Both the position numbers and the translations under genes were made by a program. A stretch of 64,000 bases of DNA from a virus: the IMG/VR virus record IMGVR_UViG_3300027971_000029, positions 60,558 to 124,557 of that record. One strand, given 5' to 3'. The notes under the pieces were generated by a model that saw only the letters and a list, made by a program, of their open reading frames with translations, did not search any database and was not told the DNA's origin. Below, in pieces: positions 1-64,000 of the stretch (positions within the stretch are counted from its first letter, which is position 1; each line of letters opens with the position of its first letter).

Positions 1-241
1 CACGAGCCTTCTTGCGATTGGATTTGTAGTTAACAAAAACATCACGGCGCCAGTAATGGCGATTGTCACAGGCGATAACTACTTCAGGACCATGACTGGC
101 CTTGAATCGTTTAATGTATGTTCTCATTGTATTGAGAATCATATGCCTCACTAAACTTTCATCGATTGTTGCTTTGGGCGAGGATCCAATCTGTTCCATT
201 AGATTGGATATCGCTACTTGGTTATAGTCAAAAATAATCAT
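1..241 (-). CDS. rnh: RNase H (T4-type 5'-3' exonuclease), N-terminal part
   Basis: The first 80 codons of a gene that runs off the left edge. The protein starts MIIFDYNQVAIS and continues with SLVRHMILNTMRTYIK, VIACDNRHYWRRDVF and NYKSNRKKAR. These correspond in order to the N-terminal blocks of T4 RNase H, a FEN-1/RAD2-family nuclease that removes RNA primers from lagging-strand fragments. Asp5 and Asp59 sit at the metal-binding positions of the family. The start is the only in-frame ATG near the conserved DYNQ block. The active-site C-terminal half is outside the window, so completeness cannot be judged. Confidence 0.9.
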   Translation of the reverse strand, partial: MIIFDYNQVAISNLMEQIGSSPKATIDESLVRHMILNTMRTYIKRFKASHGPEVVIACDNRHYWRRDVFVNYKSNRKKAR

Positions 242-290
242 AATGAAACCTATTATACTCTCTTTAAGATTTTAGTGGGGCAAACATGCA

Positions 291-506
291 TCAGTCATTT
301 TTATTGAATTTGATGCTTTCACCACGCAGGAATACACCAATCAGAACAATGGCACACCATGTATCAAAAGTGTATGGAATAGCCAGAGCAGGAAAAAGTA
401 TATTCAAAGACCACAGAACAAAAAACGGTGATATAAAAATGAATACGATAGCCGCTAGTGCAATCAATGCCATAACAGCAGGCGATTTAACTTTAATATT
501 AAACAT
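291..506 (-). CDS. Small membrane protein, 71 aa
   Basis: Unrecognised. Residues about 10-32 and 35-58 are two hydrophobic stretches (VMALIALAAIVFIFISPFF, then ALAIPYTFDTWCAIVLIGVF), followed by a short charged tail ending FNKND. It probably spans the inner membrane twice. It lies 6 nt downstream of the 362-aa gene and is read in the same direction, so it is likely co-transcribed. Confidence 0.6.
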   Translation of the reverse strand: MFNIKVKSPAVMALIALAAIVFIFISPFFVLWSLNILFPALAIPYTFDTWCAIVLIGVFLRGESIKFNKND

Positions 507-512
507 AGAACC

Positions 513-1601
513 TCACTTAATAATTTTCAAAAGGATTGTATCATCATTTAGTCGACCTGTCAAGGGCGATTCAACTGCACGAATGTTTGCAATAACATTA
601 CGGAGAAAAACTTTGCCACCTTTGATAACTTCAGGCAAAGTCACTTCTGGTTTACGCAATTTCTTCTGTACCGATTTGGTATCAACAAAATTCTGTATCG
701 TGGTGCCTTTCAATGAAAGACCTGAAATGTCTTCAGCGATATAGCAACCAAGTTTACGAGTCTTGATATTGTAAACCCACAGAGTCGATGCACCAATCAC
801 CGATTTAGGGTCGATTGATTTTAGACCGAGTTCAGTGTCTTCAACGCAATACTTCATCTTACCAATCAGTTCATCGGCAGTCTTGACCTTGCGCTTGCGA
901 GGCTTGCGATTCTGTTTGGCTTCGCCTTGCAGAGTCAATGCATCATCAATAATTTTAGAAAGAAACGATTCGAACCTTTTCAGTTCGGTTTTCTTCATAT
1001 GCGAGTAGCCTTCGACCAATTGGTCATCGGTACCAGCAATTGCATCAGAAATTTCACTTCGCACTTTTTTGTAGTGTTCAACGATTGCCTTAACATGCAC
1101 ACCTTTTGTAGACAATTCAGTCATCATGCCTTTTGGTGTTTTTGTTTCACGATAAGCATTCAGTGTGAAGTCATCGACCAAACCATCTAGTTCAGCAAGG
1201 ATACGAGAAGTCGAGTCTTTAATCCTGTCTTGAATAGAAGGATTCACAGTGGCAACAACCGCAACATCTTCAACCACTTCTTCAACTTTACCATCACCTT
1301 TTTTAATGGTAGTCAATGTCTTATCGAAATAGTTTTGATTTTCAACGGGCAGAGTCGCACCATTGTAGAGAAGTCGGCACACCCAACCAAATGTGGTTGT
1401 TTGTTTCTTAATCATACCTTCAGGTATTTTCAGTTTCAGTTTTTTGTTAAGATAGTCACCAATGTATTTGTGAGCATCCTTGTAGTCCTTGTTTGCGGAA
1501 TACCAATTCAATGATTGAATCAATTGAATGCGAGTCATCTCTTCGATGTACTTCGGTTCACCACCAGCAAACACCGCATTAGCATCAAGTACTCTAGCCA
1601 T
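513..1601 (-). CDS. Conserved T4-like phage protein, 362 aa, function unknown
   Basis: Starts MARVLDANAVFAGGEPKY. I recall this type of protein from T4-like marine phages but know no function. Predicted soluble: an N-terminal helical part (1-60), a variable acidic linker near 100-115 (KKGDGKVEEVVEDV), a helical middle, a Lys/Arg-rich patch near 232-245 (NRKPRKRKVK) and a mixed C-terminus. The basic patch would suit nucleic-acid binding, but that is inference. It overlaps the 93-aa gene upstream by 8 nt and lies in the early region next to RNase H. Confidence 0.75.
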   Translation of the reverse strand: MARVLDANAVFAGGEPKYIEEMTRIQLIQSLNWYSANKDYKDAHKYIGDYLNKKLKLKIPEGMIKKQTTTFGWVCRLLYNGATLPVENQNYFDKTLTTIKKGDGKVEEVVEDVAVVATVNPSIQDRIKDSTSRILAELDGLVDDFTLNAYRETKTPKGMMTELSTKGVHVKAIVEHYKKVRSEISDAIAGTDDQLVEGYSHMKKTELKRFESFLSKIIDDALTLQGEAKQNRKPRKRKVKTADELIGKMKYCVEDTELGLKSIDPKSVIGASTLWVYNIKTRKLGCYIAEDISGLSLKGTTIQNFVDTKSVQKKLRKPEVTLPEVIKGGKVFLRNVIANIRAVESPLTGRLNDDTILLKIIK

Positions 1602-1875
1602 TTATCACCTCTTCATAAGTTTGGTCAAACACTTCACGGATTGTGTAGATGCCGTCATCAAGATAACTGTATTGTACACTTAACATTCTAGCGGCCGTTT
1701 GGGCTTCAAGATAGTTAACAAAACAAAAACACTCACCGAACACACGATTAACAATCTCGCCATTTAGTTTGTGTCTCATGTTGTTTGCATCATAAGAACC
1801 AAGCATAGATTCATACTCGGTTGAATAAGCTACACGGTACCCGTCTGTAGTTTGTAAAATATAGACACCGTTCAT
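1594..1875 (-). CDS. Small early protein, 93 aa
   Basis: Unrecognised, with no clear domain. Starts MNGVYILQTTDGYRVAYS and is rich in Tyr and acidic residues. A strong GGAGAGG Shine-Dalgarno region precedes the start and lies in the end of the upstream gene. Overlaps the downstream 362-aa gene by 8 nt, suggesting translational coupling. Confidence 0.6.
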   Translation of the reverse strand: MNGVYILQTTDGYRVAYSTEYESMLGSYDANNMRHKLNGEIVNRVFGECFCFVNYLEAQTAARMLSVQYSYLDDGIYTIREVFDQTYEEVING

Positions 1876-1885
1876 ATCATCACCA

Positions 1886-2101
1886 TCACCTCTCCAGAAT
1901 TACATAATCACCAAAATACTTGTCGAATGTTTGTAAAAGATGTTCATAGTCACCTTCTCTCATTTCGGATATAATTTTTTCACTGGGAAGTTTCAATTGA
2001 TTTGCAAACCGATTAGCATAACCCATCAACGCAAATGCATTACCATCAGGTCCAGTCAAATCGATAACAATTTCACGAGCAACAGTTTTATCACGAAACA
2101 T
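1886..2101 (-). CDS. Conserved small phage protein (DLTGPDGNAFALMGYA family), 71 aa
   Basis: Contains the run DLTGPDGNAFALMGYA and ends in a GDYVILER-like tail, a combination I recall from small proteins of many myoviruses; no function is known to me. I chose the ATG at 2101 because AGGA lies 5 nt upstream of it and homologues begin MFRDK. An in-frame ATG 24 nt further upstream lacks a comparable site. Confidence 0.7.
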   Translation of the reverse strand: MFRDKTVAREIVIDLTGPDGNAFALMGYANRFANQLKLPSEKIISEMREGDYEHLLQTFDKYFGDYVILER

Positions 2102-2191
2102 AATAATCCTAAAACAACAATCCATTCAATCAAAGTATAGTGGCAATACGCTTTGTAGTACCAACCATAACGAGTCAGTCGGTTGTGTAAA

Positions 2192-2380
2192 TCACTCAGG
2201 ATTTTCAACAGACTTCCTACTGTCTTCCATTTCAAATTTAGTCACCAGTATTGAGTACATGGCATAGATTAATGCAACGATACAGAGCCAACCTAGCAAC
2301 TGAGGACTAACCATGGAAAATAAAACACCAGCACCCATGATACCTGCTGTGGCAAGAGCCGCTTTAACTTTGGAATTCAT
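2192..2380 (-). CDS. Small membrane protein, 62 aa
   Basis: MNSKVKAALATAGIMGAGVL is followed by a second hydrophobic stretch (LLGWLCIVALIYAMYSILV), so there are probably two membrane passes. The ATG at 2380 is preceded by AAAGG. A longer reading from 2422 would start inside the sigma70 promoter at 2402-2430, so it cannot be made from that promoter. Function unknown. Confidence 0.6.
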   Translation of the reverse strand: MNSKVKAALATAGIMGAGVLFSMVSPQLLGWLCIVALIYAMYSILVTKFEMEDSRKSVENPE

Positions 2381-2401
2381 AGAACAACCTTTCAAAAATA
2401 C

Positions 2402-2430
2402 ATTATACAACAAACCGTTCACTTTGTCAA
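2402..2430 (-). promoter_or_regulatory. Sigma70 early promoter
   Basis: On the minus strand: TTGACA (2430-2425), 17 nt, TATAAT (2407-2402), a perfect match to both hexamers. It lies within the 3' end of the 85-aa gene and reads into the 62-aa membrane protein gene starting at 2380. Confidence 0.85.
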
Positions 2431-2676
2431 GATGTTTTTTAGTGCCGCTTTGGCATCGTTGACATGCTCAACATCATCCATCAAACCGAGTTCATATACC
2501 ATCATTTCATTACGAGCGATACGAATCAGTTCAAGGGCATATATGATATCATCTTTATCTGAGTAGTGAAACCATTCATCAATAGTCTCTTGGTCAGACT
2601 GTAGCAAAAATTTCAGATTGTCTTTATCCCAATCATTCATTTTTGTAATTTTTTCAATCATTTCCCAATCATGCAT
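2419..2676 (-). CDS. Small acidic early protein, 85 aa
   Basis: MHDWEMIEKITKMNDWDKDN start with GAGG 6 nt upstream. Strongly acidic and helical throughout (DQETIDEWFHYSDKDDIIYA). No family recognised. It overlaps the 108-aa gene start by 8 nt and its 3' end contains the next promoter. Confidence 0.6.
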   Translation of the reverse strand: MHDWEMIEKITKMNDWDKDNLKFLLQSDQETIDEWFHYSDKDDIIYALELIRIARNEMMVYELGLMDDVEHVNDAKAALKNILTK

Positions 2677-2995
2677 ATACTGCCTCCTTATTCATTGCGG
2701 CAGTCACAACCGCAACAGCATTAGAATCAAAACCACCAATGTGCCAACGATATTCATTGAATGGTGTATTGTATTGTTTCCAGTCGTATATGGTAACGGT
2801 CTCAATCTTTTCATCACCGTCCTCATCGACATAGAAAACATCAATTGCCCACTCGCAGGTAGTTTTGTCGCCACCATCATTAGGACCATATTTAGGTTTA
2901 CCAAAAATGCTCACAAGTTCATCATATGTGGTTTTGATATAACCTTGCAGGCTAGTAAGATTTCCACTAGAACAAGACATGAGAACAATATTCAT
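2669..2995 (-). CDS. Conserved phage protein (GPNDGGDKTTCEW family), 108 aa
   Basis: Carries the blocks LQGYIKTTYDELVSIFGKP, GPNDGGDKTTCEWAI, TIYDWKQYNT and FNEYRWHIGG, a pattern I know from small early proteins in many tailed phages. Function unknown. AGGAG precedes the start. It overlaps the 85-aa gene upstream by 4 nt. Confidence 0.75.
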   Translation of the reverse strand: MNIVLMSCSSGNLTSLQGYIKTTYDELVSIFGKPKYGPNDGGDKTTCEWAIDVFYVDEDGDEKIETVTIYDWKQYNTPFNEYRWHIGGFDSNAVAVVTAAMNKEAVYA

Positions 2996-3249
2996 TTTAA
3001 ATACTCCTTTTGAACAATCTTTTTCGCATCACTCAGCGATTTAAATTTCACTCCGTTGATGATGATGAATTTTGGACCATAGATTCTAGCCTCACCACCA
3101 TCAAACGGAATACGATAAAATGTTTTGCCACCATCTACGACCTTCGACCGCTTTTTCTCAAAAAAAGGACCGTAAGTCAGGCCAGCGAACCGAAAGGTGT
3201 CTTCGAGTTCGGCGGCCGTTTGTGACCTTGCATAGGCAAGTGGTATCAT
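2992..3249 (-). CDS. Small early protein, 85 aa
   Basis: Unrecognised. MIPLAYARSQTAAELEDTFR, then a Gly-rich basic middle and a C-terminal KIVQKEYLK. The stop of the upstream gene overlaps its start by a single base (TAATG arrangement), consistent with coupled translation. Confidence 0.6.
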   Translation of the reverse strand: MIPLAYARSQTAAELEDTFRFAGLTYGPFFEKKRSKVVDGGKTFYRIPFDGGEARIYGPKFIIINGVKFKSLSDAKKIVQKEYLK

Positions 3250-3665
3250 TATGCAGTCACCGCATAAGGCTTATTCCAAGAACCGATGTTGCAGTGGAAA
3301 TAATAAGCGGTGTCGAAATAATCAGTCATTGCATCGGAACGGTCGTAGTAATCACCAGCCATCAATGCTTTTTTGATTGCTTGCATGGCTTCGAGAGCCT
3401 TGCCACTGTAGTGGTCTTGGATCCAGTAGAGGTTCACTTGTTCGTGACCACTGGTGTTGGCTGTAAAGCCACGAGAAACTTGATAAAATGACTCGGAACA
3501 GGTTTTGTTACCGTTACCGATAAAATCGATAGAACCCGATTTCAAGGTCAAGGTGATACTGGAAGAACCAGCGCCTTTGAGGGAACCTTTGAGTTTGTAC
3601 TTTTTCAGTACAGGCGCCAAAGCGGCGGCGATTTTTGCTTTTTTCTCTGTAGACACATAAGCCAT
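3249..3665 (-). CDS. Conserved early phage protein, 138 aa
   Basis: First gene after an early promoter, with AAAGGAG upstream. Blocks AALAPVLKKYKLKGSLKG, SEHVNLYWI-like sequence around residues 95-105 and DYFDTAYYFHCNIGSWNKPY recall a small-protein family found in enterobacterial and other T4-like phages. Function unknown. Soluble, basic N-terminus. Confidence 0.7.
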   Translation of the reverse strand: MAYVSTEKKAKIAAALAPVLKKYKLKGSLKGAGSSSITLTLKSGSIDFIGNGNKTCSESFYQVSRGFTANTSGHEQVNLYWIQDHYSGKALEAMQAIKKALMAGDYYDRSDAMTDYFDTAYYFHCNIGSWNKPYAVTA

Positions 3666-3697
3666 AACGAAACTCCTTTATCAACTGAACAAACTAC

Positions 3698-3726
3698 AGT
3701 ATAACGCACTTTCGCCGCTTTGTCAA
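3698..3726 (-). promoter_or_regulatory. Sigma70 early promoter (cassette type)
   Basis: TTGACA (3726-3721), 17 nt, TATACT (3703-3698). Just upstream, at about 3735-3765, is a GTTGTTG/CAACAAC stem-loop. The downstream leader TGTAGTTTGTTCAGTTGAT recurs behind other early promoters of this window. Drives the 138-aa gene and the genes after it. Confidence 0.9.
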
Positions 3727-3764
3727 GTCTTTTTTGCGGTTGTTGCACAAAAACAACAACTTTT

Positions 3765-3998
3765 TTACACAATTCTTCCCAAGGATAGTTGCAAAAATTC
3801 GTCAAGTTCAGCATCAAAATTTCTACCAGTACGGCGTTTCTGATAGATTTTATCTAACAGGCCATTTCCGTTACCATGACCAATAGGCATGTGAGTTTCA
3901 GCAAAATCATGCCCACGGGATTCGAGTTCTTCGACCAAATCTGCGGTATCAAATTCACTCAGGTCAATTTCAACTTCGGTAGTGATATAGCGGCTCAT
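3765..3998 (-). CDS. Small acidic early protein, 77 aa
   Basis: MSRYITTEVEIDLSEFDTAD, then a Gly/Asn-rich turn (GHGNGNG) and an acidic helical end. No family recognised. It overlaps the upstream gene by 4 nt and its end borders the stem-loop of the next promoter cassette. Confidence 0.55.
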   Translation of the reverse strand: MSRYITTEVEIDLSEFDTADLVEELESRGHDFAETHMPIGHGNGNGLLDKIYQKRRTGRNFDAELDEFLQLSLGRIV

Positions 3999-4246
3999 AC
4001 GATTTTACCTTCTTCAATCAGAATGACAAAAGTGTCGAACAATTTATTGAATTTCACATTATACAAGGTAGCTAATGCATTCATGTATTCATTCAAATCT
4101 TCGCCAGATAACATTTCATTCTCAGTAACCGCTTTGATATCATCGACAATATTCGAGCAGTTTAGAATTTGCTGTTCTAGGTCAAATCGGTCAAGACCGC
4201 TACCAACATCAGCACTCACCGCATCTGCAATCACTCTTTTTTTCAT
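3995..4246 (-). CDS. Small early protein, 83 aa
   Basis: Mostly helical and acidic: LEQQILNCSNIVDDIKAVTE in the middle, LFDTFVILIEEGKIV at the end. Function unknown. Its stop overlaps the start of the 77-aa gene by 4 nt. Confidence 0.55.
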   Translation of the reverse strand: MKKRVIADAVSADVGSGLDRFDLEQQILNCSNIVDDIKAVTENEMLSGEDLNEYMNALATLYNVKFNKLFDTFVILIEEGKIV

Positions 4247-4259
4247 AAAAAACTCCTAA

Positions 4260-4469
4260 TTAATCTAAAGCAACACCATCCATGTACTTCTTACCAGTCC
4301 AATGGTCTTTAGTAACACAGATTCCATTTTGTTTCACTCCTAACGGGTGTTTTTCAACAGCCCGTTTAAGAGCAACCTCACATTGTTTTTTCGATTCAAA
4401 CTCAGTGACGGACCTATCCATATAGTCACCGCCAGGAGAGAACATAAAAACAATCAAAACCCAATTCAT
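4260..4469 (-). CDS. Small two-cysteine protein with hydrophobic N-terminus, 69 aa
   Basis: The N-terminus MNWVLIVFMFSPGG looks like a short signal or anchor. It is followed by FESKKQCEVALKRAVEK and a second Cys in NGICV. The layout (hydrophobic start, C..AL.., second Cys) is shared with the next gene and with the plus-strand gene at 18289. Export and a disulphide are inferences. Confidence 0.55.
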   Translation of the reverse strand: MNWVLIVFMFSPGGDYMDRSVTEFESKKQCEVALKRAVEKHPLGVKQNGICVTKDHWTGKKYMDGVALD

Positions 4470-4690
4470 GCTTCTTTACCCTTTATAGGTTTTACCTTTG
4501 CAGTTGCACAAGTACCTTCAAGAACAGCAATAGTTACATTACCACGAGCGGCGATGCCTCTCATATGTTCCTTTTGTTTATCTAGAGAGTTCACGCATAA
4601 GGACTCTTGAGTGTAGTAGGTATCAGGTTGCATGAATTCGCAGGTGCCATTCATACAGATAACTAGAATAGGTATAAAAATTTCAATCAT
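4466..4690 (-). CDS. Small cysteine-containing protein with hydrophobic N-terminus, 74 aa
   Basis: MIEIFIPILVICMNGTCEFM resembles a signal peptide or membrane anchor. Cysteines lie at about 12, 17, 32 and 60, in the spacing seen in the neighbouring 69-aa protein. Overlaps that gene by 4 nt. Function unknown; possibly a periplasmic two-disulphide protein. Confidence 0.55.
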   Translation of the reverse strand: MIEIFIPILVICMNGTCEFMQPDTYYTQESLCVNSLDKQKEHMRGIAARGNVTIAVLEGTCATAKVKPIKGKEA

Positions 4691-4971
4691 TGTTCAACTC
4701 CATGAAATAACGACCAAATGAAATCAATATCAGCATCCTCTATTTGATAATATAATATTTCGTTGAATATCTCTTCAGCTTTGTCGCCCACATACTCAAA
4801 TTCATACAACGATTCATCATCTTTTGTTCCAAGAGATAGTTCGTTAGAAAACACTAACATAGGATTATCCGACACTCCCAAAACAGCATCAAAAAAATCC
4901 AATTTCATATAACGACCATCGATATAATCTGGATGTTCTTTATTCATTCTAATATAACAAGTTTTACTCAT
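4687..4971 (-). CDS. Small acidic early protein, 94 aa
   Basis: MSKTCYIRMNKEHPDYIDGR at the N-terminus, acidic second half (IEDADIDFIWSLFHGVEQ). No family recognised. It overlaps both neighbours by a few bases, as usual for this operon. Confidence 0.55.
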   Translation of the reverse strand: MSKTCYIRMNKEHPDYIDGRYMKLDFFDAVLGVSDNPMLVFSNELSLGTKDDESLYEFEYVGDKAEEIFNEILYYQIEDADIDFIWSLFHGVEQ

Positions 4972-5146
4972 TCTTCAACTCCAAAAGCAGTTTCTTAAAT
5001 TCATCCATTTTAGCTAACTGTATAGTATGTAGATAAATGTACATTTTCGCCTCATCTGGCCAAGATTTTGTCATTTCTAGCAATTCTGGATTTACCTCTT
5101 CTGCAAGTCCAGAAACAATATATTTCATATTTTCATAGTTGTACAT
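4964..5146 (-). CDS. Small early protein, 60 aa
   Basis: Helical: ENMKYIVSGLAEEVNPELLE and YIYLHTIQLAKMDEFKKLL. Unrecognised. Overlaps the HNH gene upstream by 14 nt and the 94-aa gene downstream by 8 nt. Confidence 0.5.
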   Translation of the reverse strand: MYNYENMKYIVSGLAEEVNPELLEMTKSWPDEAKMYIYLHTIQLAKMDEFKKLLLELKNE

Positions 5147-5579
5147 CTAAAGACTCCTTAAATTTCTGCCATCTCAATGCTTTTTGTTCAGTATTAGGGC
5201 GATGTTTTTTTGATATATTGTCACCATTGATTCTTGTCTTTACAGCATGACAACATGCACAGAGGGTTTGCAAATTTGCAGGATCGGCTCTTTCACCATC
5301 AGGATCGATATGGTCAATAGTCAATTGTGCATCCATGATAATGGTTGTGGTGCATTTGAAGCCCAAGCGACTATCAGTATTCTCACAATAATTTTTGCGG
5401 AATTGCTTGTAGTCCCAATCCAACATTTTATATTTTTCTTTGTGATGCCTAGAACACCGCTTATGGTATCGGCCGCCACCAAGAGAGTCTCTAGGTTGGT
5501 CACAATCGGGAACAATACACGGATTCATCTCCGCAATTTCTTCTTCACCCCATAGGGTACGAATCAATGCTATAGTCAT
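5133..5579 (-). CDS. HNH endonuclease
   Basis: Residues about 85-120 form an HNH fold: QLTIDHIDPDGERADPANLQ, then TLCACCHAVKTRING. The DHI pair supplies the catalytic His and the ...N...CxxCH part the second metal site. N-terminal Cys pairs (CIVPDCD, KRCSRHH) look like a separate zinc knuckle. Such genes in T4-like phages are often free-standing homing endonucleases, but no target or interrupted gene is visible here. The first ATG may be a little early; an internal ATG before NPCIVPDC is another option. Confidence 0.85.
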   Translation of the reverse strand: MTIALIRTLWGEEEIAEMNPCIVPDCDQPRDSLGGGRYHKRCSRHHKEKYKMLDWDYKQFRKNYCENTDSRLGFKCTTTIIMDAQLTIDHIDPDGERADPANLQTLCACCHAVKTRINGDNISKKHRPNTEQKALRWQKFKESLDVQL

Positions 5580-5791
5580 TCTTCAACTCCGAAATGTTTT
5601 AAAACATATGTACCAGGGCTTGCCCATTGATGTGTATTAATTGTTGCAATATCGGCACATTCCCGCACAATCAACTCGGCAAACTTTTCTGTGTAATATC
5701 TTGGATACTGGTCATAATCAGCACCTTCATCTATCAGTTCGCCAGCATAGATTTCAGCCTGTTCGGCAAGTTGTCGAATTCGTTCATTCAT
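5576..5791 (-). CDS. Conserved phage small protein (MNER...FGVEE family), copy 1
   Basis: Starts MNERIRQLAEQAEIYAGEL, has the core EKFAELIVRECADIA and ends LKHFGVEE. The second copy at 5901-6161 shares all three blocks. The family is common in tailed phages and has no known function. The start at 5791 is fixed by an ATGA overlap with the 38-aa gene; a longer reading of 17 codons further upstream would overlap that gene. Confidence 0.75.
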   Translation of the reverse strand: MNERIRQLAEQAEIYAGELIDEGADYDQYPRYYTEKFAELIVRECADIATINTHQWASPGTYVLKHFGVEE

Positions 5792-5904
5792 TTGTATCGT
5801 CTCCAGAAAGTTGTAAAGTCTGGACGGATAACATATTCCCATCCTTCGGGTATATGTTCAGGAAAGTAATGTGTTTTACCATTGCTATGTTTGTATAGTT
5901 TCAT
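5788..5904 (-). CDS. Small basic protein, 38 aa
   Basis: MKLYKHSNGKTHYFPEHIPE, then GWEYVIRPDFTTFWRRYK. It begins and ends with ATGA overlaps to the two paralogous genes on either side, which strongly suggests that it is translated. Rich in aromatic residues; function unknown. Confidence 0.6.
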   Translation of the reverse strand: MKLYKHSNGKTHYFPEHIPEGWEYVIRPDFTTFWRRYK

Positions 5905-6161
5905 TCCTCAACTCCGAAAAATTGTTTGATACCCTTGCTGGCATCATTCACAGCCATTTCGTATCCGTAGTCATGGTCGGACCAGTATTGCTGTTCTTCG
6001 CACAGACATTCTTTCTGTTCTTCCACAATGCTGATACATTCTTTAATAATCAACTCGGCGAACCTTTGTTGGAAGTCTTCTTGAAAAACTACAATATCTC
6101 CAGTTCGCTCAATTATATCATCATAAGCCTGAGCGGACAGTTCTTTAAATCGTTCATTCAT
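5901..6161 (-). CDS. Conserved phage small protein (MNER...FGVEE family), copy 2
   Basis: MNERFKELSAQAYDDIIERT start, core QRFAELIIKECISIVEEQKE and FFGVEE end. It is paralogous to the gene at 5576-5791, separated from it only by the 38-aa ORF. Longer in the middle than copy 1, with a CLCEEQQYW insertion. ATGA overlap with the following gene. Function unknown. Confidence 0.75.
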   Translation of the reverse strand: MNERFKELSAQAYDDIIERTGDIVVFQEDFQQRFAELIIKECISIVEEQKECLCEEQQYWSDHDYGYEMAVNDASKGIKQFFGVEE

Positions 6162-6295
6162 GTCAAAATATTCCTTATAACCTCAATTGCTATTTGCACA
6201 TCCGTAGGGTCAAGGTTCAATTTATGCGATATCTCAAGCAGGTTGTAACCTCGCTCAAGAAGTTCTCGGACTTGGGAAATGATATAATTTTTCAT
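6158..6295 (-). CDS. Small helix-turn-helix-like protein, 45 aa
   Basis: MKNYIISQVRELLERGYNLL, then EISHKLNLDPTDVQIAIEVI. The RGYNLLEISHKLNLDPTDVQ stretch has the look of a helix-turn-helix. ATGA overlaps at both ends couple it to its neighbours. DNA binding is inferred only. Confidence 0.6.
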   Translation of the reverse strand: MKNYIISQVRELLERGYNLLEISHKLNLDPTDVQIAIEVIRNILT

Positions 6296-6486
6296 CCTGA
6301 CCTCGCCATTAAGTGGTAGACATTGCTTGTAATAACCGCAGTCTCATTATACAACTTTTCACGGTCCATTGCAAATAGCAAAGCGGTATCTCTGTCAGGT
6401 GTCAGCATTAATTGCCGATTCTCAAAAACCACAGAATACATTTCGCCTTGCTTTGTTATCTCAGCGCCAGTGATGAGGATTTTCAT
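6292..6486 (-). CDS. Small early protein, 64 aa
   Basis: Beta-rich: MKILITGAEITKQGEMYSVV, FENRQLMLTPDRDTALLFAM. No family recognised. ATGA-type overlaps with both neighbours. Confidence 0.55.
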   Translation of the reverse strand: MKILITGAEITKQGEMYSVVFENRQLMLTPDRDTALLFAMDREKLYNETAVITSNVYHLMARSG

Positions 6487-6788
6487 ACAGTTCCTTCGAT
6501 AATGGTTAGTGAATCTTCATCATCATAACCATTTGGAACTACCTCTTCACCGTAAGTCAATTTATACAGATTAATAATTCTGCCAAAATTTCGCATGTAA
6601 CGATTAACAATCTGAGTAACACGATTACGAGAAAGACCGTGACGGCGACCAACTTCTGCACATGTTTCGTTATGGTAGAGTACCTCAGCGAGAATACTCA
6701 TATCTCGACCACGCCGCTGATGTTCAGAAAAGATACCAACTAGTTGTTTTTTATACAACTCATATTCGGGTTGGGAAAGGGTAGTCAT
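6483..6788 (-). CDS. Helix-turn-helix protein, sigma region 4-like, 101 aa
   Basis: The core HNETCAEVGRRHGLSRNRVT plus QIVNRYMRNFGRIINLYKL is a good helix-turn-helix of the kind seen in sigma70 region 4 and in small phage regulators. The start at 6788 (MTTLSQPEYELYKKQ) follows the end of the 87-aa gene; the open frame upstream lies inside that gene. It could be an early transcription regulator. It is not gp55, because sigma region 2 is absent. Confidence 0.65.
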   Translation of the reverse strand: MTTLSQPEYELYKKQLVGIFSEHQRRGRDMSILAEVLYHNETCAEVGRRHGLSRNRVTQIVNRYMRNFGRIINLYKLTYGEEVVPNGYDDEDSLTIIEGTV

Positions 6789-6795
6789 ACAAATC

Positions 6796-7059
6796 CTAGT
6801 TATCGAATTCACAGCCGATATCAGCGGTATCGGCTTCATACTTAGCAACCGCCGATTTTGCATCGGACACAAAACTGACATATTTGTGTTCAAGGATAAC
6901 ACGGTCACGGATAGCACCATACACCACCACAGGTGTATCAAGAACAACAGTGTGGACAACCTCACCGCCGTATGCTACACGGCTGAGTTCCACAACACCT
7001 GACACGGCGATTTCGCCCATGTAGAGACCAGTAACTGACATGTTTTCAAGATTCCACAT
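6796..7059 (-). CDS. Small early protein, 87 aa
   Basis: MWNLENMSVTGLYMGEIAVS, beta-rich with many Val residues (VVHTVVLDTPVVVYGAIRD). First gene behind the promoter at 7092-7120 with AAGGA upstream. Pattern typical of a small conserved early phage protein; function unknown. Confidence 0.6.
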   Translation of the reverse strand: MWNLENMSVTGLYMGEIAVSGVVELSRVAYGGEVVHTVVLDTPVVVYGAIRDRVILEHKYVSFVSDAKSAVAKYEADTADIGCEFDN

Positions 7060-7091
7060 TTTCGAAAGTCCTTATCAACTGAACAGATTAC

Positions 7092-7120
7092 AGTATACTC
7101 TACATGGGTAGAAATGTCAA
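7092..7120 (-). promoter_or_regulatory. Sigma70 early promoter (cassette type)
   Basis: TTGACA (7120-7115), 17 nt, TATACT (7097-7092), with a GTTGTA/CAAC stem-loop immediately upstream and the shared TGTAATCTGTTCAGTTGAT leader downstream. Drives the genes from 7059 leftward. Confidence 0.9.
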
Positions 7121-7150
7121 GCAGAAAAAGTTGTTATTTTTGTTGTATTT

Positions 7151-7717
7151 TCACAACGGAACCGGAGCATAACTACGGGCCCAAGAAGTACTTTTCCGAT
7201 AAGGGTGTTCATCCGCTAAATCCCATGCTTGTGACACTAATGAAGATTTTAACTCAGGTATAATACCCAAAAAGTGATAATATTCACCACTCGGTTTATC
7301 AGCCCACATTGCATCAGCAAACTGTAAAAAAGGTTCTTCAGACAAGTCTTTTTTTATGGTGTGAAATTCATCAATAGTCAAATTGAACCATTCACCTTTT
7401 ATTTTTTTTTCACGATACTTGTCATGTAGAAAATATTCAACATTAAAGGGTTCAAGAATTTCAGGAGAAATTTTATCCACATATAGTTTCACCCAATTAC
7501 CCGAAGAAAAATCTTTAAGGCGATTCGATACTCCCTTGATAGTTTTCGATACCCCGATTTTAACCGGACATTCACCGATACCTTTAAACCATTTTTTCGG
7601 CACTTCCTCTGGGCGAATCAAATAAACATGCCCCGAATTTAAACGCATAGCCCGCTGGTCAATTGGGCATATATTGTCATTATAAAAACCAAATTCACGA
7701 GACTCAAACATAATCAA
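7151..7717 (-). CDS. T5orf172 / MUG113-type GIY-YIG-like nuclease domain protein
   Basis: Residues 30-130 contain GHVYLIRPEEV, CPVKIGVSKTIKGVSNRLKD and NVEYFLHDKYREKKIKGEWF. That is the VYLI...KIG..K....R......E..LH..F...GEWF signature of the T5orf172 domain, a relative of GIY-YIG nucleases. It is 188 aa with a C-terminal extension of unknown role. The target is unknown; these are usually accessory phage genes. Confidence 0.75.
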   Translation of the reverse strand: MIMFESREFGFYNDNICPIDQRAMRLNSGHVYLIRPEEVPKKWFKGIGECPVKIGVSKTIKGVSNRLKDFSSGNWVKLYVDKISPEILEPFNVEYFLHDKYREKKIKGEWFNLTIDEFHTIKKDLSEEPFLQFADAMWADKPSGEYYHFLGIIPELKSSLVSQAWDLADEHPYRKSTSWARSYAPVPL

Positions 7718-7729
7718 TCCTCTTTCATT

Positions 7730-7903
7730 TTACTCAGAATAGACAAGCGAGGAAGTACCATTTTCCTCTAGTGTAGTGAATGGACAACCAAAGTGCATGA
7801 TATCACGCCCTTGAATATCTTCTTCAACATTCAGAAATTCCACTTCTTCAGTAGAATGATACTGTAGACAATGCTGGCAGTATACTTTGAAATATCTTTC
7901 CAT
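7730..7903 (-). CDS. Small zinc-finger-like protein, 57 aa
   Basis: MERYFKVYCQHCLQYHSTEE gives CxxC...H, and a later FGCP adds a fourth possible ligand. The start at 7903 is chosen because the open frame before it overlaps the end of the 61-aa gene. Zinc binding is inferred from the spacing; function unknown. Confidence 0.55.
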   Translation of the reverse strand: MERYFKVYCQHCLQYHSTEEVEFLNVEEDIQGRDIMHFGCPFTTLEENGTSSLVYSE

Positions 7904-7904
7904 T

Positions 7905-8090
7905 TCACAACTCCAAAACAAAGGTGGTTGTTCCGTCAGGATGAACATGTTTTGTTACAATGCGCCAGCCACTCTTACTGAATTCCGCAAGTTTCTTTTT
8001 AGTGTAACTAGGCTTGCCATTAATCACTTTCCGTAAAACGGCAATTTCATTATCGATAATCATACCAGACTCCGTAAAACCTCTAGTCAT
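7905..8090 (-). CDS. Small early protein, 61 aa
   Basis: MTRGFTESGMIIDNEIAVLR, then SYTKKKLAEFSKSGWRIVTK with a beta-rich end. No family recognised. It sits directly between its neighbours with 1-2 nt spacing. Confidence 0.55.
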   Translation of the reverse strand: MTRGFTESGMIIDNEIAVLRKVINGKPSYTKKKLAEFSKSGWRIVTKHVHPDGTTTFVLEL

Positions 8091-8092
8091 AA

Positions 8093-8845
8093 TTAAGCCG
8101 CTTTCAATAACATAACAGTAGGATACTTCACAAAACCAGTGGTGTCTTTTTTAGCCTTGCCTTTTGCGTACAAGCCAACAATAACACCATGCGGGTCAAG
8201 GAATCTTAAATCGGATTCATCGCCGTTAAACACAGGAATACCCATGTAAGTCTCAGGCATCGGCAGGGTTTTCTTGATACCGAAAACAGTAGCAATATTG
8301 TAACCTTGTGCAATAGCCTTAGCAACATCCGCATCATTTCCATCAGCCGCTGAGAATGTCAATTGATAATTCTCATAGGTAACAGTCTTACGACCAAGAA
8401 TTTTGGTGTAGTCATAGAATTGGCAATCAGGAAATGCAGAGAAAATATTGCGATACATCACACCGTCACGGACTACTTCGTATTTTTCGAATGCGATATC
8501 CGAAGTACCATTCAAACGGAACACAGGAATCATGTCGATTTTACCAGCTTGCTTGATAGCCAACTCAATGTCTTTCACGAGCATAGCCATGAAGTCAACA
8601 CGGTTCTCGAAAAACATCTTGGTTTTGCGAATACGAGCCTTTTGAATCACATTGGTGGTTTCACCTTTTTTGAACATACCGCCACGACCAGCAGTATTCA
8701 GGCAAGCGGCTGTACAACCAGCGGTTCGTTTAGCGCAGGTCTCATAACCACTCAGGTTTGCTGGCGCTAGGTGCAGAATGTAGGTCATGTAACCTTGCGA
8801 CATTCCTTTAAGGACTTTGGGATTTCCGACTGAAAGTAATTTCAT
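8093..8845 (-). CDS. Gene product 88-like protein, 250 aa
   Basis: First gene after the promoter at 8872-8900. The N-terminus MKLLSVGNPKVLKGMSQGYM is followed by ETCAKRTAGCTAACLNTAG, a Cys cluster (C-x6-C-x3-C) like that of the phage gp88 family, and later MIPVFRLNGTSDIAFEKYE. I am fairly confident of the family resemblance but know no enzymatic role. The ATG at 8845 has AGAGG 5 nt upstream; the two preceding codons begin with GTG. Confidence 0.65.
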   Translation of the reverse strand: MKLLSVGNPKVLKGMSQGYMTYILHLAPANLSGYETCAKRTAGCTAACLNTAGRGGMFKKGETTNVIQKARIRKTKMFFENRVDFMAMLVKDIELAIKQAGKIDMIPVFRLNGTSDIAFEKYEVVRDGVMYRNIFSAFPDCQFYDYTKILGRKTVTYENYQLTFSAADGNDADVAKAIAQGYNIATVFGIKKTLPMPETYMGIPVFNGDESDLRFLDPHGVIVGLYAKGKAKKDTTGFVKYPTVMLLKAA

Positions 8846-8871
8846 ATACACCTCTTAACTAATCAGACTAC

Positions 8872-8900
8872 AGTATACCTCATATGGGTACAATTGTCAA
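8872..8900 (-). promoter_or_regulatory. Sigma70 early promoter (cassette type)
   Basis: TTGACA (8900-8895), 17 nt, TATACT (8877-8872), preceded by a GTTGTA-AAAA-TACAAC stem-loop at about 8908-8927. Drives the gp88-like gene and the genes beyond. Confidence 0.9.
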
Positions 8901-8919
8901 GTGTTTTTTTGTTGTATTT

Positions 8920-9168
8920 TTACAACATGTCCAATTGAATTTGGTATGACTGCTCTTTCATTTCATGGTCGAATGTTCGTATTGTAGTACCAACACCACC
9001 ACAATTCTCAGTCTTTATGATATGCAACGCATTGAGCAATGCTGTGGTTTGTGTGGTGAAAGGACCAGCAACAAGGTCTTGAATTGTTGTAATATAGCCA
9101 ACACCATTGACAATAGCACGAACCCGTTGGCTGTTTTTGAAACCAGGAACACTTTGTTTAGTACGCAT
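8920..9168 (-). CDS. Small early protein, 82 aa
   Basis: MRTKQSVPGFKNSQRVRAIV, then NGVGYITTIQDLVAGPFTTQ. GAGGA lies 7 nt before the ATG at 9168. Unrecognised. Its 3' end overlaps the stem-loop of the next promoter cassette. Confidence 0.55.
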   Translation of the reverse strand: MRTKQSVPGFKNSQRVRAIVNGVGYITTIQDLVAGPFTTQTTALLNALHIIKTENCGGVGTTIRTFDHEMKEQSYQIQLDML

Positions 9169-9181
9169 ATACAATCCTCAA

Positions 9182-9388
9182 TTAAACATAAAAGTCGGAA
9201 GTGAGACCAAGTTCATCATAGACCATCTCACGGACTACAGTGTCAAAGGCTTCGGCAAATTGTGCATAATTAGCGAGTTTGCGGAGGTCAGCCTCAACAT
9301 CAGGCCAAGGGCTTTTAACCGCTTTGTGATACATGACAAGACCAGAGACAGCTTTGGCACCGTCTTTAGAGAACATACCGTATTTCAT
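9182..9388 (-). CDS. Small early protein, 68 aa
   Basis: MKYGMFSKDGAKAVSGLVMY, then FAEAFDTVVREMVYDELGL. AAGGA precedes the start. Function unknown; resembles small conserved early proteins of enterobacterial T4-like phages. Confidence 0.55.
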   Translation of the reverse strand: MKYGMFSKDGAKAVSGLVMYHKAVKSPWPDVEADLRKLANYAQFAEAFDTVVREMVYDELGLTSDFYV

Positions 9389-9397
9389 CTTTTTTCC

Positions 9398-9478
9398 TTA
9401 ACCGAGGGTTTTAACAGAACCTGACACGGAAGCACCAATCAGGACCAGGATACTAAAAACACAGAGAATCGTAAACAT
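9398..9478 (-). CDS. Tiny membrane protein, 26 aa
   Basis: MFTILCVFSILVLIGASVSG plus SVKTLG: a single hydrophobic helix. AAAGGA lies 6 nt upstream of the ATG. It is the first ORF after the promoter at 9514-9542. Its position and ribosome site make translation likely. Confidence 0.5.
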   Translation of the reverse strand: MFTILCVFSILVLIGASVSGSVKTLG

Positions 9479-9513
9479 CTTTTTTCCTTTTCAATCTCAA
9501 CTAACTTAACTAC

Positions 9514-9542
9514 AGTATAGCGCAAATCGGTAGAAATGTCAA
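9514..9542 (-). promoter_or_regulatory. Sigma70 early promoter (cassette type)
   Basis: TTGACA (9542-9537), 17 nt, TATACT (9519-9514). A GTTG/CAAC stem-loop lies just upstream and the common TGTAGTTAAGTTAGTTGA leader just downstream. Drives the 26-aa and 68-aa genes. Confidence 0.9.
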
Positions 9543-9569
9543 GTGTTTTCTTGTTGTATTTTTGCAACA

Positions 9570-9824
9570 CTATGCAAATTCATAAAACTTAACGGAAGGG
9601 TCAAGTTTTTGCAGTTCTTTAGCGGCTTTGGTCAAAGTCTTGTAACGAGCCTGTACTTGGCTACGGCTCAGTTCACCGTCACAAGTCAGGTTTTCGGGAC
9701 TCAAATCCGAATCGATGCTATCAGCAATGGATTGGCGGTCAGCGGCATTTTGCAAACTTAGTTGTCGGCTACCGAAGATTTTAGCAAATGCATTTTTTCG
9801 GTCAACATAGGCAGTGAGGGACAT
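9570..9824 (-). CDS. Small early protein, 84 aa
   Basis: MSLTAYVDRKNAFAKIFGSR, with a helical end (ARYKTLTKAAKELQKLD). Sole gene between two cassette promoters, with AAAGGA upstream. Function unknown. Confidence 0.55.
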   Translation of the reverse strand: MSLTAYVDRKNAFAKIFGSRQLSLQNAADRQSIADSIDSDLSPENLTCDGELSRSQVQARYKTLTKAAKELQKLDPSVKFYEFA

Positions 9825-9853
9825 TTTGTTTCCTTTTCGATTAATCAGACTAC

Positions 9854-9882
9854 AGTATACACCAGATTGGTAGAAATGTCAA
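9854..9882 (-). promoter_or_regulatory. Sigma70 early promoter (cassette type)
   Basis: TTGACA (9882-9877), 17 nt, TATACT (9859-9854). Drives the 84-aa gene alone before the next cassette. Confidence 0.9.
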
Positions 9883-9889
9883 GTGTTTT

Positions 9890-10114
9890 TTACGCACTAA
9901 TTTCAAAAAGTTTGCCTTCGCAACCTGATGTTACAGTGATTTTTTTGCCACCGATTGTGATGTAGCCGTAGCAACCATCATCATAGATGCCGAAAGGGCA
10001 GGGTTCGATTGTCACGGACCGAACAATCTCGCAAAACCCCCACCGCTTTGTGGGCAGGGTGCCACCGAAATACCTCATATTTTCTATGGAGGTGATTAGG
10101 ACTTTTGCTTTCAT
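9890..10114 (-). CDS. Small early protein, 74 aa
   Basis: MKAKVLITSIENMRYFGGTL, beta-rich with four Cys (WGFCEIV, EPCPFGIYDDGCYGY, SGCEGK). No family recognised. Single-gene unit behind the promoter at 10143-10171. Confidence 0.55.
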   Translation of the reverse strand: MKAKVLITSIENMRYFGGTLPTKRWGFCEIVRSVTIEPCPFGIYDDGCYGYITIGGKKITVTSGCEGKLFEISA

Positions 10115-10142
10115 CGGTGACCTTTCTTACTAACTTAACTAC

Positions 10143-10171
10143 AGTATAGCGCAGTTCTACCGATTTGTCAA
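10143..10171 (-). promoter_or_regulatory. Sigma70 early promoter (cassette type)
   Basis: TTGACA (10171-10166), 17 nt, TATACT (10148-10143), followed by the shared TGTAGTTAAGTTAGTAAGAA leader. Drives the 74-aa gene. Confidence 0.9.
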
Positions 10172-10208
10172 GTGTTTTTAATGTATACTTTAGTGTATAC
10201 GGGAAACA

Positions 10209-10352
10209 TCATTGTTCCATCGGGTCGCCAAGTGTGTACTCAGTAATCCACTCAATGGTAAATTTTTCGCCTTTGTGTTCTTTCACATAGGAAATCATTG
10301 TATCAAGGTCACGGAAAATCAGGCTTCCGAGTTCATTCGTAATTCTAAACAT
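10209..10352 (-). CDS. Small early protein, 47 aa
   Basis: MFRITNELGSLIFRDLDTMI, then KFTIEWITEYTLGDPMEQ. Its ATG shares one base with the stop of the 124-aa gene (TAATG), indicating coupled translation. Function unknown. About 40 nt separate it from the next promoter. Confidence 0.55.
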   Translation of the reverse strand: MFRITNELGSLIFRDLDTMISYVKEHKGEKFTIEWITEYTLGDPMEQ

Positions 10353-10726
10353 TATTTTCTTTCAAAGTAGCGATAAGGGAGACCGTTCAGGAAACAGAAG
10401 TATTCCCAGTCACCATTGGCGGTGCTAGCCTCCATAATCCAACGAAGTGCAGTTTCACGGTCACGAGCACCCATGCAAATGGTGTTGATAACATGCTGTT
10501 CGAAGTTCTTTACAGCGGTGGCTTCAGCGGCTTCACGAGCCACAGCCTCTGCATCGATAACATTAGCGAGTAAGTCAAACTCAGCCATGAAGTCAGCTTC
10601 GGTCCAGCTGGAAGTGTCGATACCACGAGGGCGAACACCATAGGCGTCCTTGTACATGTCCCAGTACTGGCACTGCAACTGCTCTAGGACAGTCATCTCT
10701 TCCCAGCTTGTAAAAACTTCATTCAT
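10352..10726 (-). CDS. Conserved early phage protein (YGVRPRG family), 124 aa
   Basis: Contains QYWDMYKDAYGVRPRGIDTS, the acidic Ala-rich helix AREAAEATAVKNFEQHV and DWEYFCFLNGLPYRYFE. Proteins with this arrangement occur in many enterobacterial and T4-like phages. No function is known to me. Confidence 0.75.
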   Translation of the reverse strand: MNEVFTSWEEMTVLEQLQCQYWDMYKDAYGVRPRGIDTSSWTEADFMAEFDLLANVIDAEAVAREAAEATAVKNFEQHVINTICMGARDRETALRWIMEASTANGDWEYFCFLNGLPYRYFERK

Positions 10727-10735
10727 ATCAATTCC

Positions 10736-11008
10736 TTAGTTCGACCAAAAAGATTCGGAACGGGGTGAGCAATGGTACGGTGTATCGTATCGTTCTTGGA
10801 ATTCTTTACCAGTCATCAGATTACGAGTAGTCACAAAGGTTGCGAACACTTCAACGACAAAACCATTCTCACGGATGCTATCAGCAACGGACTTGATAGC
10901 GGCATCGGTGGAAGGTGCAAAATCACGCACTTCAACCAAACGGCGACCTGCTTTGGTACGCTTATCGGTCTTGTAAATTTCGAGGGTGTATTCTTTCATT
11001 GCAGACAT
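10736..11008 (-). CDS. Early protein, 90 aa
   Basis: MSAMKEYTLEIYKTDKRTKA, then GRRLVEVRDFAPSTDAAIKS. The ATG at 11008 is the first one downstream of the promoter at 11039-11067; the longer open frame runs through the promoter itself. AAAGGA precedes it. Unknown function; basic N-terminus. Confidence 0.6.
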   Translation of the reverse strand: MSAMKEYTLEIYKTDKRTKAGRRLVEVRDFAPSTDAAIKSVADSIRENGFVVEVFATFVTTRNLMTGKEFQERYDTPYHCSPRSESFWSN

Positions 11009-11038
11009 TTGGTTTCCTTTTCTTACTAACTTAACTAC

Positions 11039-11067
11039 AGTATACAACAGATTGGCACACTTGTCAA
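11039..11067 (-). promoter_or_regulatory. Sigma70 early promoter (cassette type)
   Basis: TTGACA (11067-11062), 17 nt, TATACT (11044-11039), then the shared TGTAGTTAAGTTAGTAAGAA leader. Fixes the start of the 90-aa gene. Confidence 0.9.
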
Positions 11068-11133
11068 GCAATAAAAGTTGTTATTTGCCAGTAATTTTTC
11101 AACTGGCGACCTCGGGGATCCGATCCCTCTGTC

Positions 11134-11328
11134 TTAATCGTACAAGCACTCAAAGGCGTATTGTTCATCACTCATGGTCTGAGCCGCAAGCAAATCAACA
11201 GAAATCACTTCGAGAAAGGACTCAACCTGTTCAACAGGAAACTTCACAATCTCAGCAATCTCAGCACTATCGTAACCAGCACAGGCTAGTTCTTCGATAC
11301 TGAGGGCTAGGTCGGACATCTTACTCAT
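11134..11328 (-). CDS. Small HTH-like protein, 64 aa
   Basis: IEELACAGYDSAEIAEIVKF followed by PVEQVESFLEV looks like a short helix-turn-helix, and the acidic tail ends FECLYD. Small proteins of this kind recur in T4-like phages. DNA binding is inferred. Confidence 0.6.
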   Translation of the reverse strand: MSKMSDLALSIEELACAGYDSAEIAEIVKFPVEQVESFLEVISVDLLAAQTMSDEQYAFECLYD

Positions 11329-11361
11329 TTTTTCAACTCACTTTTTTGCTAACTTGAATGT

Positions 11362-11390
11362 ATTATAGCGCAATTCGGTACAATTGTCAA
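11362..11390 (-). promoter_or_regulatory. Sigma70 early promoter
   Basis: TTGACA (11390-11385), 17 nt, TATAAT (11367-11362): perfect hexamers. A GTTG-containing stretch lies upstream. Drives the 64-aa HTH-like gene. Confidence 0.9.
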
Positions 11391-11393
11391 GCA

Positions 11394-11636
11394 CTATTTG
11401 TTGTTATTTTGCTCAAGCGCCAGCGACTTTGATAGTTGCAACTCCTCTTGCAGTTCTCGCTGATTCAACTGTTCGCCAATCTCAATCAGCAACTCATGCA
11501 AGGCTTCGGTTTTGAGGTACAGGTTGTCGATTTGTGGGTCATACAACCTAGTGAATGTTCTCAACTTCCAATCTACAGCATCCACCGCTTGGCAGAGTTC
11601 ATTGTACTTGGCGTTAATTTCATCAATGTTTTTCAT
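11394..11636 (-). CDS. Coiled-coil small protein, 80 aa
   Basis: MKNIDEINAKYNELCQAVDA, then leucine- and glutamate-rich helices (YLKTEALHELLIEIGEQLNQ, ELQEELQLSKSLALEQ). The ATG at 11636 is preceded by AAGGTGA. The open frame extends 5 codons further, but those overlap the end of the 45-aa gene. Probably oligomeric; function unknown. Confidence 0.6.
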   Translation of the reverse strand: MKNIDEINAKYNELCQAVDAVDWKLRTFTRLYDPQIDNLYLKTEALHELLIEIGEQLNQRELQEELQLSKSLALEQNNNK

Positions 11637-11640
11637 AGGT

Positions 11641-11778
11641 TCACCTTGCAAATAACAATCTCAACTCATAACGAGCACCTAAACGGCTAGAGAACCAACG
11701 GGCTAAGCCGCTATCATAGTCTTGGCAGAGACCAGTGTTCCATCCTGTTGCTGGTGGTGTGGGGTGTGTCGTTTTCAT
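11641..11778 (-). CDS. Small protein, 45 aa
   Basis: MKTTHPTPPATGWNTGLCQD, then YDSGLARWFSSRLGARYELR. It begins 7 nt from the promoter -10 box at 11785 and ends just before the ribosome site of the next gene. Basic C-terminus. Support is position only; no family recognised. Confidence 0.45.
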   Translation of the reverse strand: MKTTHPTPPATGWNTGLCQDYDSGLARWFSSRLGARYELRLLFAR

Positions 11779-11784
11779 AGGTGT

Positions 11785-11813
11785 ATTATATCGCAACTCT
11801 GCCGATTAGTCAC
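11785..11813 (-). promoter_or_regulatory. Sigma70-like promoter, weak -35
   Basis: TATAAT (11790-11785) with GTGACT 17 nt upstream (11813-11808), matching TTGACA at 4 of 6 positions. Downstream is the 45-aa ORF, whose ATG lies 7 nt after the -10 box, so the message would be almost leaderless. Confidence 0.6.
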
Positions 11814-11829
11814 ACACTATAGTTGCGAT

Positions 11830-12009
11830 TTACTTGCTACGGCGATATTCTTTTCCGTCTATGATAAGCACATGGTTATAGGAATCAGCATCGACTTCGT
11901 TCACTTTAGTTTGCAACTGTTGCAAACCTTGGTGGGCTAGTTCTATGCACTTTGTGGGACCGAGAGTAGCAATTACCAGACCCAATATGATACCAACAAT
12001 AAAATGCAT
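11830..12009 (-). CDS. Small membrane-anchored protein, 59 aa
   Basis: MHFIVGIILGLVIATLGPTK is an N-terminal membrane helix, followed by a soluble part with LVLIIDGKEYRRSK-like ending. The start at 12009 removes a hydrophilic extension that overlaps the 61-aa gene. Function unknown. Confidence 0.55.
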   Translation of the reverse strand: MHFIVGIILGLVIATLGPTKCIELAHQGLQQLQTKVNEVDADSYNHVLIIDGKEYRRSK

Positions 12010-12010
12010 G

Positions 12011-12196
12011 TTAACGACCTCCGTTGGATGCTTTGCAATAGCCAAGATTCTTCAGTTCAGCAACTTTGTGTCCGTTGTAGGAAATGCTTCCCCGTTTCAT
12101 TGGCCAAGTTCTTTCAGCAGGTCGAGCCTTGCGAGTAGCTAAGACTGACACATAGACACCAAGTTCTTCGTTGAAATATTTGTTAACAACTTTCAT
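12011..12196 (-). CDS. Small basic protein, 61 aa
   Basis: MKVVNKYFNEELGVYVSVLA, then TRKARPAERTWPMKRGSISY. Strongly basic. GGAAACACA precedes the start. No family recognised. Confidence 0.5.
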   Translation of the reverse strand: MKVVNKYFNEELGVYVSVLATRKARPAERTWPMKRGSISYNGHKVAELKNLGYCKASNGGR

Positions 12197-12205
12197 TGTG
12201 TTTCC

Positions 12206-12523
12206 TTAGAATGTATTCAGTGAGGGATTCAGTTCAGAAATCAACTGTCGTTCTCGCTGGTGCGCTGGTTTGCGACCACGGACAACTTCAATCACTTGAT
12301 AGGTCCATGTACAGTCACTCAGTTCACGGAGAGCCGTACACATAGCCCATGCTTTATTCTCGCACTTAGCACGGCTCATATGCTTTTGCCAGCGGACTTT
12401 GACCGAACGGAGATATGCTTGTCCTTGCGCTACAGTCAGGCCGATGTAGCTATCGCCAGTGTCTATGCACTCTACACGATACAGCACATGGTTTCTGTCT
12501 TGGCGGGGTTTTCTTTTCAGCAT
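12206..12523 (-). CDS. GIY-YIG endonuclease, 105 aa
   Basis: VLYRVECIDTGDSYIGLTVA is a GIY-YIG motif (LYRV...YIG) followed by VRWQKHMSRAKCENKAWAM, which supplies the Arg and His of the family, and a final E. A free-standing single-domain nuclease. The ATG at 12523 lies exactly 6 nt downstream of the -10 hexamer, so the transcript would be leaderless; upstream in-frame starts fall within or next to the promoter. Confidence 0.8.
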   Translation of the reverse strand: MLKRKPRQDRNHVLYRVECIDTGDSYIGLTVAQGQAYLRSVKVRWQKHMSRAKCENKAWAMCTALRELSDCTWTYQVIEVVRGRKPAHQRERQLISELNPSLNTF

Positions 12524-12529
12524 ATGCAT

Positions 12530-12558
12530 ATAATAGCACAAACTGGCAGTAATGTCAA
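12530..12558 (-). promoter_or_regulatory. Sigma70 early promoter
   Basis: TTGACA (12558-12553), 17 nt, TATTAT (12535-12530). The GIY-YIG start codon is at the predicted +1, leaving no 5' leader. Confidence 0.8.
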
Positions 12559-12573
12559 GTACTATTGTTGCGA

Positions 12574-12753
12574 TTAAAATACACTTTCAAAATTGTCGGA
12601 CATAACTTCAGCACGAGCAAACTCAACTGTATCACGAACTCGGTCTTTCATTGGGAGTTCGGAATATTCTATTTTGGTTTGGTTCTCAGATATCATTATT
12701 TGATTGGACAAATAATAGACAACTTCAAGCAATTCGGTGTAGGTGGGTTTCAT
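12574..12753 (-). CDS. Small protein, 59 aa
   Basis: MKPTYTELLEVVYYLSNQIM, then KIEYSELPMKDRVRDTVEFA. It is the only ORF between the promoter at 12784-12812 and the next promoter. Helical and acidic; no family recognised. Confidence 0.6.
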   Translation of the reverse strand: MKPTYTELLEVVYYLSNQIMISENQTKIEYSELPMKDRVRDTVEFARAEVMSDNFESVF

Positions 12754-12783
12754 AATTTTTCTGCTTTCTCAATCTATGGATAG

Positions 12784-12812
12784 AGTATAGCACTAAATGT
12801 CACACTTGTCAA
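12784..12812 (-). promoter_or_regulatory. Sigma70 early promoter
   Basis: TTGACA (12812-12807), 17 nt, TATACT (12789-12784). Drives the 59-aa gene. It lies back to back with the plus-strand promoter at 12848. Confidence 0.9.
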
Positions 12813-12847
12813 GCACTTTTAGTTGCGAAAATACAACAAGATTTGTG

Positions 12848-12876
12848 TTGACAGGCTCGGATTTCTGTGATATAAT
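12848..12876 (+). promoter_or_regulatory. Consensus sigma70 promoter on the plus strand, antisense to the genes to its right
   Basis: TTGACA (12848-12853), 17 nt, TATAAT (12871-12876): both hexamers are perfect. It points rightward into the 3' end of the minus-strand gene at 12888-13214, and no convincing plus-strand ORF follows. It would make an antisense RNA or serve as a divergent boundary between the early block and the rest. Confidence 0.75.
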
Positions 12877-12887
12877 AGAGGGTTACG

Positions 12888-13214
12888 CTACCACTTGCCG
12901 CTTACATCCCAGCCTTCGTAGCCATCCATGTCTGGTATGTCTGGCACACCCACTGCGAATTCATCGATACTCACTGAGTCACTCTGTTCGCCACTGTTTA
13001 TTCTTCGTATCTTCTCTAGTGTAGCGACACCCTCTGGTGTTTGCTGATACTCAAGCATGGCGATTCTGCGCTTTTCGTTAGTGTCTTCGCTGTGTTCTCG
13101 CACATTACCACACGATGCAGAGCAATATGGTCCTCTTTTGCGGTGTTTTATCCCACACCTCGGGCATTCTTTCTCTCTGAAGATTCCTGGCATATTTAAT
13201 AATACCGTTTGCAC
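12888..13214 (-). CDS. Zinc-finger protein, 101-108 aa
   Basis: KECPRCGIKHRKRGPYCSAS followed by CG gives CxxC...CxxxC, a plausible zinc ribbon, then a basic helical part and a long acidic tail (IDEFAVGVPDIPDMDGYEG). Reminiscent of small phage DNA-binding proteins. The start may be 13193 (MPGIFREKECP) rather than 13214; neither has a clear ribosome site. Confidence 0.6.
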   Translation of the reverse strand: MQTVLLNMPGIFREKECPRCGIKHRKRGPYCSASCGNVREHSEDTNEKRRIAMLEYQQTPEGVATLEKIRRINSGEQSDSVSIDEFAVGVPDIPDMDGYEGWDVSGKW

Positions 13215-13220
13215 CCCACA

Positions 13221-13448
13221 TTATGACACATTATTGCACTGCCGTTTCACTCTTTCTTCTTTCTTTTTTAATCTTCTTAGAGTCTTAGCATCTCTGAGTC
13301 TTTTCTGAAATTCTCTGTGTGCTTCTAATGCTTTAATCTCTTCTCTGACCATCATAGCGATTAGTTGCACCTGTGTGTCTTTCAGTGGCAGATTGTGTTT
13401 AATGAAGAATTGAATTATCTCATTATATGTAAATGTCTTTGGTTTCAT
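13221..13448 (-). CDS. Small basic helical protein, 75 aa
   Basis: MKPKTFTYNEIIQFFIKHNL, then a long charged helix (AHREFQKRLRDAKTLRRLKK). Basic and possibly nucleic-acid binding. No family recognised. Confidence 0.55.
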   Translation of the reverse strand: MKPKTFTYNEIIQFFIKHNLPLKDTQVQLIAMMVREEIKALEAHREFQKRLRDAKTLRRLKKKEERVKRQCNNVS

Positions 13449-13471
13449 ATTATTGCACTCTATTATGTTCT

Positions 13472-13747
13472 TTATTCATATCTTGATTCCCGCCAGTCAT
13501 TTCTTAATTTAAGAAGTATTTTAGTTGATTCGCCAGCATCTGATGAATAAAGCAAAACATCAAATATGCGTTCTAATTCTTGGTTAGGTCGGTTGTACCA
13601 TGTGCCAATGAATCTACCATGCGGATTTCTTATACCTCTTATTGTATTTGGTCCTGAGACATATACATGAGCCGATGGTGTCAATATCTTTCTTTTAATC
13701 CAATCACAATACTCGGCCCAGTTGCCTGCGATAATATAGTTTTTCAT
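13472..13747 (-). CDS. Conserved small phage protein, 91 aa
   Basis: MKNYIIAGNWAEYCDWIKRK, then SAHVYVSGPNTIRGIRNPHG. The ATG at 13747 overlaps the stop of the tiny ORF before it by ATGA. An N-terminal beta strand and G-x-W suggest a small alpha/beta fold. Function unknown. Confidence 0.6.
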   Translation of the reverse strand: MKNYIIAGNWAEYCDWIKRKILTPSAHVYVSGPNTIRGIRNPHGRFIGTWYNRPNQELERIFDVLLYSSDAGESTKILLKLRNDWRESRYE

Positions 13748-13866
13748 TGTGCCATTAGTGCAATTGTTAATAGAAACCACCAGCCGGACCAGTTATATGT
13801 TACCATGAGAAACACTGTTCCGGCTACTAGTGCAAGATTGTATATCAGTTTCATTGCTACTATCAT
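13744..13866 (-). CDS. Tiny membrane protein, 40 aa
   Basis: MIVAMKLIYNLALVAGTVFL, then MVTYNWSGWWFLLTIALMAQ: two hydrophobic stretches. It overlaps both neighbours by ATGA, joining the SGNH hydrolase gene to the 91-aa gene in one translationally coupled run. Function unknown. Confidence 0.6.
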   Translation of the reverse strand: MIVAMKLIYNLALVAGTVFLMVTYNWSGWWFLLTIALMAQ

Positions 13867-14258
13867 TTTGTTTGCTCTGCTAGTTTCTTATATCCTGCCC
13901 AACTCGGATGCACTTTGTCTGCTTGTAGGTTTGATATGGGTAACACTGTATCACCATAGTCCTTCGCTACTAACTGAACCATCTGTTGTATATCAGGTTT
14001 GATTGCTGGCAATATCCAGAATACTCTAGCGGCTTCGACTTTTGCTCTTAACTGTTGCAGTTCCCATAGTGTACGAACACCTGCATGGTCGTTTGAACCT
14101 AGACTGATAATCACTGTGTTTGCATTCAGTTTTCTATTCGCATTCTGTTTGTTCCATTGCCAGCTATTAATACCGCCTTTAGCATATGCGACACACTCAG
14201 GTTTGAATTGATGTGTGCCAACTGCAATACTATCACCTACAATCAAACAATCAATCAT
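13863..14258 (-). CDS. SGNH/GDSL-type hydrolase, 131 aa
   Basis: The three diagnostic blocks are present: GDSIAVG (nucleophile Ser, residues about 8-14), ISLGSNDHAG (Gly and Asn of the oxyanion hole) and DKVHPSWAGY (catalytic Asp-x-x-His). SGNH enzymes cleave esters of sugars or lipids; here it might deacetylate surface polysaccharide. At 131 aa it is short for the family. The start at 14258 gives an ATGA overlap with the gene upstream. No signal peptide is visible. Confidence 0.8.
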   Translation of the reverse strand: MIDCLIVGDSIAVGTHQFKPECVAYAKGGINSWQWNKQNANRKLNANTVIISLGSNDHAGVRTLWELQQLRAKVEAARVFWILPAIKPDIQQMVQLVAKDYGDTVLPISNLQADKVHPSWAGYKKLAEQTK

Positions 14259-14596
14259 CTTGATACCCTCAGTTCGGCTTCTGGATTGTCCCAACATGCA
14301 TCACGATAATTGCTTACAAATTCAACCAGACCTTTATAAGTACCCCAACCATTCTCAGGCTCAAATATTTTATAATACTCTGGATCAGAGAGTAGGATTT
14401 TCAAACCCTCATCTAGATAATATACAATGTTTCTTGCATGAACAAACCCATGTTCATCGGGTCGCCATAGTACATTGTATAATGTCAGACCATTAGACAC
14501 TTTGACTTCACCAGCCATTATAGCCAAATTGTGTGTGATGTTGCTACTGTATACCGAACAAGGTTGAGTAACCATCAAATCAACATCAAGACTCAT
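14255..14596 (-). CDS. Conserved phage protein (MSLDVDL...NITHNLAIMA family), 113 aa
   Basis: MSLDVDLMVTQPCSVYSSNI continues THNLAIMAGE, with LYNVLWRPDEHGFVHARNIV and a C-terminal SNYRDACWDNPEAELRVSR. A widespread small family in phages with no known role. Overlaps both neighbours. Confidence 0.7.
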   Translation of the reverse strand: MSLDVDLMVTQPCSVYSSNITHNLAIMAGEVKVSNGLTLYNVLWRPDEHGFVHARNIVYYLDEGLKILLSDPEYYKIFEPENGWGTYKGLVEFVSNYRDACWDNPEAELRVSR

Positions 14597-14828
14597 CTTT
14601 ATAATCTTCCATAAAATAATTAATGTACTTCAAAGCCTCTTCAGCCTCAGGTTCTGTGCATCCATATCGTTCAATCAAAACTGTCTTCATCTCAGCATGT
14701 TCCATATATTCAATCAGGTCATCATAGTCCCAATCGAATGTATGGTCCATGTCATACCACAGAGACAGTTTGCCGTTTGCATTATAGAATGCATACCAGC
14801 AACTATTACTCCATCTGGCGTAACTCAT
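14586..14828 (-). CDS. Small phage protein, 80 aa
   Basis: MSYARWSNSCWYAFYNANGK, then SLWYDMDHTFDWDYDDLIEY: aromatic and acidic. The pattern WYxFxN......L..W...... is recognisable from other T4-like phages. Shares one base with the end of the AAA+ gene. Confidence 0.65.
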   Translation of the reverse strand: MSYARWSNSCWYAFYNANGKLSLWYDMDHTFDWDYDDLIEYMEHAEMKTVLIERYGCTEPEAEEALKYINYFMEDYKDES

Positions 14829-15937
14829 CAGAATGCATCAAAGTTAAAGTACTTCGGTACTTCTTTTGATAGAATCACAGTGATATCATCTTTCTCAAAG
14901 ATGAATTGACCACTACTGGCATTGTACTTGACCATATTGCTATTGTTCAATGATTTCTCATGCCAACCATTTCCACTGTCATCTTCAACATCTTCATCAC
15001 CAAGAGTCTCATTTAGAAGTTTAGCGGCTTCTTTTTTGTGTTTAAACCAGTAACTAATATCAATCTCTCTTTGAGTAGACAATGGCGAACCAACCCAAAC
15101 AGATGGGCTTACTCTATCTGCTTTTCTGTCACCACGCCACACTTCGACATTGTATGATGTACCACCATCAAACTCTGCTTTGACATTCAGAATACGCATA
15201 GCCTCTTGAGGTGTTTCGTTGTAACGATTCATCTCTTCGACAACTGCTTTCAGCATGTCAAAATTGAATGATGCAAACACAGATGCAATATTCACCATAG
15301 AATCGATGTGTGCTTTGTTGGCCAAGTTATCGTTGCAGTATTCACGAATGAAATTCTCATCTAAGCCTTTGAATTCTACCATATAGAAGATACGACCAGG
15401 GCGATTTCTCATATGCTCATCTACACGCCATTTGTCGTTGCTGGTTAGCATAAACAATTTTTTAGATGTGAAGATGCCATCTAGCAATGTCAACAGTCTT
15501 TCTTGGTCTTCTCTATCATAGACCTTTTCAAACTCATCAAAGAAAACAATGCATGGTTGTTCAATAGATTGAATCAATGTATTGAATTTGTCACCAGTAA
15601 ACTCAGCATTCACTACAATGGTCGGCACACCTTGCTTAGCCAACTCAACTGAGATGTTTTTACTCAATAGCGTTTTGCCTGAGCCTTTCTCACCAACAAG
15701 CATTACACCTGTACTTTGGTCACGATTCCAGAAACTATTGATAATTCTATCAGTGTTTCTAGCGGTATCACCATATAACTTTGTGGGTAGGGTGAAGTCT
15801 TCAATGTGTTCAATGAAGAAGTTTTCGTATTGGTCTTGCTTTACAACATAGTTACCAGCTGGTAACTGCTCATGCAAATCCATCGATTCTTTGGTCGCAA
15901 TACGGAATGTATTGCCTGATTTCATGTAGTAACTCAT
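14828..15937 (-). CDS. AAA+ ATPase, 369 aa
   Basis: Walker A GEKGSGKT (about residues 82-89), Walker B CIVFFDEFEKVYD (about 128-140), sensor 1 LTSND (about 163-167) and arginine-finger-like MRNRPGRIFY. The last 120 residues are outside the AAA core. Similar stand-alone ATPases occur in T4-like marine phages. It could be a remodeller of proteins or nucleic acid; the partner is unknown. It forms an operon with the 118-aa gene upstream. Confidence 0.85.
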   Translation of the reverse strand: MSYYMKSGNTFRIATKESMDLHEQLPAGNYVVKQDQYENFFIEHIEDFTLPTKLYGDTARNTDRIINSFWNRDQSTGVMLVGEKGSGKTLLSKNISVELAKQGVPTIVVNAEFTGDKFNTLIQSIEQPCIVFFDEFEKVYDREDQERLLTLLDGIFTSKKLFMLTSNDKWRVDEHMRNRPGRIFYMVEFKGLDENFIREYCNDNLANKAHIDSMVNIASVFASFNFDMLKAVVEEMNRYNETPQEAMRILNVKAEFDGGTSYNVEVWRGDRKADRVSPSVWVGSPLSTQREIDISYWFKHKKEAAKLLNETLGDEDVEDDSGNGWHEKSLNNSNMVKYNASSGQFIFEKDDITVILSKEVPKYFNFDAF

Positions 15938-15945
15938 AATAAACC

Positions 15946-16302
15946 TTATGTATTTCGTGTCATTTGGCGCAAAATTCTAACATTATCATCTGGTGCTAGA
16001 TAGCATCTCGCATTGATTATGGTTGAATTTTCAAGTAGATTCTCCATCTTTGTGAATTCGATTAATTTATTCTCAATCATGTATTTGACCAAGTGGTCAG
16101 CAACTCTCCATTTGATGGCATCTGGATTCAAACTGATGGTATCAAAATTTGATAATGTTATGTTCACATTAACAAGTTTACCACCAATAGCAATGTCAGT
16201 GTACTTACCAACATAATTGTTGTCCCAAACATCATTAAGAATTGTAGAACTACCGACACCACCATTCACAATTGGCAGTGCTGTAGAATTAGAAAATGCC
16301 AT
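15946..16302 (-). CDS. Conserved phage protein, 118 aa
   Basis: MAFSNSTALPIVNGGVGSST, then beta-rich middle and NARCYLAPDDNVRILRQMTR at the end. Located between tRNA-Leu(UAA) and the AAA+ ATPase, so it may partner with the latter. No family recognised. Confidence 0.6.
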   Translation of the reverse strand: MAFSNSTALPIVNGGVGSSTILNDVWDNNYVGKYTDIAIGGKLVNVNITLSNFDTISLNPDAIKWRVADHLVKYMIENKLIEFTKMENLLENSTIINARCYLAPDDNVRILRQMTRNT

Positions 16303-16340
16303 ATTTAATCACTCTCATAACTAACTCCTTCATAAAAAAC

Positions 16341-16424
16341 TGGTGCGAGTGGCGGGACTCGAACCCGCATACCTTGCGGCGGCAGATTTTAAGTCTGCTG
16401 TGTATACCATTCCACCACACTCGC
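16341..16424 (-). tRNA. tRNA-Leu(UAA)
   Basis: Acceptor GCGAGTG pairs with CACTCGC, discriminator A and encoded CCA. Anticodon loop CTTAAAA. Long variable arm as expected for Leu. Leftmost gene of the tRNA locus. Confidence 0.95.
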
Positions 16425-16429
16425 TTGAT

Positions 16430-16504
16430 TGGTCCGGCGTGAGAGAATCGAACTCCCATCAGAAGGGTAGAAGCCTACTGTACTATCCATTGTACTAACG
16501 CCAG
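16430..16504 (-). tRNA. tRNA-Arg(UCU)
   Basis: Acceptor CTGGCGT/ACGCCGG (one U-G pair), D stem GTAC/GTAC, anticodon loop CTTCTAC, T stem GGGAG/CTCTC, encoded CCA. The anticodon stem GTAGG/CCTTC has a U28-U42 mismatch. Confidence 0.88.
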
Positions 16505-16510
16505 AATATT

Positions 16511-16777
16511 TTATTTGAATATTGCAGACCACTTCTGCAATTTTTGTCGTTTAAGACCTGATGCATTCAGTAATTCTTCTCGGTTAATCATACCTGATTC
16601 AACCATCAATTCAATCATGCAATGCAAGTCACCTAACTCTTCAGTTAATCGTTGCTTATTTGTACGCTCATTGTACATTTCATTTAGACCAAATCGGAAA
16701 CACTTGCTAATAGCCTGTGTGACCTCTGCACATTCTTCCTGTGCAATCAACATAATTTCTCTATCAACATCATTCAT
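16511..16777 (-). CDS. MazG-like NTP pyrophosphohydrolase, 88 aa
   Basis: IAQEECAEVTQAISKCFRFG and LTEELGDLHCMIELMVESG form the E-x2-E...E-x2-D pattern of the MazG/all-alpha NTP-PPase fold that hydrolyses nucleoside triphosphates. AGGAG lies 8 nt upstream of the ATG at 16777; the longer open frame runs into the tRNA-Leu(UAG) region. It sits between two tRNA genes. Possibly lowers (p)ppGpp or cleans the dNTP pool. Confidence 0.8.
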   Translation of the reverse strand: MNDVDREIMLIAQEECAEVTQAISKCFRFGLNEMYNERTNKQRLTEELGDLHCMIELMVESGMINREELLNASGLKRQKLQKWSAIFK

Positions 16778-16835
16778 TGTGCTTTCTCCTAATGAATGCA
16801 TTATAACACAACCACACAGACTTGTGTGGCAATAA

Positions 16836-16919
16836 TGGTGCCCCAAGAGAGACTCGAACTCTCAATCCTTTCGGCACTGGTTTCTAAGACCAGCGTGTAT
16901 ACCATTCCACCATCGGGGC
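16836..16919 (-). tRNA. tRNA-Leu(UAG)
   Basis: Acceptor GCCCCGA/TTGGGGC, anticodon stem GCTGGT with loop CTTAGAA, long variable arm, encoded CCA. Confidence 0.95.
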
Positions 16920-16946
16920 ATAAATTTGCATTGCTTTTAAATTATA

Positions 16947-17141
16947 TTCAACATCTCGTAGCCAGGATTCTGTTTTTACCCTAACATTAATCTTTGCCAC
17001 AACCCGAATCAATAGCGCAAGTGTTGCCTGACTCTGTTTGTGTTGCTTGTTATATCACGGTAGTTTAATGCTTTCGCTCCTACACACACTTGCCACAAGT
17101 CCTGAACTTCCTCTGTTACCAGCGTTAGGTCGGATGTTGAA
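16947..17141 (-). ncRNA. rnpB: RNase P RNA-like ncRNA (minimal rnpB)
   Basis: A 195-nt RNA inside the tRNA array. The ends pair perfectly over 9 bp (P1: UUCAACAUC with GAUGUUGAA). Next come a P2-type helix CCUAAC/GUUAGG and a mini P3 hairpin CUG-GUAA-CAG. It has the two universal RNase P core blocks in the right order: AGGAAGUUCAGGACU (compare AGGAAAGUCCGGGCU in E. coli) and ACAGAAUCCUGGCU (compare ACAGAACCCGGCUU). The P4 helix equivalent is kept by compensating changes (CAGGA/UCCUG against CCGGG/CCCGG). A CAAACAGAG block resembles conserved region II, and a distant pair GCAAGUGU/ACACUUGC closes the middle. Much shorter than bacterial RNase P RNA (about 350-400 nt). Expected role: 5' trimming of the phage tRNAs. 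No promoter of its own is obvious. Confidence 0.85.
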
Positions 17142-17147
17142 ATTCTT

Positions 17148-17223
17148 TGGTGCTACCTAGAGGAATCGAACCTCTTTCAATGGTTCTTCAGACCACCGCT
17201 ATGACCACATCAGCTAAAGTAGC
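17148..17223 (-). tRNA. tRNA-Phe(GAA)
   Basis: Acceptor GCTACTT/AGGTAGC, anticodon loop CTGAAGA closed by GTGGT/ACCAT, T loop TTCGATT, encoded CCA. Lies 6 nt upstream of the RNase P RNA-like gene. Confidence 0.95.
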
Positions 17224-17224
17224 A

Positions 17225-17298
17225 TGGTGCTCTCACCGAGAATTGAACTCAGAATTCATCCTTACCAAGGATGTGTTATACCACTTAACTATGAGAGC
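17225..17298 (-). tRNA. tRNA-Thr(GGU)
   Basis: Acceptor GCTCTCA/TGAGAGC, anticodon stem CATCC/GGATG with loop TTGGTAA, T loop TTCAATT, encoded CCA. One nucleotide from tRNA-Phe. Confidence 0.95.
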
Positions 17299-17403
17299 GA
17301 TTGAATTTGTAAGTAGTTTCACCCATATTATTGAAACCATTCACCTTAGTATATAAAGCCGGCAAGGTCTCGGTACGCCACTTGGGATACTCAACAAAGG
17401 TGC

Positions 17404-17498
17404 TCCGATGCGTTTACGGGACTCGAACCCGTCCTTCTTTTTCATTAGTTGGCTCTTCGAAGAAGCCTTCTAGCGAGTCTTTCTCTTGCTGACACTTA
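17404..17498 (-). pseudogene. Degenerate tRNA-like element, Arg(UCG)-type
   Basis: The anticodon arm GGCTT-CTTCGAA-GAGCC (anticodon UCG) and the T arm ACGGG-TTCGAGT-CCCGT are intact, joined by an 18-nt variable region. The D region folds only as AGCxxGAG/CTCGCT without the GG dinucleotide. I find no 7-bp acceptor stem and no CCA. It looks like a decayed tRNA or a tRNA-derived RNA. The 105 nt further left (17299-17403) hold a GTTTCA/TGAAAC hairpin but no gene. Confidence 0.5.
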
Positions 17499-17505
17499 CA
17501 AAACT

Positions 17506-17580
17506 TGGTACCTTGTGACGGGATTGAACCGCCGACCTTCTCCGTGTAAAAGAGTTACTCTACCGCTGAGTTAACAAGGC
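17506..17580 (-). tRNA. tRNA-Val(UAC)
   Basis: Acceptor GCCTTGT/ACAAGGT, D stem ACTC/GAGT, anticodon loop TTTACAC, T stem GGCGG/CCGTC, encoded CCA. Confidence 0.92.
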
Positions 17581-17583
17581 AAA

Positions 17584-18159
17584 TTACATAGTGGGACCGT
17601 TGCCGTTTTTAAAGCCAACGGAACCACCTTCTTCATTGATTCTCTTAATCACATCTTCAAAGAGAATTGGTCTAAAATCTGTTTGTTCTACACAAACACA
17701 ATGGTAACGGGTGTCAATTTCATATTCACCCCACACTTCAGTCTTCACACGGTTTGAATGGGTGTGACCATGAATGTTTGTACCAAAACGACCTAGACTG
17801 TCACTATGAATTGGGATATGACTAAGAATCATTCCATTCATTACATGATATGCTCTCAATTCACGAAAATGAATTCTGTATTCATCATCACGAAAGATAT
17901 CATGGTTACCACGAATCAGAACTTTATCACCATTCAGCCTGTGCATGATGCTAAGTGCCTTTCGGTTGATTACAACATCACCGAGGTGGTACACTTTATC
18001 ATTTGGTCGAACAGTTTCGTTCCATCGCTTGACCATTTCTTCATCCATATCTTCTGGATTGTCCCATGGTCTTAATTTCGTTACTCCGTCATCACGAAGA
18101 AACTTACACACTCCAGCATGACCAAAATGTGTGTCACTTGTTAAAAATACTGAAGGCAT
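17584..18159 (-). CDS. Metallophosphoesterase (calcineurin-like), 191 aa
   Basis: Metal-binding blocks in order: SDTHFGHAG (D-x-H), VYHLGDVV (GD), LIRGNHDIF (GNHD), ILSHIPIH and IHGHTHSNR (GHxH). This is the full two-metal site of calcineurin-like phosphoesterases. Related phage enzymes act on phosphoesters of nucleotides or nucleic-acid ends; the substrate here is not evident. Located among the tRNA genes, which would suit an RNA-processing role, but that is speculation. Confidence 0.88.
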   Translation of the reverse strand: MPSVFLTSDTHFGHAGVCKFLRDDGVTKLRPWDNPEDMDEEMVKRWNETVRPNDKVYHLGDVVINRKALSIMHRLNGDKVLIRGNHDIFRDDEYRIHFRELRAYHVMNGMILSHIPIHSDSLGRFGTNIHGHTHSNRVKTEVWGEYEIDTRYHCVCVEQTDFRPILFEDVIKRINEEGGSVGFKNGNGPTM

Positions 18160-18182
18160 AATTTTCTCCTATTAATTCGCTT

Positions 18183-18258
18183 TGGGTTGTGCTATGAGGA
18201 TTGAACTCATACTATCTCGGTCACAGCGAGAGGTGCAGACCACTACACTAAGCACAAC
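18183..18258 (-). tRNA. tRNA-His(GUG)
   Basis: Acceptor TTGTGCT/AGCACAA, with C73 and an encoded G at -1, the hallmark of tRNA-His. Anticodon loop CTGTGAC on stem TCTCG/CGAGA, encoded CCA. Confidence 0.95.
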
Positions 18259-18275
18259 CCAAAACAAATTGGTAT

Positions 18276-18283
18276 CATAAATA
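18276..18283 (+). promoter_or_regulatory. Late-promoter-like box (CATAAATA)
   Basis: CATAAATA on the plus strand, one base from the T4 late box TATAAATA. It lies 5 nt before the ATG of the plus-strand gene at 18289, so the predicted message would be leaderless; a coincidental match is possible. Confidence 0.45.
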
Positions 18284-18288
18284 TAAGG

Positions 18289-18531
18289 ATGTTTTGGACC
18301 ATTGTCATCATAAGCGTTGGTATTATATCACCAAACATTCAATATGTGGGGCAATTTACAGAAGAAGCCCAATGTACGAATGCTTTGGCAACTCTGAAGA
18401 CTCAAACTTATCCACCGCAAGTAAAACTAACATGCGCTCAATTTCCTGAGCCACCGATACCTCCTGCGCCACCGCCACCAGCTAAAGTCACACCAAAAGA
18501 ATCAATATCTTCAAAAGATGCTAAGAAATGA
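18289..18531 (+). CDS. Small anchored protein with proline-rich tail, 80 aa
   Basis: MFWTIVIISVGIISPNIQYV is a signal or anchor, followed by FTEEAQCTNALATLKTQTY and VKLTCAQ (two Cys), then a Pro-rich stretch (PEPPIPPAPPPPAKVTPKE). The first part has the same layout as the small two-Cys proteins at 4260 and 4466. One of only three clear plus-strand genes; it overlaps the next one by 4 nt. Function unknown, perhaps a periplasm-spanning lysis or virion protein. Confidence 0.65.
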   Translation: MFWTIVIISVGIISPNIQYVGQFTEEAQCTNALATLKTQTYPPQVKLTCAQFPEPPIPPAPPPPAKVTPKESISSKDAKK

Positions 18532-19019
18532 TTGACCCGTTTACAGCATTTGCATTAGCACAAGGTGCTGTTGCTGGTATTAAAAAAGCAATTGCATTAG
18601 GCAAAGACATTAATGGTCTTATACATGAATTCAGTGCATTCTACAAAGCCGCTGATGATGTACATCACTCGGCAGTAAAAGCTAAAATAGATTCTATTCG
18701 CATGAGTAATGCTGAGATAAGTGCCAGAGCATTACAAATTGCTATGGCATCAAGAGCATTAAGACAACATGAAAAAGAACTCAAAGACATTCTATTTTGG
18801 TCTGGTAATGCTGAAGTCTATTATGAAATGCAAGCAGAACGAAAAAGAATGATAGATGAGCGTCAAGCAGAAGAAAAAAGAGTAGAAGAGCAAAAACAAA
18901 AAGACCGTGAAGCCAAAGCAAGGGCTATGATGGGCACTCTTTGGATTATGGGTTCTCTTTGCATTGTCATACCAATGTGTACAATTCTCTTTCAACTGAT
19001 AACAGTCAAACATTTATAA
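18528..19019 (+). CDS. DPxTAFAxAQ-type membrane protein, 163 aa (paralogue of 38363-39040)
   Basis: MIDPFTAFALAQGAVAGIKK at the N-terminus matches MDPITAFAMAQAAIGAIRKG in the minus-strand protein at 38363-39040. Both have a long charged helical middle (here MQAERKRMIDERQAEEKRVE) and a C-terminal membrane helix (MGTLWIMGSLCIVIPMCTIL). Family members occur in T4-like marine phages next to structural genes. Virion or lysis association is inferred from the paralogue's neighbours. Confidence 0.7.
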   Translation: MIDPFTAFALAQGAVAGIKKAIALGKDINGLIHEFSAFYKAADDVHHSAVKAKIDSIRMSNAEISARALQIAMASRALRQHEKELKDILFWSGNAEVYYEMQAERKRMIDERQAEEKRVEEQKQKDREAKARAMMGTLWIMGSLCIVIPMCTILFQLITVKHL

Positions 19020-19093
19020 TGGAGCGGAGTGAGAGAATCGAACTCTCAACGGAAGATTGGAAATCTACAGTTTTACCATTAAACTAACCCCGC
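19020..19093 (-). tRNA. tRNA-Gly(UCC)
   Basis: Acceptor GCGGGGT/ACTCCGC, discriminator U, anticodon loop TTTCCAA, T stem GAGAG/CTCTC, encoded CCA. Anticodon stem GTAGA/TCTTC has a U28-U42 mismatch, as in tRNA-Arg(UCU). Its 3' end abuts the stop of the convergent plus-strand gene. Confidence 0.9.
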
Positions 19094-19097
19094 AAAT

Positions 19098-19135
19098 GCA
19101 CCGATGCTTATTCAAGCAGAAGCAATGTTCGGTGC
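19098..19135 (-). other. Stem-loop between two tRNA-Gly genes
   Basis: GCACCGA pairs with TCGGTGC, and inside it TGCTT pairs with AAGCA, giving a long hairpin. It may be a processing signal or the remains of a tRNA. About 40 nt to its left hold nothing I recognise. Confidence 0.4.
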
Positions 19136-19175
19136 CACACAAAGGCAAGATTTAAAAAGAGCCTGCACTCTATAC

Positions 19176-19250
19176 TGGAGCGGGTAGAGGGAATCGAACC
19201 CTCAACTAAACCTTGGCAAGGTCTTGTGTTACCACTAGCACCATACCCGC
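19176..19250 (-). tRNA. tRNA-Gly(GCC)
   Basis: Acceptor GCGGGTA/TACCCGC, discriminator U, anticodon loop TTGCCAA on stem AGACC/GGTTT, T stem GAGGG/CCCTC, encoded CCA. Confidence 0.94.
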
Positions 19251-19253
19251 ATA

Positions 19254-19742
19254 CTACGCCTCAGCTAATTCTTGTTCAGCCAAGATTCTTTTCAGTCTAT
19301 CAGCACAGAAACTTGCGGCTGGCGCATCTGGCTTGACCATTGGTGTCACATTACATGTACCTTTGATATAACCAATTGCTTGTTGCACTACGCAAGAACT
19401 TCCGTGTTCATCAGATTTGTTCAAGTCCAAATGAACTTCAACATGTCTATCTTCAAGCACATCGGCTAACGATTGAAACAATTCTGAAACCTTGTAGACT
19501 TCAGTCATCAATCTCATAGCAGGTTTGCTTTTCTTGTGGTCATAATCTAATTCACGAGTTAAAAAACCGAAAATCTTACAGCCATGGCGTCCATCAATAT
19601 GAACTACAACAGCCAATGCATAATCTGCATACCACACGCCGTCAACTCTAACTCTTTCTGAATCAGCACCGAGATATACTTTCGTGTCAGGTCCTTGATT
19701 CACAATGAATTGTTTCACTTTTTCGATTTCAAAATTTTTCAT
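19254..19742 (-). CDS. RNase H-like protein of the DUF458/YkuK type, 162 aa
   Basis: VYLGADSERV (first catalytic-like Asp), VEVHLDLNKSDEHGSS and MVKPDAPAASFCADRLKR are the three blocks of the YkuK/DUF458 family, which is predicted to have an RNase H-like fold. The acidic residues D26 and D104 or so would bind metal. It could process RNA; lying inside the tRNA locus makes this plausible but unproven. Length fits the family. Confidence 0.75.
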   Translation of the reverse strand: MKNFEIEKVKQFIVNQGPDTKVYLGADSERVRVDGVWYADYALAVVVHIDGRHGCKIFGFLTRELDYDHKKSKPAMRLMTEVYKVSELFQSLADVLEDRHVEVHLDLNKSDEHGSSCVVQQAIGYIKGTCNVTPMVKPDAPAASFCADRLKRILAEQELAEA

Positions 19743-19758
19743 AGATACTTCTTTCTTA

Positions 19759-19833
19759 TGGCACCCCGCCAGGGATTCGAACCCCGTCCCACGGTTTTGG
19801 AGACCGTCATGCTGCCGTTAACACCAGCGAGAT
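19759..19833 (-). tRNA. tRNA-Trp(CCA)
   Basis: Acceptor ATCTCGC/GCGGGGT with two U-G pairs, discriminator G, anticodon stem ACGGT/ACCGT with loop CTCCAAA, encoded CCA. Confidence 0.93.
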
Positions 19834-19836
19834 ATA

Positions 19837-19912
19837 TGGTCCTCTCGAAAGGAATCGAACCTTAGGTCTTTCGGTTATCAGCCGAATGCTCTACCATTAA
19901 GCTACAAGAGGA
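19837..19912 (-). tRNA. tRNA-Ile(GAU)
   Basis: Acceptor TCCTCTT/GAGAGGA, anticodon stem TTCGG/CCGAA with loop CTGATAA, T loop TTCGATT, encoded CCA. Confidence 0.94.
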
Positions 19913-19916
19913 AACT

Positions 19917-19991
19917 TGGCGGGTCCTGAGAGAATCGAACTCCCACTCGTAGGTTCGTAGCCTACTGTAATATCCATTTTACTAAAGACCC
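19917..19991 (-). tRNA. tRNA-Arg(ACG)
   Basis: Acceptor GGGTCTT/AGGACCC, discriminator G, anticodon stem GTAGG/CCTAC with loop CTACGAA, encoded CCA. The A34 would need host TadA to become inosine and read CGU, CGC and CGA. Confidence 0.94.
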
Positions 19992-19995
19992 ATAT

Positions 19996-20070
19996 TGGTG
20001 GTGATAGTTGGATTCGAGCCAACGACCTACTGCGTATGAAGCAGTTGCACTACCGCTGTGCTATATCACC
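19996..20070 (-). tRNA. tRNA-Met(CAU), probably elongator
   Basis: Acceptor GGTGATA/TATCACC fully paired, anticodon stem ACTGC/GCAGT with loop TTCATAC, T stem GTTGG/CCAAC, encoded CCA. One of three CAU tRNAs. Confidence 0.92.
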
Positions 20071-20074
20071 ATAT

Positions 20075-20150
20075 TGGTTGCAGAGGCAGGATTCGAACCT
20101 GCGGTTCTTGGCTTATGAGACCAAGCGGATGACCACTTCCATACTCTGCG
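20075..20150 (-). tRNA. tRNA(CAU) with unpaired C1-A72, initiator-like
   Basis: Acceptor CGCAGAG/CTCTGCA leaves a C1-A72 mismatch, the feature that marks bacterial initiator tRNA. Anticodon loop CTCATAA. It lacks the three G-C pairs of classic initiators (stem TTGGT/GCCAA) and has G11-C24 rather than A11-U24. Encoded CCA. Identity between initiator Met and Ile2 is open. Confidence 0.88.
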
Positions 20151-20155
20151 ACAAT

Positions 20156-20232
<77 letters not shown>

Positions 20233-20241
20233 ATAAAAACT

Positions 20242-20315
20242 TGGTGCCCCATGACAGAATCGAACTGCCGTAACCTGATTACAAAACAGGTGTAATACCA
20301 TTATACTAATAGGGC
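20242..20315 (-). tRNA. tRNA-Thr(UGU)
   Basis: Acceptor GCCCTAT/ATGGGGC, anticodon loop TTTGTAA, T stem GGCAG/CTGTC, encoded CCA. The last pair of the anticodon stem (CCTGT/TCAGG) is U-U. Confidence 0.92.
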
Positions 20316-20324
20316 GAAATAGGT

Positions 20325-20401
20325 GTCGGGCTTCCACCGACTGCTAATCAAACTACTCTGAACTCAGAGGTGATTAATCTGCCTTGATACAATCTTCAAG
20401 G
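20325..20401 (-). ncRNA. Structured spacer RNA candidate between tRNA genes
   Basis: Three hairpins in 77 nt on the minus strand: CCTTGA/TCAAGG, a TAATCA/TGATTA stem enclosing CTCTGA/TCAGAG, and GTCGG/CCGAC with a 7-nt loop. No tRNA fold and no ORF. It may be a small stable RNA like the extra RNAs in the T4 tRNA cluster, or a set of processing stems. Confidence 0.45.
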
Positions 20402-20409
20402 ACTTTTAT

Positions 20410-20487
20410 TGGTCTGTGTGGTTGGATTCGAACCAACGGCTCCTCACTTCCAAGGCGAGATGTCTGACCTGACTGACATACACACAG
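20410..20487 (-). tRNA. tRNA with UGG anticodon (Pro), second copy
   Basis: Acceptor CTGTGTG/CACACAG, D stem TGTC/GACA, anticodon stem CTCGC/GTGAG with loop CTTGGAA, T stem GTTGG/CCAAC, encoded CCA. Its sequence differs widely from the other UGG tRNA, so it is not a recent duplicate. Confidence 0.85.
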
Positions 20488-20493
20488 ATAAAA

Positions 20494-20567
20494 TGGTGGA
20501 GGATAAGAGAATCGAACTCTTGTGACTAACTTGCAAGGCTAGTATAATACCATTATATGAATCCCCC
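20494..20567 (-). tRNA. tRNA-Ala(UGC)
   Basis: Acceptor GGGGGAT/ATCCTCC, anticodon stem CTAGC/GT TAG-type with loop CTTGCAA, T loop TTCGATT, encoded CCA. The G3-U70 pair, the main alanine identity element, is present. Confidence 0.95.
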
Positions 20568-20623
20568 GAAATATGTGATTGACTACTTATCTCATTATAC
20601 GCCATCAATCAAGGCGAGTTATA

Positions 20624-20699
20624 TGGCTCCACAGGGTGGGTTCGAACCACCGACCAAATGATTAACAGTCATCTACTCTACCGACTGAGCTACTGCGGA
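20624..20699 (-). tRNA. tRNA-Asn(GUU)
   Basis: Acceptor TCCGCAG/CTGTGGA, discriminator G, anticodon stem GATGA/TCATT with loop CTGTTAA, T stem GGTGG/CCACC, encoded CCA. The 56-nt gap to tRNA-Ala shows nothing recognisable. Confidence 0.95.
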
Positions 20700-20705
20700 A
20701 TATTC

Positions 20706-21068
20706 TTAAACTAAATCGTGTGTCAAATTTACGCTAGTCGAGTAGTAGCCGTTAGACTCACCAAACCAACGAACATCAACATAACCTTTGCGTGTTGCAA
20801 ATTTGTAGAATGTCCACTCAACACACTCGTGGTTCATAGCATCAAACTCAACTGGTGTTTCACCTGATACCTCTTCAGCCATCAATAGTGGTTCACCTTC
20901 TAAGTCTGACAAGTCACCAACGATATCTTCTATCGAAACAGACTCACAACAATCTTGGTAATGAAGGAAAGTGAATACTTCTTTATCATTAGCAAATGTC
21001 ATTGTTTCGCCATCTTGTGTCACCGATGTGAACACTTTACCTATCATATTCTCTATATTCATTTTCAA
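20706..21068 (-). CDS. DUF7448-type protein, 118-120 aa
   Basis: IGKVFTSVTQDGETMTFAND, FLHYQDCCESVSIEDIVGDL, then LLMAEEVSGET, VEWTFYKFATRKGYVDVRWF and GESNGYYSTSV. The HYQDCCE..IEDI.GDL / WTFYKF / SNGYYS combination is a widespread small family in phages and bacteria with no known function. The start may be the Met at 21062 rather than 21068. Located among the tRNA genes. Confidence 0.75.
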   Translation of the reverse strand: MKMNIENMIGKVFTSVTQDGETMTFANDKEVFTFLHYQDCCESVSIEDIVGDLSDLEGEPLLMAEEVSGETPVEFDAMNHECVEWTFYKFATRKGYVDVRWFGESNGYYSTSVNLTHDLV

Positions 21069-21085
21069 CTCCTTACAAAAAAACT

Positions 21086-21160
21086 TGGCGGTTCGTAGGG
21101 GTAACGATCCCCTTCTTTATGCGTGACAGGCATATGTGCGTCCATGAACACTTACGAACC
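21086..21160 (-). tRNA. tRNA-Asp(GUC)
   Basis: Acceptor GGTTCGT/ACGAACC, discriminator G, anticodon stem TATGC/GCATA with loop CTGTCAC, T stem AGGGG/CCCCT, encoded CCA. The T loop ATCGTTA departs from the usual TTCGANN. Confidence 0.88.
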
Positions 21161-21164
21161 AAAT

Positions 21165-21250
21165 TGGTGGAGACAGATGGATTCGAACCACCGTGCTTTT
21201 TACAGAACAGATTTACAGTCTGCCGCCTTCAGCCACTCGGCCATATCTCC
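21165..21250 (-). tRNA. tRNA-Tyr(GUA)
   Basis: Acceptor GGAGATA/TGTCTCC, anticodon stem GCAGA/TCTGT with loop CTGTAAA, long variable arm, T loop TTCGAAT, encoded CCA. Confidence 0.95.
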
Positions 21251-21258
21251 AAAACTTT

Positions 21259-21333
21259 TGGTAGGGGTACAGAGAATCGAACTCTGATTAATAGGTTAAA
21301 AGCCTACTACTTTAGCCGTTAAGTTATACCCCC
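21259..21333 (-). tRNA. tRNA-Lys(UUU)
   Basis: Acceptor GGGGGTA/TACCCCT, anticodon stem GTAGG/CCTAT with loop CTTTTAA, T stem CAGAG/CTCTG, encoded CCA. Confidence 0.95.
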
Positions 21334-21341
21334 AAACTTTA

Positions 21342-21422
21342 CCATAGAAAAACACATTAGTCTCAAAAAGCGTAACAGCAGTTTTCACCGACAGGCTTAT
21401 GAGATAATGCGTTTATCTATGG
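21342..21422 (-). ncRNA. tRNA-linked stem-loop RNA, copy A
   Basis: An 81-nt RNA starting with the CCA end of tRNA-Glu. CCATAGA pairs with TCTATGG, then AACGCATTA with TAATGTGTT (9 bp) and TCTCA with TGAGA, with an inner AAGC/GCTT part carrying a GAAA loop. Copy B at 22315-22397 has the same two outer helices with base changes that keep pairing, but a different head. Position and design recall the extra stable RNAs of the T4 tRNA cluster. Function unknown. Confidence 0.6.
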
Positions 21423-21494
21423 TACTCAGTACGGGAGTCGAACCCGTCTTTCCAGATTGAAAGTCTAGCGACCTAACCGATAGTCGAACTGAGC
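21420..21494 (-). tRNA. tRNA-Glu(UUC)
   Basis: Acceptor GCTCAGT/ACTGAGT, D stem GACT/GGTC, anticodon stem CTAGA/TCTGG with loop CTTTCAA, T stem ACGGG/CCCGT, encoded CCA. The CCA is also the first three bases of stem-loop RNA copy A. Confidence 0.94.
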
Positions 21495-21498
21495 ATAA

Positions 21499-21521
21499 GC
21501 AATGCAAATTTTTAAAGAACT
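21499..21521 (-). promoter_or_regulatory. boxA-like antitermination leader, copy 1
   Basis: On the minus strand AGTTCTTTAAAAATTTG followed by CATTGC, 19 nt downstream of the predicted start of the transcript from 21547-21574. It resembles the rrn boxA (E. coli TGCTCTTTAACAATTT), and more closely the form seen in betaproteobacterial rRNA operons. The same 23 nt occur before tRNA-Gln. Confidence 0.65.
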
Positions 21522-21546
21522 TATCGATTTCTCAACCGATGCATGA

Positions 21547-21574
21547 AGTATAACAGAACTGTAGGTTTTGTCAA
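21547..21574 (-). promoter_or_regulatory. Sigma70 promoter of the second tRNA transcription unit
   Basis: TTGACA (21574-21569), 16 nt, TATACT (21552-21547). It transcribes leftward through the boxA-like leader into tRNA-Glu and the following tRNAs. Confidence 0.85.
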
Positions 21575-21625
21575 CATCTTTTTTTCATACTGTTACAAAA
21601 ATACAACACAACTTCTATTTGCAAT

Positions 21626-21702
21626 TGGAGTGCGTGACAGGAATCGAACCTGCATAAAACGGATTTGCAATCCGACACCTAACCGTTCAGTAGCACACGC
21701 AC
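21626..21702 (-). tRNA. tRNA-Cys(GCA)
   Basis: Acceptor GTGCGTG/CACGCAC, discriminator U, anticodon loop TTGCAAA, T stem GCAGG/CCTGT, encoded CCA. The D stem pairs poorly. Confidence 0.88.
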
Positions 21703-21709
21703 ATAAAAT

Positions 21710-21788
21710 TGGTACCCTTGCTCAGATTCGAACTGAGAGAACTCTTCCTTTTGAGAGAAGCGACTTTACCAGATTTGTCCACAAGGGC
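21710..21788 (-). tRNA. tRNA with CAA anticodon (Leu) and short variable arm
   Basis: Acceptor GCCCTTG/CAAGGGT, anticodon stem CTTCT/GGAAG with loop CTCAAAA, T stem CTCAG/CTGAG, encoded CCA. The variable region is only about 6 nt, whereas the two other Leu tRNAs here carry the normal long arm. D stem only 3 bp. Confidence 0.85.
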
Positions 21789-21789
21789 A

Positions 21790-21864
21790 TGGTAGACTGA
21801 AAGAGAATTGAACTCTTACTCGACCGATTATGAGTCGGCTGCTTTACCATTAAGCTATCAGTCT
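21790..21864 (-). tRNA. tRNA(CAU), probably Ile2
   Basis: Acceptor AGACTGA/TCAGTCT, anticodon stem GCCGA/TCGGT with loop CTCATAA, T stem AGAG/CTCT, encoded CCA. The anticodon arm is very close to that of bacterial tRNA-Ile2, whose C34 is changed to lysidine to read AUA. Its 5' end overlaps the stop region of the 82-aa gene by 7 nt. Confidence 0.88.
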
Positions 21865-22106
21865 TCTTTTTCTAAATCTTGTTCGAGTCTTTGTTCTTGT
21901 ATCGTTTTCTCTTTGAAAACTTTTCTAGGATTACTGCACATCACACATCTAGGATTACCACAATTCATAGCATGATGTTTTGCGAACTTGTGAGGTTCAT
22001 CAACAACAATGCCGAACTCTTTAGCAATCTTAACTTGTTTCTTCACTGCATTGTCTGTTTCGAAAATGCGTTTAGAATGCTTGATTTTTTCTTCTTCATG
22101 CGACAT
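21858..22106 (-). CDS. Small Cys-rich conserved phage protein, 82 aa
   Basis: MSHEEEKIKHSKRIFETDNA, then HKFAKHHAMNCGNPRCVMCS and NPRKVFKEKTIQEQRLEQDL. The HH..NCGNP+C..C.NPRK knot is a recurrent small phage family, probably zinc-binding. AGGAG lies 6 nt before the ATG at 22106; the longer open frame would run through tRNA-Ser genes. Role unknown. Confidence 0.75.
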   Translation of the reverse strand: MSHEEEKIKHSKRIFETDNAVKKQVKIAKEFGIVVDEPHKFAKHHAMNCGNPRCVMCSNPRKVFKEKTIQEQRLEQDLEKED

Positions 22107-22126
22107 ACCAACTCCTTTTAAGAAAA

Positions 22127-22214
22127 TGGCAGAGAGTATCAGATTCGAACTGATGCACCCATTTCTGAATGACGGTTTAGCAAACCGCTGGTTTAACCAC
22201 TCACCCAACTCTCT
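22127..22214 (-). tRNA. tRNA-Ser(GCU)
   Basis: Acceptor AGAGAGT/ACTCTCT, discriminator G, anticodon stem GCGGT/ACCGT with loop TTGCTAA, long variable arm, encoded CCA. Confidence 0.95.
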
Positions 22215-22221
22215 ATAAACT

Positions 22222-22310
22222 TGGCGGAAGAACTGAGATTCGAACTCAGGGACCTTGTTACAGTCGGCAGTTTTCAAGACTGCTGGTTTAAACCACTCAC
22301 CCACTCTTCC
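22222..22310 (-). tRNA. tRNA-Ser(UGA)
   Basis: Acceptor GGAAGAG/TTCTTCC, discriminator G, anticodon stem GCAGT/ACTGC with loop CTTGAAA, long variable arm, encoded CCA. Confidence 0.95.
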
Positions 22311-22314
22311 AATA

Positions 22315-22397
22315 TCATAGAAAAACACACTTCGAATACTGTACTAAACAGAAACTATCCATCACGGGCTCCCCCGCTGAAATGTGTTTATCTATGG
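22315..22397 (-). ncRNA. tRNA-linked stem-loop RNA, copy B
   Basis: An 83-nt RNA starting with the CCA end of tRNA-Gln. Outer helices CATAGA/TCTATG and AACACATTTC/GAAGTGTGTT match copy A (21342-21422) in position and mostly in sequence. The head differs: CGGG-GGAG-CCCG and CTGT-TTAGT-ACAG hairpins. Paired differences between copies support a selected RNA fold. Confidence 0.6.
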
Positions 22398-22468
22398 CAG
22401 GGGATACAAGAATCGAACTTGTACTAACAGATTCAAAGTCTGCTGTGCTACCACTACACAAATCCCCA
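22395..22468 (-). tRNA. tRNA-Gln(UUG)
   Basis: Anticodon stem GCAGA/TCTGT with loop CTTTGAA, discriminator G, T loop TTCGATT, encoded CCA. Acceptor TGGGGAT/ATCCCCT leaves U1-U72 unpaired; a weak first pair is typical of tRNA-Gln. First tRNA after the promoter at 22503. Confidence 0.94.
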
Positions 22469-22473
22469 ACAAA

Positions 22474-22496
22474 GCAATGCAAATTTTTAAAGAACT
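22474..22496 (-). promoter_or_regulatory. boxA-like antitermination leader, copy 2
   Basis: Same 23 nt as at 21499-21521 (AGTTCTTTAAAAATTTG plus CATTGC). The predicted transcription start is at or within a base of its first nucleotide, so the tRNA transcript would begin with boxA. Confidence 0.65.
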
Positions 22497-22502
22497 GTAG
22501 TC

Positions 22503-22531
22503 AGTGTAACAGAAGTCGATGCATCTGTCAA
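22503..22531 (-). promoter_or_regulatory. Sigma70 promoter of the first tRNA transcription unit
   Basis: TTGACA (22531-22526), 17 nt, TACACT (22508-22503). Drives tRNA-Gln, stem-loop RNA B, the two tRNA-Ser genes, the Cys-rich protein and on. Confidence 0.85.
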
Positions 22532-22565
22532 GCAACCTAAGTTGCTATTTTTTACAACTACAAAC

Positions 22566-22600
22566 AAAAATCCCCTAGTTTTTTAGGCTAGGGGATTTTG
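22566..22600 (-). terminator. Intrinsic terminator, also readable on the plus strand
   Basis: AAAATCCCCTAG pairs with CTAGGGGATTTT (12 bp) across a short loop, followed on the minus strand by TTTGTTTG. It ends the tiny transcript from 22748-22776 and insulates the tRNA promoter. Confidence 0.8.
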
Positions 22601-22624
22601 GTTTATTTTGTATTGGTTACAAAG

Positions 22625-22741
22625 TTAGCAAAATCCCCATTGTGTTCCATAATCCGCACCTGTATTAATTGAGCATGGGCGTGACTCAACCTGCCAGAGT
22701 GCGGCGGGGCTTAACTTAAAGAAATGGGATATATTTTGCAT
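22625..22741 (-). CDS. Leaderless 38-codon ORF in an attenuator-like unit
   Basis: MQNISHFFKLSPAALWQVES, then RPCSINTGADYGTQWGFC. The ATG lies exactly 6 nt after a perfect -10 box, so the RNA would start at the AUG. Its last codons and stop (22629-22638) hold GGGGATTTTG, which is complementary to the CAAAATCCCC of the terminator stem at 22588-22600; a ribosome here would free that stem. It may be a leader peptide, or the RNA itself may be the product. Confidence 0.45.
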   Translation of the reverse strand: MQNISHFFKLSPAALWQVESRPCSINTGADYGTQWGFC

Positions 22742-22747
22742 CATATT

Positions 22748-22776
22748 ATTATATATGTTTTTTTATTGCTTGTCAA
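22748..22776 (-). promoter_or_regulatory. Consensus sigma70 promoter of the attenuator-like unit
   Basis: TTGACA (22776-22771), 17 nt, TATAAT (22753-22748): perfect hexamers. The -35 box covers the stop of the 108-aa gene. The unit ends about 180 nt later at the terminator. Confidence 0.88.
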
Positions 22777-23099
22777 GTGTTTTCTTCGGAAATATTTGGA
22801 TTAATTTGTAAATTTTCTACAACATGATTCCAAACTTCTTCTGACTGCTCATCTGCAAGTGCATTTTCCAATTCTTCCACACTTGATCCATCACGAACAT
22901 CTTCCCACAATTTATAGAATGAATCATCTAAATTTTTCTGAATGTCCTCTAGCGAACCTTCAAGATAAAACAATGCCTCATTGATATCTTCAGGTGTCGA
23001 TTGTTCAACACCATTAGCGATTACTCGAAATGTTGAATAGAAAGATTTAAGGCGAATTACTTCTTGTTCTAATTGGCTTAATTGATAATAATATTTCAT
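22773..23099 (-). CDS. Acidic helical protein, 108 aa
   Basis: MKYYYQLSQLEQEVIRLKSF, a coiled-coil-like helical protein with an acidic second half (VEELENALADEQSEEVWNHV). No family recognised. Its stop overlaps the next promoter. Confidence 0.6.
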   Translation of the reverse strand: MKYYYQLSQLEQEVIRLKSFYSTFRVIANGVEQSTPEDINEALFYLEGSLEDIQKNLDDSFYKLWEDVRDGSSVEELENALADEQSEEVWNHVVENLQINPNISEENT

Positions 23100-23110
23100 A
23101 ACGATTCCTT

Positions 23111-23617
23111 TTAATTTTGCGGGCTAACATAAACATTCACATTCAGCGTTGAGCCGATTTGTGCGGGGCGATTTGTACGAACTGTCATGTATCTTCCATT
23201 GTAATCTACAGTCATATTGTATCCTTCAGGTGATGATACTGTTTGATATGTGGTAAAGCATTGTGTCTGGACTTGTGATTGTTGCGACATTGATTTATCA
23301 ATCTTACCGCCAACTATTGCACCAGTCACAGCACCAATTGCTGTTGATATACCTTGACCAATACCGCCACCTACTTGATGACCAAGAATGCCACCAGCAA
23401 CACCACCAATCACTGTTCCTGTAGTGCCATCACTGCTAGGTGAAACTACACTCACTTGCCTACATGATTGCGATGGGACATTCTGCATTGAAAACACAGG
23501 CTCAACACTCACAACTCTAGCAACATCATGGAACTGTAATTGATTGTTAGGTGTCAATGCATTCTGTGCAAAGACTATACTAGGTGCAATCAACAATGCA
23601 AGAACTGTCTTTCTCAT
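23111..23617 (-). CDS. Exported glycine-zipper protein (17-kDa antigen/OmpA-like 2TM), 168 aa
   Basis: Signal peptide MRKTVLALLIAPSIVFAQ (cleavage after AFA-type site). Residues about 68-110 form a glycine zipper: TVIGGVAGGILGHQVGGGIG, then ISTAIGAVTGAIVGGKID. The remainder is beta-rich with three Cys. This domain is frequent in outer-membrane proteins of proteobacteria, so the gene was probably acquired from a host. It may alter the envelope or block superinfection. Confidence 0.8.
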   Translation of the reverse strand: MRKTVLALLIAPSIVFAQNALTPNNQLQFHDVARVVSVEPVFSMQNVPSQSCRQVSVVSPSSDGTTGTVIGGVAGGILGHQVGGGIGQGISTAIGAVTGAIVGGKIDKSMSQQSQVQTQCFTTYQTVSSPEGYNMTVDYNGRYMTVRTNRPAQIGSTLNVNVYVSPQN

Positions 23618-23916
23618 ACTTCTTCTCCGATAGAAAAATTGAAACCCTTAATAGAATCCCAGCGAAATGAACGCCATTCATCTTTCTCAACATCAAACAC
23701 CGATTGTGATTCTTCACTCTTCTTGCGAGTAGAGGTTCCTTTTGGAATCATATCGAAAGGAATCAAATCTTCTTTCAGTGTAGCCTTAATCACTCGCTCA
23801 CTTAAATCTTTTTTAGTGAATGTGATTGACACAACACCTTCTTGCAATATGGCTCGAAGCCAATTCTTTTCTTTTTCACTCTTAAACACAAATTCATCAT
23901 TCATAAACATCTCCAT
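23614..23916 (-). CDS. Small basic protein, 100 aa
   Basis: KNWLRAILQEGVVSITFTKK, then DLSERVIKATLKEDLIPFDM and a Lys/Arg-rich GTSTRKKSEESQ. I recall a conserved family with FTKKDG..R.M..TL from T4-like phages; function unknown. ATGA overlap with the glycine-zipper gene; 1-nt overlap with the gene before it. Confidence 0.7.
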   Translation of the reverse strand: MEMFMNDEFVFKSEKEKNWLRAILQEGVVSITFTKKDLSERVIKATLKEDLIPFDMIPKGTSTRKKSEESQSVFDVEKDEWRSFRWDSIKGFNFSIGEEV

Positions 23917-24284
23917 TACGATTCAGACAGATACATCTTAACACGATCCGCATAGTTTGTCAAGTAATCTTTTATCCAATTGGGCGAAGTATTGGTCTTT
24001 CTTAGAATGCAACCATAGATGCTCATGTCAGATAAATTTTTGGCATAGACAATTGGGTCACTGAAGACTGCCTCAAAGTTTTCATCAAGAATCGGCACAT
24101 TGTCATCATTGGTCTTGAACAGAATTACATGATACAAGTCACCAAAATCATTGCCCTTAACTTTCAGTCCTCTAGTCTCAGCATTGTTGAATGTGAAATA
24201 CTGAAACTGTGTGCTATCATCATCCTCCGGGTCTGGTACGAAATAGAATCCATCGTAATCGGTAGGTTTAGGATGTAATGACAT
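23916..24284 (-). CDS. Conserved phage protein, 122 aa
   Basis: MSLHPKPTDYDGFYFVPDPE, then acidic and beta-rich sequence (DLYHVILFKTNDDNVPILDE). Unrecognised. Starts inside the end of the 53-aa gene and overlaps the next gene by one base. Confidence 0.6.
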   Translation of the reverse strand: MSLHPKPTDYDGFYFVPDPEDDDSTQFQYFTFNNAETRGLKVKGNDFGDLYHVILFKTNDDNVPILDENFEAVFSDPIVYAKNLSDMSIYGCILRKTNTSPNWIKDYLTNYADRVKMYLSES

Positions 24285-24429
24285 GCAGTTCCTTTTGATA
24301 GTTTTGTTTGTTCTTTGGGCGTGAATACACTTTTACACTCAACTCTACCCGTTGGCGATATTTAGGTGTGCGTAAATCTTTTGCAACTAGGTTGCGAGGT
24401 TTTAGTGAAAGTTTCATAATGTGTGCCAT
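24268..24429 (-). CDS. Small basic protein (RNLVAKDLRTPKYRQRV family), 53 aa
   Basis: MAHIMKLSLKPRNLVAKDLR, then TPKYRQRVELSVKVYSRPKN. The N-x-VAK.LR.PK+R.RV....K.Y.RK pattern is a recurring tiny protein family of phages. AGGTGA precedes the ATG at 24429 and the promoter lies 40 nt upstream. Highly basic; possibly RNA- or DNA-binding. Confidence 0.7.
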   Translation of the reverse strand: MAHIMKLSLKPRNLVAKDLRTPKYRQRVELSVKVYSRPKNKQNYQKELHVITS

Positions 24430-24465
24430 GGCTCACCTAATGCAGTGAAATGTGTCAATATGTGT

Positions 24466-24494
24466 ACTATAACACACATTGTGCCATTTGTCAA
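24466..24494 (-). promoter_or_regulatory. Sigma70 promoter
   Basis: TTGACA (24494-24489), 17 nt, TATAGT (24471-24466), directly after the terminator of the upstream gene. Drives the 53-aa gene and the operon to the glycine-zipper and 108-aa genes. Confidence 0.85.
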
Positions 24495-24498
24495 GCAC

Positions 24499-24530
24499 AA
24501 AAAAAAGTGTTGTTTTTACGCAACACTTTT
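24499..24530 (-). terminator. Intrinsic terminator
   Basis: AAAAGTGTTG pairs with CAACACTTTT over 10 bp with an 8-nt loop, followed by a run of T on the minus strand. Ends transcription from the 90-aa gene; with the adjoining promoter it forms a terminator-promoter cassette. Confidence 0.85.
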
Positions 24531-24552
24531 CTGAATGACAACTAAGATTGTA

Positions 24553-24825
24553 CTATTTTGAATTTTCGAAATGAACCCTATTGGAATCTAATACATCACA
24601 CACAAAATTGATAAAAGTGACTGCATCGTTTTCCTCATTGAAGTACCTGATAAAAGTCTGCCCAGTGTGCTTAGAGGTGAATACCAATAAAATATTCTCT
24701 TCTCTATAGATAGAGAACTTGATGACCCAACCGTTTCTAAGGATTGGGTTCCAAGTTTTCATCGTCTTACGAATATCCTGTTGAAGGATTTTTCGATAGA
24801 TGAGAGATAGAGGTTCTTTCTGCAT
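24553..24825 (-). CDS. Small basic protein, 90 aa
   Basis: MQKEPLSLIYRKILQQDIRK, then KTMKTWNPILRNGWVIKFSI and a beta-rich end. No family recognised. Last gene before the terminator. Confidence 0.6.
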   Translation of the reverse strand: MQKEPLSLIYRKILQQDIRKTMKTWNPILRNGWVIKFSIYREENILLVFTSKHTGQTFIRYFNEENDAVTFINFVCDVLDSNRVHFENSK

Positions 24826-24856
24826 ACTATTATGTATGTAAAAGCAATCCTCTACT

Positions 24857-24946
24857 TTAGTACCATGATTTGTAACCGTGGCGCTTATGATATTCTAAAC
24901 GCAACTGTCCAATTCTTTCAAAGAAGTTCCATATTTTCTTAATCAT
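24857..24946 (-). CDS. Tiny basic protein, 29 aa
   Basis: MIKKIWNFFERIGQLRLEYH, then KRHGYKSWY. ATGA overlap with the DUF3563-like gene shows coupled translation. The IWNFFERIGQ.R pattern resembles short proteins encoded next to DUF3563 genes in betaproteobacteria and their phages, as I recall them. Amphipathic helix. Confidence 0.6.
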   Translation of the reverse strand: MIKKIWNFFERIGQLRLEYHKRHGYKSWY

Positions 24947-25101
24947 ATCATACCTCTGCGTTGAAGTGATATAATTCTTCTTTCAACATCTGCATGGTCA
25001 ACCGATTCAGCAAGATATTTCTCAATTTCATTTCTGTAAGAAGGTGTGAATGTTTCCCTGACCCAATCCCAAAAATCTTTTAGGTTAATGGAATTGGTCA
25101 T
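24943..25101 (-). CDS. DUF3563-like small protein, 52 aa
   Basis: SINLKDFWDWVRETFTPSYR, then NEIEKYLAESVDHADVERRI with a basic end. The E.YLA.S.D.AD.E+R+ signature is that of DUF3563, a small family found mainly in Burkholderiales. Function unknown. Supports a betaproteobacterial host. Overlaps the 29-aa gene by ATGA. Confidence 0.75.
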   Translation of the reverse strand: MTNSINLKDFWDWVRETFTPSYRNEIEKYLAESVDHADVERRIISLQRRGMI

Positions 25102-25102
25102 A

Positions 25103-25315
25103 TTACGCCTTTGCTGTTTTTGCGAACTTCTCTAGGGTTGCTTGCATTTGCTCAGCCAACTCTTGATTAGTCTTCACAATTTGCTTAACAAAAGCGGTTT
25201 GTGTATCAACGAAAGCATTTAGAGGTTTTTGGATTTCTTTGTCTGTGATGTAAGTATTGACAAAGTATTTTTTTGCACCTTGAACGGTGTCGATGAATGT
25301 ATCTACTGCGAACAT
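25103..25315 (-). CDS. Phasin-like protein, 70 aa
   Basis: MFAVDTFIDTVQGAKKYFVN, then IQKPLNAFVDTQTAFVKQIV and EQMQATLEKFAKTAKA. An amphipathic helical protein with the KPL..FVD.QTAF.KQ core of phasin-like proteins, which coat polyhydroxyalkanoate granules in betaproteobacteria. Possibly a host-derived gene with an envelope- or granule-directed role. It has its own promoter at 25370-25398. Confidence 0.65.
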   Translation of the reverse strand: MFAVDTFIDTVQGAKKYFVNTYITDKEIQKPLNAFVDTQTAFVKQIVKTNQELAEQMQATLEKFAKTAKA

Positions 25316-25369
25316 ATTTTATCTCCTAAGACGATTAATTAATGGGCCTCACAATTGAGCGCCCATATC

Positions 25370-25398
25370 ATTATATAGTAATTCATTGTGCGGTGCAA
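25370..25398 (-). promoter_or_regulatory. Sigma70-like promoter of the phasin-like gene
   Basis: TTGCAC (25398-25393), 17 nt, TATAAT (25375-25370). A GGGC...GCCC hairpin at 25344-25364 lies in the 5' leader, followed by the ribosome site. Confidence 0.6.
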
Positions 25399-25405
25399 CA
25401 TAAAA

Positions 25406-26161
25406 TCAGCTAATTTTGTCTTCATATTGCAATTTTGCCATGATGTAGTCTTTCACCAATGATGAACGAACAATGTCATCTGCGGTAAACTCAATTCTAG
25501 TGAATGCTTTCATGTGCATGGCAATGTCAAAGAATTTAAGAATACCAGACACATCATTTTTCTTCTTGTTCAAGTCTGTTTGTCTATAGTCACCACACCA
25601 AATAATTTTTGAACGATAACCAACCCGTGTCATAACGGTATCGATTTCTTCAAAAGTCATGTTCTGCATCTCATCTACAATAATGATAGCGTCATCGAAT
25701 GACATACCACGAATGAATGAAGTACTGATGAACTCTATGTGATGTTGCTCTTCTAGTCTGTCCCATGCATCACGGCGGCCGAATAGTGTCTCGCAAATTT
25801 GCCTGTATGGTTGTTGATAGATTTCCATCTTTTCGTTTACATCACCCGGAAGGTGACCTATCTCACGGCTTTGCACCGCTGAACGAACTACAATGATTTT
25901 GTTGAATGGATTAGATTTGTCTAGAACTTCTTCAATTGCTTTGTATAATGCACAGAATGTTTTACCTGTACCTGCAACACCATGTAGTGCTACGAAATAA
26001 TCACCTCTACGATACGCATCAAAAAATATCTTTTGATTCTCTGTTAATGGGGTAAATGTTTTTAAGTCATCAATTCTAATTTTTAGTTGGTTGGTTGTTT
26101 TGAATTGATTGGTTGTTTTGGCCGCTGTCGATTCATTGTTTGCTGTTGGTTTTCGTGCCAT
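25406..26161 (-). CDS. phoH: PhoH-like ATPase, 251 aa
   Basis: Walker A HGVAGTGKTFCALYKA (about 60-75), IIVVRSAVQSREIGHLPGDV (PhoH hallmark), Walker B DDAIIIVDEMQNMT and sensor WCGDYRQTDL. This is the C-terminal half of PhoH, an ATPase and predicted RNA helicase common in marine phages; it may couple to ribonuclease activity. N-terminal Thr/Asn-rich leader (NESTAAKTTNQFKTTNQ) is unusual. Overlaps the GIY-YIG-like gene by 29 nt. Confidence 0.92.
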   Translation of the reverse strand: MARKPTANNESTAAKTTNQFKTTNQLKIRIDDLKTFTPLTENQKIFFDAYRRGDYFVALHGVAGTGKTFCALYKAIEEVLDKSNPFNKIIVVRSAVQSREIGHLPGDVNEKMEIYQQPYRQICETLFGRRDAWDRLEEQHHIEFISTSFIRGMSFDDAIIIVDEMQNMTFEEIDTVMTRVGYRSKIIWCGDYRQTDLNKKKNDVSGILKFFDIAMHMKAFTRIEFTADDIVRSSLVKDYIMAKLQYEDKIS

Positions 26162-26576
26162 CGATTTTTCCTATTACATGAGATTTGTGGATTTTACAAG
26201 TCACCCATGAGTTATAGTAAGACTCACTCAAAAGAGCGGAACGATTGAAGATTTCAAAAGTCTCCATATAACTGCATTCGGACCTAGATTTGCAAAGATG
26301 TAGAATTTCCCTCCTGTATTTTTCTTTACCATGAACTGCAACTTCTTCAACTAAAACTTTATTAGAACCCCAATAGTCTTCCCATCCAGAGCCGACTCTT
26401 GACCTTTTCTTTTTGCCTTTTAGCTGAGTTGTTTTTGCTTTTGTGAAATACTTTCGACCTATATACTTTCGATTGTTATCAGTATTCGTAATCAAATATA
26501 CGAACCCATAAAAACCTTCAGTTTGTTCTGATGTAAATAGATTGTCATTATATGTCCACTCATTCGTTATCATCAT
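26133..26576 (-). CDS. GIY-YIG-like endonuclease domain protein (Seg-like), 147 aa
   Basis: GFVYLITNTDNNRKYIGRKY gives VYLI...YIGRK, the GIY-YIG motif; Lys/Arg-rich middle (KAKTTQLKGKKKRSR), then GSGWEDYWGSNK and ETFEIFNRSALLSE (the catalytic Glu and Asn of this group). Small Seg-type homing nuclease-like protein widely found in T4-like phages. Overlaps phoH and the zinc-ribbon gene. Confidence 0.8.
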   Translation of the reverse strand: MMITNEWTYNDNLFTSEQTEGFYGFVYLITNTDNNRKYIGRKYFTKAKTTQLKGKKKRSRVGSGWEDYWGSNKVLVEEVAVHGKEKYRREILHLCKSRSECSYMETFEIFNRSALLSESYYNSWVTCKIHKSHVIGKIDGTKTNSKQ

Positions 26577-26715
26577 CGTTTGTTAAAGTATCATCATCCT
26601 CAATAATGTATTCGCCGCAAAATGGGCAGTAATGAGGGTCATCCTCAGTTTCCGTCTCAACATATGAAATTCTAAAACTGGAATTGCAGTTTTCGCAAGT
26701 GTGTTTTAACTGCAT
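26560..26715 (-). CDS. Zinc-ribbon protein with acidic tail, 51 aa
   Basis: MQLKHTCENCNSSFRISYVE, DDPHYCPFCGEYIIEDDDTL. Two CxxC pairs form a zinc ribbon, followed by an acidic tail. This little protein recurs in T4-like phages. GGAGAAAGT precedes the ATG at 26715, 11 nt from the divergent Dps late promoter. Confidence 0.75.
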   Translation of the reverse strand: MQLKHTCENCNSSFRISYVETETEDDPHYCPFCGEYIIEDDDTLTNDDDNE

Positions 26716-26725
26716 ACTTTCTCCT

Positions 26726-26733
26726 TATAAATA
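26726..26733 (+). promoter_or_regulatory. T4-type late promoter (TATAAATA)
   Basis: Exact T4 late box on the plus strand, 31 nt before the Dps start, leaving a leader with an AAAGGA ribosome site. Implies gp55/gp33-type late transcription. Confidence 0.75.
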
Positions 26734-26763
26734 TACTTATATCTCTTAATTAAAGGACTTTTC

Positions 26764-27201
26764 ATGGACCTAGTTGAACTTCTCAAGCGTGTGCAAGCAA
26801 ATACCTTTGCTATGTATCTTAAAACTCATAACTTCCATTGGAATGTTGAAGGCATGTTTTTTGCACAGTTTCACGATTTCTTTGCTAATTTATATAACGA
26901 ACTTTTTCTTGCTGTAGATACAATTGCTGAATTGATTCGTACACAAGATGCATATGCTCCTGGTTCGCTTGGTCGATTTGCAGAACTTTCATCTATCCAA
27001 GATGAAAATGCAGTACCATCAGCCCGTGACATGGTTATGAAACTTGTTGCTGATAATGACATTGTAAGAGCATCTTTGTATGATGCTTTCAATGCGGCAA
27101 ATGCGGCCAATGAGCAAGGTATTGCTAATGCTTTGCAAGATAGAATCTCAGCCCATGATAAGCATGGATGGATGCTTCGCTCATTCTTGAAACAAATATA
27201 A
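26764..27201 (+). CDS. dps: Dps-like ferritin, 145 aa
   Basis: LKTHNFHWNVEGMFFAQFHD holds the Dps ferroxidase ligands (H-x2-W, H-x3-D), followed by AVDTIAELIRTQDAYAPGS (D-x3-E). A four-helix ferritin-like protein that binds iron and DNA and detoxifies peroxide. One of three plus-strand genes, with a late promoter and AAAGGA site. In phage context it might store iron for the late stage or protect DNA. Ends 1 nt from the convergent nuclease gene. Confidence 0.92.
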   Translation: MDLVELLKRVQANTFAMYLKTHNFHWNVEGMFFAQFHDFFANLYNELFLAVDTIAELIRTQDAYAPGSLGRFAELSSIQDENAVPSARDMVMKLVADNDIVRASLYDAFNAANAANEQGIANALQDRISAHDKHGWMLRSFLKQI

Positions 27202-27948
27202 TCACCAATTTTTTTGTTGCTCAAGTTTTTGAGTAGTTGGTAATTTGGGGTTGAAGTTTATACCAGTCATAGCTTCAATCTCTTGAATTGTTACCTTATG
27301 TTTCTCTAAGTCTTCAACAGGCAAGGCTTCGTTCGGAAAGACATAGGCAGATGCCCTATTGTTATCCAAATCAATAATCACTTTAAATAGTTTAGTTGGC
27401 ACACCAACTTTGTTGCCACCAATCGTTTTGTAGTTGTGTTCATAGATTGTTCCTGATACAACATAAACACTACCAATCTTTACAACATAGTCTCTAACTT
27501 TTGTTTCTAACTGTTTCCAAATCCCACGATTGTTATTTGGTACTTGTGGTACCATATTTGAGAGAAAAAAACTTTCACTCATAATTTCATCTGACATTGT
27601 ATTGTCACCAGCTGGCGCTAGATGGCCACGGTCATATGGATGACCCGCATAGTCTGCTAGTTGACTTTGATATTCTCTCTTGATTTCGGGGTCTGGTCTA
27701 AAATCATTTTCTCTTTTTGATTCACCAGCGACACCCTCTAGTGTAACATGTTCAACAACATACTCTGCGGTTCTTGTATCAAATCTGTAGTGAATAGCAT
27801 AATTCTTTTTGCAAAGATATTGTGACTGAGTTAATTTACTTACTGGCGCCCCATATTTAGGAACAAACTGCGGACAGTTATCATCAATAGGATTTGCACT
27901 TGCAATACCTAATGTTAAAATGCTTATGAGTAAAAATAGTTTTTTCAT
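27202..27948 (-). CDS. Secreted DNA/RNA non-specific endonuclease (NUC/NucA family), 248 aa
   Basis: Signal peptide MKKLFLLISILTLGIASA. The catalytic block YDRGHLAPAGDN (DRGH) and SNMVPQVPNNNRGIWKQLE (Asn metal ligand) mark the NucA/Serratia nuclease family, which cuts DNA and RNA. Full length. Secreted to periplasm or outside; it could salvage nucleotides, attack invading phage DNA, or degrade DNA released at lysis. Operon with the glycosyltransferase and LpxH-like gene. Confidence 0.9.
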   Translation of the reverse strand: MKKLFLLISILTLGIASANPIDDNCPQFVPKYGAPVSKLTQSQYLCKKNYAIHYRFDTRTAEYVVEHVTLEGVAGESKRENDFRPDPEIKREYQSQLADYAGHPYDRGHLAPAGDNTMSDEIMSESFFLSNMVPQVPNNNRGIWKQLETKVRDYVVKIGSVYVVSGTIYEHNYKTIGGNKVGVPTKLFKVIIDLDNNRASAYVFPNEALPVEDLEKHKVTIQEIEAMTGINFNPKLPTTQKLEQQKNW

Positions 27949-28662
27949 TTATTTCCAATATTTTGAATAGTCTAATTTGTTCCAGTAATCTTCATTATTT
28001 CTGTTCCAAAAGTTTTTTATGAGATACCATACCATACCAAAGTATCCCATTCTTTCAAATCTTCTGCTGTCTTGTCCGAAGTAATGTTTGACTAATTTGA
28101 ATTTCTTTACATCATATTTTTTAGATAAAAAGAAGTCTTCACTAGTGCCATACTTTTCTGAGAACCCACCATACTCTTCAAATTTGTCTCGGCGTGTTAG
28201 CATAAATGCACCAACAGCAAATGGGACTTTGCGACTCATTATCTTATTCACACCATTGAATAGCATGAATCCAATCTGAGCCCTTTTATCACCATCGTAA
28301 CACTTTATGTATGTACCAATTAAATCTAGATTTTTTGTCTCTAACTCTTGCACACAATCAGATATAATTGTATCTGAGAAGAATCTCACATCACTATCAA
28401 TGAATAGAATGTATGGTGTGGTAGCAAGTTTAGCGCCATTGTTCTTTGCAATAGAAACTGGTCCACCATCAATAACTTCTACATTCAATTTCAAATCTTC
28501 TTTGTAGAAATCGATGACTTCTCTTGTATCATCAGTAGAGCAATCGGCAATGATAATTTTTGTGTTGCCAATGTTTTGTTTCTTCAGATGATACAACAGA
28601 TGAAAAATATATGTTTCTTCATTTTTACATGGAACAACGATTGTAATTTTATCCTGTAACAC
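27949..28662 (-). CDS. Glycosyltransferase family 2, 237 aa
   Basis: ITIVVPCKNEETYIFHLLYH start, IIIADCSTDDTREVIDFYK, AKNNGAKLATTPYILFIDSD (DxD metal site) and EEYGGFSEKYGTSEDFFLSK. A GT-A fold enzyme of family 2 that transfers a sugar from a nucleotide donor. Flanked by an LpxH-like phosphoesterase, so lipid A or O-antigen modification is suggested. Confidence 0.9.
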   Translation of the reverse strand: MLQDKITIVVPCKNEETYIFHLLYHLKKQNIGNTKIIIADCSTDDTREVIDFYKEDLKLNVEVIDGGPVSIAKNNGAKLATTPYILFIDSDVRFFSDTIISDCVQELETKNLDLIGTYIKCYDGDKRAQIGFMLFNGVNKIMSRKVPFAVGAFMLTRRDKFEEYGGFSEKYGTSEDFFLSKKYDVKKFKLVKHYFGQDSRRFERMGYFGMVWYLIKNFWNRNNEDYWNKLDYSKYWK

Positions 28663-29413
28663 TATCGGTCTCCTGTGTCCATGTGATTATCTCCCAACGG
28701 CCATCGTGATGTTCTACAAGTGCTGTACAACTTTCAACCCAATCACCATCGTTCATGTACACGACACCATTAATCTCTTTTATCTCTGCATGATGTATGT
28801 GACCACATATCACACCATCATAACCTTTTTTCTTGCAATAGTTCGCTAAGTTTTCTTCAAACTTAAAAATAAAATCAACTGCTCTTTTTACTCTTGTTTT
28901 GAGATATTTGCTAAGACTAAAATACCGAAAACCAAAGCGGTGCAGTAACCAATTGAATTTGCTATTAAGCGATAAAATAAAATCATATGCTCTGTCTCCT
29001 AAAAATGAAAGCCATGGCGCCAGCCTTGTGATGCCATCGAAGAGGTCACCATGTGTGACCAGATAGTGTTTACCATCAGCACCGATGTGTTCTATTTGAT
29101 TATGTATTTCGACTAGACCAAAACTGAAACCATAAGGTATCATTGGCCTTAAAAATTCATCGTGATTGCCAGCAACATAGATTACTCGTGTGCCTCGTTT
29201 AGCATGACCAAGCACACGGCGAACAACATTAGTATGACTTTGTTTCCAACGCCACTTGTTCTGCTGAATGCGCCATGCATCAATGATATCACCTACAAGA
29301 TACAATGTCTCGCAGGTGTTATTCTTTAAAAAATTGTTGAGTTGCTCTGCTTTGCAATCTCTAGTTCCCAAATGTACATCACTAATAAAAATACTGCGAT
29401 ATGTTTTGTTCAT
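28649..29413 (-). CDS. UDP-2,3-diacylglucosamine pyrophosphatase-like metallophosphoesterase, 254 aa
   Basis: Calcineurin-like metal blocks IFISDVHLGTRDCKAEQL, YLVGDIIDAW, YVAGNHDEFL, LVTHGDLFD and GVICGHIHHAEI. Length and pattern (SDxHLG, GDxID.W, GNHDE) fit the LpxH family, which cleaves the pyrophosphate of a lipid A precursor. Rare in phages. Overlaps the glycosyltransferase gene by 14 nt. Confidence 0.8.
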   Translation of the reverse strand: MNKTYRSIFISDVHLGTRDCKAEQLNNFLKNNTCETLYLVGDIIDAWRIQQNKWRWKQSHTNVVRRVLGHAKRGTRVIYVAGNHDEFLRPMIPYGFSFGLVEIHNQIEHIGADGKHYLVTHGDLFDGITRLAPWLSFLGDRAYDFILSLNSKFNWLLHRFGFRYFSLSKYLKTRVKRAVDFIFKFEENLANYCKKKGYDGVICGHIHHAEIKEINGVVYMNDGDWVESCTALVEHHDGRWEIITWTQETDSVTG

Positions 29414-30042
29414 TTTGAGTGTTCGTACATGACCGTATCTGTATCACCCAATGCCCATTTCAAATCGGTTTCAACTGACCATTTTTTTGTTGCAACTTTA
29501 AAATCTGGCTTTTTTAATTCTCTTGGATTACTACTAGGTTCCAAAATAATTAATCGATTATTTGGCTGAGCACCAAACTGACCATTATCACACATGATGA
29601 AATTATAAGACTTGTGGTCTTCGATATCTTCAGAAAACCCTGTATCAAGTATGTTAAAATCAGGATGAGCAGAATCAACTGTAAACATATAAACACCATA
29701 TTGCCAATCTCCATTTTTTAACTTAAACTTACATTTCATTGATTGCAACTGCGCTTTTTTAATGACAGTTATATCATATGAAAGGCAGTCCCACAATTGC
29801 AAATAGTCTAATGGCAATTCGTTTTGAATTGGTTTCCAACAAAATGCGTGTAATGGTAGTTTGTCATACAATGCGCCATAGTTGTTTAGATATGCTTCAA
29901 TACGAAATGCTTGACCTCTTAGTGACTTGATGCTAACCCACCAACACGGCTCAAGTTCTCCATGACCTTTCTCAAAGTCATAGAGAAACTCTTTACGAAC
30001 AAAACATTTTACTGGTGGTAAATTAGCAACGATATGTGACAT
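29410..30042 (-). CDS. Conserved T4-like phage protein, 210 aa
   Basis: MSHIVANLPPVKCFVRKEFL, ELEPCWWVSIKSLRGQAFRI, YNNYGALYDKLPLHAFCW, LDYLQLWDCLSYDITVIKKA, YMFTVDSAHPDFN and KSYNFIMCDNGQFGAQPNNR. This combination occurs in many T4-like marine phages; function unknown, conservation suggests an important role. Overlaps the LpxH-like gene by 4 nt. Confidence 0.85.
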   Translation of the reverse strand: MSHIVANLPPVKCFVRKEFLYDFEKGHGELEPCWWVSIKSLRGQAFRIEAYLNNYGALYDKLPLHAFCWKPIQNELPLDYLQLWDCLSYDITVIKKAQLQSMKCKFKLKNGDWQYGVYMFTVDSAHPDFNILDTGFSEDIEDHKSYNFIMCDNGQFGAQPNNRLIILEPSSNPRELKKPDFKVATKKWSVETDLKWALGDTDTVMYEHSK

Positions 30043-30061
30043 TATGCCTTCTTAATATTTT

Positions 30062-30379
30062 CTATACTGAAAAGCTACTGCCGCAACCACATGTTGATTT
30101 TGCATTCGGGTTTGATATCACAAATTGTGATCCCTTTAGTTTGTCTGTCGTGTAGTCGATTGTAGCAGTATCAAAATACTGCATACTCATGGCATCAACT
30201 AAAAGATTGTCGAAAACAAAGTCATCTTCTTCTTTGTTTTCTTCAAGTGTAAATCCATAATTGAATCCTGAGCAACCACCACCAGTGATAAATGCTCTCA
30301 CATATTTCATGGCAGGTTCATCCAAAAGAATCTCAGTTAGTTGAGTTTTTGCGTTTTCTGTTAGAGTAATCATACACAC
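30062..30379 (-). CDS. iscA: A-type Fe-S carrier protein (IscA/ErpA-like), 105 aa
   Basis: AFITGGGCSGFNYGFTLEEN carries the first cluster Cys; the C-terminus CGCGSSFSV carries the C-x-C pair. This is the complete three-Cys site of A-type carriers, which deliver Fe-S clusters to target enzymes. Adjacent to an IscU-like scaffold, overlapping it by 10 nt. Confidence 0.93.
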   Translation of the reverse strand: MCMITLTENAKTQLTEILLDEPAMKYVRAFITGGGCSGFNYGFTLEENKEEDDFVFDNLLVDAMSMQYFDTATIDYTTDKLKGSQFVISNPNAKSTCGCGSSFSV

Positions 30380-30753
30380 TCACATTTTAGTTGATAGTCA
30401 TGTATTGCCGCTTTAATTGCATCTTCTGCAAGTATAGAGCAATGAATCTTAACTGGTGGTAAGGCCAGTTCATTAGCAATCTCACTGTTTTTGATTTGCC
30501 ATGCTTGGTCAAGTGTCTTTCCTTTGACCCATTCGGTAACAAGTGAACTTGATGCGATAGCTGAACCACATCCATATGTTTTAAATTTAGCATCAGTAAT
30601 AATTCCATCTTCAACTTTAATTTGAAGTTTCATTACATCACCACAAGCTGGCGCACCTACCATACCAGTGCCAACTGTTGGATCGTTTTTATCTAGAGAA
30701 CCAACATTTCGTGGATTCTCGTAGTGTTCAATAACCAGATTAGAATATGACAT
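30370..30753 (-). CDS. iscU: Fe-S cluster scaffold (IscU/NifU-N-like), 127 aa
   Basis: VIEHYENPRNVGSLDKNDPT, GAPACGDVMKLQIKV (Cys and Asp ligands), FKTYGCGSAIASSSLVTEW and VKIHCSILAEDAIKAAI: all three cluster Cys and the Asp are present. No IscS, HscA/B or ferredoxin are in the window, so it must rely on the host's. Overlaps nrdB and the IscA-like gene. Confidence 0.93.
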   Translation of the reverse strand: MSYSNLVIEHYENPRNVGSLDKNDPTVGTGMVGAPACGDVMKLQIKVEDGIITDAKFKTYGCGSAIASSSLVTEWVKGKTLDQAWQIKNSEIANELALPPVKIHCSILAEDAIKAAIHDYQLKCECV

Positions 30754-31745
30754 TATGCCGCCTTAGCCCAAACATCTTCTCCCCAACTACCAGACAAAGC
30801 GCCTTTAGCATAGTCGGTCACTCTATTCTCAAAGAAGTTTCCGTGAATAGGTGCATTAATCATTTCTTCGACCCATGGTAGTGGATTTCTTTTTACTTTA
30901 AAAATACCTTTAAGACCAAGAGATATCAATCGTCTATCAGCAATATAACGAATATACTTCTTAACATCTTCACTAGAAAGACCTTCCATAGCACCCATAG
31001 AAAAAGCAAGGTCAATAAACTTATCTTCTAACTCGACCATTCTTTCTGCAATAGAATAGATGCGCCCTTTGAGGTCATCGTTCCATATCTCTTTGTTCTC
31101 TTCTATGTATGTGCGAAAAACTTTAATCATGTTCTCAGCATGTAGAGTTTCATCTACAATAGACCAAGTAACAATTTGACCCATACCCTTCATCTTACCT
31201 GTTCTTGGAAAATTCAACAACATGATAAAAGATGAGAACAACTGCATCCCTTCAGTGAAAGCACTGAACACGGCGATATGGGTTGCAGTGTTCTCTTTAG
31301 TTGTATTCTGTGCAGATAAGTCCATGACATAATCATGCTTGGCTCTCATTGCCTCATACTCAAGAAACTGATTGTATGTTGTTTCAGGAAGACCGAGTGT
31401 CTCAATCAAATGTGAATATGCGGCAATGTGCAATGCTTCACGGGCCGCAAATCCTAACAACATCATACGAACTTCTGGTTGTGGAAAGTATGGTAGATAG
31501 TTTGTTACATAGCCACCAGCAACATCAATGTCACCTTGTGTAAAGAATCTAAAGATATGTGTTAGAAATTGTTTCTCTTCTTTTGATAACTTATTCTTCC
31601 AATCTTTAACATCTTCTGCCATCGGCACTTCTGTATGTAACCAATGTGATTGCTCATGTTTCAACCATGCATCATATGCCCATGGATAGTTGAAAGGTTT
31701 AAAACTTGTTCTCTCTTCTGATAGATTGTTTTTTCTTTTGCTCAT
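30753..31745 (-). CDS. nrdB: Ribonucleotide reductase class I, beta subunit (NrdB), 330 aa
   Basis: DIDVAGGYV (Asp ligand), AAREALHIAAYSHL (Glu, His and the radical Tyr), FTEGMQLFSSF and WSIVDETLHAENM (E-x2-H) reproduce the diiron-tyrosyl site of class I NrdB. The ATG at 31745 overlaps the thioredoxin stop by ATGA. Supplies dNTPs with NrdA. The ORF also continues 3 codons upstream. Confidence 0.95.
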   Translation of the reverse strand: MSKRKNNLSEERTSFKPFNYPWAYDAWLKHEQSHWLHTEVPMAEDVKDWKNKLSKEEKQFLTHIFRFFTQGDIDVAGGYVTNYLPYFPQPEVRMMLLGFAAREALHIAAYSHLIETLGLPETTYNQFLEYEAMRAKHDYVMDLSAQNTTKENTATHIAVFSAFTEGMQLFSSFIMLLNFPRTGKMKGMGQIVTWSIVDETLHAENMIKVFRTYIEENKEIWNDDLKGRIYSIAERMVELEDKFIDLAFSMGAMEGLSSEDVKKYIRYIADRRLISLGLKGIFKVKRNPLPWVEEMINAPIHGNFFENRVTDYAKGALSGSWGEDVWAKAA

Positions 31746-31984
31746 TGTGCCCACTCTTGTAATTCTTTTACTGTTTTTGAACCAACCATTCTCTTTACTT
31801 CGATATTTTCATCAAGCATCACTAATGTAGGTACACTGCGAATACCATATTCTCTTGCCAAATCATCATGCACATCAATATCAACAACTTCAATAGGCAT
31901 TTCAATATTTGCACTTTCTAAATTCATTGACAATGCTTTGCATGGTTCACACCATGATGCAGTAAATCTTAAAATTCTTTTCAT
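31742..31984 (-). CDS. Thioredoxin-like protein, 80 aa
   Basis: LRFTASWCEPCKALSMNLES has the redox site WCEPC; later SVPTLVMLDENIEV has the cis-Pro. A short thioredoxin, likely the electron donor for NrdAB, as it is translationally coupled to nrdB. T4 uses NrdC in this role. Confidence 0.9.
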   Translation of the reverse strand: MKRILRFTASWCEPCKALSMNLESANIEMPIEVVDIDVHDDLAREYGIRSVPTLVMLDENIEVKRMVGSKTVKELQEWAQ

Positions 31985-32632
31985 TTATCTCTCCATTAAT
32001 TCGTTTACAAAATCTAATAATAGTGTGTGTTGAGTTCCATTATGATACTTACCCTTCATCCAACTATAACTATCATACCAAAACTGTCCACTCTCTGGAT
32101 GACAACCAATTAAACCTATACGATTTTGAATAATGGCCATGTTGTCACCATTACTATATGTTGCTATGGTTTCATACGGAGAGTTTTCACCACCAACTAA
32201 AGCACAACCATCATAGAAGAACATGTCGTATGGTTGATTTCTCCACACAACACGCATATTTTTTGCATGTGGTCTTCTTGTGCAAGTACCAGGTCTCTTA
32301 ATATACTGTACCGCATCTACTTTGTCAAGTATGTTGAAGTAATCTTTACCTGCCCAATATGCACCCATGCAAATGCCAAGATACTTACCACCTCTTGCTA
32401 CAAAATTGACTACAACATCTTTGTTGTTTTTCAGTATGATATCATATGAATCTGAATCACCGATACCACCTGGAAATGCAACCATATCAACATCATCAAA
32501 GAAACCCTCTTCAACTTCATTCTTTGAAAACAATTTGAAGTCATAACTACCTGATAATGCTTTCATTACACCATTAGATGATTGTACTGAACACTTCGGA
32601 TCACATACAAACAATGCTATAGTAGGTTTCAT
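31985..32632 (-). CDS. Class I glutamine amidotransferase-like / BPL_N domain protein, 215 aa
   Basis: MKPTIALFVCDPKCSVQSSN, MVAFPGGIGDSDSYDI, GGKYLGICMGAYWAG (nucleophile Cys in CxGxx) and GLIGCHPESG (catalytic His and Glu). The pattern of the biotin protein ligase N-terminal domain and related GATases. It is free-standing. Its place between nrdA and the thioredoxin suggests a link to nucleotide metabolism, but no synthetase partner is visible. Confidence 0.75.
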   Translation of the reverse strand: MKPTIALFVCDPKCSVQSSNGVMKALSGSYDFKLFSKNEVEEGFFDDVDMVAFPGGIGDSDSYDIILKNNKDVVVNFVARGGKYLGICMGAYWAGKDYFNILDKVDAVQYIKRPGTCTRRPHAKNMRVVWRNQPYDMFFYDGCALVGGENSPYETIATYSNGDNMAIIQNRIGLIGCHPESGQFWYDSYSWMKGKYHNGTQHTLLLDFVNELMER

Positions 32633-34426
32633 TTAGCCCTCGCAAGCTAAACAAACTTCTTCAGTTGAAGCGAGTGCCTTCATATCAATTTCTTCAATTA
32701 CACTTCTTTCGATTCTCTTCGATACTTTATCTGCTTTAGCTAATTTCTCAGAGCGGCAGTAGTACATAGTCTTCAATCCTTGTTTCCATGCTTGAAAGTG
32801 TACTGCATGAAGATACTTCACATTTACATCTGGTCTAAAGAAAACATTCAATGATTGTGCTTGGTCGATAAATTCTTGTCTATCAGCCGCATGTTGAATG
32901 ACCCATCGTTGGTCAATCTCCATACCTGTTTTGAATACATCTTTCTGCCATTCATCAAGTATATCTAGATGTTGGCATGAACCATCGTTAGCAATGATTG
33001 ATGACCATACATCATTATATTCGTTTTCAGTTTGTACAAGGCCTTTGATAATTCTATCCAACCATTTATTTTTATTCAATGATGCACCACTCAAGGTGTC
33101 TTGCCTGTAAGCATTTGCTCTGTAAGGTTCAATGGAAGGAGAAGTATTGCCCATGATAATAGAGGAAGATGCGTTAGGAGCAATGGCCAGCATATGACTA
33201 AAACGCCTCCCAGTACCAACGGCATCAGGTGCTTCACCCCTTTCAGAACCCAATTGAAGATTTGCATCATCTAATTTACTCCTAATGTGTTGGAAGATTT
33301 GTTTGTTTCTTCCGACTGCTTGTGCTGATTCCCACGGGAAGCTGTTTCGTTGTAGATAAGCATGAAAACCCAAAGCACCGATGCCAATGCTCCGCTCACG
33401 AATGGCAGAATACTTTGCACGGCTAATGGCTTCAGGAGCATTAGAAATGAAATACTCCAAAACATTATCCAACATTTCAGCAATATCACGAAGAAAATTA
33501 GGATCCGTTCTCCACTCATCATAGTACTCCAAGTTAACAGAAGATAAACAACAAACAGCAGTGCGGTCTTTGTCTGTTGGTAAAATAATTTCAGAACATA
33601 GATTTGATTGTTTGATTGATAGACCTAGTTTCTTTTGAAACTCTGGCATCATACGATTGCTTGTGTCAATGAAATGTAGATACGGCTCGCCTGTCATCAT
33701 ACGCATCTCAAGAATTCTCTGCCACAATTCTCTTGCAGGTATTGTGTCTCTTACTTCATTATTGTGTGGGTCTTTTAGTTCCCATGTATCATCGAACTCA
33801 GGGTCAAGCATACACTGTTCAATGATATGCATGAAGTCATCTGTGATGTTGATACCATGATGTAGATTCAAGCAACGCATGTTCTGGTCGCCTGTAGGCT
33901 TTCTCATTTCAAGAAAGATAAGAATGTCTGGATGAGAAATATCAAGATAAGCGGCATAAGAACCACGGCGTGTACGGCCCTGGCGGTAGGCGAGGCTTGA
34001 CGCATCATAAGTCCTAAGGTGAGGCATAACACCAACAGACTTATCGTCAGTACTACGGATTCCAACGCCAATTCCCACTCCACCACCTAGCATCGATAGC
34101 CAGTTAACTTCTGCCAAACAGTCAACCAAACCTTCAGCAGAATCGTGAAGATAAGGTAAGAAACATGATATAGGAAGGCCACGCTTAGAACGCCCAAAAC
34201 TAAGAATGGGAGTAGAATAAGATAACCAATGCTTACTGCTATACTCATAGAGTCTCTGCGAATGTTCCTGATTAGAGCCGAACGCCTTTGATACATATGC
34301 AAATCTTTCTTGAGGAGAAGATTCTTCTTCTCGCATATATGATTCTTTCAATCTCTTTAAACCCAACTCATCAAATAAATTATCACGAGAAAAATCTACT
34401 ACAATACCATTAACGGTGTCTACCAT
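32633..34426 (-). CDS. nrdA: Ribonucleotide reductase class I, alpha subunit (NrdA), 597 aa
   Basis: Active-site Cys in GLPISCFLPYL, QSNLCSEIILP (thiyl Cys and Glu), AVCCLSSVNLEYY (partner Cys), the Asn-Pro-type loop NASSSIIMGNTSPSIEPYRA and the C-terminal redox pair VCLACEG. About 150 residues shorter than E. coli NrdA; it starts without an ATP-cone domain, so it may lack dATP activity control, as in other phage reductases. Confidence 0.95.
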   Translation of the reverse strand: MVDTVNGIVVDFSRDNLFDELGLKRLKESYMREEESSPQERFAYVSKAFGSNQEHSQRLYEYSSKHWLSYSTPILSFGRSKRGLPISCFLPYLHDSAEGLVDCLAEVNWLSMLGGGVGIGVGIRSTDDKSVGVMPHLRTYDASSLAYRQGRTRRGSYAAYLDISHPDILIFLEMRKPTGDQNMRCLNLHHGINITDDFMHIIEQCMLDPEFDDTWELKDPHNNEVRDTIPARELWQRILEMRMMTGEPYLHFIDTSNRMMPEFQKKLGLSIKQSNLCSEIILPTDKDRTAVCCLSSVNLEYYDEWRTDPNFLRDIAEMLDNVLEYFISNAPEAISRAKYSAIRERSIGIGALGFHAYLQRNSFPWESAQAVGRNKQIFQHIRSKLDDANLQLGSERGEAPDAVGTGRRFSHMLAIAPNASSSIIMGNTSPSIEPYRANAYRQDTLSGASLNKNKWLDRIIKGLVQTENEYNDVWSSIIANDGSCQHLDILDEWQKDVFKTGMEIDQRWVIQHAADRQEFIDQAQSLNVFFRPDVNVKYLHAVHFQAWKQGLKTMYYCRSEKLAKADKVSKRIERSVIEEIDMKALASTEEVCLACEG

Positions 34427-34443
34427 CTTAACTCCAATTTTAA

Positions 34444-35115
34444 TTAATTACTGCTATCTAATGCTTTTACAACATTAGGAAATTTCTGACCAATAATGTC
34501 CCAACAAGCACTTGCAATTTCTGCATGTTCTTTTTGAGTGCCGTTAGACATTCTTAATTTACAATAGTGAATCCATGAACGAAGAGTGCCGTTCATGTAC
34601 ATTTTTGAGTGTGTGTTACCTTCAGGAAGAACTGCTCTCGCTTGTTCTTTAGCAATACCTTTTTCAATAGCCCACTGATATGTTTCTAATGAATGAGCAA
34701 TCAATTCTTGTTGTTTCTGAATCCATTCATCACTTAACAATGCACTACCCAATGTACCATCTAACTCAATACTGTTTTGACGATTCTTTGGGTCTTGCTT
34801 TCTAGCTGACCTTAAACCAAAAGTCAATTCAGTTGTTGGGTCAGCATATCTTTGTGAAAATTCTTGAAACGAAAAAGAACGATGTCTTAAAATCTGTCTT
34901 GCTATATCCCGTGTAGTATTTATTTCTATCACGACTGACACCATTTCAAATGGCGACCAGTGTTCATTGCGAATCAAATAACCAATGAGTTTGTCTTTAC
35001 CTGTCGTGCTTTGTTGATTGCTTGGGTTAGAAACTCTAGCCATGTAAACAATCAAATCTTCTGCACTACCATGTCCGTCTATTCCGGCTGTCAATCCTAT
35101 CAATTTAACTCTCAT
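34444..35115 (-). CDS. thyX: Flavin-dependent thymidylate synthase (ThyX), 223 aa
   Basis: RHRSFSFQEFSQRYADPT is the ThyX motif (RHRxxSxxExSxRY). Makes dTMP from dUMP using FAD and methylene-THF. The ATG at 35115 overlaps the primase stop by ATGA. No ThyA-type gene is seen in the window. Confidence 0.95.
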   Translation of the reverse strand: MRVKLIGLTAGIDGHGSAEDLIVYMARVSNPSNQQSTTGKDKLIGYLIRNEHWSPFEMVSVVIEINTTRDIARQILRHRSFSFQEFSQRYADPTTELTFGLRSARKQDPKNRQNSIELDGTLGSALLSDEWIQKQQELIAHSLETYQWAIEKGIAKEQARAVLPEGNTHSKMYMNGTLRSWIHYCKLRMSNGTQKEHAEIASACWDIIGQKFPNVVKALDSSN

Positions 35116-36143
35116 AATTTCTTCCAATATGTAAACTCAGTCAACGCTCTCAAACCAGAGAATGTATTAGTATCTATGATTTCTTTGATTTCACTTTCTG
35201 TCATACCATTCATTATCATCTCATTTATGTCTTTACCTTCAACATTATTTGGCCAAATGACAACTCTGTAGTTATTTTTTACAGCCCTCTCGACCATATT
35301 GACAATCTCTCTATTTCGAGGTTCATTGTCATATATCAGAACTGTATTGTGAATGCCTAGTTTATCTGCAACAGCAGTCAGATTAGCATCGCCTGCGGCT
35401 ACAGCATTGTTGATAAAGAATGAATCGATTGGACCTTCTACGACATATATGGGTTTGCTTGTATCTACAGTGTCCATTCCGTAAATCAATTTATCAGTAC
35501 TATCCGTGGTTCGAACAGTTATATATCTGAGTGTTTTATCGGAAGTTTCTAGCGCACGACCAGAGACCGCTATTAGGTTATTATACTCATCGTAAAATGG
35601 TATAACAAGCCTTGCATCATCAATTAGTTTTTTTTCGTGATTCGGAACAAGCGCATCAATGAATTGTCTGTAGTTACTAGTGAATAGCAATCTGTCTGCT
35701 ATTCTAGACAAAAAGCCTCTATTTGTACAGTATACTAGACAAAAATGTCCACTCGGGAGTTTGCTGAGCCATTCAGCATTTTCGAAGATTTTTTCTTTTT
35801 CGACTTTTCCGAATCTTGGTGATGGGATGTTGAATGAGGGCTTTTTGAAGTTGGAGTTACCACTTTCTCCATTCTTGAATCTCTCAAGTATGTATTCCTT
35901 ATAGAGATTTGGGTCGATATACTTGATAAGGTTACCAAGGCTCAGTCCTTGACCACAGTTGTGGCATTTGTAAAACATATCATTTTCTTTGCGAAAGATG
36001 AACCCTCGCATCTTTGATAGGTTTTTCTTTGAGTCGCCGCAGATGGGGCAACGAACATTGAATAGGTAATCATTTTTTCGAGAGAACTTCTCAAATCGAT
36101 GTGCTATTTGATTTGTGTATTTAAGGTCGATGTAAAGGCTCAT
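35112..36143 (-). CDS. 61: DNA primase (T4 gp61-like), 343 aa
   Basis: N-terminal zinc site NVRCPICGDS and FYKCHNCGQG, central Toprim part (ARLVIPFYDEYNNLIAVSGR, YVVEGPIDSFFI, VLIYDNEPRNREI). Makes RNA primers with gp41 helicase. The ATG at 36143 (MSLYIDLKYTN) matches the start of homologues and lies 9 nt after a perfect -10 box, so its message is nearly leaderless; the ATG at 36161 would overlap the promoter. Confidence 0.93.
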   Translation of the reverse strand: MSLYIDLKYTNQIAHRFEKFSRKNDYLFNVRCPICGDSKKNLSKMRGFIFRKENDMFYKCHNCGQGLSLGNLIKYIDPNLYKEYILERFKNGESGNSNFKKPSFNIPSPRFGKVEKEKIFENAEWLSKLPSGHFCLVYCTNRGFLSRIADRLLFTSNYRQFIDALVPNHEKKLIDDARLVIPFYDEYNNLIAVSGRALETSDKTLRYITVRTTDSTDKLIYGMDTVDTSKPIYVVEGPIDSFFINNAVAAGDANLTAVADKLGIHNTVLIYDNEPRNREIVNMVERAVKNNYRVVIWPNNVEGKDINEMIMNGMTESEIKEIIDTNTFSGLRALTEFTYWKKL

Positions 36144-36152
36144 AGTCTCATA

Positions 36153-36181
36153 ATTATACACGAGACCATGAGGTTTGTCAA
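36153..36181 (-). promoter_or_regulatory. Consensus sigma70 promoter of primase
   Basis: TTGACA (36181-36176), 17 nt, TATAAT (36158-36153): perfect hexamers. Drives the primase-thyX-nrdA...iscA operon leftward. Confidence 0.88.
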
Positions 36182-36188
36182 CTACTTT

Positions 36189-36500
36189 TTAATGTCCACC
36201 GACAATTTTTAATAGAGTTTCGGCATGCCCTGATACGAATCCACCAGCGGCAATTATACCAGCGAATGTCCACACCCATTTATCTCTTTGGTTTTTCAAG
36301 TATGATATCTCTTTAGCTAATTCAGAATGTTGTTTGCATGATGCAGTATACATCTCTTCTAACTTCTCTGTCAAGCCTTCTCTTGTATTATCAAGGCAAT
36401 CATGCATATCTTTCACATCAATTTTCAAATCATCCATCTTCTCATTGAGATTTTCTACTTTGGTCTCTACGATACCAATTCGTTCAACTGTGGTTGCCAT
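36189..36500 (-). CDS. Coiled-coil protein with C-terminal membrane helix (XhlA-like), 103 aa
   Basis: MATTVERIGIVETKVENLNE and a long heptad-like helix, then WVWTFAGIIAAGGFVSG as a single membrane span. The layout is that of XhlA/hemolysin-type accessory holins. Located at the end of the lysis cassette next to the holin-like gene. Confidence 0.6.
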   Translation of the reverse strand: MATTVERIGIVETKVENLNEKMDDLKIDVKDMHDCLDNTREGLTEKLEEMYTASCKQHSELAKEISYLKNQRDKWVWTFAGIIAAGGFVSGHAETLLKIVGGH

Positions 36501-36516
36501 TTTCTTTTCCTAGTTA

Positions 36517-36813
36517 TTAGTTGTTTTGTTCCATTGCTGTTGTCTTTTCTTTAGTACGACCATAAGCGGCAATACCAAGAACAGCACCCATAGCAAGGTG
36601 AAACAATCCAGCGCCTTGCAATGTAATTGGTTGCCATTGCATATCAACTTTACCCGAACCTATTACTTGCACCAATGACCAAAGAATCGGTGCAATAATA
36701 AAGTCAAATATACATGTCGCCATGTAAGTCCATCCCATAGCTGGTCTCCATTTTTTAGTCATCCAATCTTCATCTTTTCCGTTAATGGAAACTTCTGTTG
36801 ATATTTCTGGCAT
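36517..36813 (-). CDS. Holin-like protein (3TM phage-release holin type), 98 aa
   Basis: DWMTKKWRPAMGWTYMATCI, FDFIIAPILWSLVQVIGSG and LFHLAMGAVLGIAAYGRTK give about three membrane stretches with the KWRP motif of the 3TM holin family. Expected to form the pore that admits endolysin. Neighbours are spanins and coiled-coil membrane proteins. Confidence 0.75.
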   Translation of the reverse strand: MPEISTEVSINGKDEDWMTKKWRPAMGWTYMATCIFDFIIAPILWSLVQVIGSGKVDMQWQPITLQGAGLFHLAMGAVLGIAAYGRTKEKTTAMEQNN

Positions 36814-36831
36814 TTTTTGTTCCTCTTATTG

Positions 36832-36996
36832 TTATTTTGAATTAACAAAAATCGCCGTATCAATAATATTTTTCAAACCTTCATCGTCAGTCTCTAACAC
36901 ACCCAGTAAAGCTAAGTACTCTTCTTTCGAAATTTCTTCAGCTTCAAAAAGTCTTGTATACTCATTATAAAAAACTTCTGTTGATTCTGTATTCAT
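36832..36996 (-). CDS. Small acidic protein in the lysis cassette, 54 aa
   Basis: MNTESTEVFYNEYTRLFEAE, then EISKEEYLALLGVLETDDEG. Acidic and helical. It fills the gap between two membrane-protein genes with no other ORF. Function unknown; possibly a lysis regulator. Confidence 0.6.
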   Translation of the reverse strand: MNTESTEVFYNEYTRLFEAEEISKEEYLALLGVLETDDEGLKNIIDTAIFVNSK

Positions 36997-36997
36997 T

Positions 36998-37348
36998 TCA
37001 ATCTTTACCCATCGGCCCGACTTTTTTCTGAATATTCATTCTGTCTTCCATGACTGCAATATGTTGACGATTCTCCATAATTGCATCACGATTCTTCTGA
37101 ATTTCTTTTTCTAAGTCTTGTCGTAATTTTTCACGAGCAAGTTCTGCGCCGGTGTTTGATGCTTGTTTGTTATCTGTTGTAACAACTAAACTAACTTTCT
37201 GATTCAAAATAGTCACATCATGTTGCAAGGCTCCTAATGCTGAAATCAAATATCCTACTGAACCAACTAATAGGGGTAATAGAGCAAACAAAAGTTTTTC
37301 TATGAATGCGCCTTTTTCATGTGCGGATTCTGCTGTTTTTTCTGCCAT
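36998..37348 (-). CDS. Membrane protein with cytoplasmic/periplasmic coiled coil, 116 aa
   Basis: GAFIEKLLFALLPLLVGSVG then YLISALGALQ is a membrane span; the rest is a charged coiled coil (ELAREKLRQDLEKEIQKNRD). Resembles phage lysis-cassette accessory proteins. Overlaps neither spanin but lies 1 nt from the o-spanin gene. Confidence 0.6.
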   Translation of the reverse strand: MAEKTAESAHEKGAFIEKLLFALLPLLVGSVGYLISALGALQHDVTILNQKVSLVVTTDNKQASNTGAELAREKLRQDLEKEIQKNRDAIMENRQHIAVMEDRMNIQKKVGPMGKD

Positions 37349-37349
37349 T

Positions 37350-37613
37350 TTATTCTACCTTTTCGAATGTTTCTTTTTGTTTATTGTACCATTCAATCCA
37401 TGTATCGTTTCTATCCGAACATCCATGATATTTCGCATAATTATCTGAAATGGTTTTTGTCACTTCAGATATTTTCATTGTATTATTTAACACATCTAAA
37501 TTTGGGCATTTCTCTAACATAACTTCTGGAGCATCAGGAAACTTGCGTGTCAAAGGAACATCAGTAGAACAGCCTACTAATATAGTAAGCAATAAACATG
37601 CAAGGTATTTCAT
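37350..37613 (-). CDS. Outer-membrane spanin (Rz1-like lipoprotein), 87 aa
   Basis: MKYLACLLLTILVGCSTDVP has a lipobox LVGC with Cys15 as lipid site, followed by a periplasmic helix rich part. Overlaps the i-spanin-like gene by 4 nt, the usual arrangement for two-component spanins that fuse inner and outer membranes at lysis. Pro content is modest, so the label rests on lipobox and position. Confidence 0.75.
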   Translation of the reverse strand: MKYLACLLLTILVGCSTDVPLTRKFPDAPEVMLEKCPNLDVLNNTMKISEVTKTISDNYAKYHGCSDRNDTWIEWYNKQKETFEKVE

Positions 37614-38059
37614 TTCTCTGCTCCTGCGGCTTTATTTAATGCATCAAAAAATTCATTAGGTAATGCACACTCAGCACCTTGAACAAATTTTGTATCGTAC
37701 TTGACAACTTCTTTGTCGATGTACTTAATAACTTCTTCACCCTTTTCTTTGACTATTTGTTTCTTTACAATAATTTTCTCAACAATCTTTATATTCTCTT
37801 CAGCAGATTGTGTTTCTGATTGTGATATCTTCAACTCAAGGTCTTTGATTTTCAATTGCCATTTGTCTTCATTCGATATAACACCTGCCATGTATGTGCC
37901 AATGACAATAGCAACAATAGATGTTGCTTGAATGAGATTTCTGTACATCGAAACAAACGGAATGAAACTCATCAAATAACTTACAAATATACCTGCTAGA
38001 CCTAAAGCCAGCAAAGCATAGAACCACCAATCAGGCAGAAAACTTAATAACCACATCAT
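37610..38059 (-). CDS. Inner-membrane spanin (Rz-like), 149 aa
   Basis: Three N-terminal hydrophobic segments (LLSFLPDWWFYALLALGLAG, SYLMSFIPFVSMYR, IVAIVIGTYMAGVIS) and then a long charged coiled coil (LKIKDLELKISQSETQSAEE) ending in the periplasm. Rz usually has one anchor, so this is a variant. The ATG of the lipoprotein gene overlaps its stop. Confidence 0.7.
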   Translation of the reverse strand: MMWLLSFLPDWWFYALLALGLAGIFVSYLMSFIPFVSMYRNLIQATSIVAIVIGTYMAGVISNEDKWQLKIKDLELKISQSETQSAEENIKIVEKIIVKKQIVKEKGEEVIKYIDKEVVKYDTKFVQGAECALPNEFFDALNKAAGAEK

Positions 38060-38370
38060 ATTGATTTTCCATATCTTAAATACATCATTGCGCCAGTAGT
38101 TTCATCTTGTACAATGATAGGTTTACCATAATTTGAATTACCGTATTCACGAATTTGTTGACCTACTTCATCTGCACCAACATACTCTTCATACTTTGCA
38201 TATTTTCTTTTCATCATTCTTGCATTGAGAAAGAACTTTGTAGGAACTTTGAATACACGAGAACCAGCAAATTTCTTAATGCCGGGTTCACCTTGTGAGC
38301 CGACACCAGCGCCAGCAATGTTACCTGAACCAACATTGTTGACTGCCACATCTTCGTTTATATCATTCAT
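38056..38370 (-). CDS. Conserved T4-like virion-associated protein (GSGNIAGxGVGxxGEPG), 104 aa
   Basis: VNNVGSGNIAGAGVGSQGEP then GIKKFAGSRVFKVPTKFFLN. The N-terminal Gly-rich box is shared by virion or prohead-core-type proteins of T4-like marine phages, as I recall, and the following 70 residues are basic. Function unknown; position beside structural modules fits. Confidence 0.7.
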   Translation of the reverse strand: MNDINEDVAVNNVGSGNIAGAGVGSQGEPGIKKFAGSRVFKVPTKFFLNARMMKRKYAKYEEYVGADEVGQQIREYGNSNYGKPIIVQDETTGAMMYLRYGKSI

Positions 38371-39040
38371 TTCTTGACCTGCTGTATTGTTCTTTTAATT
38401 TTTGTTCTCTCTCATCTAATTCTCTTCTCTTCTGAGCAATCTCTTTTAATCTCCAATCCGGTTGAAGACTTGGTATGAAATTGTCTCCGTATTCTGGATG
38501 GTCTATCTTTCTCATTTCAACAACCCAAAATATTGAACCTAACCAAGACAAAAACACAAGAAACCCTATACCAGCCCATATGATTGCATCTCTATGCTTC
38601 TTCATCAACTCACGGCGTGCCCTGAGTTTTCTAGCTTCTTCAAGTTTTTCTTGTGCTTCTTGCTTTTCTTGTAAATCTCTTAGTCTACTTCTCTCTGTCT
38701 CAAACTCTGTCCACACAGCACCTAGTTCTGGTGGGCTATGATACACTAACATCTCTCTTAACTCTTCTTCCGCCATCTGAACTTGTTTGGCTCTAAGAAC
38801 ATTATCTAATGCCTTTGAGTTTAATCCTTGTCCTTTTTTCGGAACAACTTTTCTCTGCTCTTCTGCCGCTGTTCTTACAACATCTGCGGCATCCATAAAT
38901 CTACCTATGTGACCACTCACCTCATGGGCAACATCCATGACTTCTTTACCGGCTTGTTTCGCCTCCTTGTAGAAGGCTACACCTTTCCTGATAGCACCTA
39001 TGGCAGCCTGTGCCATGGCAAATGCAGTGATTGGATCCAT
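38363..39040 (-). CDS. DPxTAFAxAQ-type membrane protein, 225 aa (paralogue of 18528-19019)
   Basis: MDPITAFAMAQAAIGAIRKG is the family start. Then comes a long charged helix (ETERSRLRDLQEKQEAQEKL), a membrane span (IIWAGIGFLVFLSWLGSIFW) and a C-terminal charged tail with QKRRELDEREQKLKEQYSR. The shorter paralogue is in the tRNA locus. Possibly virion- or lysis-associated. Confidence 0.7.
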   Translation of the reverse strand: MDPITAFAMAQAAIGAIRKGVAFYKEAKQAGKEVMDVAHEVSGHIGRFMDAADVVRTAAEEQRKVVPKKGQGLNSKALDNVLRAKQVQMAEEELREMLVYHSPPELGAVWTEFETERSRLRDLQEKQEAQEKLEEARKLRARRELMKKHRDAIIWAGIGFLVFLSWLGSIFWVVEMRKIDHPEYGDNFIPSLQPDWRLKEIAQKRRELDEREQKLKEQYSRSRNE

Positions 39041-39052
39041 TACCTCTTTCGG

Positions 39053-39448
39053 TCATTTTACTATTCTTCTCAATAAGTCCACAGTTTGTAAATCTAATTG
39101 AATATCTGATGAAATTATATCATCATCACCAATACCCTTTACTCTCTCTGGCATATAACTCAAAAAAACTAAAAATGTCTTTAGCACTGGCCAATCTTCT
39201 TTTCGAATTTCGTGAAACAACATTCGAGTAGTAGGCTCAACACCAAAAACATTGTATAGCACGACAAGATGGTTGAGAACAAGTCTCTCACGCATCTCCT
39301 TATATTTACTATATCTACGAAAAAGGCGTTTCAAATAATTGAATCGTTTCATGTCCTCCTGAAATTCACTCTGTATTACATTCGGTCTATCGTATGCCTT
39401 AGCCGCATATAATATAAAATTATCTTTATTCAGATTTTTAAAAGACAT
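39053..39448 (-). CDS. Conserved T4-like phage protein (KNLNKDNFILYAAKAYD family), 131 aa
   Basis: MSFKNLNKDNFILYAAKAYD, RFNYLKRLFRRYSKYKEMRE, RLVLNHLVVLYNVFGVEPTT and LKTFLVFLSYMPE. A strongly conserved family in T4-like cyano- and pelagiphages, function unknown. Overlaps the next gene by 1 nt. Confidence 0.8.
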   Translation of the reverse strand: MSFKNLNKDNFILYAAKAYDRPNVIQSEFQEDMKRFNYLKRLFRRYSKYKEMRERLVLNHLVVLYNVFGVEPTTRMLFHEIRKEDWPVLKTFLVFLSYMPERVKGIGDDDIISSDIQLDLQTVDLLRRIVK

Positions 39449-39840
39449 TATTCTTCTTCGTAGTCCTCCCCACCAATTGACATAATTTCTTCCAATTCAT
39501 CTTCATCAATAATTTCAGAATAGAATTCATAATAACCGTCATCAGTGAGGCCATAGTTAATATACAAAAAGTAATCCGTTCCTTCGATTGAAACTACTTC
39601 TTCGCATTCATAATCATCATCAGGCATTTCAGCTTCTATTGAAAAAGAGAAGTCTGCACCATATCGTGATAGAATGCTTCGAAGCATTTCAAGTCCAGCT
39701 TCGGCAGATAAAAATTGTTTATCTAAGTCCATAAGACCTTGATTGATATCTGCACGAACCATAGGATCGTTTACATCGACTGAGACTTGAAGACTAGCGT
39801 CATTCAACTCTTCAGTCAAATAGTCAGCAAACTTTTTCAT
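39448..39840 (-). CDS. Acidic conserved T4-like protein, 130 aa
   Basis: MKKFADYLTEELNDASLQVS start resembles the FxxFLxE opening shared by many proteins of this region; then DFSFSIEAEMPDDDYECEEV and an acidic tail. The 1-nt overlaps with both neighbours show coupled translation. Function unknown, perhaps head-related. Confidence 0.65.
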   Translation of the reverse strand: MKKFADYLTEELNDASLQVSVDVNDPMVRADINQGLMDLDKQFLSAEAGLEMLRSILSRYGADFSFSIEAEMPDDDYECEEVVSIEGTDYFLYINYGLTDDGYYEFYSEIIDEDELEEIMSIGGEDYEEE

Positions 39841-40193
39841 TAGCCTGCTGTATCTTGGAAGATTACATCATCGTTAGCAGATGCGGAACCGTCACCAGTC
39901 ATCGAACCCATCGCTACCAAAACTTCAGTTTGGACACGACCGACACGATTGCCAGTACCAGCTTTACGCAAAACCCAACCAGCGTGAGCAGGTTTACTCG
40001 CTTTACTTGCGGCTGATGTATTTGCTACCTCATTTGTATCGACACCAAATATTCCAACATTAGCACCAGTTACGAATGCGCTTGTTTGAGTATTAGCATA
40101 CAATGTTCTTCCGTTTGCGGAAACGCCTAAACCACCTGCTCCACCCCATTTTGGTGCGCTTGTGTTTGCGTCTGTATTTGACCATAAAGCCAT
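39840..40193 (-). CDS. Putative virion protein (MALWSNTDA family), 117 aa
   Basis: MALWSNTDANTSAPKWGGAG, then Ala/Ser/Gly/Asn-rich beta-type sequence with GWVLRKAGTGNRVGRVQTEV. The MALWxNTDA opening is known from small abundant proteins of T4-like cyanophages, thought to be virion-associated. AAGGAG lies before the start. Ends just before the acidic gene. Confidence 0.65.
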   Translation of the reverse strand: MALWSNTDANTSAPKWGGAGGLGVSANGRTLYANTQTSAFVTGANVGIFGVDTNEVANTSAASKASKPAHAGWVLRKAGTGNRVGRVQTEVLVAMGSMTGDGSASANDDVIFQDTAG

Positions 40194-40203
40194 TTTTTTC
40201 TCC

Positions 40204-40710
40204 TTAGTGAAAACCTAGTTCTCTTAATTTTAATAATGAAACCCTTGCGCTAACATGGTGAATGCCGATACCATCAGCACTGTCAAATTCTTTGATGTTC
40301 TTGATATAATCGTCAATCAAAATATTCTTCTTGTCACCATCTTTAGCGTAATCTTGTTTCTCTTCTCTTTTAACTGCATGAAAACGGTCCATCGGAAGAT
40401 TCAAGTGTTTCTTTACCCACAACTTTTTACCTTCAATCGATGATGGATCCCATTCAGCATACGCAGTTAGAATGTGTGCATCATATTTATCTATAATTTT
40501 CCACAATGTTTTAAAATCTTTCATTGGTGGTAAGTCAGCCCAGAAATCATCATGGCTCGCTATTTTTGCCTTACGAGCAATCTTATCTTTTTTATCATTG
40601 TATGGTGCATCGAAATGGTGTCCTAGAACTTTCTCAGCACCAGCCAAGAAGTCAACTAAGACACCATCCATGTCACAATATATGATACCTATATCTTCTT
40701 TGTTTTTCAT
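40204..40710 (-). CDS. HAD-family 5'-nucleotidase-like phosphatase, 168 aa
   Basis: IIYCDMDGVLVDFLAGAEKV is the DxDGxxxD motif I, ILTAYAEW motif II (T), and NILIDDYIKNIKEFDSADG motif IV (DD). It fits the short HAD group with NT5C-type nucleotidases that dephosphorylate nucleotides. Overlaps the preceding modular protein by 4 nt. Confidence 0.85.
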   Translation of the reverse strand: MKNKEDIGIIYCDMDGVLVDFLAGAEKVLGHHFDAPYNDKKDKIARKAKIASHDDFWADLPPMKDFKTLWKIIDKYDAHILTAYAEWDPSSIEGKKLWVKKHLNLPMDRFHAVKREEKQDYAKDGDKKNILIDDYIKNIKEFDSADGIGIHHVSARVSLLKLRELGFH

Positions 40711-42602
40711 TGTTTATCATTAACTAGTGAAGTCATTTGAGGTTCGGCTTCGAATTTATCACCCTTACCACTCATGGTATCTTTTTTCTCTTCTTTTTTA
40801 CCTTTTTTTTCCATGCGTTCTTTTGCATCTTTCATTGCTTCACGAACAATAGCTTTCTTGCGAGATTCTCGAATGTTATCGATTGCTTCGGATGCTTGCA
40901 CTTCTTCACCATCAAGAACTTCTACAGATTCTTTGACATGACCATATTTCTTTTTGTACCAATCAGGCATACCATTCTTCTGACGGAAGTAACGAACAGT
41001 TGCAGAATCATTTGCTTGGTCACGATACTTATTCTCAGCATCTGTATTGTGTGACTTCATTGCATCGGCTGCCTTGTGTGCATCTTTTGCAATATAAACT
41101 AATTCAGCATCAGTCTTTTTGTGATAGTCATGTCCTTCTAAAGGATGTCTTTGTGATGGGCGACCCTCTTCAAGAGTCTCATTCATAGGTTTCTTACCTG
41201 CTTTCTTCATAGCAATTGCAATAGCCGCTTGTTGAGCAGGACTACTTGCTTCTTCCACATCCTTCTTTTTATCTTTTGCCTGCAATGATTTTTGCAAAAT
41301 ACCTAATGCATGATTTTTAAATTTTTGAGCAGTGATAGGTTTGACATATTTGTCTGGTCCAGGTCTTGGTGGACCATCACGGCCTGGTGGTGTTTGCGAT
41401 TTATCCATTTCCATCACACTCTCTTTCTTCAAGTCATTATTAAATTGTTTCTTTGTTGCTTTTACAATACCGCTGAAACGACTATCAGCTTTTTTATAGT
41501 TGCCTGCTTTATCTAACTCAGATGCTTGTTTGCTTGCACCAGTCTTGTAACGACCAAGTAGGTCAGTAGACAATTCATCAACTTGTTCAACTTCTTCTTT
41601 TCTTAATTCGCTTGCAGTTTTCTTATGAGTAATCACACCATACTTATCTTTAACTTTAACATGTATAGTATCACCTTCAACTTTATGTACTGTTCCAACT
41701 TTTTTCATAGTCTTTCCAGGAATTGCTTTCATTGGATGGTCAAAGTTAACTTTGTCTCCAACTTGCATTTCTTCATCCATACGACCATTTGATGCTAGTC
41801 TTTGCTTGCGTCTTTGAGCGGCAAAGTCTGCACCCTGTGGTAGTTTCTTTTTAGCTTGAGCATCATCATAAGCCTTATCAGTTTTCACATTGTATTCTTT
41901 ACCACCAGCACCAACATCAGAAACACGAACACCAATTGGTTTATTGGTTTTAATCACAACAGCTTCATCAACTTCACTCATCATATAATTAGCAACTGTT
42001 GAAATGTAATCTTCTGCAAGAGTAATCTTTGATTGAACCCACTCAGGAAGATTATCATTATCTTCTAGCATGTCATGCACTCTCTGTGCATTGCTGACAA
42101 TGCTTTGCAATTGACCACGAGCCATATCACCTTCGTAATCATACTCAGTCTTTTCTTTGGCTTCAGAAACAGTTTTCCAATCACCACCATGTTCCTTATA
42201 CCATTTTGACGCCCAACCATTTGCATATGCAGAAGGATAAACATCAAATTTGGCTTTTGCTTGAGCGATAGCCCTTGCCCACAATTCTGGATTGGTGGGT
42301 TTATTTTTTTCGTCTAGTTGTTCCATATTTTCATTTACCTTACTTGTAACATCTATTGGTTCGCCATGTCTCTCTGGATTTGGGTCTGCTTTTCTTTTTC
42401 TTCTCACAGCATTTGCTTTTTCTTTTTTAGACAAAGATGCTCTCATAGAATTTGACATACACTTTGGTTTAGGTTCGCCAGGTTCTCTTGCACAATCACC
42501 AACAACTTCACCCTTTGTGTTTACCCTTTTCCAACCACCATCGGGGTGGTTGGGATTAAACCAATTACGCAAATCTTCTTGAAAAGACAAAAAAGATTTC
42601 AT
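40707..42602 (-). CDS. Modular prohead-core/virion-type protein with DUF5872-like modules, 631 aa
   Basis: Starts MKSFLSFQEDLRNWFNPNHP, then DGGWKRVNTKGEVVGDCARE with PGEPKPKCMS, the DUF5872-like module; a second module near residues 105-145 (ARAIAQAKAKFDVYPSAYAN, GWASKWYKEHGGDWK). A Lys/Glu-rich middle and low-complexity tail follow, with KKVGTVHKVEGDTIHVKVKD as a beta insert. Such proteins are put in virions or prohead cores of T4-like marine phages; exact role unknown. Confidence 0.75.
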   Translation of the reverse strand: MKSFLSFQEDLRNWFNPNHPDGGWKRVNTKGEVVGDCAREPGEPKPKCMSNSMRASLSKKEKANAVRRKRKADPNPERHGEPIDVTSKVNENMEQLDEKNKPTNPELWARAIAQAKAKFDVYPSAYANGWASKWYKEHGGDWKTVSEAKEKTEYDYEGDMARGQLQSIVSNAQRVHDMLEDNDNLPEWVQSKITLAEDYISTVANYMMSEVDEAVVIKTNKPIGVRVSDVGAGGKEYNVKTDKAYDDAQAKKKLPQGADFAAQRRKQRLASNGRMDEEMQVGDKVNFDHPMKAIPGKTMKKVGTVHKVEGDTIHVKVKDKYGVITHKKTASELRKEEVEQVDELSTDLLGRYKTGASKQASELDKAGNYKKADSRFSGIVKATKKQFNNDLKKESVMEMDKSQTPPGRDGPPRPGPDKYVKPITAQKFKNHALGILQKSLQAKDKKKDVEEASSPAQQAAIAIAMKKAGKKPMNETLEEGRPSQRHPLEGHDYHKKTDAELVYIAKDAHKAADAMKSHNTDAENKYRDQANDSATVRYFRQKNGMPDWYKKKYGHVKESVEVLDGEEVQASEAIDNIRESRKKAIVREAMKDAKERMEKKGKKEEKKDTMSGKGDKFEAEPQMTSLVNDKQ

Positions 42603-42603
42603 C

Positions 42604-43500
42604 TCAGTCTTTCATTGCCTGTTTAGTTGCTGTTGCATACATCACTGATTTAGCACGGTCACCATAACGCTCTTTGAAACCTGTCAGGCCTTTTTTCATA
42701 CCTTTTACAATATCTTCACGCTTTTTCATTTGGTCATCAGTCATTTCTTCTTCACCAATAGTAGACATTCTCACACCATTGATAGCATTGATATCCATGT
42801 CTTCTTTTTTCATTGTAGGCTTTGTCATCTTAGCATGTTTACGAACAGCGTGTTCTGGACCATCTGCCCAAACATGATGAGGTTCATCTTTCTCACCTCT
42901 TTCTGGATTATGTTTAACTGCTTTGCCATTCTTAACAGCATAACGGTCTTGATAACCAGTATCATCTTCTGCAATCGCTTCAACTTCTTCTTGTTGAACA
43001 GCATCAACTTTAGGTTTAGAAACTTCAGCTTTTTTCTTACCTGTAGATTTAGATTGTGTGTCATCTAATTCTGCTTTGAATTCATCATTGGTAGATTCTT
43101 CAGCAATTGCTTTCTCTTCAATAGCTTCAAACAATGATTTTAGACCAGCAGACTTGTATGTCTGAAGCATTTCAGAGAAAGGTTTTTTCTTTGTTTTTGC
43201 CATTGGTTTTTCTTTTACTTCTGGCTCATCTTTTTGATTACTGCCACCATAGCGAGTACCTTTTTTGATACCGCTACCGCCACTTGGTTGTGGACCAGAC
43301 TTAGCTTTAACAGCTTTCATCATATCATCCCAACCTTCTTCAACTTCATTGTCTTCTTTGCGAAGTTTAGCTAAATCTTCACCATCAATTTTGTTGTTTT
43401 TGTTGAGGTCTATCTTTTTTTGTTTTGCTGTCAATTCTTCAGCCTTCATTTTTGTGTAGGCTTTTGAGACACTTTTTGTGATTGAGTCATTCATATGCAT
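42604..43500 (-). CDS. Modular prohead-core/virion-type protein, 298 aa
   Basis: MHMNDSITKSVSKAYTKMKA start, an EF-hand-like DLNKNNKIDGEDL at about 31-43, low-complexity Lys/Glu regions, HNPERGEKDEPHHVWADGPE near 210-230 and the conserved ending EDIVKGMKKGLTGFKERYGD then RAKSVMYATATKQAMKD. That terminal block recurs in T4-like phage structural proteins. AGGAG at a 9-nt spacing precedes the start. Confidence 0.75.
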   Translation of the reverse strand: MHMNDSITKSVSKAYTKMKAEELTAKQKKIDLNKNNKIDGEDLAKLRKEDNEVEEGWDDMMKAVKAKSGPQPSGGSGIKKGTRYGGSNQKDEPEVKEKPMAKTKKKPFSEMLQTYKSAGLKSLFEAIEEKAIAEESTNDEFKAELDDTQSKSTGKKKAEVSKPKVDAVQQEEVEAIAEDDTGYQDRYAVKNGKAVKHNPERGEKDEPHHVWADGPEHAVRKHAKMTKPTMKKEDMDINAINGVRMSTIGEEEMTDDQMKKREDIVKGMKKGLTGFKERYGDRAKSVMYATATKQAMKD

Positions 43501-43537
43501 TTGGGGTTCTCCTATTTAATTTTAAAATTTGTTTTGG

Positions 43538-43906
43538 TTAGCAATTCCATCTTCTTAATGCTTTGTTAATCGGTGAATCGGGGTCTCTCGCATTCTCAGG
43601 ATTAGTCAATCTCTTTTTCATGCCACCCATTCTACGACAAAACGCTAGACGGCGGTCTGCTCTTTTACCCTTTGGGTCTTTTTCAGTCACAGCAGTTTTT
43701 AATTTTGATCCAGGATTTTCACTACGATATGCGTTGACTGCTTTCTGAGAAAGCCCATCAGTCTTATCTTTGCGATTAACATCTTGCCAATCTTCTTCCA
43801 TTTCATCTTCTTTCATACAAGAACCTGAAGAAAATGCTTTTTTACCTGGAACTGATTTATATCCAGGCCAACATCTTTCGGTAACAAATGTTTTGAATGA
43901 TTTCAT
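43538..43906 (-). CDS. DUF6321-like virion-type protein, 122 aa
   Basis: CWPGYKSVPGKKAFSSGSCM, then EDWQDVNRKDKTDGLSQKAV, NAYRSENPGSKLKTAVTEKD and CRRMGGMKKRLTNPENARDP ending RRWNC. This is the DUF6321-like block shared by many large phages. Cys-rich and basic. Probably packaged or head-associated; function not known. Overlaps the NTase-kinase gene by 4 nt. Confidence 0.8.
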   Translation of the reverse strand: MKSFKTFVTERCWPGYKSVPGKKAFSSGSCMKEDEMEEDWQDVNRKDKTDGLSQKAVNAYRSENPGSKLKTAVTEKDPKGKRADRRLAFCRRMGGMKKRLTNPENARDPDSPINKALRRWNC

Positions 43907-46272
43907 TTTGGTATCAACTCAGGATATTTTTTATACATGTCTTCTTTTGATAACTCATGCATATCAGCCCACACCTTAGCTTCTTTTTTTGTTTTTGTGG
44001 TTCTGATATGATTGCCTTTTTCATCATGCACATTATATTCAACATCAGCAGTAGTTCTACCTCTAAAACTTTCTTTCTTAGTTATAGAGGCTTTCTTTTC
44101 TTCTGTCACTCTACCCAATGAATCGTATTTACTACTAGCAGTTCCTAATGGTGGCGTGATTAATTCTTTACCTCCAAACTCATCGTCAATATTTATTGGA
44201 GATTTATGAAGTTTTTTCTTTATTTCTTTGAGCGAGAGGGTGCCGGTTTTGCGAGTACTTTTTTCGCCGCTGGCTTCTTTGGCGTAGATTGTTGTTTCTT
44301 CGCTGGCGTTTTCTTCGGTGGGGTTGGCTTCGCAACCACAGTGTTCTCTAAGTTCACGGGTGCTTCTTGGACCGGTGCTGGCTCGACTGCTGGTGTCTCT
44401 ACTACTTCCGGTTCCGATTTCTTCTTGAATAGTGCCGCTATTGCTTTGAACATTGTAATTCTCCTGTTTGAATTTTTCTCTGATTGATGATAACGATACA
44501 GATTTCTCTGTAATTAATTCACTGAAACTTATATCGATTTCTTCTTTTCTGATACCTTTTTCTGCCGCTTTCAATTTATTGAGAGTGGATGATTTCTTTG
44601 CTTTGTCTAAACGACCCTTGAGTTCTGGTGTCATTTCAGTCTTTGTAATGTCTGCAACTGATTTTAATTTTGGTGCTGTAGGTTGTCTAGCGGTTGTTGG
44701 TTTTGATGAACCCAAAGAACCTGACTGAGTTGGAATGTCTGGAGATGGTGTTGGTTGATTCTTATTGATAGCAACCAATTCATCATTAACTGAATGATGT
44801 GTGATTTCTCTATCTTTACCATAACGACCAAAACCATAGTAAGTCAGACCAAGTTTAGATGCTTGCTCACCAGCACCAGAACCTTTACGAACAGGTCTTG
44901 CTTCAAGATTTTTCTCGACTGTCTTATCTTTACGAACAAGTTCAGTTGAAATCCATGACTTAGCAATATCTGATTTAGGTGCAGACGCTGTAAATTTTCT
45001 TACAGTCTTAAAAATATTATTAAGTTCTTGTGTCTTTCTATGAACAACATCAGGTGGTGCATTTCGTAAATCTTCTGAGTTATCATAGTGAAAGAAATTA
45101 GATTGACCAAATAGCTTTTGTAATTCAGGTCTTGCAGCCTGTGCAGAATCCCATTTCTCTTTGCGAATTTTATCAGGTACTTCACGACCGCCTCTTTGAC
45201 CTCTATCAATATTTCTTTGGCGAGATACTTCATCAGCAGTGTCAACGAAAACCATTTGAGTTTCATAACCCAAGTCTTCAAGTTCTTTTTTGATACGCTT
45301 TGTCTTTTCGATATCGTCAGCAGTACCATTGATGATTAGACCATTGCGTCCATTGATTGCAAGGCGCTGTCTTAATTCTGTAACTGACTTAGCAGTACCA
45401 CGAATCTCATCTCTCTGTGCTTGTTCTGATTCAGGCATCTTTTTATTCAGACGCTTTTTGTCCATCAAGAATTCAAAAGCATTGTCAGAATTGATTTCAG
45501 TTAGACCATTCCCAGCAAGAGTTTTACCCATCACAAAATCTTTGCCTGAACCAGGACCACCTGCTAAGAAAATTGCTTTGAAGATACCTGAATCGTGAAC
45601 ACCTTCAACAAGAAGATTCTCAAAAAGAATGTCCATTGTAATCTCAACAGATTCTTTCACTTCACCGATGTACTTGTCTAAAAGACTCTTCACTTTCTCA
45701 GGACTTTTTGCATGTGGATATAATTGACTTATCATTTGTCTCTTTGCCTTATCATCCGCTTTGGCATACATCTCTCTGACTTGTGAACCTGAGTAGACTT
45801 CTTTGCCATTTAATTGGAATACTTTTTTCTTTGTAACGAATATGTATCCATGCCCAGTCTTCTCATCAAAAGGTTTGCATTCTTTAATTGATTTGTATGG
45901 TTGATAGTATGACTTTGAACCATCTTTCTTTGTGTAGTTCACAGGGTCTCGCTCACTACGAACCAAGATAAGAATATCTTTCTTTGGGTTGTACTGCGCT
46001 AGAATTTCTTTGGGATTTACAGGTTGAATAACCTGCACGAATTTATCTGTAACGCCTGCTTGTTGCGCTAAGAATTGTTTGTCTTTGAATGGGATAGGTC
46101 TTTGCTTTGTGTCGTTACTTGAGGCGACATAGAAATCAGCACTTGGGAAAGCACTTTTCGCTTGTTCGTAACTACTCATATGACCTGCATGAAAAGGCTG
46201 AAAGCCTCCACCATACACGACAATGACCTTGGATTGACTTTTGGCTTCTGCCAAAAATTTGCTAAATTTCAT
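43903..46272 (-). CDS. Nucleotidyltransferase-kinase fusion with structural-type tail, 789 aa
   Basis: Residues 16-200: cytidylyltransferase-like fold, VVYGGGFQPFHAGHMSSYEQ (GxFxPxHxGH) and VYSGSQVREM (ISxS/T-like). Residues about 230-400: P-loop kinase with FLAGGPGSGKDFVMGKTLAG (Walker A), LIINGTADD and RNIDRGQRGGREVPDKIR. The rest (400-789) is low complexity and repeats RGRTTADVEYNVHDEKGNHI-type sequence near the end. Domain order suggests a nucleotide or NAD-related bifunctional enzyme fused to a virion-type tail. A late box lies 35 nt upstream. Contains a nested ORF in another frame. Confidence 0.8.
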   Translation of the reverse strand: MKFSKFLAEAKSQSKVIVVYGGGFQPFHAGHMSSYEQAKSAFPSADFYVASSNDTKQRPIPFKDKQFLAQQAGVTDKFVQVIQPVNPKEILAQYNPKKDILILVRSERDPVNYTKKDGSKSYYQPYKSIKECKPFDEKTGHGYIFVTKKKVFQLNGKEVYSGSQVREMYAKADDKAKRQMISQLYPHAKSPEKVKSLLDKYIGEVKESVEITMDILFENLLVEGVHDSGIFKAIFLAGGPGSGKDFVMGKTLAGNGLTEINSDNAFEFLMDKKRLNKKMPESEQAQRDEIRGTAKSVTELRQRLAINGRNGLIINGTADDIEKTKRIKKELEDLGYETQMVFVDTADEVSRQRNIDRGQRGGREVPDKIRKEKWDSAQAARPELQKLFGQSNFFHYDNSEDLRNAPPDVVHRKTQELNNIFKTVRKFTASAPKSDIAKSWISTELVRKDKTVEKNLEARPVRKGSGAGEQASKLGLTYYGFGRYGKDREITHHSVNDELVAINKNQPTPSPDIPTQSGSLGSSKPTTARQPTAPKLKSVADITKTEMTPELKGRLDKAKKSSTLNKLKAAEKGIRKEEIDISFSELITEKSVSLSSIREKFKQENYNVQSNSGTIQEEIGTGSSRDTSSRASTGPRSTRELREHCGCEANPTEENASEETTIYAKEASGEKSTRKTGTLSLKEIKKKLHKSPINIDDEFGGKELITPPLGTASSKYDSLGRVTEEKKASITKKESFRGRTTADVEYNVHDEKGNHIRTTKTKKEAKVWADMHELSKEDMYKKYPELIPK
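44220..44453 (-). CDS. Nested lysine-alanine-proline-rich ORF in another frame, 77 aa
   Basis: MFKAIAALFKKKSEPEVVET then PAVEPAPVQEAPVNLENTVV and a H1-like tail (KKTPAKKQQSTPKKPAAKKV). AGGAG lies 7 nt before its ATG (AGGAGAATTACAATG), inside the 789-aa gene, one frame off. The local base composition is richer in G+C than neighbours. The reading with clear protein-like composition and strong ribosome site suggests a real nested gene. Role unknown; DNA condensation is a guess. Confidence 0.5.
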   Translation of the reverse strand: MFKAIAALFKKKSEPEVVETPAVEPAPVQEAPVNLENTVVAKPTPPKKTPAKKQQSTPKKPAAKKVLAKPAPSRSKK

Positions 46273-46306
46273 TTTGCCTCTACAGCAAACAGTTAAAGAA
46301 TACTGT

Positions 46307-46314
46307 TATTTATA
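46307..46314 (-). promoter_or_regulatory. T4-type late promoter (TATAAATA)
   Basis: Exact TATAAATA on the minus strand (46314-46307), 35 nt before the 789-aa gene. The leader holds GAGG before the ATG. Indicates late expression for this gene and those after it. Confidence 0.75.
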
Positions 46315-46777
46315 ATTCTGCCATAGTGGGGTCTTTCAATAACTCAGGAAAATCAGTACAGATACCTAAGAAACTCATTTTAAGAGTGTCATCAGGTAAG
46401 AAATGATGTTCTGGCATTACACCTACAGACAATTGTCCTACTGGCATTTGACCTGGATAAGCCCACACATATCCCCATGAAGTCATGGTGTAATCATCTT
46501 TATCATGGAAGAATGTGTGTAGGTTATGTTTCAGACAATATTCAAATGCTTCTCTATTTTTAGCATGAATCCAAAGAAGAGTTCTTCTACTCTGAAGCCA
46601 ATCTAAATCAATATCATATTGTGGACCATCGTGACCGAGATAGAGTACATCTCCAACGAGCCTCAAATCTATCTCAACAGAAAAACCTTTTGCTATCGCC
46701 TCATCAATGAATGATGGAGAATTCTCTCTGGTCTCATCAGGACCAAAGCGATTGCCACGATGGGAGATAAACATCAT
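46310..46777 (-). CDS. Glycerophosphodiester phosphodiesterase-like protein, 155 aa
   Basis: MMFISHRGNRFGPDETRENS holds the HRG metal/acid motif, and SVEIDLRLVG the ExD-type site; then LYLGHDG. A short (155-residue) GDPD/PI-PLC-like TIM-barrel protein. The start at 46777 overlaps the methyltransferase gene by ATGA. Substrate unknown. Part of the sugar cassette. Confidence 0.75.
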   Translation of the reverse strand: MMFISHRGNRFGPDETRENSPSFIDEAIAKGFSVEIDLRLVGDVLYLGHDGPQYDIDLDWLQSRRTLLWIHAKNREAFEYCLKHNLHTFFHDKDDYTMTSWGYVWAYPGQMPVGQLSVGVMPEHHFLPDDTLKMSFLGICTDFPELLKDPTMAEL

Positions 46778-47466
46778 TTTTGCACCTGAACCCAAATCCA
46801 TTGTGGATGCTCATCATGGCAAGTACCAGTCAATGTGTGTGAGAAGTTTTTGAATCCTACACTGCAAACATCAGTCTGTAATGCATCAACATCTTCAACT
46901 CTTGTATCTTTGTTATGTACTTCACTAAACGAACCATAGTCGCTTTGAAAGTAATCAACTGACCTTGGATGTCCTGGACCAAATCCCATTTGAAAACAGA
47001 AACTACCGCCTGGTTTCAATGCACGAAAAAACTCTTTGTAGAGATTGATACGAACATTTCTTGATGTAATGTGTTGCATACAGATAACACTGAAGATAAC
47101 ATCATATGTTTCATCAGCAATCATCGGAATAGATTTACCATCATTAGCCCAAAGATTTGGGATTGCAATACCAGCATCTTCAAGATTGATTTTTGCTTTA
47201 TCGATACAGTCAGGTGCAATATCGCAACCATCGACTCTATCGAACCAATCTTTGAATCGAATCATGTTACGACCAGGACCGCAACCATATTCAAATGCTA
47301 ACTTGCCTTTTGTATCAAGACCTCTGAACAACTCAGTCTCATATTCTTTGAATGCTTGATGTTCGTGATACCATCCAACTACAGGATTCTTATTCTGTAA
47401 TGACCAACCACCAGAAATGTGATTCCAAAAGTTGGATTGATTTTGTAAAAACTCTTCTTCTTTCAT
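46774..47466 (-). CDS. SAM-dependent methyltransferase, 230 aa
   Basis: KLAFEYGCGPGRNMIRFKDW is the SAM-binding loop; YDVIFSVICMQHI the acidic loop region; then ALKPGGSFCFQMG. Class I fold. Located in the sugar/glycosyl cassette, so methylation of a sugar or of a nucleotide-sugar is plausible. Confidence 0.85.
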   Translation of the reverse strand: MKEEEFLQNQSNFWNHISGGWSLQNKNPVVGWYHEHQAFKEYETELFRGLDTKGKLAFEYGCGPGRNMIRFKDWFDRVDGCDIAPDCIDKAKINLEDAGIAIPNLWANDGKSIPMIADETYDVIFSVICMQHITSRNVRINLYKEFFRALKPGGSFCFQMGFGPGHPRSVDYFQSDYGSFSEVHNKDTRVEDVDALQTDVCSVGFKNFSHTLTGTCHDEHPQWIWVQVQK

Positions 47467-47467
47467 A

Positions 47468-48253
47468 TTAACCTCTCAAATATTTTGTTGTGAACCATGG
47501 ATACCAATCAATCTCAGGGAATGCTGGCGGCGTCATATAATTGGTAATCGGACCGATACCATTTATTCCGTTGCCAGGAGTCTGCCACTTCGCTTTGAAG
47601 TGTCCTTGAGAATGATTTAGAATATAATTTGTATTAACACCAGTGATGTTTTCAATTTCGTGATGTTGATTTACATATGTTTCATCGATTGCTTTAGAAC
47701 CAATGTCAGTAGCGATTAAACTTCTGATACCAATATCATTGTGAATAAAACCCCAATCGTGAGTTTCTGCAATAGACAATTTAGATTTATCATAGAACAT
47801 GAAACATCTTTTTAGAAAGTCTGCATCACCACAATAGCAACCAAGATATCTTTCATCAAACCAACCTACTGTAGCCAATACTTTCTTCTTCATGTAAAAG
47901 AATGTGTCGCCAGCAGGTCCCCAAATCAAATCATACTTATCACAGTCTCTGCGAATTAGATTTGAAATATTAGGATGAATAGCAGTATCATCTTGAACAA
48001 ACATTGCATCATCATGTTTTTTGAATGCTTTGATGAAGATGTTGTTCCAAGACCTAGCACAATATGAATTAGCCTCAGGGTCTGATAGAGTATTGTAAGT
48101 GATACTCTTAACACGCTTTGCATTTTCTTCAGTCAACCTAACTTCAGGATGATTAGAAAATATATGAATGTCGTGAGCAGTCGATGCACCGAAGGTGTTA
48201 ATCTGTCTGTTCAGTGCCTGTGGTCTATTAAATGTCAAAATCCAAACTTGCAT
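47468..48253 (-). CDS. Glycosyltransferase (GT-A fold), 261 aa
   Basis: MQVWILTFNRPQALNRQINT start, then DDAMFVQDDTAIHPNISNLI (DD metal site), LATVGWFDERYLGCYCGDAD and IAETHDWGFIHND. GT-A type, family uncertain. GGAG lies 6 nt before the ATG at 48253; the four preceding codons begin with TTG. One of four glycosyltransferase-like genes here. Confidence 0.8.
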   Translation of the reverse strand: MQVWILTFNRPQALNRQINTFGASTAHDIHIFSNHPEVRLTEENAKRVKSITYNTLSDPEANSYCARSWNNIFIKAFKKHDDAMFVQDDTAIHPNISNLIRRDCDKYDLIWGPAGDTFFYMKKKVLATVGWFDERYLGCYCGDADFLKRCFMFYDKSKLSIAETHDWGFIHNDIGIRSLIATDIGSKAIDETYVNQHHEIENITGVNTNYILNHSQGHFKAKWQTPGNGINGIGPITNYMTPPAFPEIDWYPWFTTKYLRG

Positions 48254-48269
48254 AATTATCTCCAAAATT

Positions 48270-49646
48270 TCATTTATGATTATCTAAAAAGTAATTCAAG
48301 TCTTCTGGTGTACCGATACCCCACATCTTTTGGATTTGTTTAACACGAATCTTCTTTCCATCACCAATTGCCTCATTGAATACTGGGCAGACATAAAACT
48401 CGCCATTTGTTCTAATGTCTTTATGAATCATTTGTCTAGCATACTTGACATAATCAGAACCTTTGTTCCAATAGTAAACACCAACTGTTGCTTGATTAGA
48501 AATCACTTTCTTCTCTGCAACTTCTGAAACAAAACCATTGTCATCTAGTTTAGCATATGACCATTTAGGATGTGTAGCTTCGAATGTTAGAATGCCACCA
48601 TCGATGTTATCTGCTTTGAAAGCATACATGCATTCGTTTGAATTCCATTCGACAAACTGGTCAGAGTTTGCCATGATGAGTGGTTCGTCATTGTCGATAA
48701 ATTCTTGTGCAAGAAGTGTGGTGCAAGCGGCACCTTCTGTCATACCATCAACTTGAACGATTGTACAGTTTGGTGCAATCAAGTTAAGCATGTATTTGAG
48801 ATTGTATTTCTCATAGTGTTCTTTCTGAACTAGAAAAATGTAGTTGGCTTCAATGTTCAAATTCTCAACAACAACTTGAATCATTGGTTTACCACGAACT
48901 TCAATCAGTGGTTTAGGGAATGTATAACCCGCTTGTGCAAATCTTGAACCTGCGCCAGCCATTGGGATTAAGACATTCAGTTTTTTGTCACGCCAAGGAA
49001 TGTTTGTCTTCTGTTGTTCATTTTCAAACTCTTCGACTCTTTGCATAAATTTTAATGCATTCAAGTCACTGGCATTCTCAACTGGATATAAAATAGCACC
49101 AGAGTCAATTGCGCCTTGTCGCCCTATGTGGCTGTCTTCAATAATGATTGTATTCTTAGGTAATGCATTCAACCCAATCATACAACGCCAGTACATTTCT
49201 GGAAATGGTTTTGCGAATCGAACATCTTGATTGCTGACAATGTAATCAATTTCACCTAAGATGCCAATCGTATCAAGTGCAATGCGAACAGTTTCACGAA
49301 TGCTGTTAGATGCAACTGCAATCTTCCAGCCTTTCATTTTCAACTGAGCAATTAGATATCTAGCTGTATGATTCTTTGGAAGTTTTCTTAGCAAATCAAA
49401 TGTTGCTATCTGCTTATCTTCCCAAATTTTATTAAAGTATTTTCTATCTAAGCCTTTTCGTTCAGATAGCATCTCAAGTTTTCTTGTAGTGTTCAATCCA
49501 TCATATGTGCTTAGATGTTCTTCACGAGTAATTACAAACTCTTGACCAATCTTAGCAAGTGCATCATTCAATGCATCATAGTGTAACTCTCTCGAATCAA
49601 TTAACACACCATCTAAATCAAAAATTACAAGTTTATTCTGCATCAC
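48270..49646 (-). CDS. HAD phosphatase-sugar nucleotidyltransferase fusion, 458 aa
   Basis: N-terminal HAD (about 1-210): LVIFDLDGVLIDSRELHYDA, ASNSIRETVRIA and IIIEDSHIGRQGAI, beta-phosphoglucomutase-like. C-terminal nucleotidyltransferase (about 225-458): LIPMAGAGSRFAQAGYTFPK (signature G-x-G-x-R...PK), PLIMANSDQFVEW and GTPEDLNYF. Likely makes or activates a hexose phosphate for the glycosyltransferases. A single polypeptide with both steps is unusual. Confidence 0.85.
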   Translation of the reverse strand: MMQNKLVIFDLDGVLIDSRELHYDALNDALAKIGQEFVITREEHLSTYDGLNTTRKLEMLSERKGLDRKYFNKIWEDKQIATFDLLRKLPKNHTARYLIAQLKMKGWKIAVASNSIRETVRIALDTIGILGEIDYIVSNQDVRFAKPFPEMYWRCMIGLNALPKNTIIIEDSHIGRQGAIDSGAILYPVENASDLNALKFMQRVEEFENEQQKTNIPWRDKKLNVLIPMAGAGSRFAQAGYTFPKPLIEVRGKPMIQVVVENLNIEANYIFLVQKEHYEKYNLKYMLNLIAPNCTIVQVDGMTEGAACTTLLAQEFIDNDEPLIMANSDQFVEWNSNECMYAFKADNIDGGILTFEATHPKWSYAKLDDNGFVSEVAEKKVISNQATVGVYYWNKGSDYVKYARQMIHKDIRTNGEFYVCPVFNEAIGDGKKIRVKQIQKMWGIGTPEDLNYFLDNHK

Positions 49647-50262
49647 GATGAACCTTATTATGTTTTACTATACTTGCACCATTACACTTCCAATTAGCAA
49701 TCTCTCTCATACGAATAGACCACTCAACATCTTCAGCACTACCCCATGTCATTTCTTCATTCATTGGGCACTTCTTCATAAAATCTTTCTTCACAATCAT
49801 GTAACCGCCTGACTGATACATGAATTTAGTATGACCCCAATCATCATATCTCAATGATGTGTAGCGAGGAAAGATACGAGAATCCCAGCAAACCCAATCA
49901 GTGAAATGTCTCTTACCAGTAATCAACTGTTGTGCATTAGAACACACATCCCAATCTTCACCGAATGCTACAAAGTTTGTATACCAGTCTTTGTCGAAAG
50001 TGTAGTAGTCGTGAAAAATTACAACATTGTCGTACTTAGCTTCCTGTGCAAGAATGTTTTTCTTACGAGTAACCCACTTCTTTTTTATAGTCTCATCAAA
50101 GAAGATATGCTTTGCATTAGCAGTATCGTTAAAAAGACCTTGTCCGATAATTAAAATTTCATGGTTAGGTATATTGAGTGCGGCAATAGAATTACAGACT
50201 TCATTTAGTCTCTGTACATTTTTGTAGTCTGTTGTTATGCCGAAAGTAAAATTCATACGCAC
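49633..50262 (-). CDS. Glycosyltransferase, 209 aa
   Basis: MRMNFTFGITTDYKNVQRLN, then HEILIIGQGLFNDTANAKHI, NVVIFHDYYTFDKDWYTNF and SGGYMIVKKDFMKKCPMNEE. GT-A/family 2-like with H-D-Y at the DxD position; later MTWGSAEDVEWSIRM. Overlaps the HAD-NTase fusion by 14 nt. Confidence 0.78.
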   Translation of the reverse strand: MRMNFTFGITTDYKNVQRLNEVCNSIAALNIPNHEILIIGQGLFNDTANAKHIFFDETIKKKWVTRKKNILAQEAKYDNVVIFHDYYTFDKDWYTNFVAFGEDWDVCSNAQQLITGKRHFTDWVCWDSRIFPRYTSLRYDDWGHTKFMYQSGGYMIVKKDFMKKCPMNEEMTWGSAEDVEWSIRMREIANWKCNGASIVKHNKVHRDAE

Positions 50263-51206
50263 CTCAAAATATCATCGACTGTGTTCCCAATCAATCTATT
50301 AAGTGTAACATATTCATAGGATTTGTCAATCAATTCTTTGTCACTTTTGAATGTTTTAAGGATGTTTACCAATTGTTCATCAGTATCATACACCATACCA
50401 AAGTCTTTCATTGTCTCAGCGCCAGCAATGTTACGAGCAACCCATTGTGTTTTATTCAACATTGATTCAAGAAGAACTAAACCAAAGCCTTCTGAGTATG
50501 AATGTAGAATATACAAGTCTGCTTCACGAATTGCAGACATAACATCTGCACGAGAATCGATTAGAAATGGTTTGACAAACTCTGATTCATTTGGCATTAG
50601 TCCATGACGATTATCATAACCAGTTAGAACGAGAGTTGTATCAGGAACTTGTGCATTGTTGAACACTTCAACTAATTCATGCATTGCTTTGTTTGGCCAG
50701 TAACCACCGCATGATAGAAACATGTTCTTAGTTTTGATACCATACTTTTCACGAAAGCCTTGCATACCGATAGAAATCTTCTCATCAATACCATGTCGAA
50801 CAGCAATACCCTTTCTAAGTATATTGTGTTTTCTAATGTGTTTCCAATCTGCTGTAGTTGAGCATCCAAGATACTTACACTCTTGCAATGCTTTCAAACA
50901 TGTTGGTGATTCAGATGGTAGAATTAATTGATAGAGAATAGGTGATTTTATTTTTGATGCATTTGATAAAACAAAATTCTGTACATTAACATCACCACCA
51001 TGAACAACAATCAAATCCCATGTTTCATTTAAAATTTGTGCATCACTGCTAACTTTAACACCATTCAAGTCGCCCTGATGTTCGCCTGCTAGAACCCACA
51101 CTTCATGCCCACGAGATAGGGTTTCTTCTGCCATGTCTCGCACATAGTTTTCTGAGCCACCAGGAAAAGGTGCATAACGATGCACAACATATAATAACTT
51201 AGCCAT
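50253..51206 (-). CDS. Glycosyltransferase family 4 (GT-B), 317 aa
   Basis: MAKLLYVVHRYAPFPGGSEN, FRKYGIKTKNMFLSCGGYWPNK-type Rossmann entry, and the donor-binding block LYILHSYSEGFGLVLLESML (E-x7-E). The start at 51206 is chosen for homology (VVHRYAPFPGG); 23 further codons upstream lie in the next gene. Transfers a sugar from a nucleotide donor. Confidence 0.88.
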   Translation of the reverse strand: MAKLLYVVHRYAPFPGGSENYVRDMAEETLSRGHEVWVLAGEHQGDLNGVKVSSDAQILNETWDLIVVHGGDVNVQNFVLSNASKIKSPILYQLILPSESPTCLKALQECKYLGCSTTADWKHIRKHNILRKGIAVRHGIDEKISIGMQGFREKYGIKTKNMFLSCGGYWPNKAMHELVEVFNNAQVPDTTLVLTGYDNRHGLMPNESEFVKPFLIDSRADVMSAIREADLYILHSYSEGFGLVLLESMLNKTQWVARNIAGAETMKDFGMVYDTDEQLVNILKTFKSDKELIDKSYEYVTLNRLIGNTVDDILRCV

Positions 51207-52062
51207 ATTTCTTCTCAATAATTTTTCGCCATTCGGGAACACGGTCATACTGATGCACAAGATAGAATGGTTCACCTGTACTGGTACACACTACATCATC
51301 TTTCATAATTGGTGTAGGCTCAAAGAGATGTGGTCTGAATTCTTCAATCTTACTTGGGTCAGCAGTTGTTCCTAATTGGGCTGCCCATCCTTCTTCAGAA
51401 TTTGTAAACCTAGTTACATCACGATATGTTTTTGTGTGTAGCAGAACATTCAATGCGGCTTGGTCTGGACCACCACCGCCAGGAACATTCTGTGGTGAAC
51501 CTGAACATGACATGAACAGATTCAAAAACAAATCAATCATTGTATCAAATCTACCTGATACAGTTCCTGCATTGTAGATGAGATTGTTTTTGTTTGCTTC
51601 GTAGATTAATGGACCAAAAGATTGAATGAGGTTGTTCTTACCCCATGCCTCATCTCTGTAACGAATAGATTCACAAGCAACATTGATAGTCTTGTCGCCC
51701 ATATTCTTTTCTAACCACTCTGATGGATTTCTTTGAAAGACAACATCACGAACATCGGTTGCTATTAGATAGCGATATTCTGCACGGTCTTCTAGTTGAC
51801 TCATAAAGTACCATAGATGCATGAATCGTTCAAGCATAATGTTGAACTCTTCACGGTACTCGAATCTTTTCAATTCATCATTGCGAGTGAAAGCAATGAT
51901 TACATAACCTCTCTTGGTTAATTCTTCTACAACATCAAAAGAGATATTGTAGCAAAGCATAACTTTCTTGCCTGTGAACCCACAGGTGTCAAGAGAGTTT
52001 ACCCAATACTTTATTTTGTCGAAATCATAATTGGTGATAGCACCAACAACCACATCTTGCAT
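51199..52062 (-). CDS. Glycosyltransferase-like protein (DVRD), 287 aa
   Basis: MQDVVVGAITNYDFDKIKYW, then EYRYLIATDVRDVVFQRNPS (DxD-type motif in ATDVRDVVF), VPGGGGPDQAALNVLLHT and STGEPFYLVHQYDRVPEW. Related to glycosyltransferases of large phages; acceptor not known. Ends the glycan cassette, overlapping the GT4 gene by 8 nt. Confidence 0.75.
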   Translation of the reverse strand: MQDVVVGAITNYDFDKIKYWVNSLDTCGFTGKKVMLCYNISFDVVEELTKRGYVIIAFTRNDELKRFEYREEFNIMLERFMHLWYFMSQLEDRAEYRYLIATDVRDVVFQRNPSEWLEKNMGDKTINVACESIRYRDEAWGKNNLIQSFGPLIYEANKNNLIYNAGTVSGRFDTMIDLFLNLFMSCSGSPQNVPGGGGPDQAALNVLLHTKTYRDVTRFTNSEEGWAAQLGTTADPSKIEEFRPHLFEPTPIMKDDVVCTSTGEPFYLVHQYDRVPEWRKIIEKKYG

Positions 52063-52081
52063 AACAACCTCACTTGTTTAA

Positions 52082-52603
52082 TTACTTATCTATAAATCCT
52101 AAAAATGACTCTACAGCAATTTTATCGTCACTTGTTTTAAAATCTTTCTTTCGCATGATAGTCTTCATTCTAACTTCAAACGAATCACCCATTATATCAA
52201 TAACTACAGGAAGATTCAAGTCTTTTTGCAAGTCTACCAATACTGCTTGCCCATCACCATGTGCTTTAATCTTAGCCGCTTTGTTCTTCTCAATCTTTTT
52301 GAAGAACTGTTGCAACTCGGTAATCTTAATACAAGGAACATTTCTCGAATCGCTCATTCTTTCAGCAAAGTGTTTTGTGAATTGAATGTCTACTTGATAT
52401 TTTTTAAGAAGTCTATCGGCAAAAGTTTCTAAGTCTTTCAATTGCTGTGATGTATATAGAGTACATTGTTCAGCATCTTCTTTGACTGTTTGACCAGGAG
52501 TGTCTTTCTTATATTTCTTCACTAACTCTGGTCTACCTTCTTCACCAGCACCAGCTTTTGAAACAAACTCTTGTTCAGCAATATGTTCAGAGAATTTTAA
52601 CAT
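52082..52603 (-). CDS. Conserved T4-like phage protein, 173 aa
   Basis: MLKFSEHIAEQEFVSKAGAG, then IQFTKHFAERMSDSRNVPCI and GQAVLVDLQKDLNLPVVIDI. The FTKHF.ER..D.RN.P.I block is a conserved signature that I have seen in marine T4-like phages; no function known. The opening resembles the FxxFLxE-type head proteins. Basic and acidic mix. Confidence 0.75.
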   Translation of the reverse strand: MLKFSEHIAEQEFVSKAGAGEEGRPELVKKYKKDTPGQTVKEDAEQCTLYTSQQLKDLETFADRLLKKYQVDIQFTKHFAERMSDSRNVPCIKITELQQFFKKIEKNKAAKIKAHGDGQAVLVDLQKDLNLPVVIDIMGDSFEVRMKTIMRKKDFKTSDDKIAVESFLGFIDK

Positions 52604-52888
52604 TTAGCTTCTTGTAAGTGTTAGAATCTTTTGAATCTGCGTTTCAAGAATTGGTCTACGATTAGGCCAATTGATATATGGTTTGTCAGCAGTCTTTAGA
52701 AGATTCGATAAGAACGGCATAATAAGTTTTTCTACTTGCATCAATCGTGCTTTGTATTCTTCAACAGTCTCATCTTTCTCTGCAATTACAGCATTGTATT
52801 CTTCTTCAGATACAGCAGAGAATCCAAAATCATTATCACTGTATTCATTTAGAATAGCATTAATATCATATGTAATTTTTGTTGCCAT
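52604..52888 (-). CDS. Conserved T4-like phage protein, 94 aa
   Basis: DINAILNEYSDNDFGFSAVS, then EEEYNAVIAEKDETVEEYKA and PYINWPNRRPILETQIQKIL. Small helical family found beside the DUF6267 gene in T4-like phages. Function unknown. One-nt overlaps with both neighbours. Confidence 0.7.
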   Translation of the reverse strand: MATKITYDINAILNEYSDNDFGFSAVSEEEYNAVIAEKDETVEEYKARLMQVEKLIMPFLSNLLKTADKPYINWPNRRPILETQIQKILTLTRS

Positions 52889-54120
52889 TATTTACTCCAT
52901 GCCTTTTGTGCAGTAAAGTTTAGATGACTGAATTCAAGCCTATCAACTAATTTCACAGCGTTGCCTTTTAGTTTATCTACTGCAACAAAACCTTCTGGAT
53001 TTGTCACTTTGAAACCGTCTTCAGTTTGTACAAATGTACTTGTGACTTGTTTCATTTGTTGCAACTTCTTAATGGTCATGTTCTTTGCTTCAACAAGTAA
53101 ATTCTGCAAATCAAAAATGAGTTTTAAGTTACTTGCATTTGAACGATAGAATCGCATGATTTCATTCTTCTCTGCGATTCTTTTCTTTATAGTCTCTGCC
53201 ATCTTAACTTCTTTGATAGCTTTGTTCAATTTCTCTTCAACATAACGAATCAATTCGGCAGTGTGTGCAGTAGTGTTCTTAATAGCTTCACCTGAACGAA
53301 CTTTTGTATTGTTGAATGTTTTGATTTGAACTTTTATAGTCTCACTTGTAGCAATCTCATTCAATGTTTTTGCATTGATTTGATTGAAGAGTCTTCCTGC
53401 ATCAGCAAGAATACCTGTGATTTCTACTGTCTCTTCTTTTGTGAATGTTGCAGTGCCTGATGCATCAGTGAAATATGCATCACGGAACCAAACATCTTTC
53501 GTTGTTGTCAGATTCTTGATATCGATATTGAATGACGCCTTCATGTCTGAGAAAGTTTTACCAGTGTATGAAGTGTGAAATACAATACCCATCTGTGCGG
53601 CAAGCATTGTCTTTGCTAACTTTGATTCTGATGGAACTGCATAGACTAATGTGTTCGGTTGAAATGTGATATACTCAACACCATCAATTGTTTGAGTCTT
53701 CACATCACCTTTAGAGAACATCATGTCACCTTGCAAGACACCTTTGATACCAAGTTTTGGAAGATATCTTAGTGCAACTTTTAACTTTGCATTAAGACCT
53801 TCACCACTATGGTTAGTATCGATATCGGCATCAGTATAATTCAACTTTGCATTTGCATTGAATACACCTTTAGTGCCAACAAAGAACTTACCATTGTCTG
53901 GATTGATACCGCAGAATACTGCTGGTGAACCATCCCATTTTGTTGTGGTATTGATTTTTGATTCTGAATGACCAGCAAGCATATCACGCAGTGAACGGAG
54001 AAAGTTAATCGCATCTCTAGTACCAGCGACACCACGATTCAGAACTTCATCTTCAAGGTGTTCGAGGTGAAGGTTTGCACCTTCTTTCTTTGATTCGATT
54101 AAAAATTGTGCGAATTTCAT
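52888..54120 (-). CDS. DUF6267-like protein with a ligase-type KxDG motif, 410 aa
   Basis: Residue 61 starts KWDGSPAVFCGINPDNGKFF, which resembles motif I (KxDG) of nucleotidyl-transferase ligases; then GVLQGDMMFSKGDVKT resembles motif III and YITFQPNTLVYAVP may be IV. A C-terminal helical third (MAETIKKRIAEKNEIMRF) follows. The adjoining gene is endonuclease-like. A phage RNA or DNA ligase is an inference; the family is labelled unknown. Confidence 0.7.
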   Translation of the reverse strand: MKFAQFLIESKKEGANLHLEHLEDEVLNRGVAGTRDAINFLRSLRDMLAGHSESKINTTTKWDGSPAVFCGINPDNGKFFVGTKGVFNANAKLNYTDADIDTNHSGEGLNAKLKVALRYLPKLGIKGVLQGDMMFSKGDVKTQTIDGVEYITFQPNTLVYAVPSESKLAKTMLAAQMGIVFHTSYTGKTFSDMKASFNIDIKNLTTTKDVWFRDAYFTDASGTATFTKEETVEITGILADAGRLFNQINAKTLNEIATSETIKVQIKTFNNTKVRSGEAIKNTTAHTAELIRYVEEKLNKAIKEVKMAETIKKRIAEKNEIMRFYRSNASNLKLIFDLQNLLVEAKNMTIKKLQQMKQVTSTFVQTEDGFKVTNPEGFVAVDKLKGNAVKLVDRLEFSHLNFTAQKAWSK

Positions 54121-54899
54121 ATTTCTTTTGCTTTTGATCCAATTAGCTTTTTAGGCATAATTAATACACGAACACCACTATATGTTTTTCCGCCAGATTC
54201 GTAATTGCGACCTGATGTATATCTTGCGGCAACAATAGCTGTATAATCACCCGTCATAAATTCTTTCACATCAGGATTGTAACTAACATGAGCAGTAAAG
54301 CCTAACTTATGTTTTTTACCAGACGCAGTAAACTTAACATCACCTTGACCAATTAAATGAATATTATCAATTCCATAACTTGATGAACCAAATAAAGGTC
54401 CATAAACTGCTTTACCAATCAAGTTTGCATCTTTAATAGTTTCATAAACTCTTTCTTTTCCATCAACAATAGTTTTATGTATTCCTGTTAATTTTTTTAA
54501 AAATGAAATTACAGTTGAATCTTTTGAAATAGAACCTGATTTAGCACCATCGGCCTTCTTGGTTATCCCGCTATATTGTTGAAATCCACTAGCATCTTTA
54601 CCCATTTTATGTGATATAAAACACACATCAACAAATTTCTTTTTTCTTTCATCATACATCACTAAAGCAATATCAGCTTTAGGCGTACCTTCAACTTTAT
54701 TTGCACCATAAATGTTTTCAAATGTATGTTTGCCAACCACAACAGTTATTGGCGATCCTATTTTTGATATGTAACCATTAATTTGTTGCAGTACTGCCAA
54801 CTCACCTCCTTCGGTTGATGTTGGTGAATATAACATATATGATTTATCCAAATCTTTAAACTTATGTAAAAGACCATGAACTTTGTACGATCCAGCCAT
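54117..54899 (-). CDS. Possible PD-(D/E)XK-like nuclease, conserved phage protein, 260 aa
   Basis: EGTPKADIALVMYDERKKKF then VDVCFISHKMGKDASGFQQY: the P-x-AD...ISxK..GFQQ.SG block recalls restriction-endonuclease-like (PD-D/ExK) proteins in which Ser replaces the Glu. The second half carries YGPLFGSSSYGIDNIHLIGQ. Late box 33 nt upstream and GGAG before the ATG. Overlaps the ligase-like gene by 4 nt. Confidence 0.6.
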   Translation of the reverse strand: MAGSYKVHGLLHKFKDLDKSYMLYSPTSTEGGELAVLQQINGYISKIGSPITVVVGKHTFENIYGANKVEGTPKADIALVMYDERKKKFVDVCFISHKMGKDASGFQQYSGITKKADGAKSGSISKDSTVISFLKKLTGIHKTIVDGKERVYETIKDANLIGKAVYGPLFGSSSYGIDNIHLIGQGDVKFTASGKKHKLGFTAHVSYNPDVKEFMTGDYTAIVAARYTSGRNYESGGKTYSGVRVLIMPKKLIGSKAKEI

Positions 54900-54931
54900 T
54901 ATAACTCCATGAAGTTGTTATTGTAATGGCT

Positions 54932-54939
54932 TATTTATA
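54932..54939 (-). promoter_or_regulatory. T4-type late promoter (TATAAATA)
   Basis: Exact TATAAATA on the minus strand (54939-54932), 33 nt before the nuclease-like gene. Confidence 0.75.
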
Positions 54940-55185
54940 TCAATCGGGTCCTAACATCTTCTCCATAAGCATGTTATGTTTGGCAGTCTCAAGCATTCCG
55001 ATTGTACCAACAAAATCATTTGTGTGACCATATAGAGTTATCTCAGCATCTGAATCCATAGATGCTACAAGATATTCTTTAATTGTTCCATCTTCAATGT
55101 TTTTTCTCACTTCTTCTAAAATGTCAAGCATATGTTGCTTTGTCTTTTTTTCATTTTTACTCGAATCAAATTCTACGACTTTCAT
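54940..55185 (-). CDS. Small conserved T4-like phage protein, 81 aa
   Basis: MKVVEFDSSKNEKKTKQHML, then GTIKEYLVASMDSDAEITLY. AGGAAACAT precedes the ATG at 55185. No function known; the acid-rich middle and GHTNDFVGTIGMLETAKHNM end are recognisable. Ends at the late promoter. Confidence 0.7.
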   Translation of the reverse strand: MKVVEFDSSKNEKKTKQHMLDILEEVRKNIEDGTIKEYLVASMDSDAEITLYGHTNDFVGTIGMLETAKHNMLMEKMLGPD

Positions 55186-55192
55186 ATGTTTC

Positions 55193-55756
55193 CTAAGTGT
55201 AATGCAAATAACCACCAATGATATATTTAGGTCCGCTTATAGGTTTCAGGCCTGCGTGTGGATATGTCCACATAGGAGGAAACATAAGCAATCTGCCTGC
55301 GACTGGTTTAACAGTGCTGGTCGTTTCAGAAGCACTATTCCACTGAAAAGCAGTCTCGCCACCAACTTCAACATCATTCAAGTACCAGAAGTAAACAAGA
55401 AATCTACGAGCCGAATCGTGATTACCCACATCAACATGAAGTTTGAATTCATCTTTATCGTTAGGCATGTATCTTTTCATTCGAAAATGTTCACATGCAA
55501 GTTCATCTGGCCAGACTTTATCATCAAGGCTCAAGTCATGCTTGTAGTATTTCAGAAACTTCTGCATCTCATCCACAAGCATATTGTGAATGTCTTTCCA
55601 ATCAGGATATGCTGATATGTTCAATTCAGTGAAGTGCCTGTGGTCTTGCAATTCTGTCTGCATATGCCTATCAGTATCATACTCGAATCTCTTAATGATT
55701 TCATCACATTTGTTTTTATCAAGTGCATCATCGTAATATCTTACACAGTTTATCAT
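55193..55756 (-). CDS. 2OG-Fe(II) oxygenase, 187 aa
   Basis: FKLHVDVGNHDSARRFLVYF (HxD), FWYLNDVEVGGETAFQWN and MFPPMWTYPHAGLKPISGPK (distal His and Arg/Lys). Prolyl-4-hydroxylase-type dioxygenase, common in T4-like phages. Substrate unknown; could modify protein or DNA. Confidence 0.88.
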   Translation of the reverse strand: MINCVRYYDDALDKNKCDEIIKRFEYDTDRHMQTELQDHRHFTELNISAYPDWKDIHNMLVDEMQKFLKYYKHDLSLDDKVWPDELACEHFRMKRYMPNDKDEFKLHVDVGNHDSARRFLVYFWYLNDVEVGGETAFQWNSASETTSTVKPVAGRLLMFPPMWTYPHAGLKPISGPKYIIGGYLHYT

Positions 55757-57156
55757 ACTTTAAACCCCTCAAACTTTTTATTGAATTTACCTTCACGATT
55801 ACCGAATGTGTTCAGTGGTCTGTCAGGCGCATTCTGACCTGAGTCAGATATATCTTCTTGTGCAGACTGTTCAACATCATACAACCTCATCTTCGATTTG
55901 TCAATACCAACAACGAATCTTTTGTTCATAGTTGGGTCTGCATATCGATTCTTCAATTGCTTTACCATAATCTGATTCAAGGCTTCAAGTTCTTCAGTTG
56001 AAATCAAAGCAAACATAAAGTCAGCAGTCGCTGGTAGACCAAACGATTCAGAAGTATCTTCAAGCCCCGGATCGGTATTTGAGAAACCACTTCTTGTTGT
56101 TTGTGTAGCTGATACAATTGGTAGATTCTCTTCAACAGCAAGCCCACGCAACTCTTCTGCAATTGCTTTGATGTATGAATAACTATTCACATTTGCGCCA
56201 TGTTTCAATCGTGCAGAACAGCAGATGTTCAGATAGTCAATGAAGATGATATCAGGACTGAAATTTCTCTTCAATCTCAATTCATTCAACAGTGCTTTAA
56301 AGTGCAGAACAGATGCGGCCGCTGTTGGATATTCTTTGATGATTAACTTGCCTTGAGTCTTTGACTTCAGTGCATTGAATCTTCTATCATAGTCTGACTT
56401 AGAAATCGAGGCTAAGTCATTGATAGGTACATTCAAAAGGTTCGCATCAATTCTTTCAGCAATCTTTTCTTCAGCCATTTCCATTGTGATATAGAGAACA
56501 TTCTGACCAGCAGAGATACAACCAGATGCAACATGACACATGAACAAACTCTTACCAACACCAGTACCAGCAAGTGCAATGTTGAGTGTCTTGTTAGGCA
56601 GACCACCTTTTGTAATCTTGTTGAAGTAGTCTAAATCAAAAGGAATTCTTTCTTCTTTACGATGATAGAATTCGAATCGTTCATTTGAATTTTCAATATA
56701 ATCATGCCCAACATTTGGGTCAAACGAAACACCAAGTGCTGAAGAAAGCATCTCTGGAATAGCACCTTTGTTCTTTGCGCCACTCTTATCATCAAGAACA
56801 GAAACGGCTTCTAGAACTGCATTGTAGATTGCTTTATCTTGACAGAACTTTTCTGTAGTCTTTACCAACCATTCTTTTTCAGTTGGCTCATCTTTATTTG
56901 TTTTGATTGTTTCGAGAATGCCAATCGCAGAACGAACTTCTTCTTCTTTGAGTTTCTTAGACTCAGTTAAGTTTATTACAAGAGATTCGTGAGTTGGTAG
57001 ATTGTTGTATTCATTAACGAAGTCAGATATTTCTTTGAATACAACTCTCTCATTAGTATCGCCAAAGTATTCTGGCTTTAGGAATGGCAGAACTTTTCGT
57101 GTAAATTCTTCACTATAGATTAGATTCTTCAGAATCGTAAGTTCCAACCGATGCAT
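55753..57156 (-). CDS. 41: Replicative DNA helicase (T4 gp41-like DnaB family), 467 aa
   Basis: Walker A LAGTGVGKS (about 195-203), Walker B PDIIFIDYLNI (about 310-320), GLAVEENLPIVSATQTTRSG (motif 3). C-terminal half RecA fold; N-terminal helical domain. Opens DNA at forks with gp61. Its end overlaps the 2OG oxygenase gene by 4 nt. Confidence 0.95.
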   Translation of the reverse strand: MHRLELTILKNLIYSEEFTRKVLPFLKPEYFGDTNERVVFKEISDFVNEYNNLPTHESLVINLTESKKLKEEEVRSAIGILETIKTNKDEPTEKEWLVKTTEKFCQDKAIYNAVLEAVSVLDDKSGAKNKGAIPEMLSSALGVSFDPNVGHDYIENSNERFEFYHRKEERIPFDLDYFNKITKGGLPNKTLNIALAGTGVGKSLFMCHVASGCISAGQNVLYITMEMAEEKIAERIDANLLNVPINDLASISKSDYDRRFNALKSKTQGKLIIKEYPTAAASVLHFKALLNELRLKRNFSPDIIFIDYLNICCSARLKHGANVNSYSYIKAIAEELRGLAVEENLPIVSATQTTRSGFSNTDPGLEDTSESFGLPATADFMFALISTEELEALNQIMVKQLKNRYADPTMNKRFVVGIDKSKMRLYDVEQSAQEDISDSGQNAPDRPLNTFGNREGKFNKKFEGFKV

Positions 57157-57475
57157 TTTCTTCCTTTAAAATATATTGTTCAAGCAACAGCACAAGGATG
57201 TCACCCATCATTGTAGCAAATTTTTCATTTGATTGCAATGATTCGTATGAATGTTCACCTAGATAATCCACAGTATATTCATACGATAATTTTGCCTGAA
57301 CATCTTGGTCGGTTATCCATGTCTTTCCGTAGTGATACTTTACACCTTTGAAGTCACCTTGTAGGATTGTAACACCAGTCCATTCAGGTGCTTCAAAGAA
57401 TTTATAGTCTACGCCTTCTTCAAGCGTCTTCGGCTTCGGCATGAACAAGTTCTTCAGTTTGGAGAATACTTCCAT
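57113..57475 (-). CDS. Conserved protein between uvsX and gp41, 120 aa
   Basis: MEVFSKLKNLFMPKPKTLEE, VDYKFFEAPEWTGVTILQGD, then YGKTWITDQDVQAKLSYEYT and a C-terminal acidic helix. In T4 gene 40 lies between uvsX and 41, but no resemblance is claimed. Start uncertain: 57487, 57475 and 57442 are all in frame and overlap uvsX. TGAGAT precedes 57475. Confidence 0.65.
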   Translation of the reverse strand: MEVFSKLKNLFMPKPKTLEEGVDYKFFEAPEWTGVTILQGDFKGVKYHYGKTWITDQDVQAKLSYEYTVDYLGEHSYESLQSNEKFATMMGDILVLLLEQYILKEENASVGTYDSEESNL

Positions 57476-58478
57476 AAGATATCTCATATTTTTTACTCAC
57501 ATATTCTTTGAAAGATTCACTTGATAAAATGTCTTTCCAAAATGCTTCGGTTTGAGTTACATCGAATCTAACTTTGTCACCAATCTCACCAGTCGATTGA
57601 TTGACTTTCGCATACCAACCGGGACTTGGTTTAGCAACAAACTTACCTTCCATTGCAACATCAAGTAGACCAGAGAATTTCTGAATGCCACCTTCAAATG
57701 AAACTGTGATTGGTATCTTTGATTTCTCTCTCACATAACGAGACTTCTCAACATTGATAATGAAGTTATAACCTACAACTTCTGTACCATCTTTTTCTTG
57801 TTGGCGACCAATGATGAAGATGTTATCAGCAGAGTAGTAAGAACCTGTACCACCACCAACGATATCTTTAGGATACAAACCAATTTCTTTGTATGTGTGA
57901 TTCACAACAATCATCGGAATGTCTTTTAGATTCAAGTGAGGTGTAATCATACGAAACAAACTCTTCACTTGTTTTGCACGAGACATGTCTGCAACAGACT
58001 TACCTTCAAGTGCATCATCAACTTCTTTCTTTGATGCCAAGTTACCGATTGAGTCAAGAATAACAATCAGTTTGTCACCACGGTCAACACCTTGAAATTG
58101 TTGCATGATATCAAACTTTAACTGTTCAATGTCAGTCAATGGTGTGTGTAGAACACGGTCCATGTCAATGCCAAATGTCTCAAAGTATTTGATGGGTGTA
58201 CCAAACTCAGAGTCATAGAACAAAAGAACTGCATCTTGATACTTGTCCATGTAAGACTTTGCCATGAGTAAAGAGAATGCAGTTTTAAAGTGTTTAGATG
58301 GTCCTGCCCACATTGTAAGACCTGGAGTCAATCCACCATCTAGCTTACCAGACAATGCCACATTGACCATTGGCACTCCAGTAGTAATCATATCTTTATT
58401 GTTAAAGAATTTTGATTTCGAAAGAATCGCTGTCTCTTTGATAGAGGAATTCTTTTTCAATTTTTCAAGTATGCTCAT
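57420..58478 (-). CDS. uvsX: UvsX recombinase (RecA-like), 352 aa
   Basis: GPSKHFKTAFSLLMA Walker A (59-66), LIVILDSIGNLAS Walker B, then PMIVVNHTYKEIGLYPKDIV and VGGGTGSYYSADNIFIIGRQ. T4 UvsX-type RecA for strand exchange and recombination-dependent replication. Full length for the family. Confidence 0.95.
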   Translation of the reverse strand: MSILEKLKKNSSIKETAILSKSKFFNNKDMITTGVPMVNVALSGKLDGGLTPGLTMWAGPSKHFKTAFSLLMAKSYMDKYQDAVLLFYDSEFGTPIKYFETFGIDMDRVLHTPLTDIEQLKFDIMQQFQGVDRGDKLIVILDSIGNLASKKEVDDALEGKSVADMSRAKQVKSLFRMITPHLNLKDIPMIVVNHTYKEIGLYPKDIVGGGTGSYYSADNIFIIGRQQEKDGTEVVGYNFIINVEKSRYVREKSKIPITVSFEGGIQKFSGLLDVAMEGKFVAKPSPGWYAKVNQSTGEIGDKVRFDVTQTEAFWKDILSSESFKEYVSKKYEISYGSILQTEELVHAEAEDA

Positions 58479-59296
58479 TTAAAATCTCCAGTCATATTAG
58501 TAATTTGTGTTTTCGGTATAACTTCTGAATGTTCATCAACAAAGAAGTTGTCAATCGTATTTGTAGGTTTAGTTTCAGATTTCTTTTTCTTATTCTTGTT
58601 CACTATTATATCAGGTGTCTTCTCAGATTGCAAGTTCTTTAGTGTCATATTAGCGGCAATCAATAGCAAAACTGCTAATGGGTCAAAGACAAAAATGATG
58701 ATGAAGATAACCACCCTTACAGCTTTATCTATGAATTGGGCATCGTTTTTATCATACAACAACTCGGCGACATAGCGAATAGGACCAACATCTGCCATCA
58801 ATTTATTTTCTTCAGTCATCAATGGCAATTTGTCTTTTGTTATCTGAGTCAACTCAACCTGTGTCTCTTGTATTTGCTTATCGATTTTTCGACTTGCTGT
58901 TGCAGGGTCGCCGGCTCTTTTCATCAAATACTCAAGTCTTTCTCTTGTCATCTTTTCTTGTGATTCAAGAGTCTTCAACTGAACCGTATTGGCACCAACT
59001 GATACAGTAGATTCAATGTGTGCTTTTGAAAGATAACCAAAGATACCCATCGATGTAATCAACATCAATAAGGCAACTGCAACTGTGAAATATGATTTCA
59101 TCAAGATGGGTGCAGTCTTCCAGTTACGATACAACCATGATACAGTAACTAACTTAGATAACTCTAATGCACCACCCATCACAATGATTGGCCAATACGA
59201 ACCAGGAAAGATTAAAGCAAGCCCCACTACCGAATAGTAACCTGCGATTGCTGATAGAACAATTGCTGTAATAAATGGTAATAGAACTTGTATCAT
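58475..59296 (-). CDS. Membrane protein with coiled-coil insert, 273 aa
   Basis: MIQVLLPFITAIVLSAIAGY then YWPIIVMGGALELSKLVTVS and YFTVAVALLMLITSMGIFGY are three spans; a long coiled coil (LESQEKMTRERLEYLMKRAG) is followed by a fourth span (VVIFIIIFVFDPLAVLLLIA) and a basic tail (NKNKKKKSETKP). Sits between uvsX and gp43 in T4-like marine phages. Start at 59296 gives ATGA overlap with the polymerase. Function unknown. Confidence 0.78.
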   Translation of the reverse strand: MIQVLLPFITAIVLSAIAGYYSVVGLALIFPGSYWPIIVMGGALELSKLVTVSWLYRNWKTAPILMKSYFTVAVALLMLITSMGIFGYLSKAHIESTVSVGANTVQLKTLESQEKMTRERLEYLMKRAGDPATASRKIDKQIQETQVELTQITKDKLPLMTEENKLMADVGPIRYVAELLYDKNDAQFIDKAVRVVIFIIIFVFDPLAVLLLIAANMTLKNLQSEKTPDIIVNKNKKKKSETKPTNTIDNFFVDEHSEVIPKTQITNMTGDFK

Positions 59297-61833
59297 CCGA
59301 AGAAGTCTTCTAAAGAACTTTCTTTGATTGGTCTCCATCCAATACAGTCAAGAACAATCGTCAAAGGTTCAATGAATGATTTCTCAAACTGCATATCATA
59401 ATCAATAACAGTAGTCATATTCCATTCGCTTGGCATACGACTTGCAAAAGAAAGAACATTGGATTGAAATGTGTTTGGCTCACGAAGAAAAATAAACTTA
59501 ATCTTTTCACCTTCACGAATCAATTCATATCTCTTAGTCAACTTGTCAGCACGAAGTCTGTTATTGTGAATCAATGCACCACGAACATGAATCGGTGTGC
59601 CTTTTGAATAAACAGTCTTCTCATTAGCATACTCTTTCAAGCCATTGACTGTTCTCGGAAAAGAAATATCTTCAATCGGAATCGACTTGAATTCTTTTCT
59701 AAAATTTTCAATGAATGACTGCAACTGTTCTTCTGTACCACCAATGATAATCTTCAAGGCTTCTTTAATCTTCTCACGACATGCACTTGGTGTCGATGAT
59801 TTAATTGCCTCAAGACCTTGAATCTTGATTTGTGGTTCAGCATATTGAACACCTTCAGAATTATGTACATGAAGAATGTATCTCTTCTTAGCAGTCCAGA
59901 TTGCTTTGTCTGCCAAGACCTCTCTCTTCATTTGCATTTTTTGTTCGTATGCGTGAACATAGTCAGCAAGTTTCTGATAACTTTCATCAATAGATGGTTG
60001 AAGTTTATCTTCACAGACACGGTCCATGAAGGAGATAAGATTGTTAACATCTCCTGTTTTCGAATAGACCTTATCAACAAGCGGACCAAGATTGAGATAA
60101 ATCGAATCTGTGTCTGAGGCGAGAACATAATCAACTTCATTTGTCTTCAATAGGTTGTTCATATATTGATTGATGTGATTTTCAATCCATCTAATACTTA
60201 GTTGACCCGCTAAGGTAATACCTTCTGCTTGTCTCACATCAAAGAATCTAAAGTATTGACTACCCAAAGCACCATAAGCAGAATTCAGACCAACTTTCTT
60301 AGCTAACTGAAGATTCTTGTATCGTGAAATATGATTGCTCAATTCTTTTTTTATTTCAAGATTCGTTTCTACTTCATACTTCTGCTGTGCCTCAATCATG
60401 CTCTTCTTATAAATCACACGACCATTGTAAATTCTTTCCATAATGTCTGGAAGAAAGCCTTTGATGTCTGTGCGAAAGAATTGACCGTTTGGAGTCAGAG
60501 TCACATTTTTCAATCTTGATGTGTCAATTTGACATGTCAAGAGTTTATCAACTGTAACACCTTGGGCAATGATTTCACGCATCTCTGGTGTATAATCACG
60601 AGGCTCAACCAATGTCTCAGGTGAGATATTGTATTGCATAATCAAATGTGGATACAAACTGTTCAAGTCAAACGATGCGACATATTCATGTTTACCTAAG
60701 TGTGGGTCTTTAACATATGCACCTTCATAGGCAGTGTTTTTTGAAGATATTCTCTTTGGCGGAACAATGATATTCTTTGCACGAAGATGATTGAATGTGA
60801 TTGTATCCCACATACGAACTTGCGTAAACACATCATCATAATTCACTTTGTTGTCATAAGCCAAAGTCAATGCCATATCAATCAAGCGACCTTTAGCATT
60901 CAAGTTTTCTACAAGTTCTACATCTCGAATGTTGTACTCAATGAACAACTGAAAGTTCTCACGATACAATGCTTGCAAGCTATCATATTCATCGTATGAA
61001 ATCTTTTGACCGACTTTTTCAACTTGTGCAATGTGGTCTAAACGATATGATTCTTGTGAAGAATTTGGTGCATACTTACGAAACAACTGTAAATAGTCTA
61101 GTGTTGGTAGACCAACCAAGTCATAAATTTTAGTTGTCTTACCATAAAATGTTTCTTCACGAACACTTATTATGCCCCAAGGAGAAAGTTTTCTCACTTC
61201 TTTATCATCAAAAAGTCTTGAGATTCGATTGTGCAGATATGGTATATCGAAGTTTTTGACATTCCAACCAGTCAATGCATCAGGATAATGTTTCTGCCAG
61301 AATTCTATAAATCTTGAAAGCAGAGACAATTCATCTCGACATTGTGTATAGATGATATCATCACGATGTGGTTTGAAGTCACCACATGCAAACACATAAA
61401 ATTTTGGATCATTAGAAAGTTTAACTGTGATTGCAGTCACAGGTTCAGATGCCAGTGATGGTTCAGGAAAACCATTCTCAGAACCAACCTCAATATCAAG
61501 ATAGGCTACACAAACATCTTGAACATTCCATTCAATAGTTTCTTCTGGATGTTCATCTGAAATGTAGACATATTCGTAGCGGTTGTTACCATAGATTTCA
61601 AAGCTATCAACACCTTCATATCTTTTCACAAAGTCACGGGCATCACGAATACTCTCAAACTTCATAGGTTCGAGATAGTCGCCTTTGAGGGTTTTAAATT
61701 TTGTTTGTTTTTTAGCAGGTAAAAACAAAGTCGGCGTATAAGGAATTTTCTCTTTTATACGCCGACCGTTCTCTACGCCACGATAGAGAATGTTGTTACC
61801 TACACTCATTACGCTAGTGTAGAATTTACTCAT
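59293..61833 (-). CDS. 43: DNA polymerase (T4 gp43-like, family B), 846 aa
   Basis: Exonuclease: AYLDIEVGSENG (D113, E115, T4 D112/E114), NVKNFDIPYL (D196) and YNIRDVEL (D304). Polymerase: motif A SFDLNSLYPHLI (D389), motif B KKVGLNSAYGALGS (512-525), motif C ASDTDSIY (D574, D576). All catalytic residues are present. Slightly shorter than T4 (898). Overlap with the downstream membrane protein is ATGA. Confidence 0.97.
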   Translation of the reverse strand: MSKFYTSVMSVGNNILYRGVENGRRIKEKIPYTPTLFLPAKKQTKFKTLKGDYLEPMKFESIRDARDFVKRYEGVDSFEIYGNNRYEYVYISDEHPEETIEWNVQDVCVAYLDIEVGSENGFPEPSLASEPVTAITVKLSNDPKFYVFACGDFKPHRDDIIYTQCRDELSLLSRFIEFWQKHYPDALTGWNVKNFDIPYLHNRISRLFDDKEVRKLSPWGIISVREETFYGKTTKIYDLVGLPTLDYLQLFRKYAPNSSQESYRLDHIAQVEKVGQKISYDEYDSLQALYRENFQLFIEYNIRDVELVENLNAKGRLIDMALTLAYDNKVNYDDVFTQVRMWDTITFNHLRAKNIIVPPKRISSKNTAYEGAYVKDPHLGKHEYVASFDLNSLYPHLIMQYNISPETLVEPRDYTPEMREIIAQGVTVDKLLTCQIDTSRLKNVTLTPNGQFFRTDIKGFLPDIMERIYNGRVIYKKSMIEAQQKYEVETNLEIKKELSNHISRYKNLQLAKKVGLNSAYGALGSQYFRFFDVRQAEGITLAGQLSIRWIENHINQYMNNLLKTNEVDYVLASDTDSIYLNLGPLVDKVYSKTGDVNNLISFMDRVCEDKLQPSIDESYQKLADYVHAYEQKMQMKREVLADKAIWTAKKRYILHVHNSEGVQYAEPQIKIQGLEAIKSSTPSACREKIKEALKIIIGGTEEQLQSFIENFRKEFKSIPIEDISFPRTVNGLKEYANEKTVYSKGTPIHVRGALIHNNRLRADKLTKRYELIREGEKIKFIFLREPNTFQSNVLSFASRMPSEWNMTTVIDYDMQFEKSFIEPLTIVLDCIGWRPIKESSLEDFFG

Positions 61834-61848
61834 TGAGTTATTGTATCA

Positions 61849-62151
61849 TTATTTAGGGATAGATGTGGCAATTTGAATACCGCTACCAAACACAGAATTG
61901 TATTGATTCTCAAGTTCAACCACTGGTGTTGTAATGGCAAGAATGTCGTTACGGTGAAACGAGATTCCTGTTTTGAATTCAGCACAGTAGTCTAAGAAAG
62001 GAGAGAAAGCCATGCCGCCTTGGTCTTGGGCACTCTTTGGAGGAATCACAACAACTTGAACTGGTTGTTTGATTTTGATTGTTTCATTACTAACATCAAC
62101 ATCACCTAAGATGGTGTGATTTGTTTTAAATGTGAGTAGCTTGATGTTCAT
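61849..62151 (-). CDS. Sm-like-fold candidate protein, 100 aa
   Basis: MNIKLLTFKTNHTILGDVDV, then IKIKQPVQVVVIPPKSAQDQ, FSPFLDYCAEFKTGISFHRN and NQYNSVFGSGIQIA. The order (H.I.GDV..., I.QP..V, PF..Y, I.Y...) matches a phage family with an Sm/LSm-like fold, so RNA binding is possible. It is next to gp43; T4 has regA near here, but no similarity is claimed. Confidence 0.65.
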   Translation of the reverse strand: MNIKLLTFKTNHTILGDVDVSNETIKIKQPVQVVVIPPKSAQDQGGMAFSPFLDYCAEFKTGISFHRNDILAITTPVVELENQYNSVFGSGIQIATSIPK

Positions 62152-62393
62152 GCAACACTCACTTTCGTGCCTGCATCAAGCACGGCTAAGGTTACCCAAC
62201 GCTTGGGTACGAGCATTTCTCTACCAGAGAAATCATTCATGTTCACTGTTGGGTCAGGAACTCGACCAATCAACTCGACCATATTGTCGAAGTCACGAAG
62301 AACCAAATCGTACCGGTCTGCACGAGGAAGTTTCTTTTCGATTGCAATTTTCTTAGCAATTTCAAAAATATTCATATTCTCTTTCATTAACAT
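62148..62393 (-). CDS. Small conserved phage protein, 75-81 aa
   Basis: MNIFEIAKKIAIEKKLPRAD, then YDLVLRDFDNMVELIGRVPD. Candidate starts are 62393 and 62375. The stop overlaps the Sm-like gene by 4 nt. Function unknown; conserved beside gp43 in T4-like phages. Confidence 0.6.
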   Translation of the reverse strand: MLMKENMNIFEIAKKIAIEKKLPRADRYDLVLRDFDNMVELIGRVPDPTVNMNDFSGREMLVPKRWVTLAVLDAGTKVSVA

Positions 62394-62402
62394 TAAAAAA
62401 AC

Positions 62403-62431
62403 ATTATAACATAGTTCATGTTAGAATTCAA
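62403..62431 (-). promoter_or_regulatory. Sigma70-like promoter of the DNA polymerase operon
   Basis: TTGAAT (62431-62426), 17 nt, TATAAT (62408-62403). Followed by the small gene, the Sm-like gene and gp43. Confidence 0.6.
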
Positions 62432-62434
62432 CAC

Positions 62435-62460
62435 ATATGTTAGATTATTACCTAACATAT
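62435..62460. repeat. Inverted repeat, operator-like
   Basis: ATATGTTAG pairs with CTAACATAT (9 bp) across 8 nt, just upstream of the -35 box at 62431 and overlapping the end of the MazG-like gene. No T run follows, so it is more operator-like than a terminator. Confidence 0.5.
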
Positions 62461-62804
62461 TCCTTCAAGTCAGGAGGTTTCCATCCTTCTGGCTTCAAGA
62501 CTTTGCCGTCTGCACGGCGTATCACTTTACCAGTTGCTTTATCAACTTTGGCAAAATTAGATTTGGCAACTTCATCCCATGCTTCGGCTACTTTGAAATT
62601 CTTCATGTGACAGTAACCTAAGATGACCCAAATCATATCCATACATGCATCTAGCTGTTCAACATCATCATTTTGGTCAACGGCATTTCTAAATTCATAG
62701 GATTCTTCTTCAATTAATTTTGCATAAAGTTCAGCATTTTCTTTTGAAGCGAATTGGTCACACGCAAGTTGAAATGCACGAACATCTAGTGGCATGTTAG
62801 TCAT
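62448..62804 (-). CDS. MazG-like / phosphoribosyl-ATP-type NTP pyrophosphohydrolase, 118 aa
   Basis: Start MTNMPLDVRAFQLACDQFAS; LIEEESYEFRNAV then DDVEQLDACMDMIWVILGYC gives the E-x3-E...E-x2-D all-alpha NTP-PPase core. The tail KPEGWKPPDLKEYVR is typical of phage family members. The start at 62804 is 3 nt past the endolysin stop, with AGGT upstream. Cleans NTP or dNTP pools. Confidence 0.8.
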   Translation of the reverse strand: MTNMPLDVRAFQLACDQFASKENAELYAKLIEEESYEFRNAVDQNDDVEQLDACMDMIWVILGYCHMKNFKVAEAWDEVAKSNFAKVDKATGKVIRRADGKVLKPEGWKPPDLKEYVR

Positions 62805-62805
62805 A

Positions 62806-63417
62806 CTATAGTACCTGTAAATTATTGTTCCAATGTTTTGTTCGGTCTTCAAGACCAATAGTACCACCATTGATTCGTTTAGTCATCAAGGTAATATCTT
62901 TCTTATCTGCAATCTCATTCAATCCATTCTTCTTCCAGAACCAACATGCAGATTCAATTGCACCTTCTAGTGTTTCAAGATATGCGATAGTCTCATCAAT
63001 AGTCTTACCGATATCTTTTGCAAATGCAGTATAGTTATCATGTCCAGTCAATTGAATTGCACCACGACCACGGTACTTGTAACCATCACCAGATGCCTCA
63101 TTACCATTACCCATACGAGATGCATAAACACGATTAGCAATCATCTCTGGCTTGCGTTCATATTTTGCGGCAGTCGCATCATCAGGAAAGTACTTACCAA
63201 ATGTTCCACGAAGACCTTTAGCACCATAATTCAAATTCTCTTTTAGAACAGTGAAGTCTAAAGATTCATGTCCACATTGTGCTAGAAAACCAGCAACTCT
63301 TTCTTTAGTGTTTATCTGATACTTCTCAAACACTTTATTGAATGCGTTCAACAGACCTGCATGGTCTTTGTTATTTGGTACGCACTTTTTTAGTTTTTCC
63401 AGATTTAGTTCGACCAT
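62806..63417 (-). CDS. Endolysin, GH19 (chitinase class I-like), 203 aa
   Basis: FLAQCGHESLDFTVLKENLN holds the catalytic Glu; then YRGRGAIQLTGHDNYTAFA and WKKNGLNEIADKKDITLMTK with RINGGTIGLEDRTKHW, all features of GH19 phage muramidases/chitinase-like lysozymes. No signal sequence, so it needs the holin. Separate from the holin-spanin cassette at 36-38 kb. Overlaps the AbrB-like gene. Confidence 0.93.
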   Translation of the reverse strand: MVELNLEKLKKCVPNNKDHAGLLNAFNKVFEKYQINTKERVAGFLAQCGHESLDFTVLKENLNYGAKGLRGTFGKYFPDDATAAKYERKPEMIANRVYASRMGNGNEASGDGYKYRGRGAIQLTGHDNYTAFAKDIGKTIDETIAYLETLEGAIESACWFWKKNGLNEIADKKDITLMTKRINGGTIGLEDRTKHWNNNLQVL

Positions 63418-63589
63418 CTCTCTTGTCCTTTGTTAGATTTTTTATGAATACTTTTCCATCTTTCAATTTATAATCTAAAGTATCACCAATCTCCCATCCT
63501 AATTGTGTTACCAATTCATCTGGCAGTTCGACAATAGCGTCACCGTTATCGCATATTTCAACGACCTTTGTAGTATATATCTTACTCAT
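63371..63589 (-). CDS. AbrB/SpoVT-like DNA-binding protein, 72 aa
   Basis: MSKIYTTKVVEICDNGDAIV, then ELPDELVTQLGWEIGDTLDY. The G-D-A-I-V-x-L-P..L...GW..GD.L pattern is the AbrB swapped-hairpin fold. Basic tail KDGRTKSGKTKKVRTK-like. Possibly an early regulator. Overlaps the endolysin by 47 nt and the dCMP deaminase by 4 nt. Confidence 0.75.
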   Translation of the reverse strand: MSKIYTTKVVEICDNGDAIVELPDELVTQLGWEIGDTLDYKLKDGKVFIKNLTKDKRDGRTKSGKTKKVRTK

Positions 63590-64000
63590 ACTTGTTCCAC
63601 CTCAATACCGGAATTTTTGAGAAATACGACACCAGCAATATCCCTATAAGTGTTACGATATAGAACATTGCTAATACCACTTTGGTATATAAGTTTGGCG
63701 CAGTCCAAACATGGAGCATGGGTAATGAACATAGTAGCACCCATACCAGATTCGGTAGATTTAGCAAGTTTCGCAATTGCATTCGTTTCAGCATGAAGTA
63801 CCTCTGGTTTTGTTTTAAGTTCTTCGCTAAAATTATTGAAGTCATATCTAGAATCACTAGGATGAACATCAGCAACATATTCACATTCGTTTGTCCATCC
63901 AGATGGCATGCCATTGTAACCGATTGATATGATGCGGTCATCTTTCACAACAATGGCACCAACATGAAGTCTTTTTGCAGTCGAGCATTCAGCAAATATT
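63586..64000 (-). CDS. cd: dCMP deaminase (C-terminal part; 5' end beyond the right edge)
   Basis: FAECSTAKRLHVGAIVVKDD, RIISIGYNGMPSGWTNECEY, VLHAETNAIAKLAKSTESGM (HAE catalytic) and THAPCLDCAKLIYQSGI (PCxxC zinc). Deaminates dCMP to dUMP for ThyX; the start lies to the right of the window. Confidence 0.95.
   Translation of the reverse strand, partial: IFAECSTAKRLHVGAIVVKDDRIISIGYNGMPSGWTNECEYVADVHPSDSRYDFNNFSEELKTKPEVLHAETNAIAKLAKSTESGMGATMFITHAPCLDCAKLIYQSGISNVLYRNTYRDIAGVVFLKNSGIEVEQV

Follow-up and report, generated by a model that had tools for sequence, protein, structure and literature searches.

A miniature RNA in a phage tRNA array, almost certainly homologous to RNase P RNA, and its family across phages

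RNase P is a classic ribozyme that was discovered through work on phage and bacterial tRNAs. Its E. coli RNA, M1, is approximately 375 nt in length, and the type T RNase P RNA works with archaeal proteins. E. coli RNase P cleaves the tRNA precursors of phage T4 (PMC11143913), and the usual teaching is that the host enzyme processes phage tRNAs. The catalytic domain of the E. coli RNA cleaves by itself at reduced efficiency; once the specificity domain has been removed, a P6-like pairing helps this domain and P18 is dispensable, and the Pyrococcus catalytic domain, which lacks P18, is active (PMC5839562). No report of a phage RNase P RNA was found in the open literature, and text searches of papers on huge and jumbo phages yielded no mention of one; paywalled papers and most preprints lay outside the scope of this search, and an earlier description is possible.

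The DNA analysed here (the window, 64,000 nucleotides) was taken from a virus record of 124,557 bases, the phage identity of which is supported by genes for a phage DNA polymerase, a UvsX-like recombinase, a DnaB-like helicase and a ribonucleotide reductase. On the minus strand, from 17141 down to 16947, lies a 195-nt RNA gene flanked by tRNA-Phe and tRNA-Leu. A preliminary description had read it as a phage RNase P RNA homologue, about half the size of bacterial RNase P RNAs and embedded among 29 tRNA genes. Both the size (195 nt against roughly 375 nt) and the setting were borne out, with ARAGORN counting 29 tRNAs, every one of them on the minus strand. Half of the spacers in the array measure 1-9 nt. 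Among these tRNA genes lies a protein-coding gene (window 19254-19742, minus strand) whose product has a Ribonuclease H-like domain (PF04308, E 5e-14).

16947..17141, minus strand: phage mini RNase P RNA gene, from P1 to P1'; covariance model R1 matches 16942-17147 (minus strand) with 228.8 bits, a match to its own model, as this copy is one of the nine sequences from which R1 was built
16341..22468, minus strand: array of 29 tRNA genes (ARAGORN), CCA encoded in 29 of 29; likely substrates

The RNase P topology first reported for this RNA (P1, P2, a GNRA-capped P3 and two core blocks in order) is present in full on the minus strand, the blocks being AGGAAGUUCAGGACU and then ACAGAAUCCUGGCU. That reading overlooked P5, the P6 pseudoknot, P7/P8, P15/L15, P16 and conserved region (CR) IV; the complete set of elements is P1-P5, the P6 pseudoknot, P7/P8, P15, P16, the GGU motif of L15, and CR I, CR IV and CR V. 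The nine-sequence set referred to below consists of the window copy and eight close relatives, with 52 named pairs that include the pseudoknots P4 and P6.

17133..17141, minus strand: P1 5' strand UUCAACAUC, paired with GAUGUUGAA over 9 bp exactly at the gene ends; compensatory change in 9 of 9 pairs
16947..16955, minus strand: P1 3' strand, partner of 17133-17141; covariation, nine-sequence set
17124..17129, minus strand: P2 5' strand CCUAAC, partner of 16980-16985; 100% paired, both-side changes in 2 of 6 pairs
16980..16985, minus strand: P2 3' strand GUUAGG; covariation, nine-sequence set
17113..17122, minus strand: P3 hairpin with GNRA loop, CUG-GUAA-CAG; covariation analysis and sequence
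17104..17113, minus strand: CR I GAGGAAGUUC; GAGGAAGYUC in 67 of 70 distinct members
17100..17104, minus strand: P4 5' strand CAGGA, pseudoknot with 16963-16967, the helix continuing beyond the bulged U; pairing in relatives
16963..16967, minus strand: P4 3' strand UCCUG; pairing in relatives and compensatory changes
17095..17099, minus strand: P5 5' strand, partner of 17046-17050; 3 of 5 pairs compensatory
17046..17050, minus strand: P5 3' strand; covariation, nine-sequence set
17086..17093, minus strand: P6 5' strand GCAAGUGU, pseudoknot with 17017-17024; 7 of 8 pairs compensatory
17017..17024, minus strand: P6 3' strand ACACUUGC, within the P16 loop; covariation, nine-sequence set
17060..17083, minus strand: P7/P8 mini hairpin of 24 nt, sole remnant of the specificity domain; sequence and alignment
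17038..17042, minus strand: P15 5' strand CACAA, partner of 16998-17002; position and sequence
16998..17005, minus strand: L15 GGGU (GGU motif for tRNA CCA) and P15 3' strand; CGGGU in 64 of 70 distinct members
17006..17034, minus strand: P16 hairpin GAGUC/GAUUC; 3 of 5 pairs compensatory
16985..16993, minus strand: CR IV AGAUUAAUG; AGAYNAATG in 69 of 70 distinct members, found by a search that itself demanded a similar motif
16959..16973, minus strand: CR V ACAGAAUCCUGGCUA; member comparison and sequence

The helix order P4-P5-(P7)-P5'-P15-P2'-P4'-P1' matches the RNase P core, with P5 placed by covariation and P15 by position and sequence. CR IV (AGAUNAAUG) precedes P2', and P1, P2 and P3 surround the core, as in any RNase P RNA. 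The bulged U of P4 is read from the window sequence, and the CGGGU of L15 lies at 17002-17006. P15 does not vary in the close set, hence covariation there is neutral; its sequence varies in the wider set. The specificity domain, P7-P14 with CR II and CR III, is absent from the window RNA apart from the 24-nt P7/P8 hairpin, which is an insertion site in relatives. As a candidate for CR II, ACAGAGUC was rejected upon comparison with Salmonella rnpB, which places it on the L15/P16 5' side. P18 is absent from the window copy, in which 8 nt separate L15 and CR IV, and the P18 region is long enough for a helix in only 23 of 70 members.

Covariation is decisive here: the structure of the window RNA is not due to chance. 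In the nine-sequence set, standard pairs occupy 97.9% of pair cells (32-40% in slid structures), compensatory changes on both sides affect 29 of the 52 pairs (13.7 +/- 2.5 in shuffles, with 0 of 500 shuffles equally high), and the covariation score is 0.515 as compared with 0.159 in shuffles. The check originally suggested, a covariance model from related phages together with conservation of P1, P2 and P4, came out in favor of the fold, with 9 of 9 pairs of P1 and 2 of 6 pairs of P2 covarying and P4 97.7-99.0% paired. A covariance model cannot accommodate P4 and P6, and alignments fitted with R1 therefore test both pseudoknots free of that bias. In two such alignments of relatives, pairing in the 5-bp core of P4 reaches 97.7% and 99.0% of cells and includes compensatory changes, and P6 is paired in 75% and 63% of cells, with many gaps; jointly they lie far above slid controls. 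Nine different, fully Watson-Crick versions of P4 occur across members. The folding energy of the single sequence is only mildly low (z = -1.7), and single-sequence folding returned a weak, wrong structure because of the two pseudoknots.

A search with the Rfam RNase P models, also suggested at the outset, divided the family: the window copy has zero matches even at E <= 10, and relatives match at the same coordinates (E 1e-6 to 1e-52), one of them, L152, above the gathering score with 168.3 bits. The preliminary description had named a lack of matches at relaxed thresholds as refuting its reading; this outcome applies to the window copy, and the relatives overturn it. Further matches are those of L205 (70.7 bits), L088 (63.3 bits) and L165 (53.7 bits), as well as L153, L157, L116, L112, L219, L247, L226 and L232. 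L154 (E 3e-9) and L085 (E 4e-8) match as well, and their P1, P2, CR I and CR V closely resemble those of the window RNA. In the other direction, R1 does not recognise Salmonella rnpB (4.2 bits). Since neither the window copy nor R1 bridges the distance directly, it is the intermediates that establish homology. With support from compensatory changes in almost every helix, from the Rfam matches of relatives and from the tRNA-array context, the window RNA is almost certainly homologous to RNase P RNA, and the homologue proposed in the preliminary description stands.

In order to survey the family, viral contigs were searched with a CR IV/CR V pattern, which yielded 94 stretches; R1 matches 80 loci among 97 sources at E < 1e-5. 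A second pattern, restricted to the P15/L15 region, yielded 117 stretches, and 45 of the 55 loci new to it match R1 at the same threshold. A strict CR I-CR V pattern search returned no matches. The family thus stands at about 125 loci in phage contigs, near-duplicates counted, and its full-length members mostly measure about 194 to 360 nt including insertions, with the window's 195 nt near the lower end. When the window RNA was compared with phage records by blastn, a meaningful match was obtained only in the 735-kb LR756501; matches in Escherichia and Tenacibaculum were short, lay inside protein genes and were taken as chance.

In addition to these loci, the RNA is present, unannotated, in the complete genomes of five named phages, and in all five an Rfam bacterial RNase P match falls on its coordinates. 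In Stenotrophomonas phage DLP6 it occupies an unannotated gap ahead of tRNA-Arg (54.7 bits, E 7.6e-15 to the Rfam bacterial RNase P model), and in four Microbacterium phages, including A3Wally, Zooman and Big4, it lies between two tRNA genes (A3Wally, 72.0 bits, E 7e-20; the three others, E 4e-18 to 1e-13). The family is consequently common to many phages, beyond the phage of the window alone. The lack of an Rfam match for the window copy would be expected if the resemblance were fortuitous or if bacterial DNA had contaminated the viral contigs. These isolates and the covariation refute that reading, which we regard as practically negligible; in addition, R1 has no match at E <= 0.1 in other phage loci totalling 1.19 Mb, terminase is encoded on 9 of 15 records tested, and 16S rRNA occurs on none of 8 tested.

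Comparison of the four Microbacterium copies by eye revealed compensatory changes in P4 (CCGGG/CCCGG to CCGGA/UCCGG), P5 (CACCC/GGGUG to CUCGG/CCGAG) and P6 (GAAUGACA/UGUCAUUC to GAAUCAUA/UAUGAUUC). They also display a coordinated register shift in P4 (GGAAAGUCC..GGCUUA in A3Wally, GGAAGUUCC..GGGCUA in Zooman), the hallmark of almost all members of the phage family. Such strong compensatory evolution, seen likewise in distant phages, largely refutes the idea that the RNA is the degenerating remnant of an rnpB gene captured from a bacterium, for which its small size, unusual sequence and variable presence among relatives could be cited; we hold a relic to be very improbable. With regard to presence, loci around the neighboring ATPase gene in relatives lack the RNA in the fragments examined, and the RNA therefore seems dispensable in some lineages. 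Taken as a whole, it constitutes a real, conserved and apparently undescribed phage gene family.

Several members deviate from the common form. A GIY-YIG endonuclease ORF interrupts the RNA gene within the P16 loop in L148 (1575-2210, minus strand), L170 and L171, and splits it between L15 and CR IV, the P18 position, in L166 (4972-5586, minus strand); these may be introns or tolerated insertions. The P7 mini hairpin carries tRNA-like insertions in L096 (336-688, minus strand), L114 (332-686, plus strand) and L167 (752-1004, minus strand), with a T-arm-like GGTTCGAATCC and acceptor-like ends, and with CCA in L096 and L114; ARAGORN does not call them. Different insertions occupy the same site in other members. 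tmRNA genes lie close to the RNA gene in L121 (1261-1644, minus strand) and L154 (1996-2307, minus strand); one of the two is permuted. Three members, L183 (82-291, plus strand), L179 (311-546, minus strand) and L180 (3650-3902, plus strand), are on contigs that were assigned to MAGs of Flavobacteriales, Roizmanbacteria and Bacteroidetes, and perhaps represent phage contigs inside these bins.

Linkage to tRNA genes extends across the family. tRNAs occur within 3 kb of 73 of 87 members, although these loci are tRNA-rich throughout and 52% of random positions have a tRNA no more than 500 nt away. All 622 tRNAs within 3 kb of the 87 members are on the same strand as the RNA and 0 on the opposite strand, a bias to which long one-strand blocks of phage genes would contribute. 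At many loci the RNA adjoins the end of a tRNA within a few bases, and its own ends could therefore be made by tRNA processing.

The protein partner RnpA (PF00825) was not found in the window's 124,557-base record. Among the carrier records searched, the only phage contig with RnpA is the 476-kb G017, which encodes a 99-aa protein that contains the RNR motif and is located next to a Clp protease (G017:C1:440379-440669, minus strand; locus L189:8377-8676). This contig has a terminase at 38520 and no 16S rRNA; its copy of the mini RNA lies at L105:3486-3707, and a complete phage RNase P is possible there. Two further RnpA matches among carriers sit in bacterial MAGs and are presumably the bacterium's own gene. 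Because RnpA was found in a single phage contig, most carriers probably use host RnpA.

Established for this RNA are its homology, its fold, which covariation defines, the conservation of catalytic and CCA-binding elements, and its linkage to tRNAs; it is probably a catalytic-domain-only RNase P ribozyme that trims the 5' ends of phage tRNAs, usually with host RnpA. In the proposed mechanism, the RNA would be co-transcribed with the tRNA array, fold around P4 and the CR I/IV/V core, and dock the 3' CCA of phage pre-tRNAs in the GGU loop of L15 in order to cut their 5' leaders, with host RnpA as the probable partner. The 8-bp P6 pseudoknot would stand in for the stiffening normally provided by the specificity domain. 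The presumed benefit is that tRNA maturation continues when the RNA of host RNase P is in short supply or broken down; that this is why the phage has its own RNA, keeping maturation running during host takeover, is a guess. The missing CR II/III and T-loop-binding specificity domain, a homology that depends on intermediates, the lack of RnpA in the window's record and the seeming dispensability of the RNA in some lineages count against this explanation, yet the parts kept (P4, CR I/IV/V, the CCA loop, a long P6) and lost (the specificity domain, P18) are a combination that published experiments allow (PMC5839562). Loss of that domain, the so far predicted status of the activity and the scarcity of members with their own RnpA would also suit a non-catalytic decoy or regulator that binds host RnpA or tRNAs and shuts down host RNase P. 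A protein sponge, however, needs no near-invariant P4 bulged U, CR V and GGU loop, a block of RNase P would hurt the phage's own closely spaced tRNAs, and the contig that encodes RnpA as well better fits an enzyme; we consider a decoy unlikely. Slightly less likely still is an RNase P ribozyme that acts chiefly on targets other than tRNA 5' leaders, such as itself, tmRNA, phage mRNAs or host RNAs. Cleavage-site choice does change without the specificity domain (PMC5839562), some members adjoin tmRNA genes and others lie away from tRNAs, but the CCA-binding loop indicates tRNA, as do the same-strand tRNAs that lie within 3 kb at 73 of 87 loci.

If trimming of tRNA 5' ends is correct, tRNA 5' maturation is a step under phage control, and the smallest members are natural minimal RNase P enzymes. 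On the evidence of the sequences, it is likely, somewhat less firmly than for the window RNA, that tailed phages broadly carry active ribozymes of this catalytic-domain-only type and that at least one huge phage carries both RNA and protein. A widespread viral RNase P RNA would alter the picture of phage tRNAs as substrates of host enzymes, help explain how closely packed tRNAs mature in tRNA-rich phages while the host is being taken over, and reveal a recurrent phage gene that current RNA libraries overlook. Natural RNAs of this kind would also help in studying the purpose of the specificity domain, and the family is directly testable as phages of Microbacterium foliorum carry it.

With bacterial class A RNase P RNA (Rfam RF00010; E. 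coli M1, rnpB), the phage RNA shares P1-P5, the P6 pseudoknot, the P15 GGU loop, P16, CR I/IV/V and a P4 with a bulged U. It differs in lacking P9-P14, CR II/III and P18, in its length of 195 nt, in being phage-encoded inside tRNA arrays, and, in nearly all members, in a P4 that is one register off (GGAAAGUC..GGCUUA to GGAAGUUC..GGCUA). The diverged RNase P RNAs of Patescibacteria/CPR likewise lose helices, including P12 and P18, and fall below standard model thresholds; these RNAs are bacterial, and about two-thirds lose the UGG (GGU) motif, which the phage family retains (PMC8172020). The type T archaeal RNA of Thermoproteaceae resembles the phage RNA in a degenerate specificity domain, a proposed P6 and the lack of P18 (PMC5839562), but is cellular and archaeal; the sequence comparison was through Rfam models only, in which the general archaeal model RF00373 gives sub-threshold matches to some phage members. 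Equal in domain content is the engineered E. coli catalytic-domain-only RNA (Eco CP RPR), in which a P6-like pairing aids activity and P18 is dispensable (PMC5839562). That RNA is artificial, whereas the phage RNA occurs naturally and its P6 is long and evolving.
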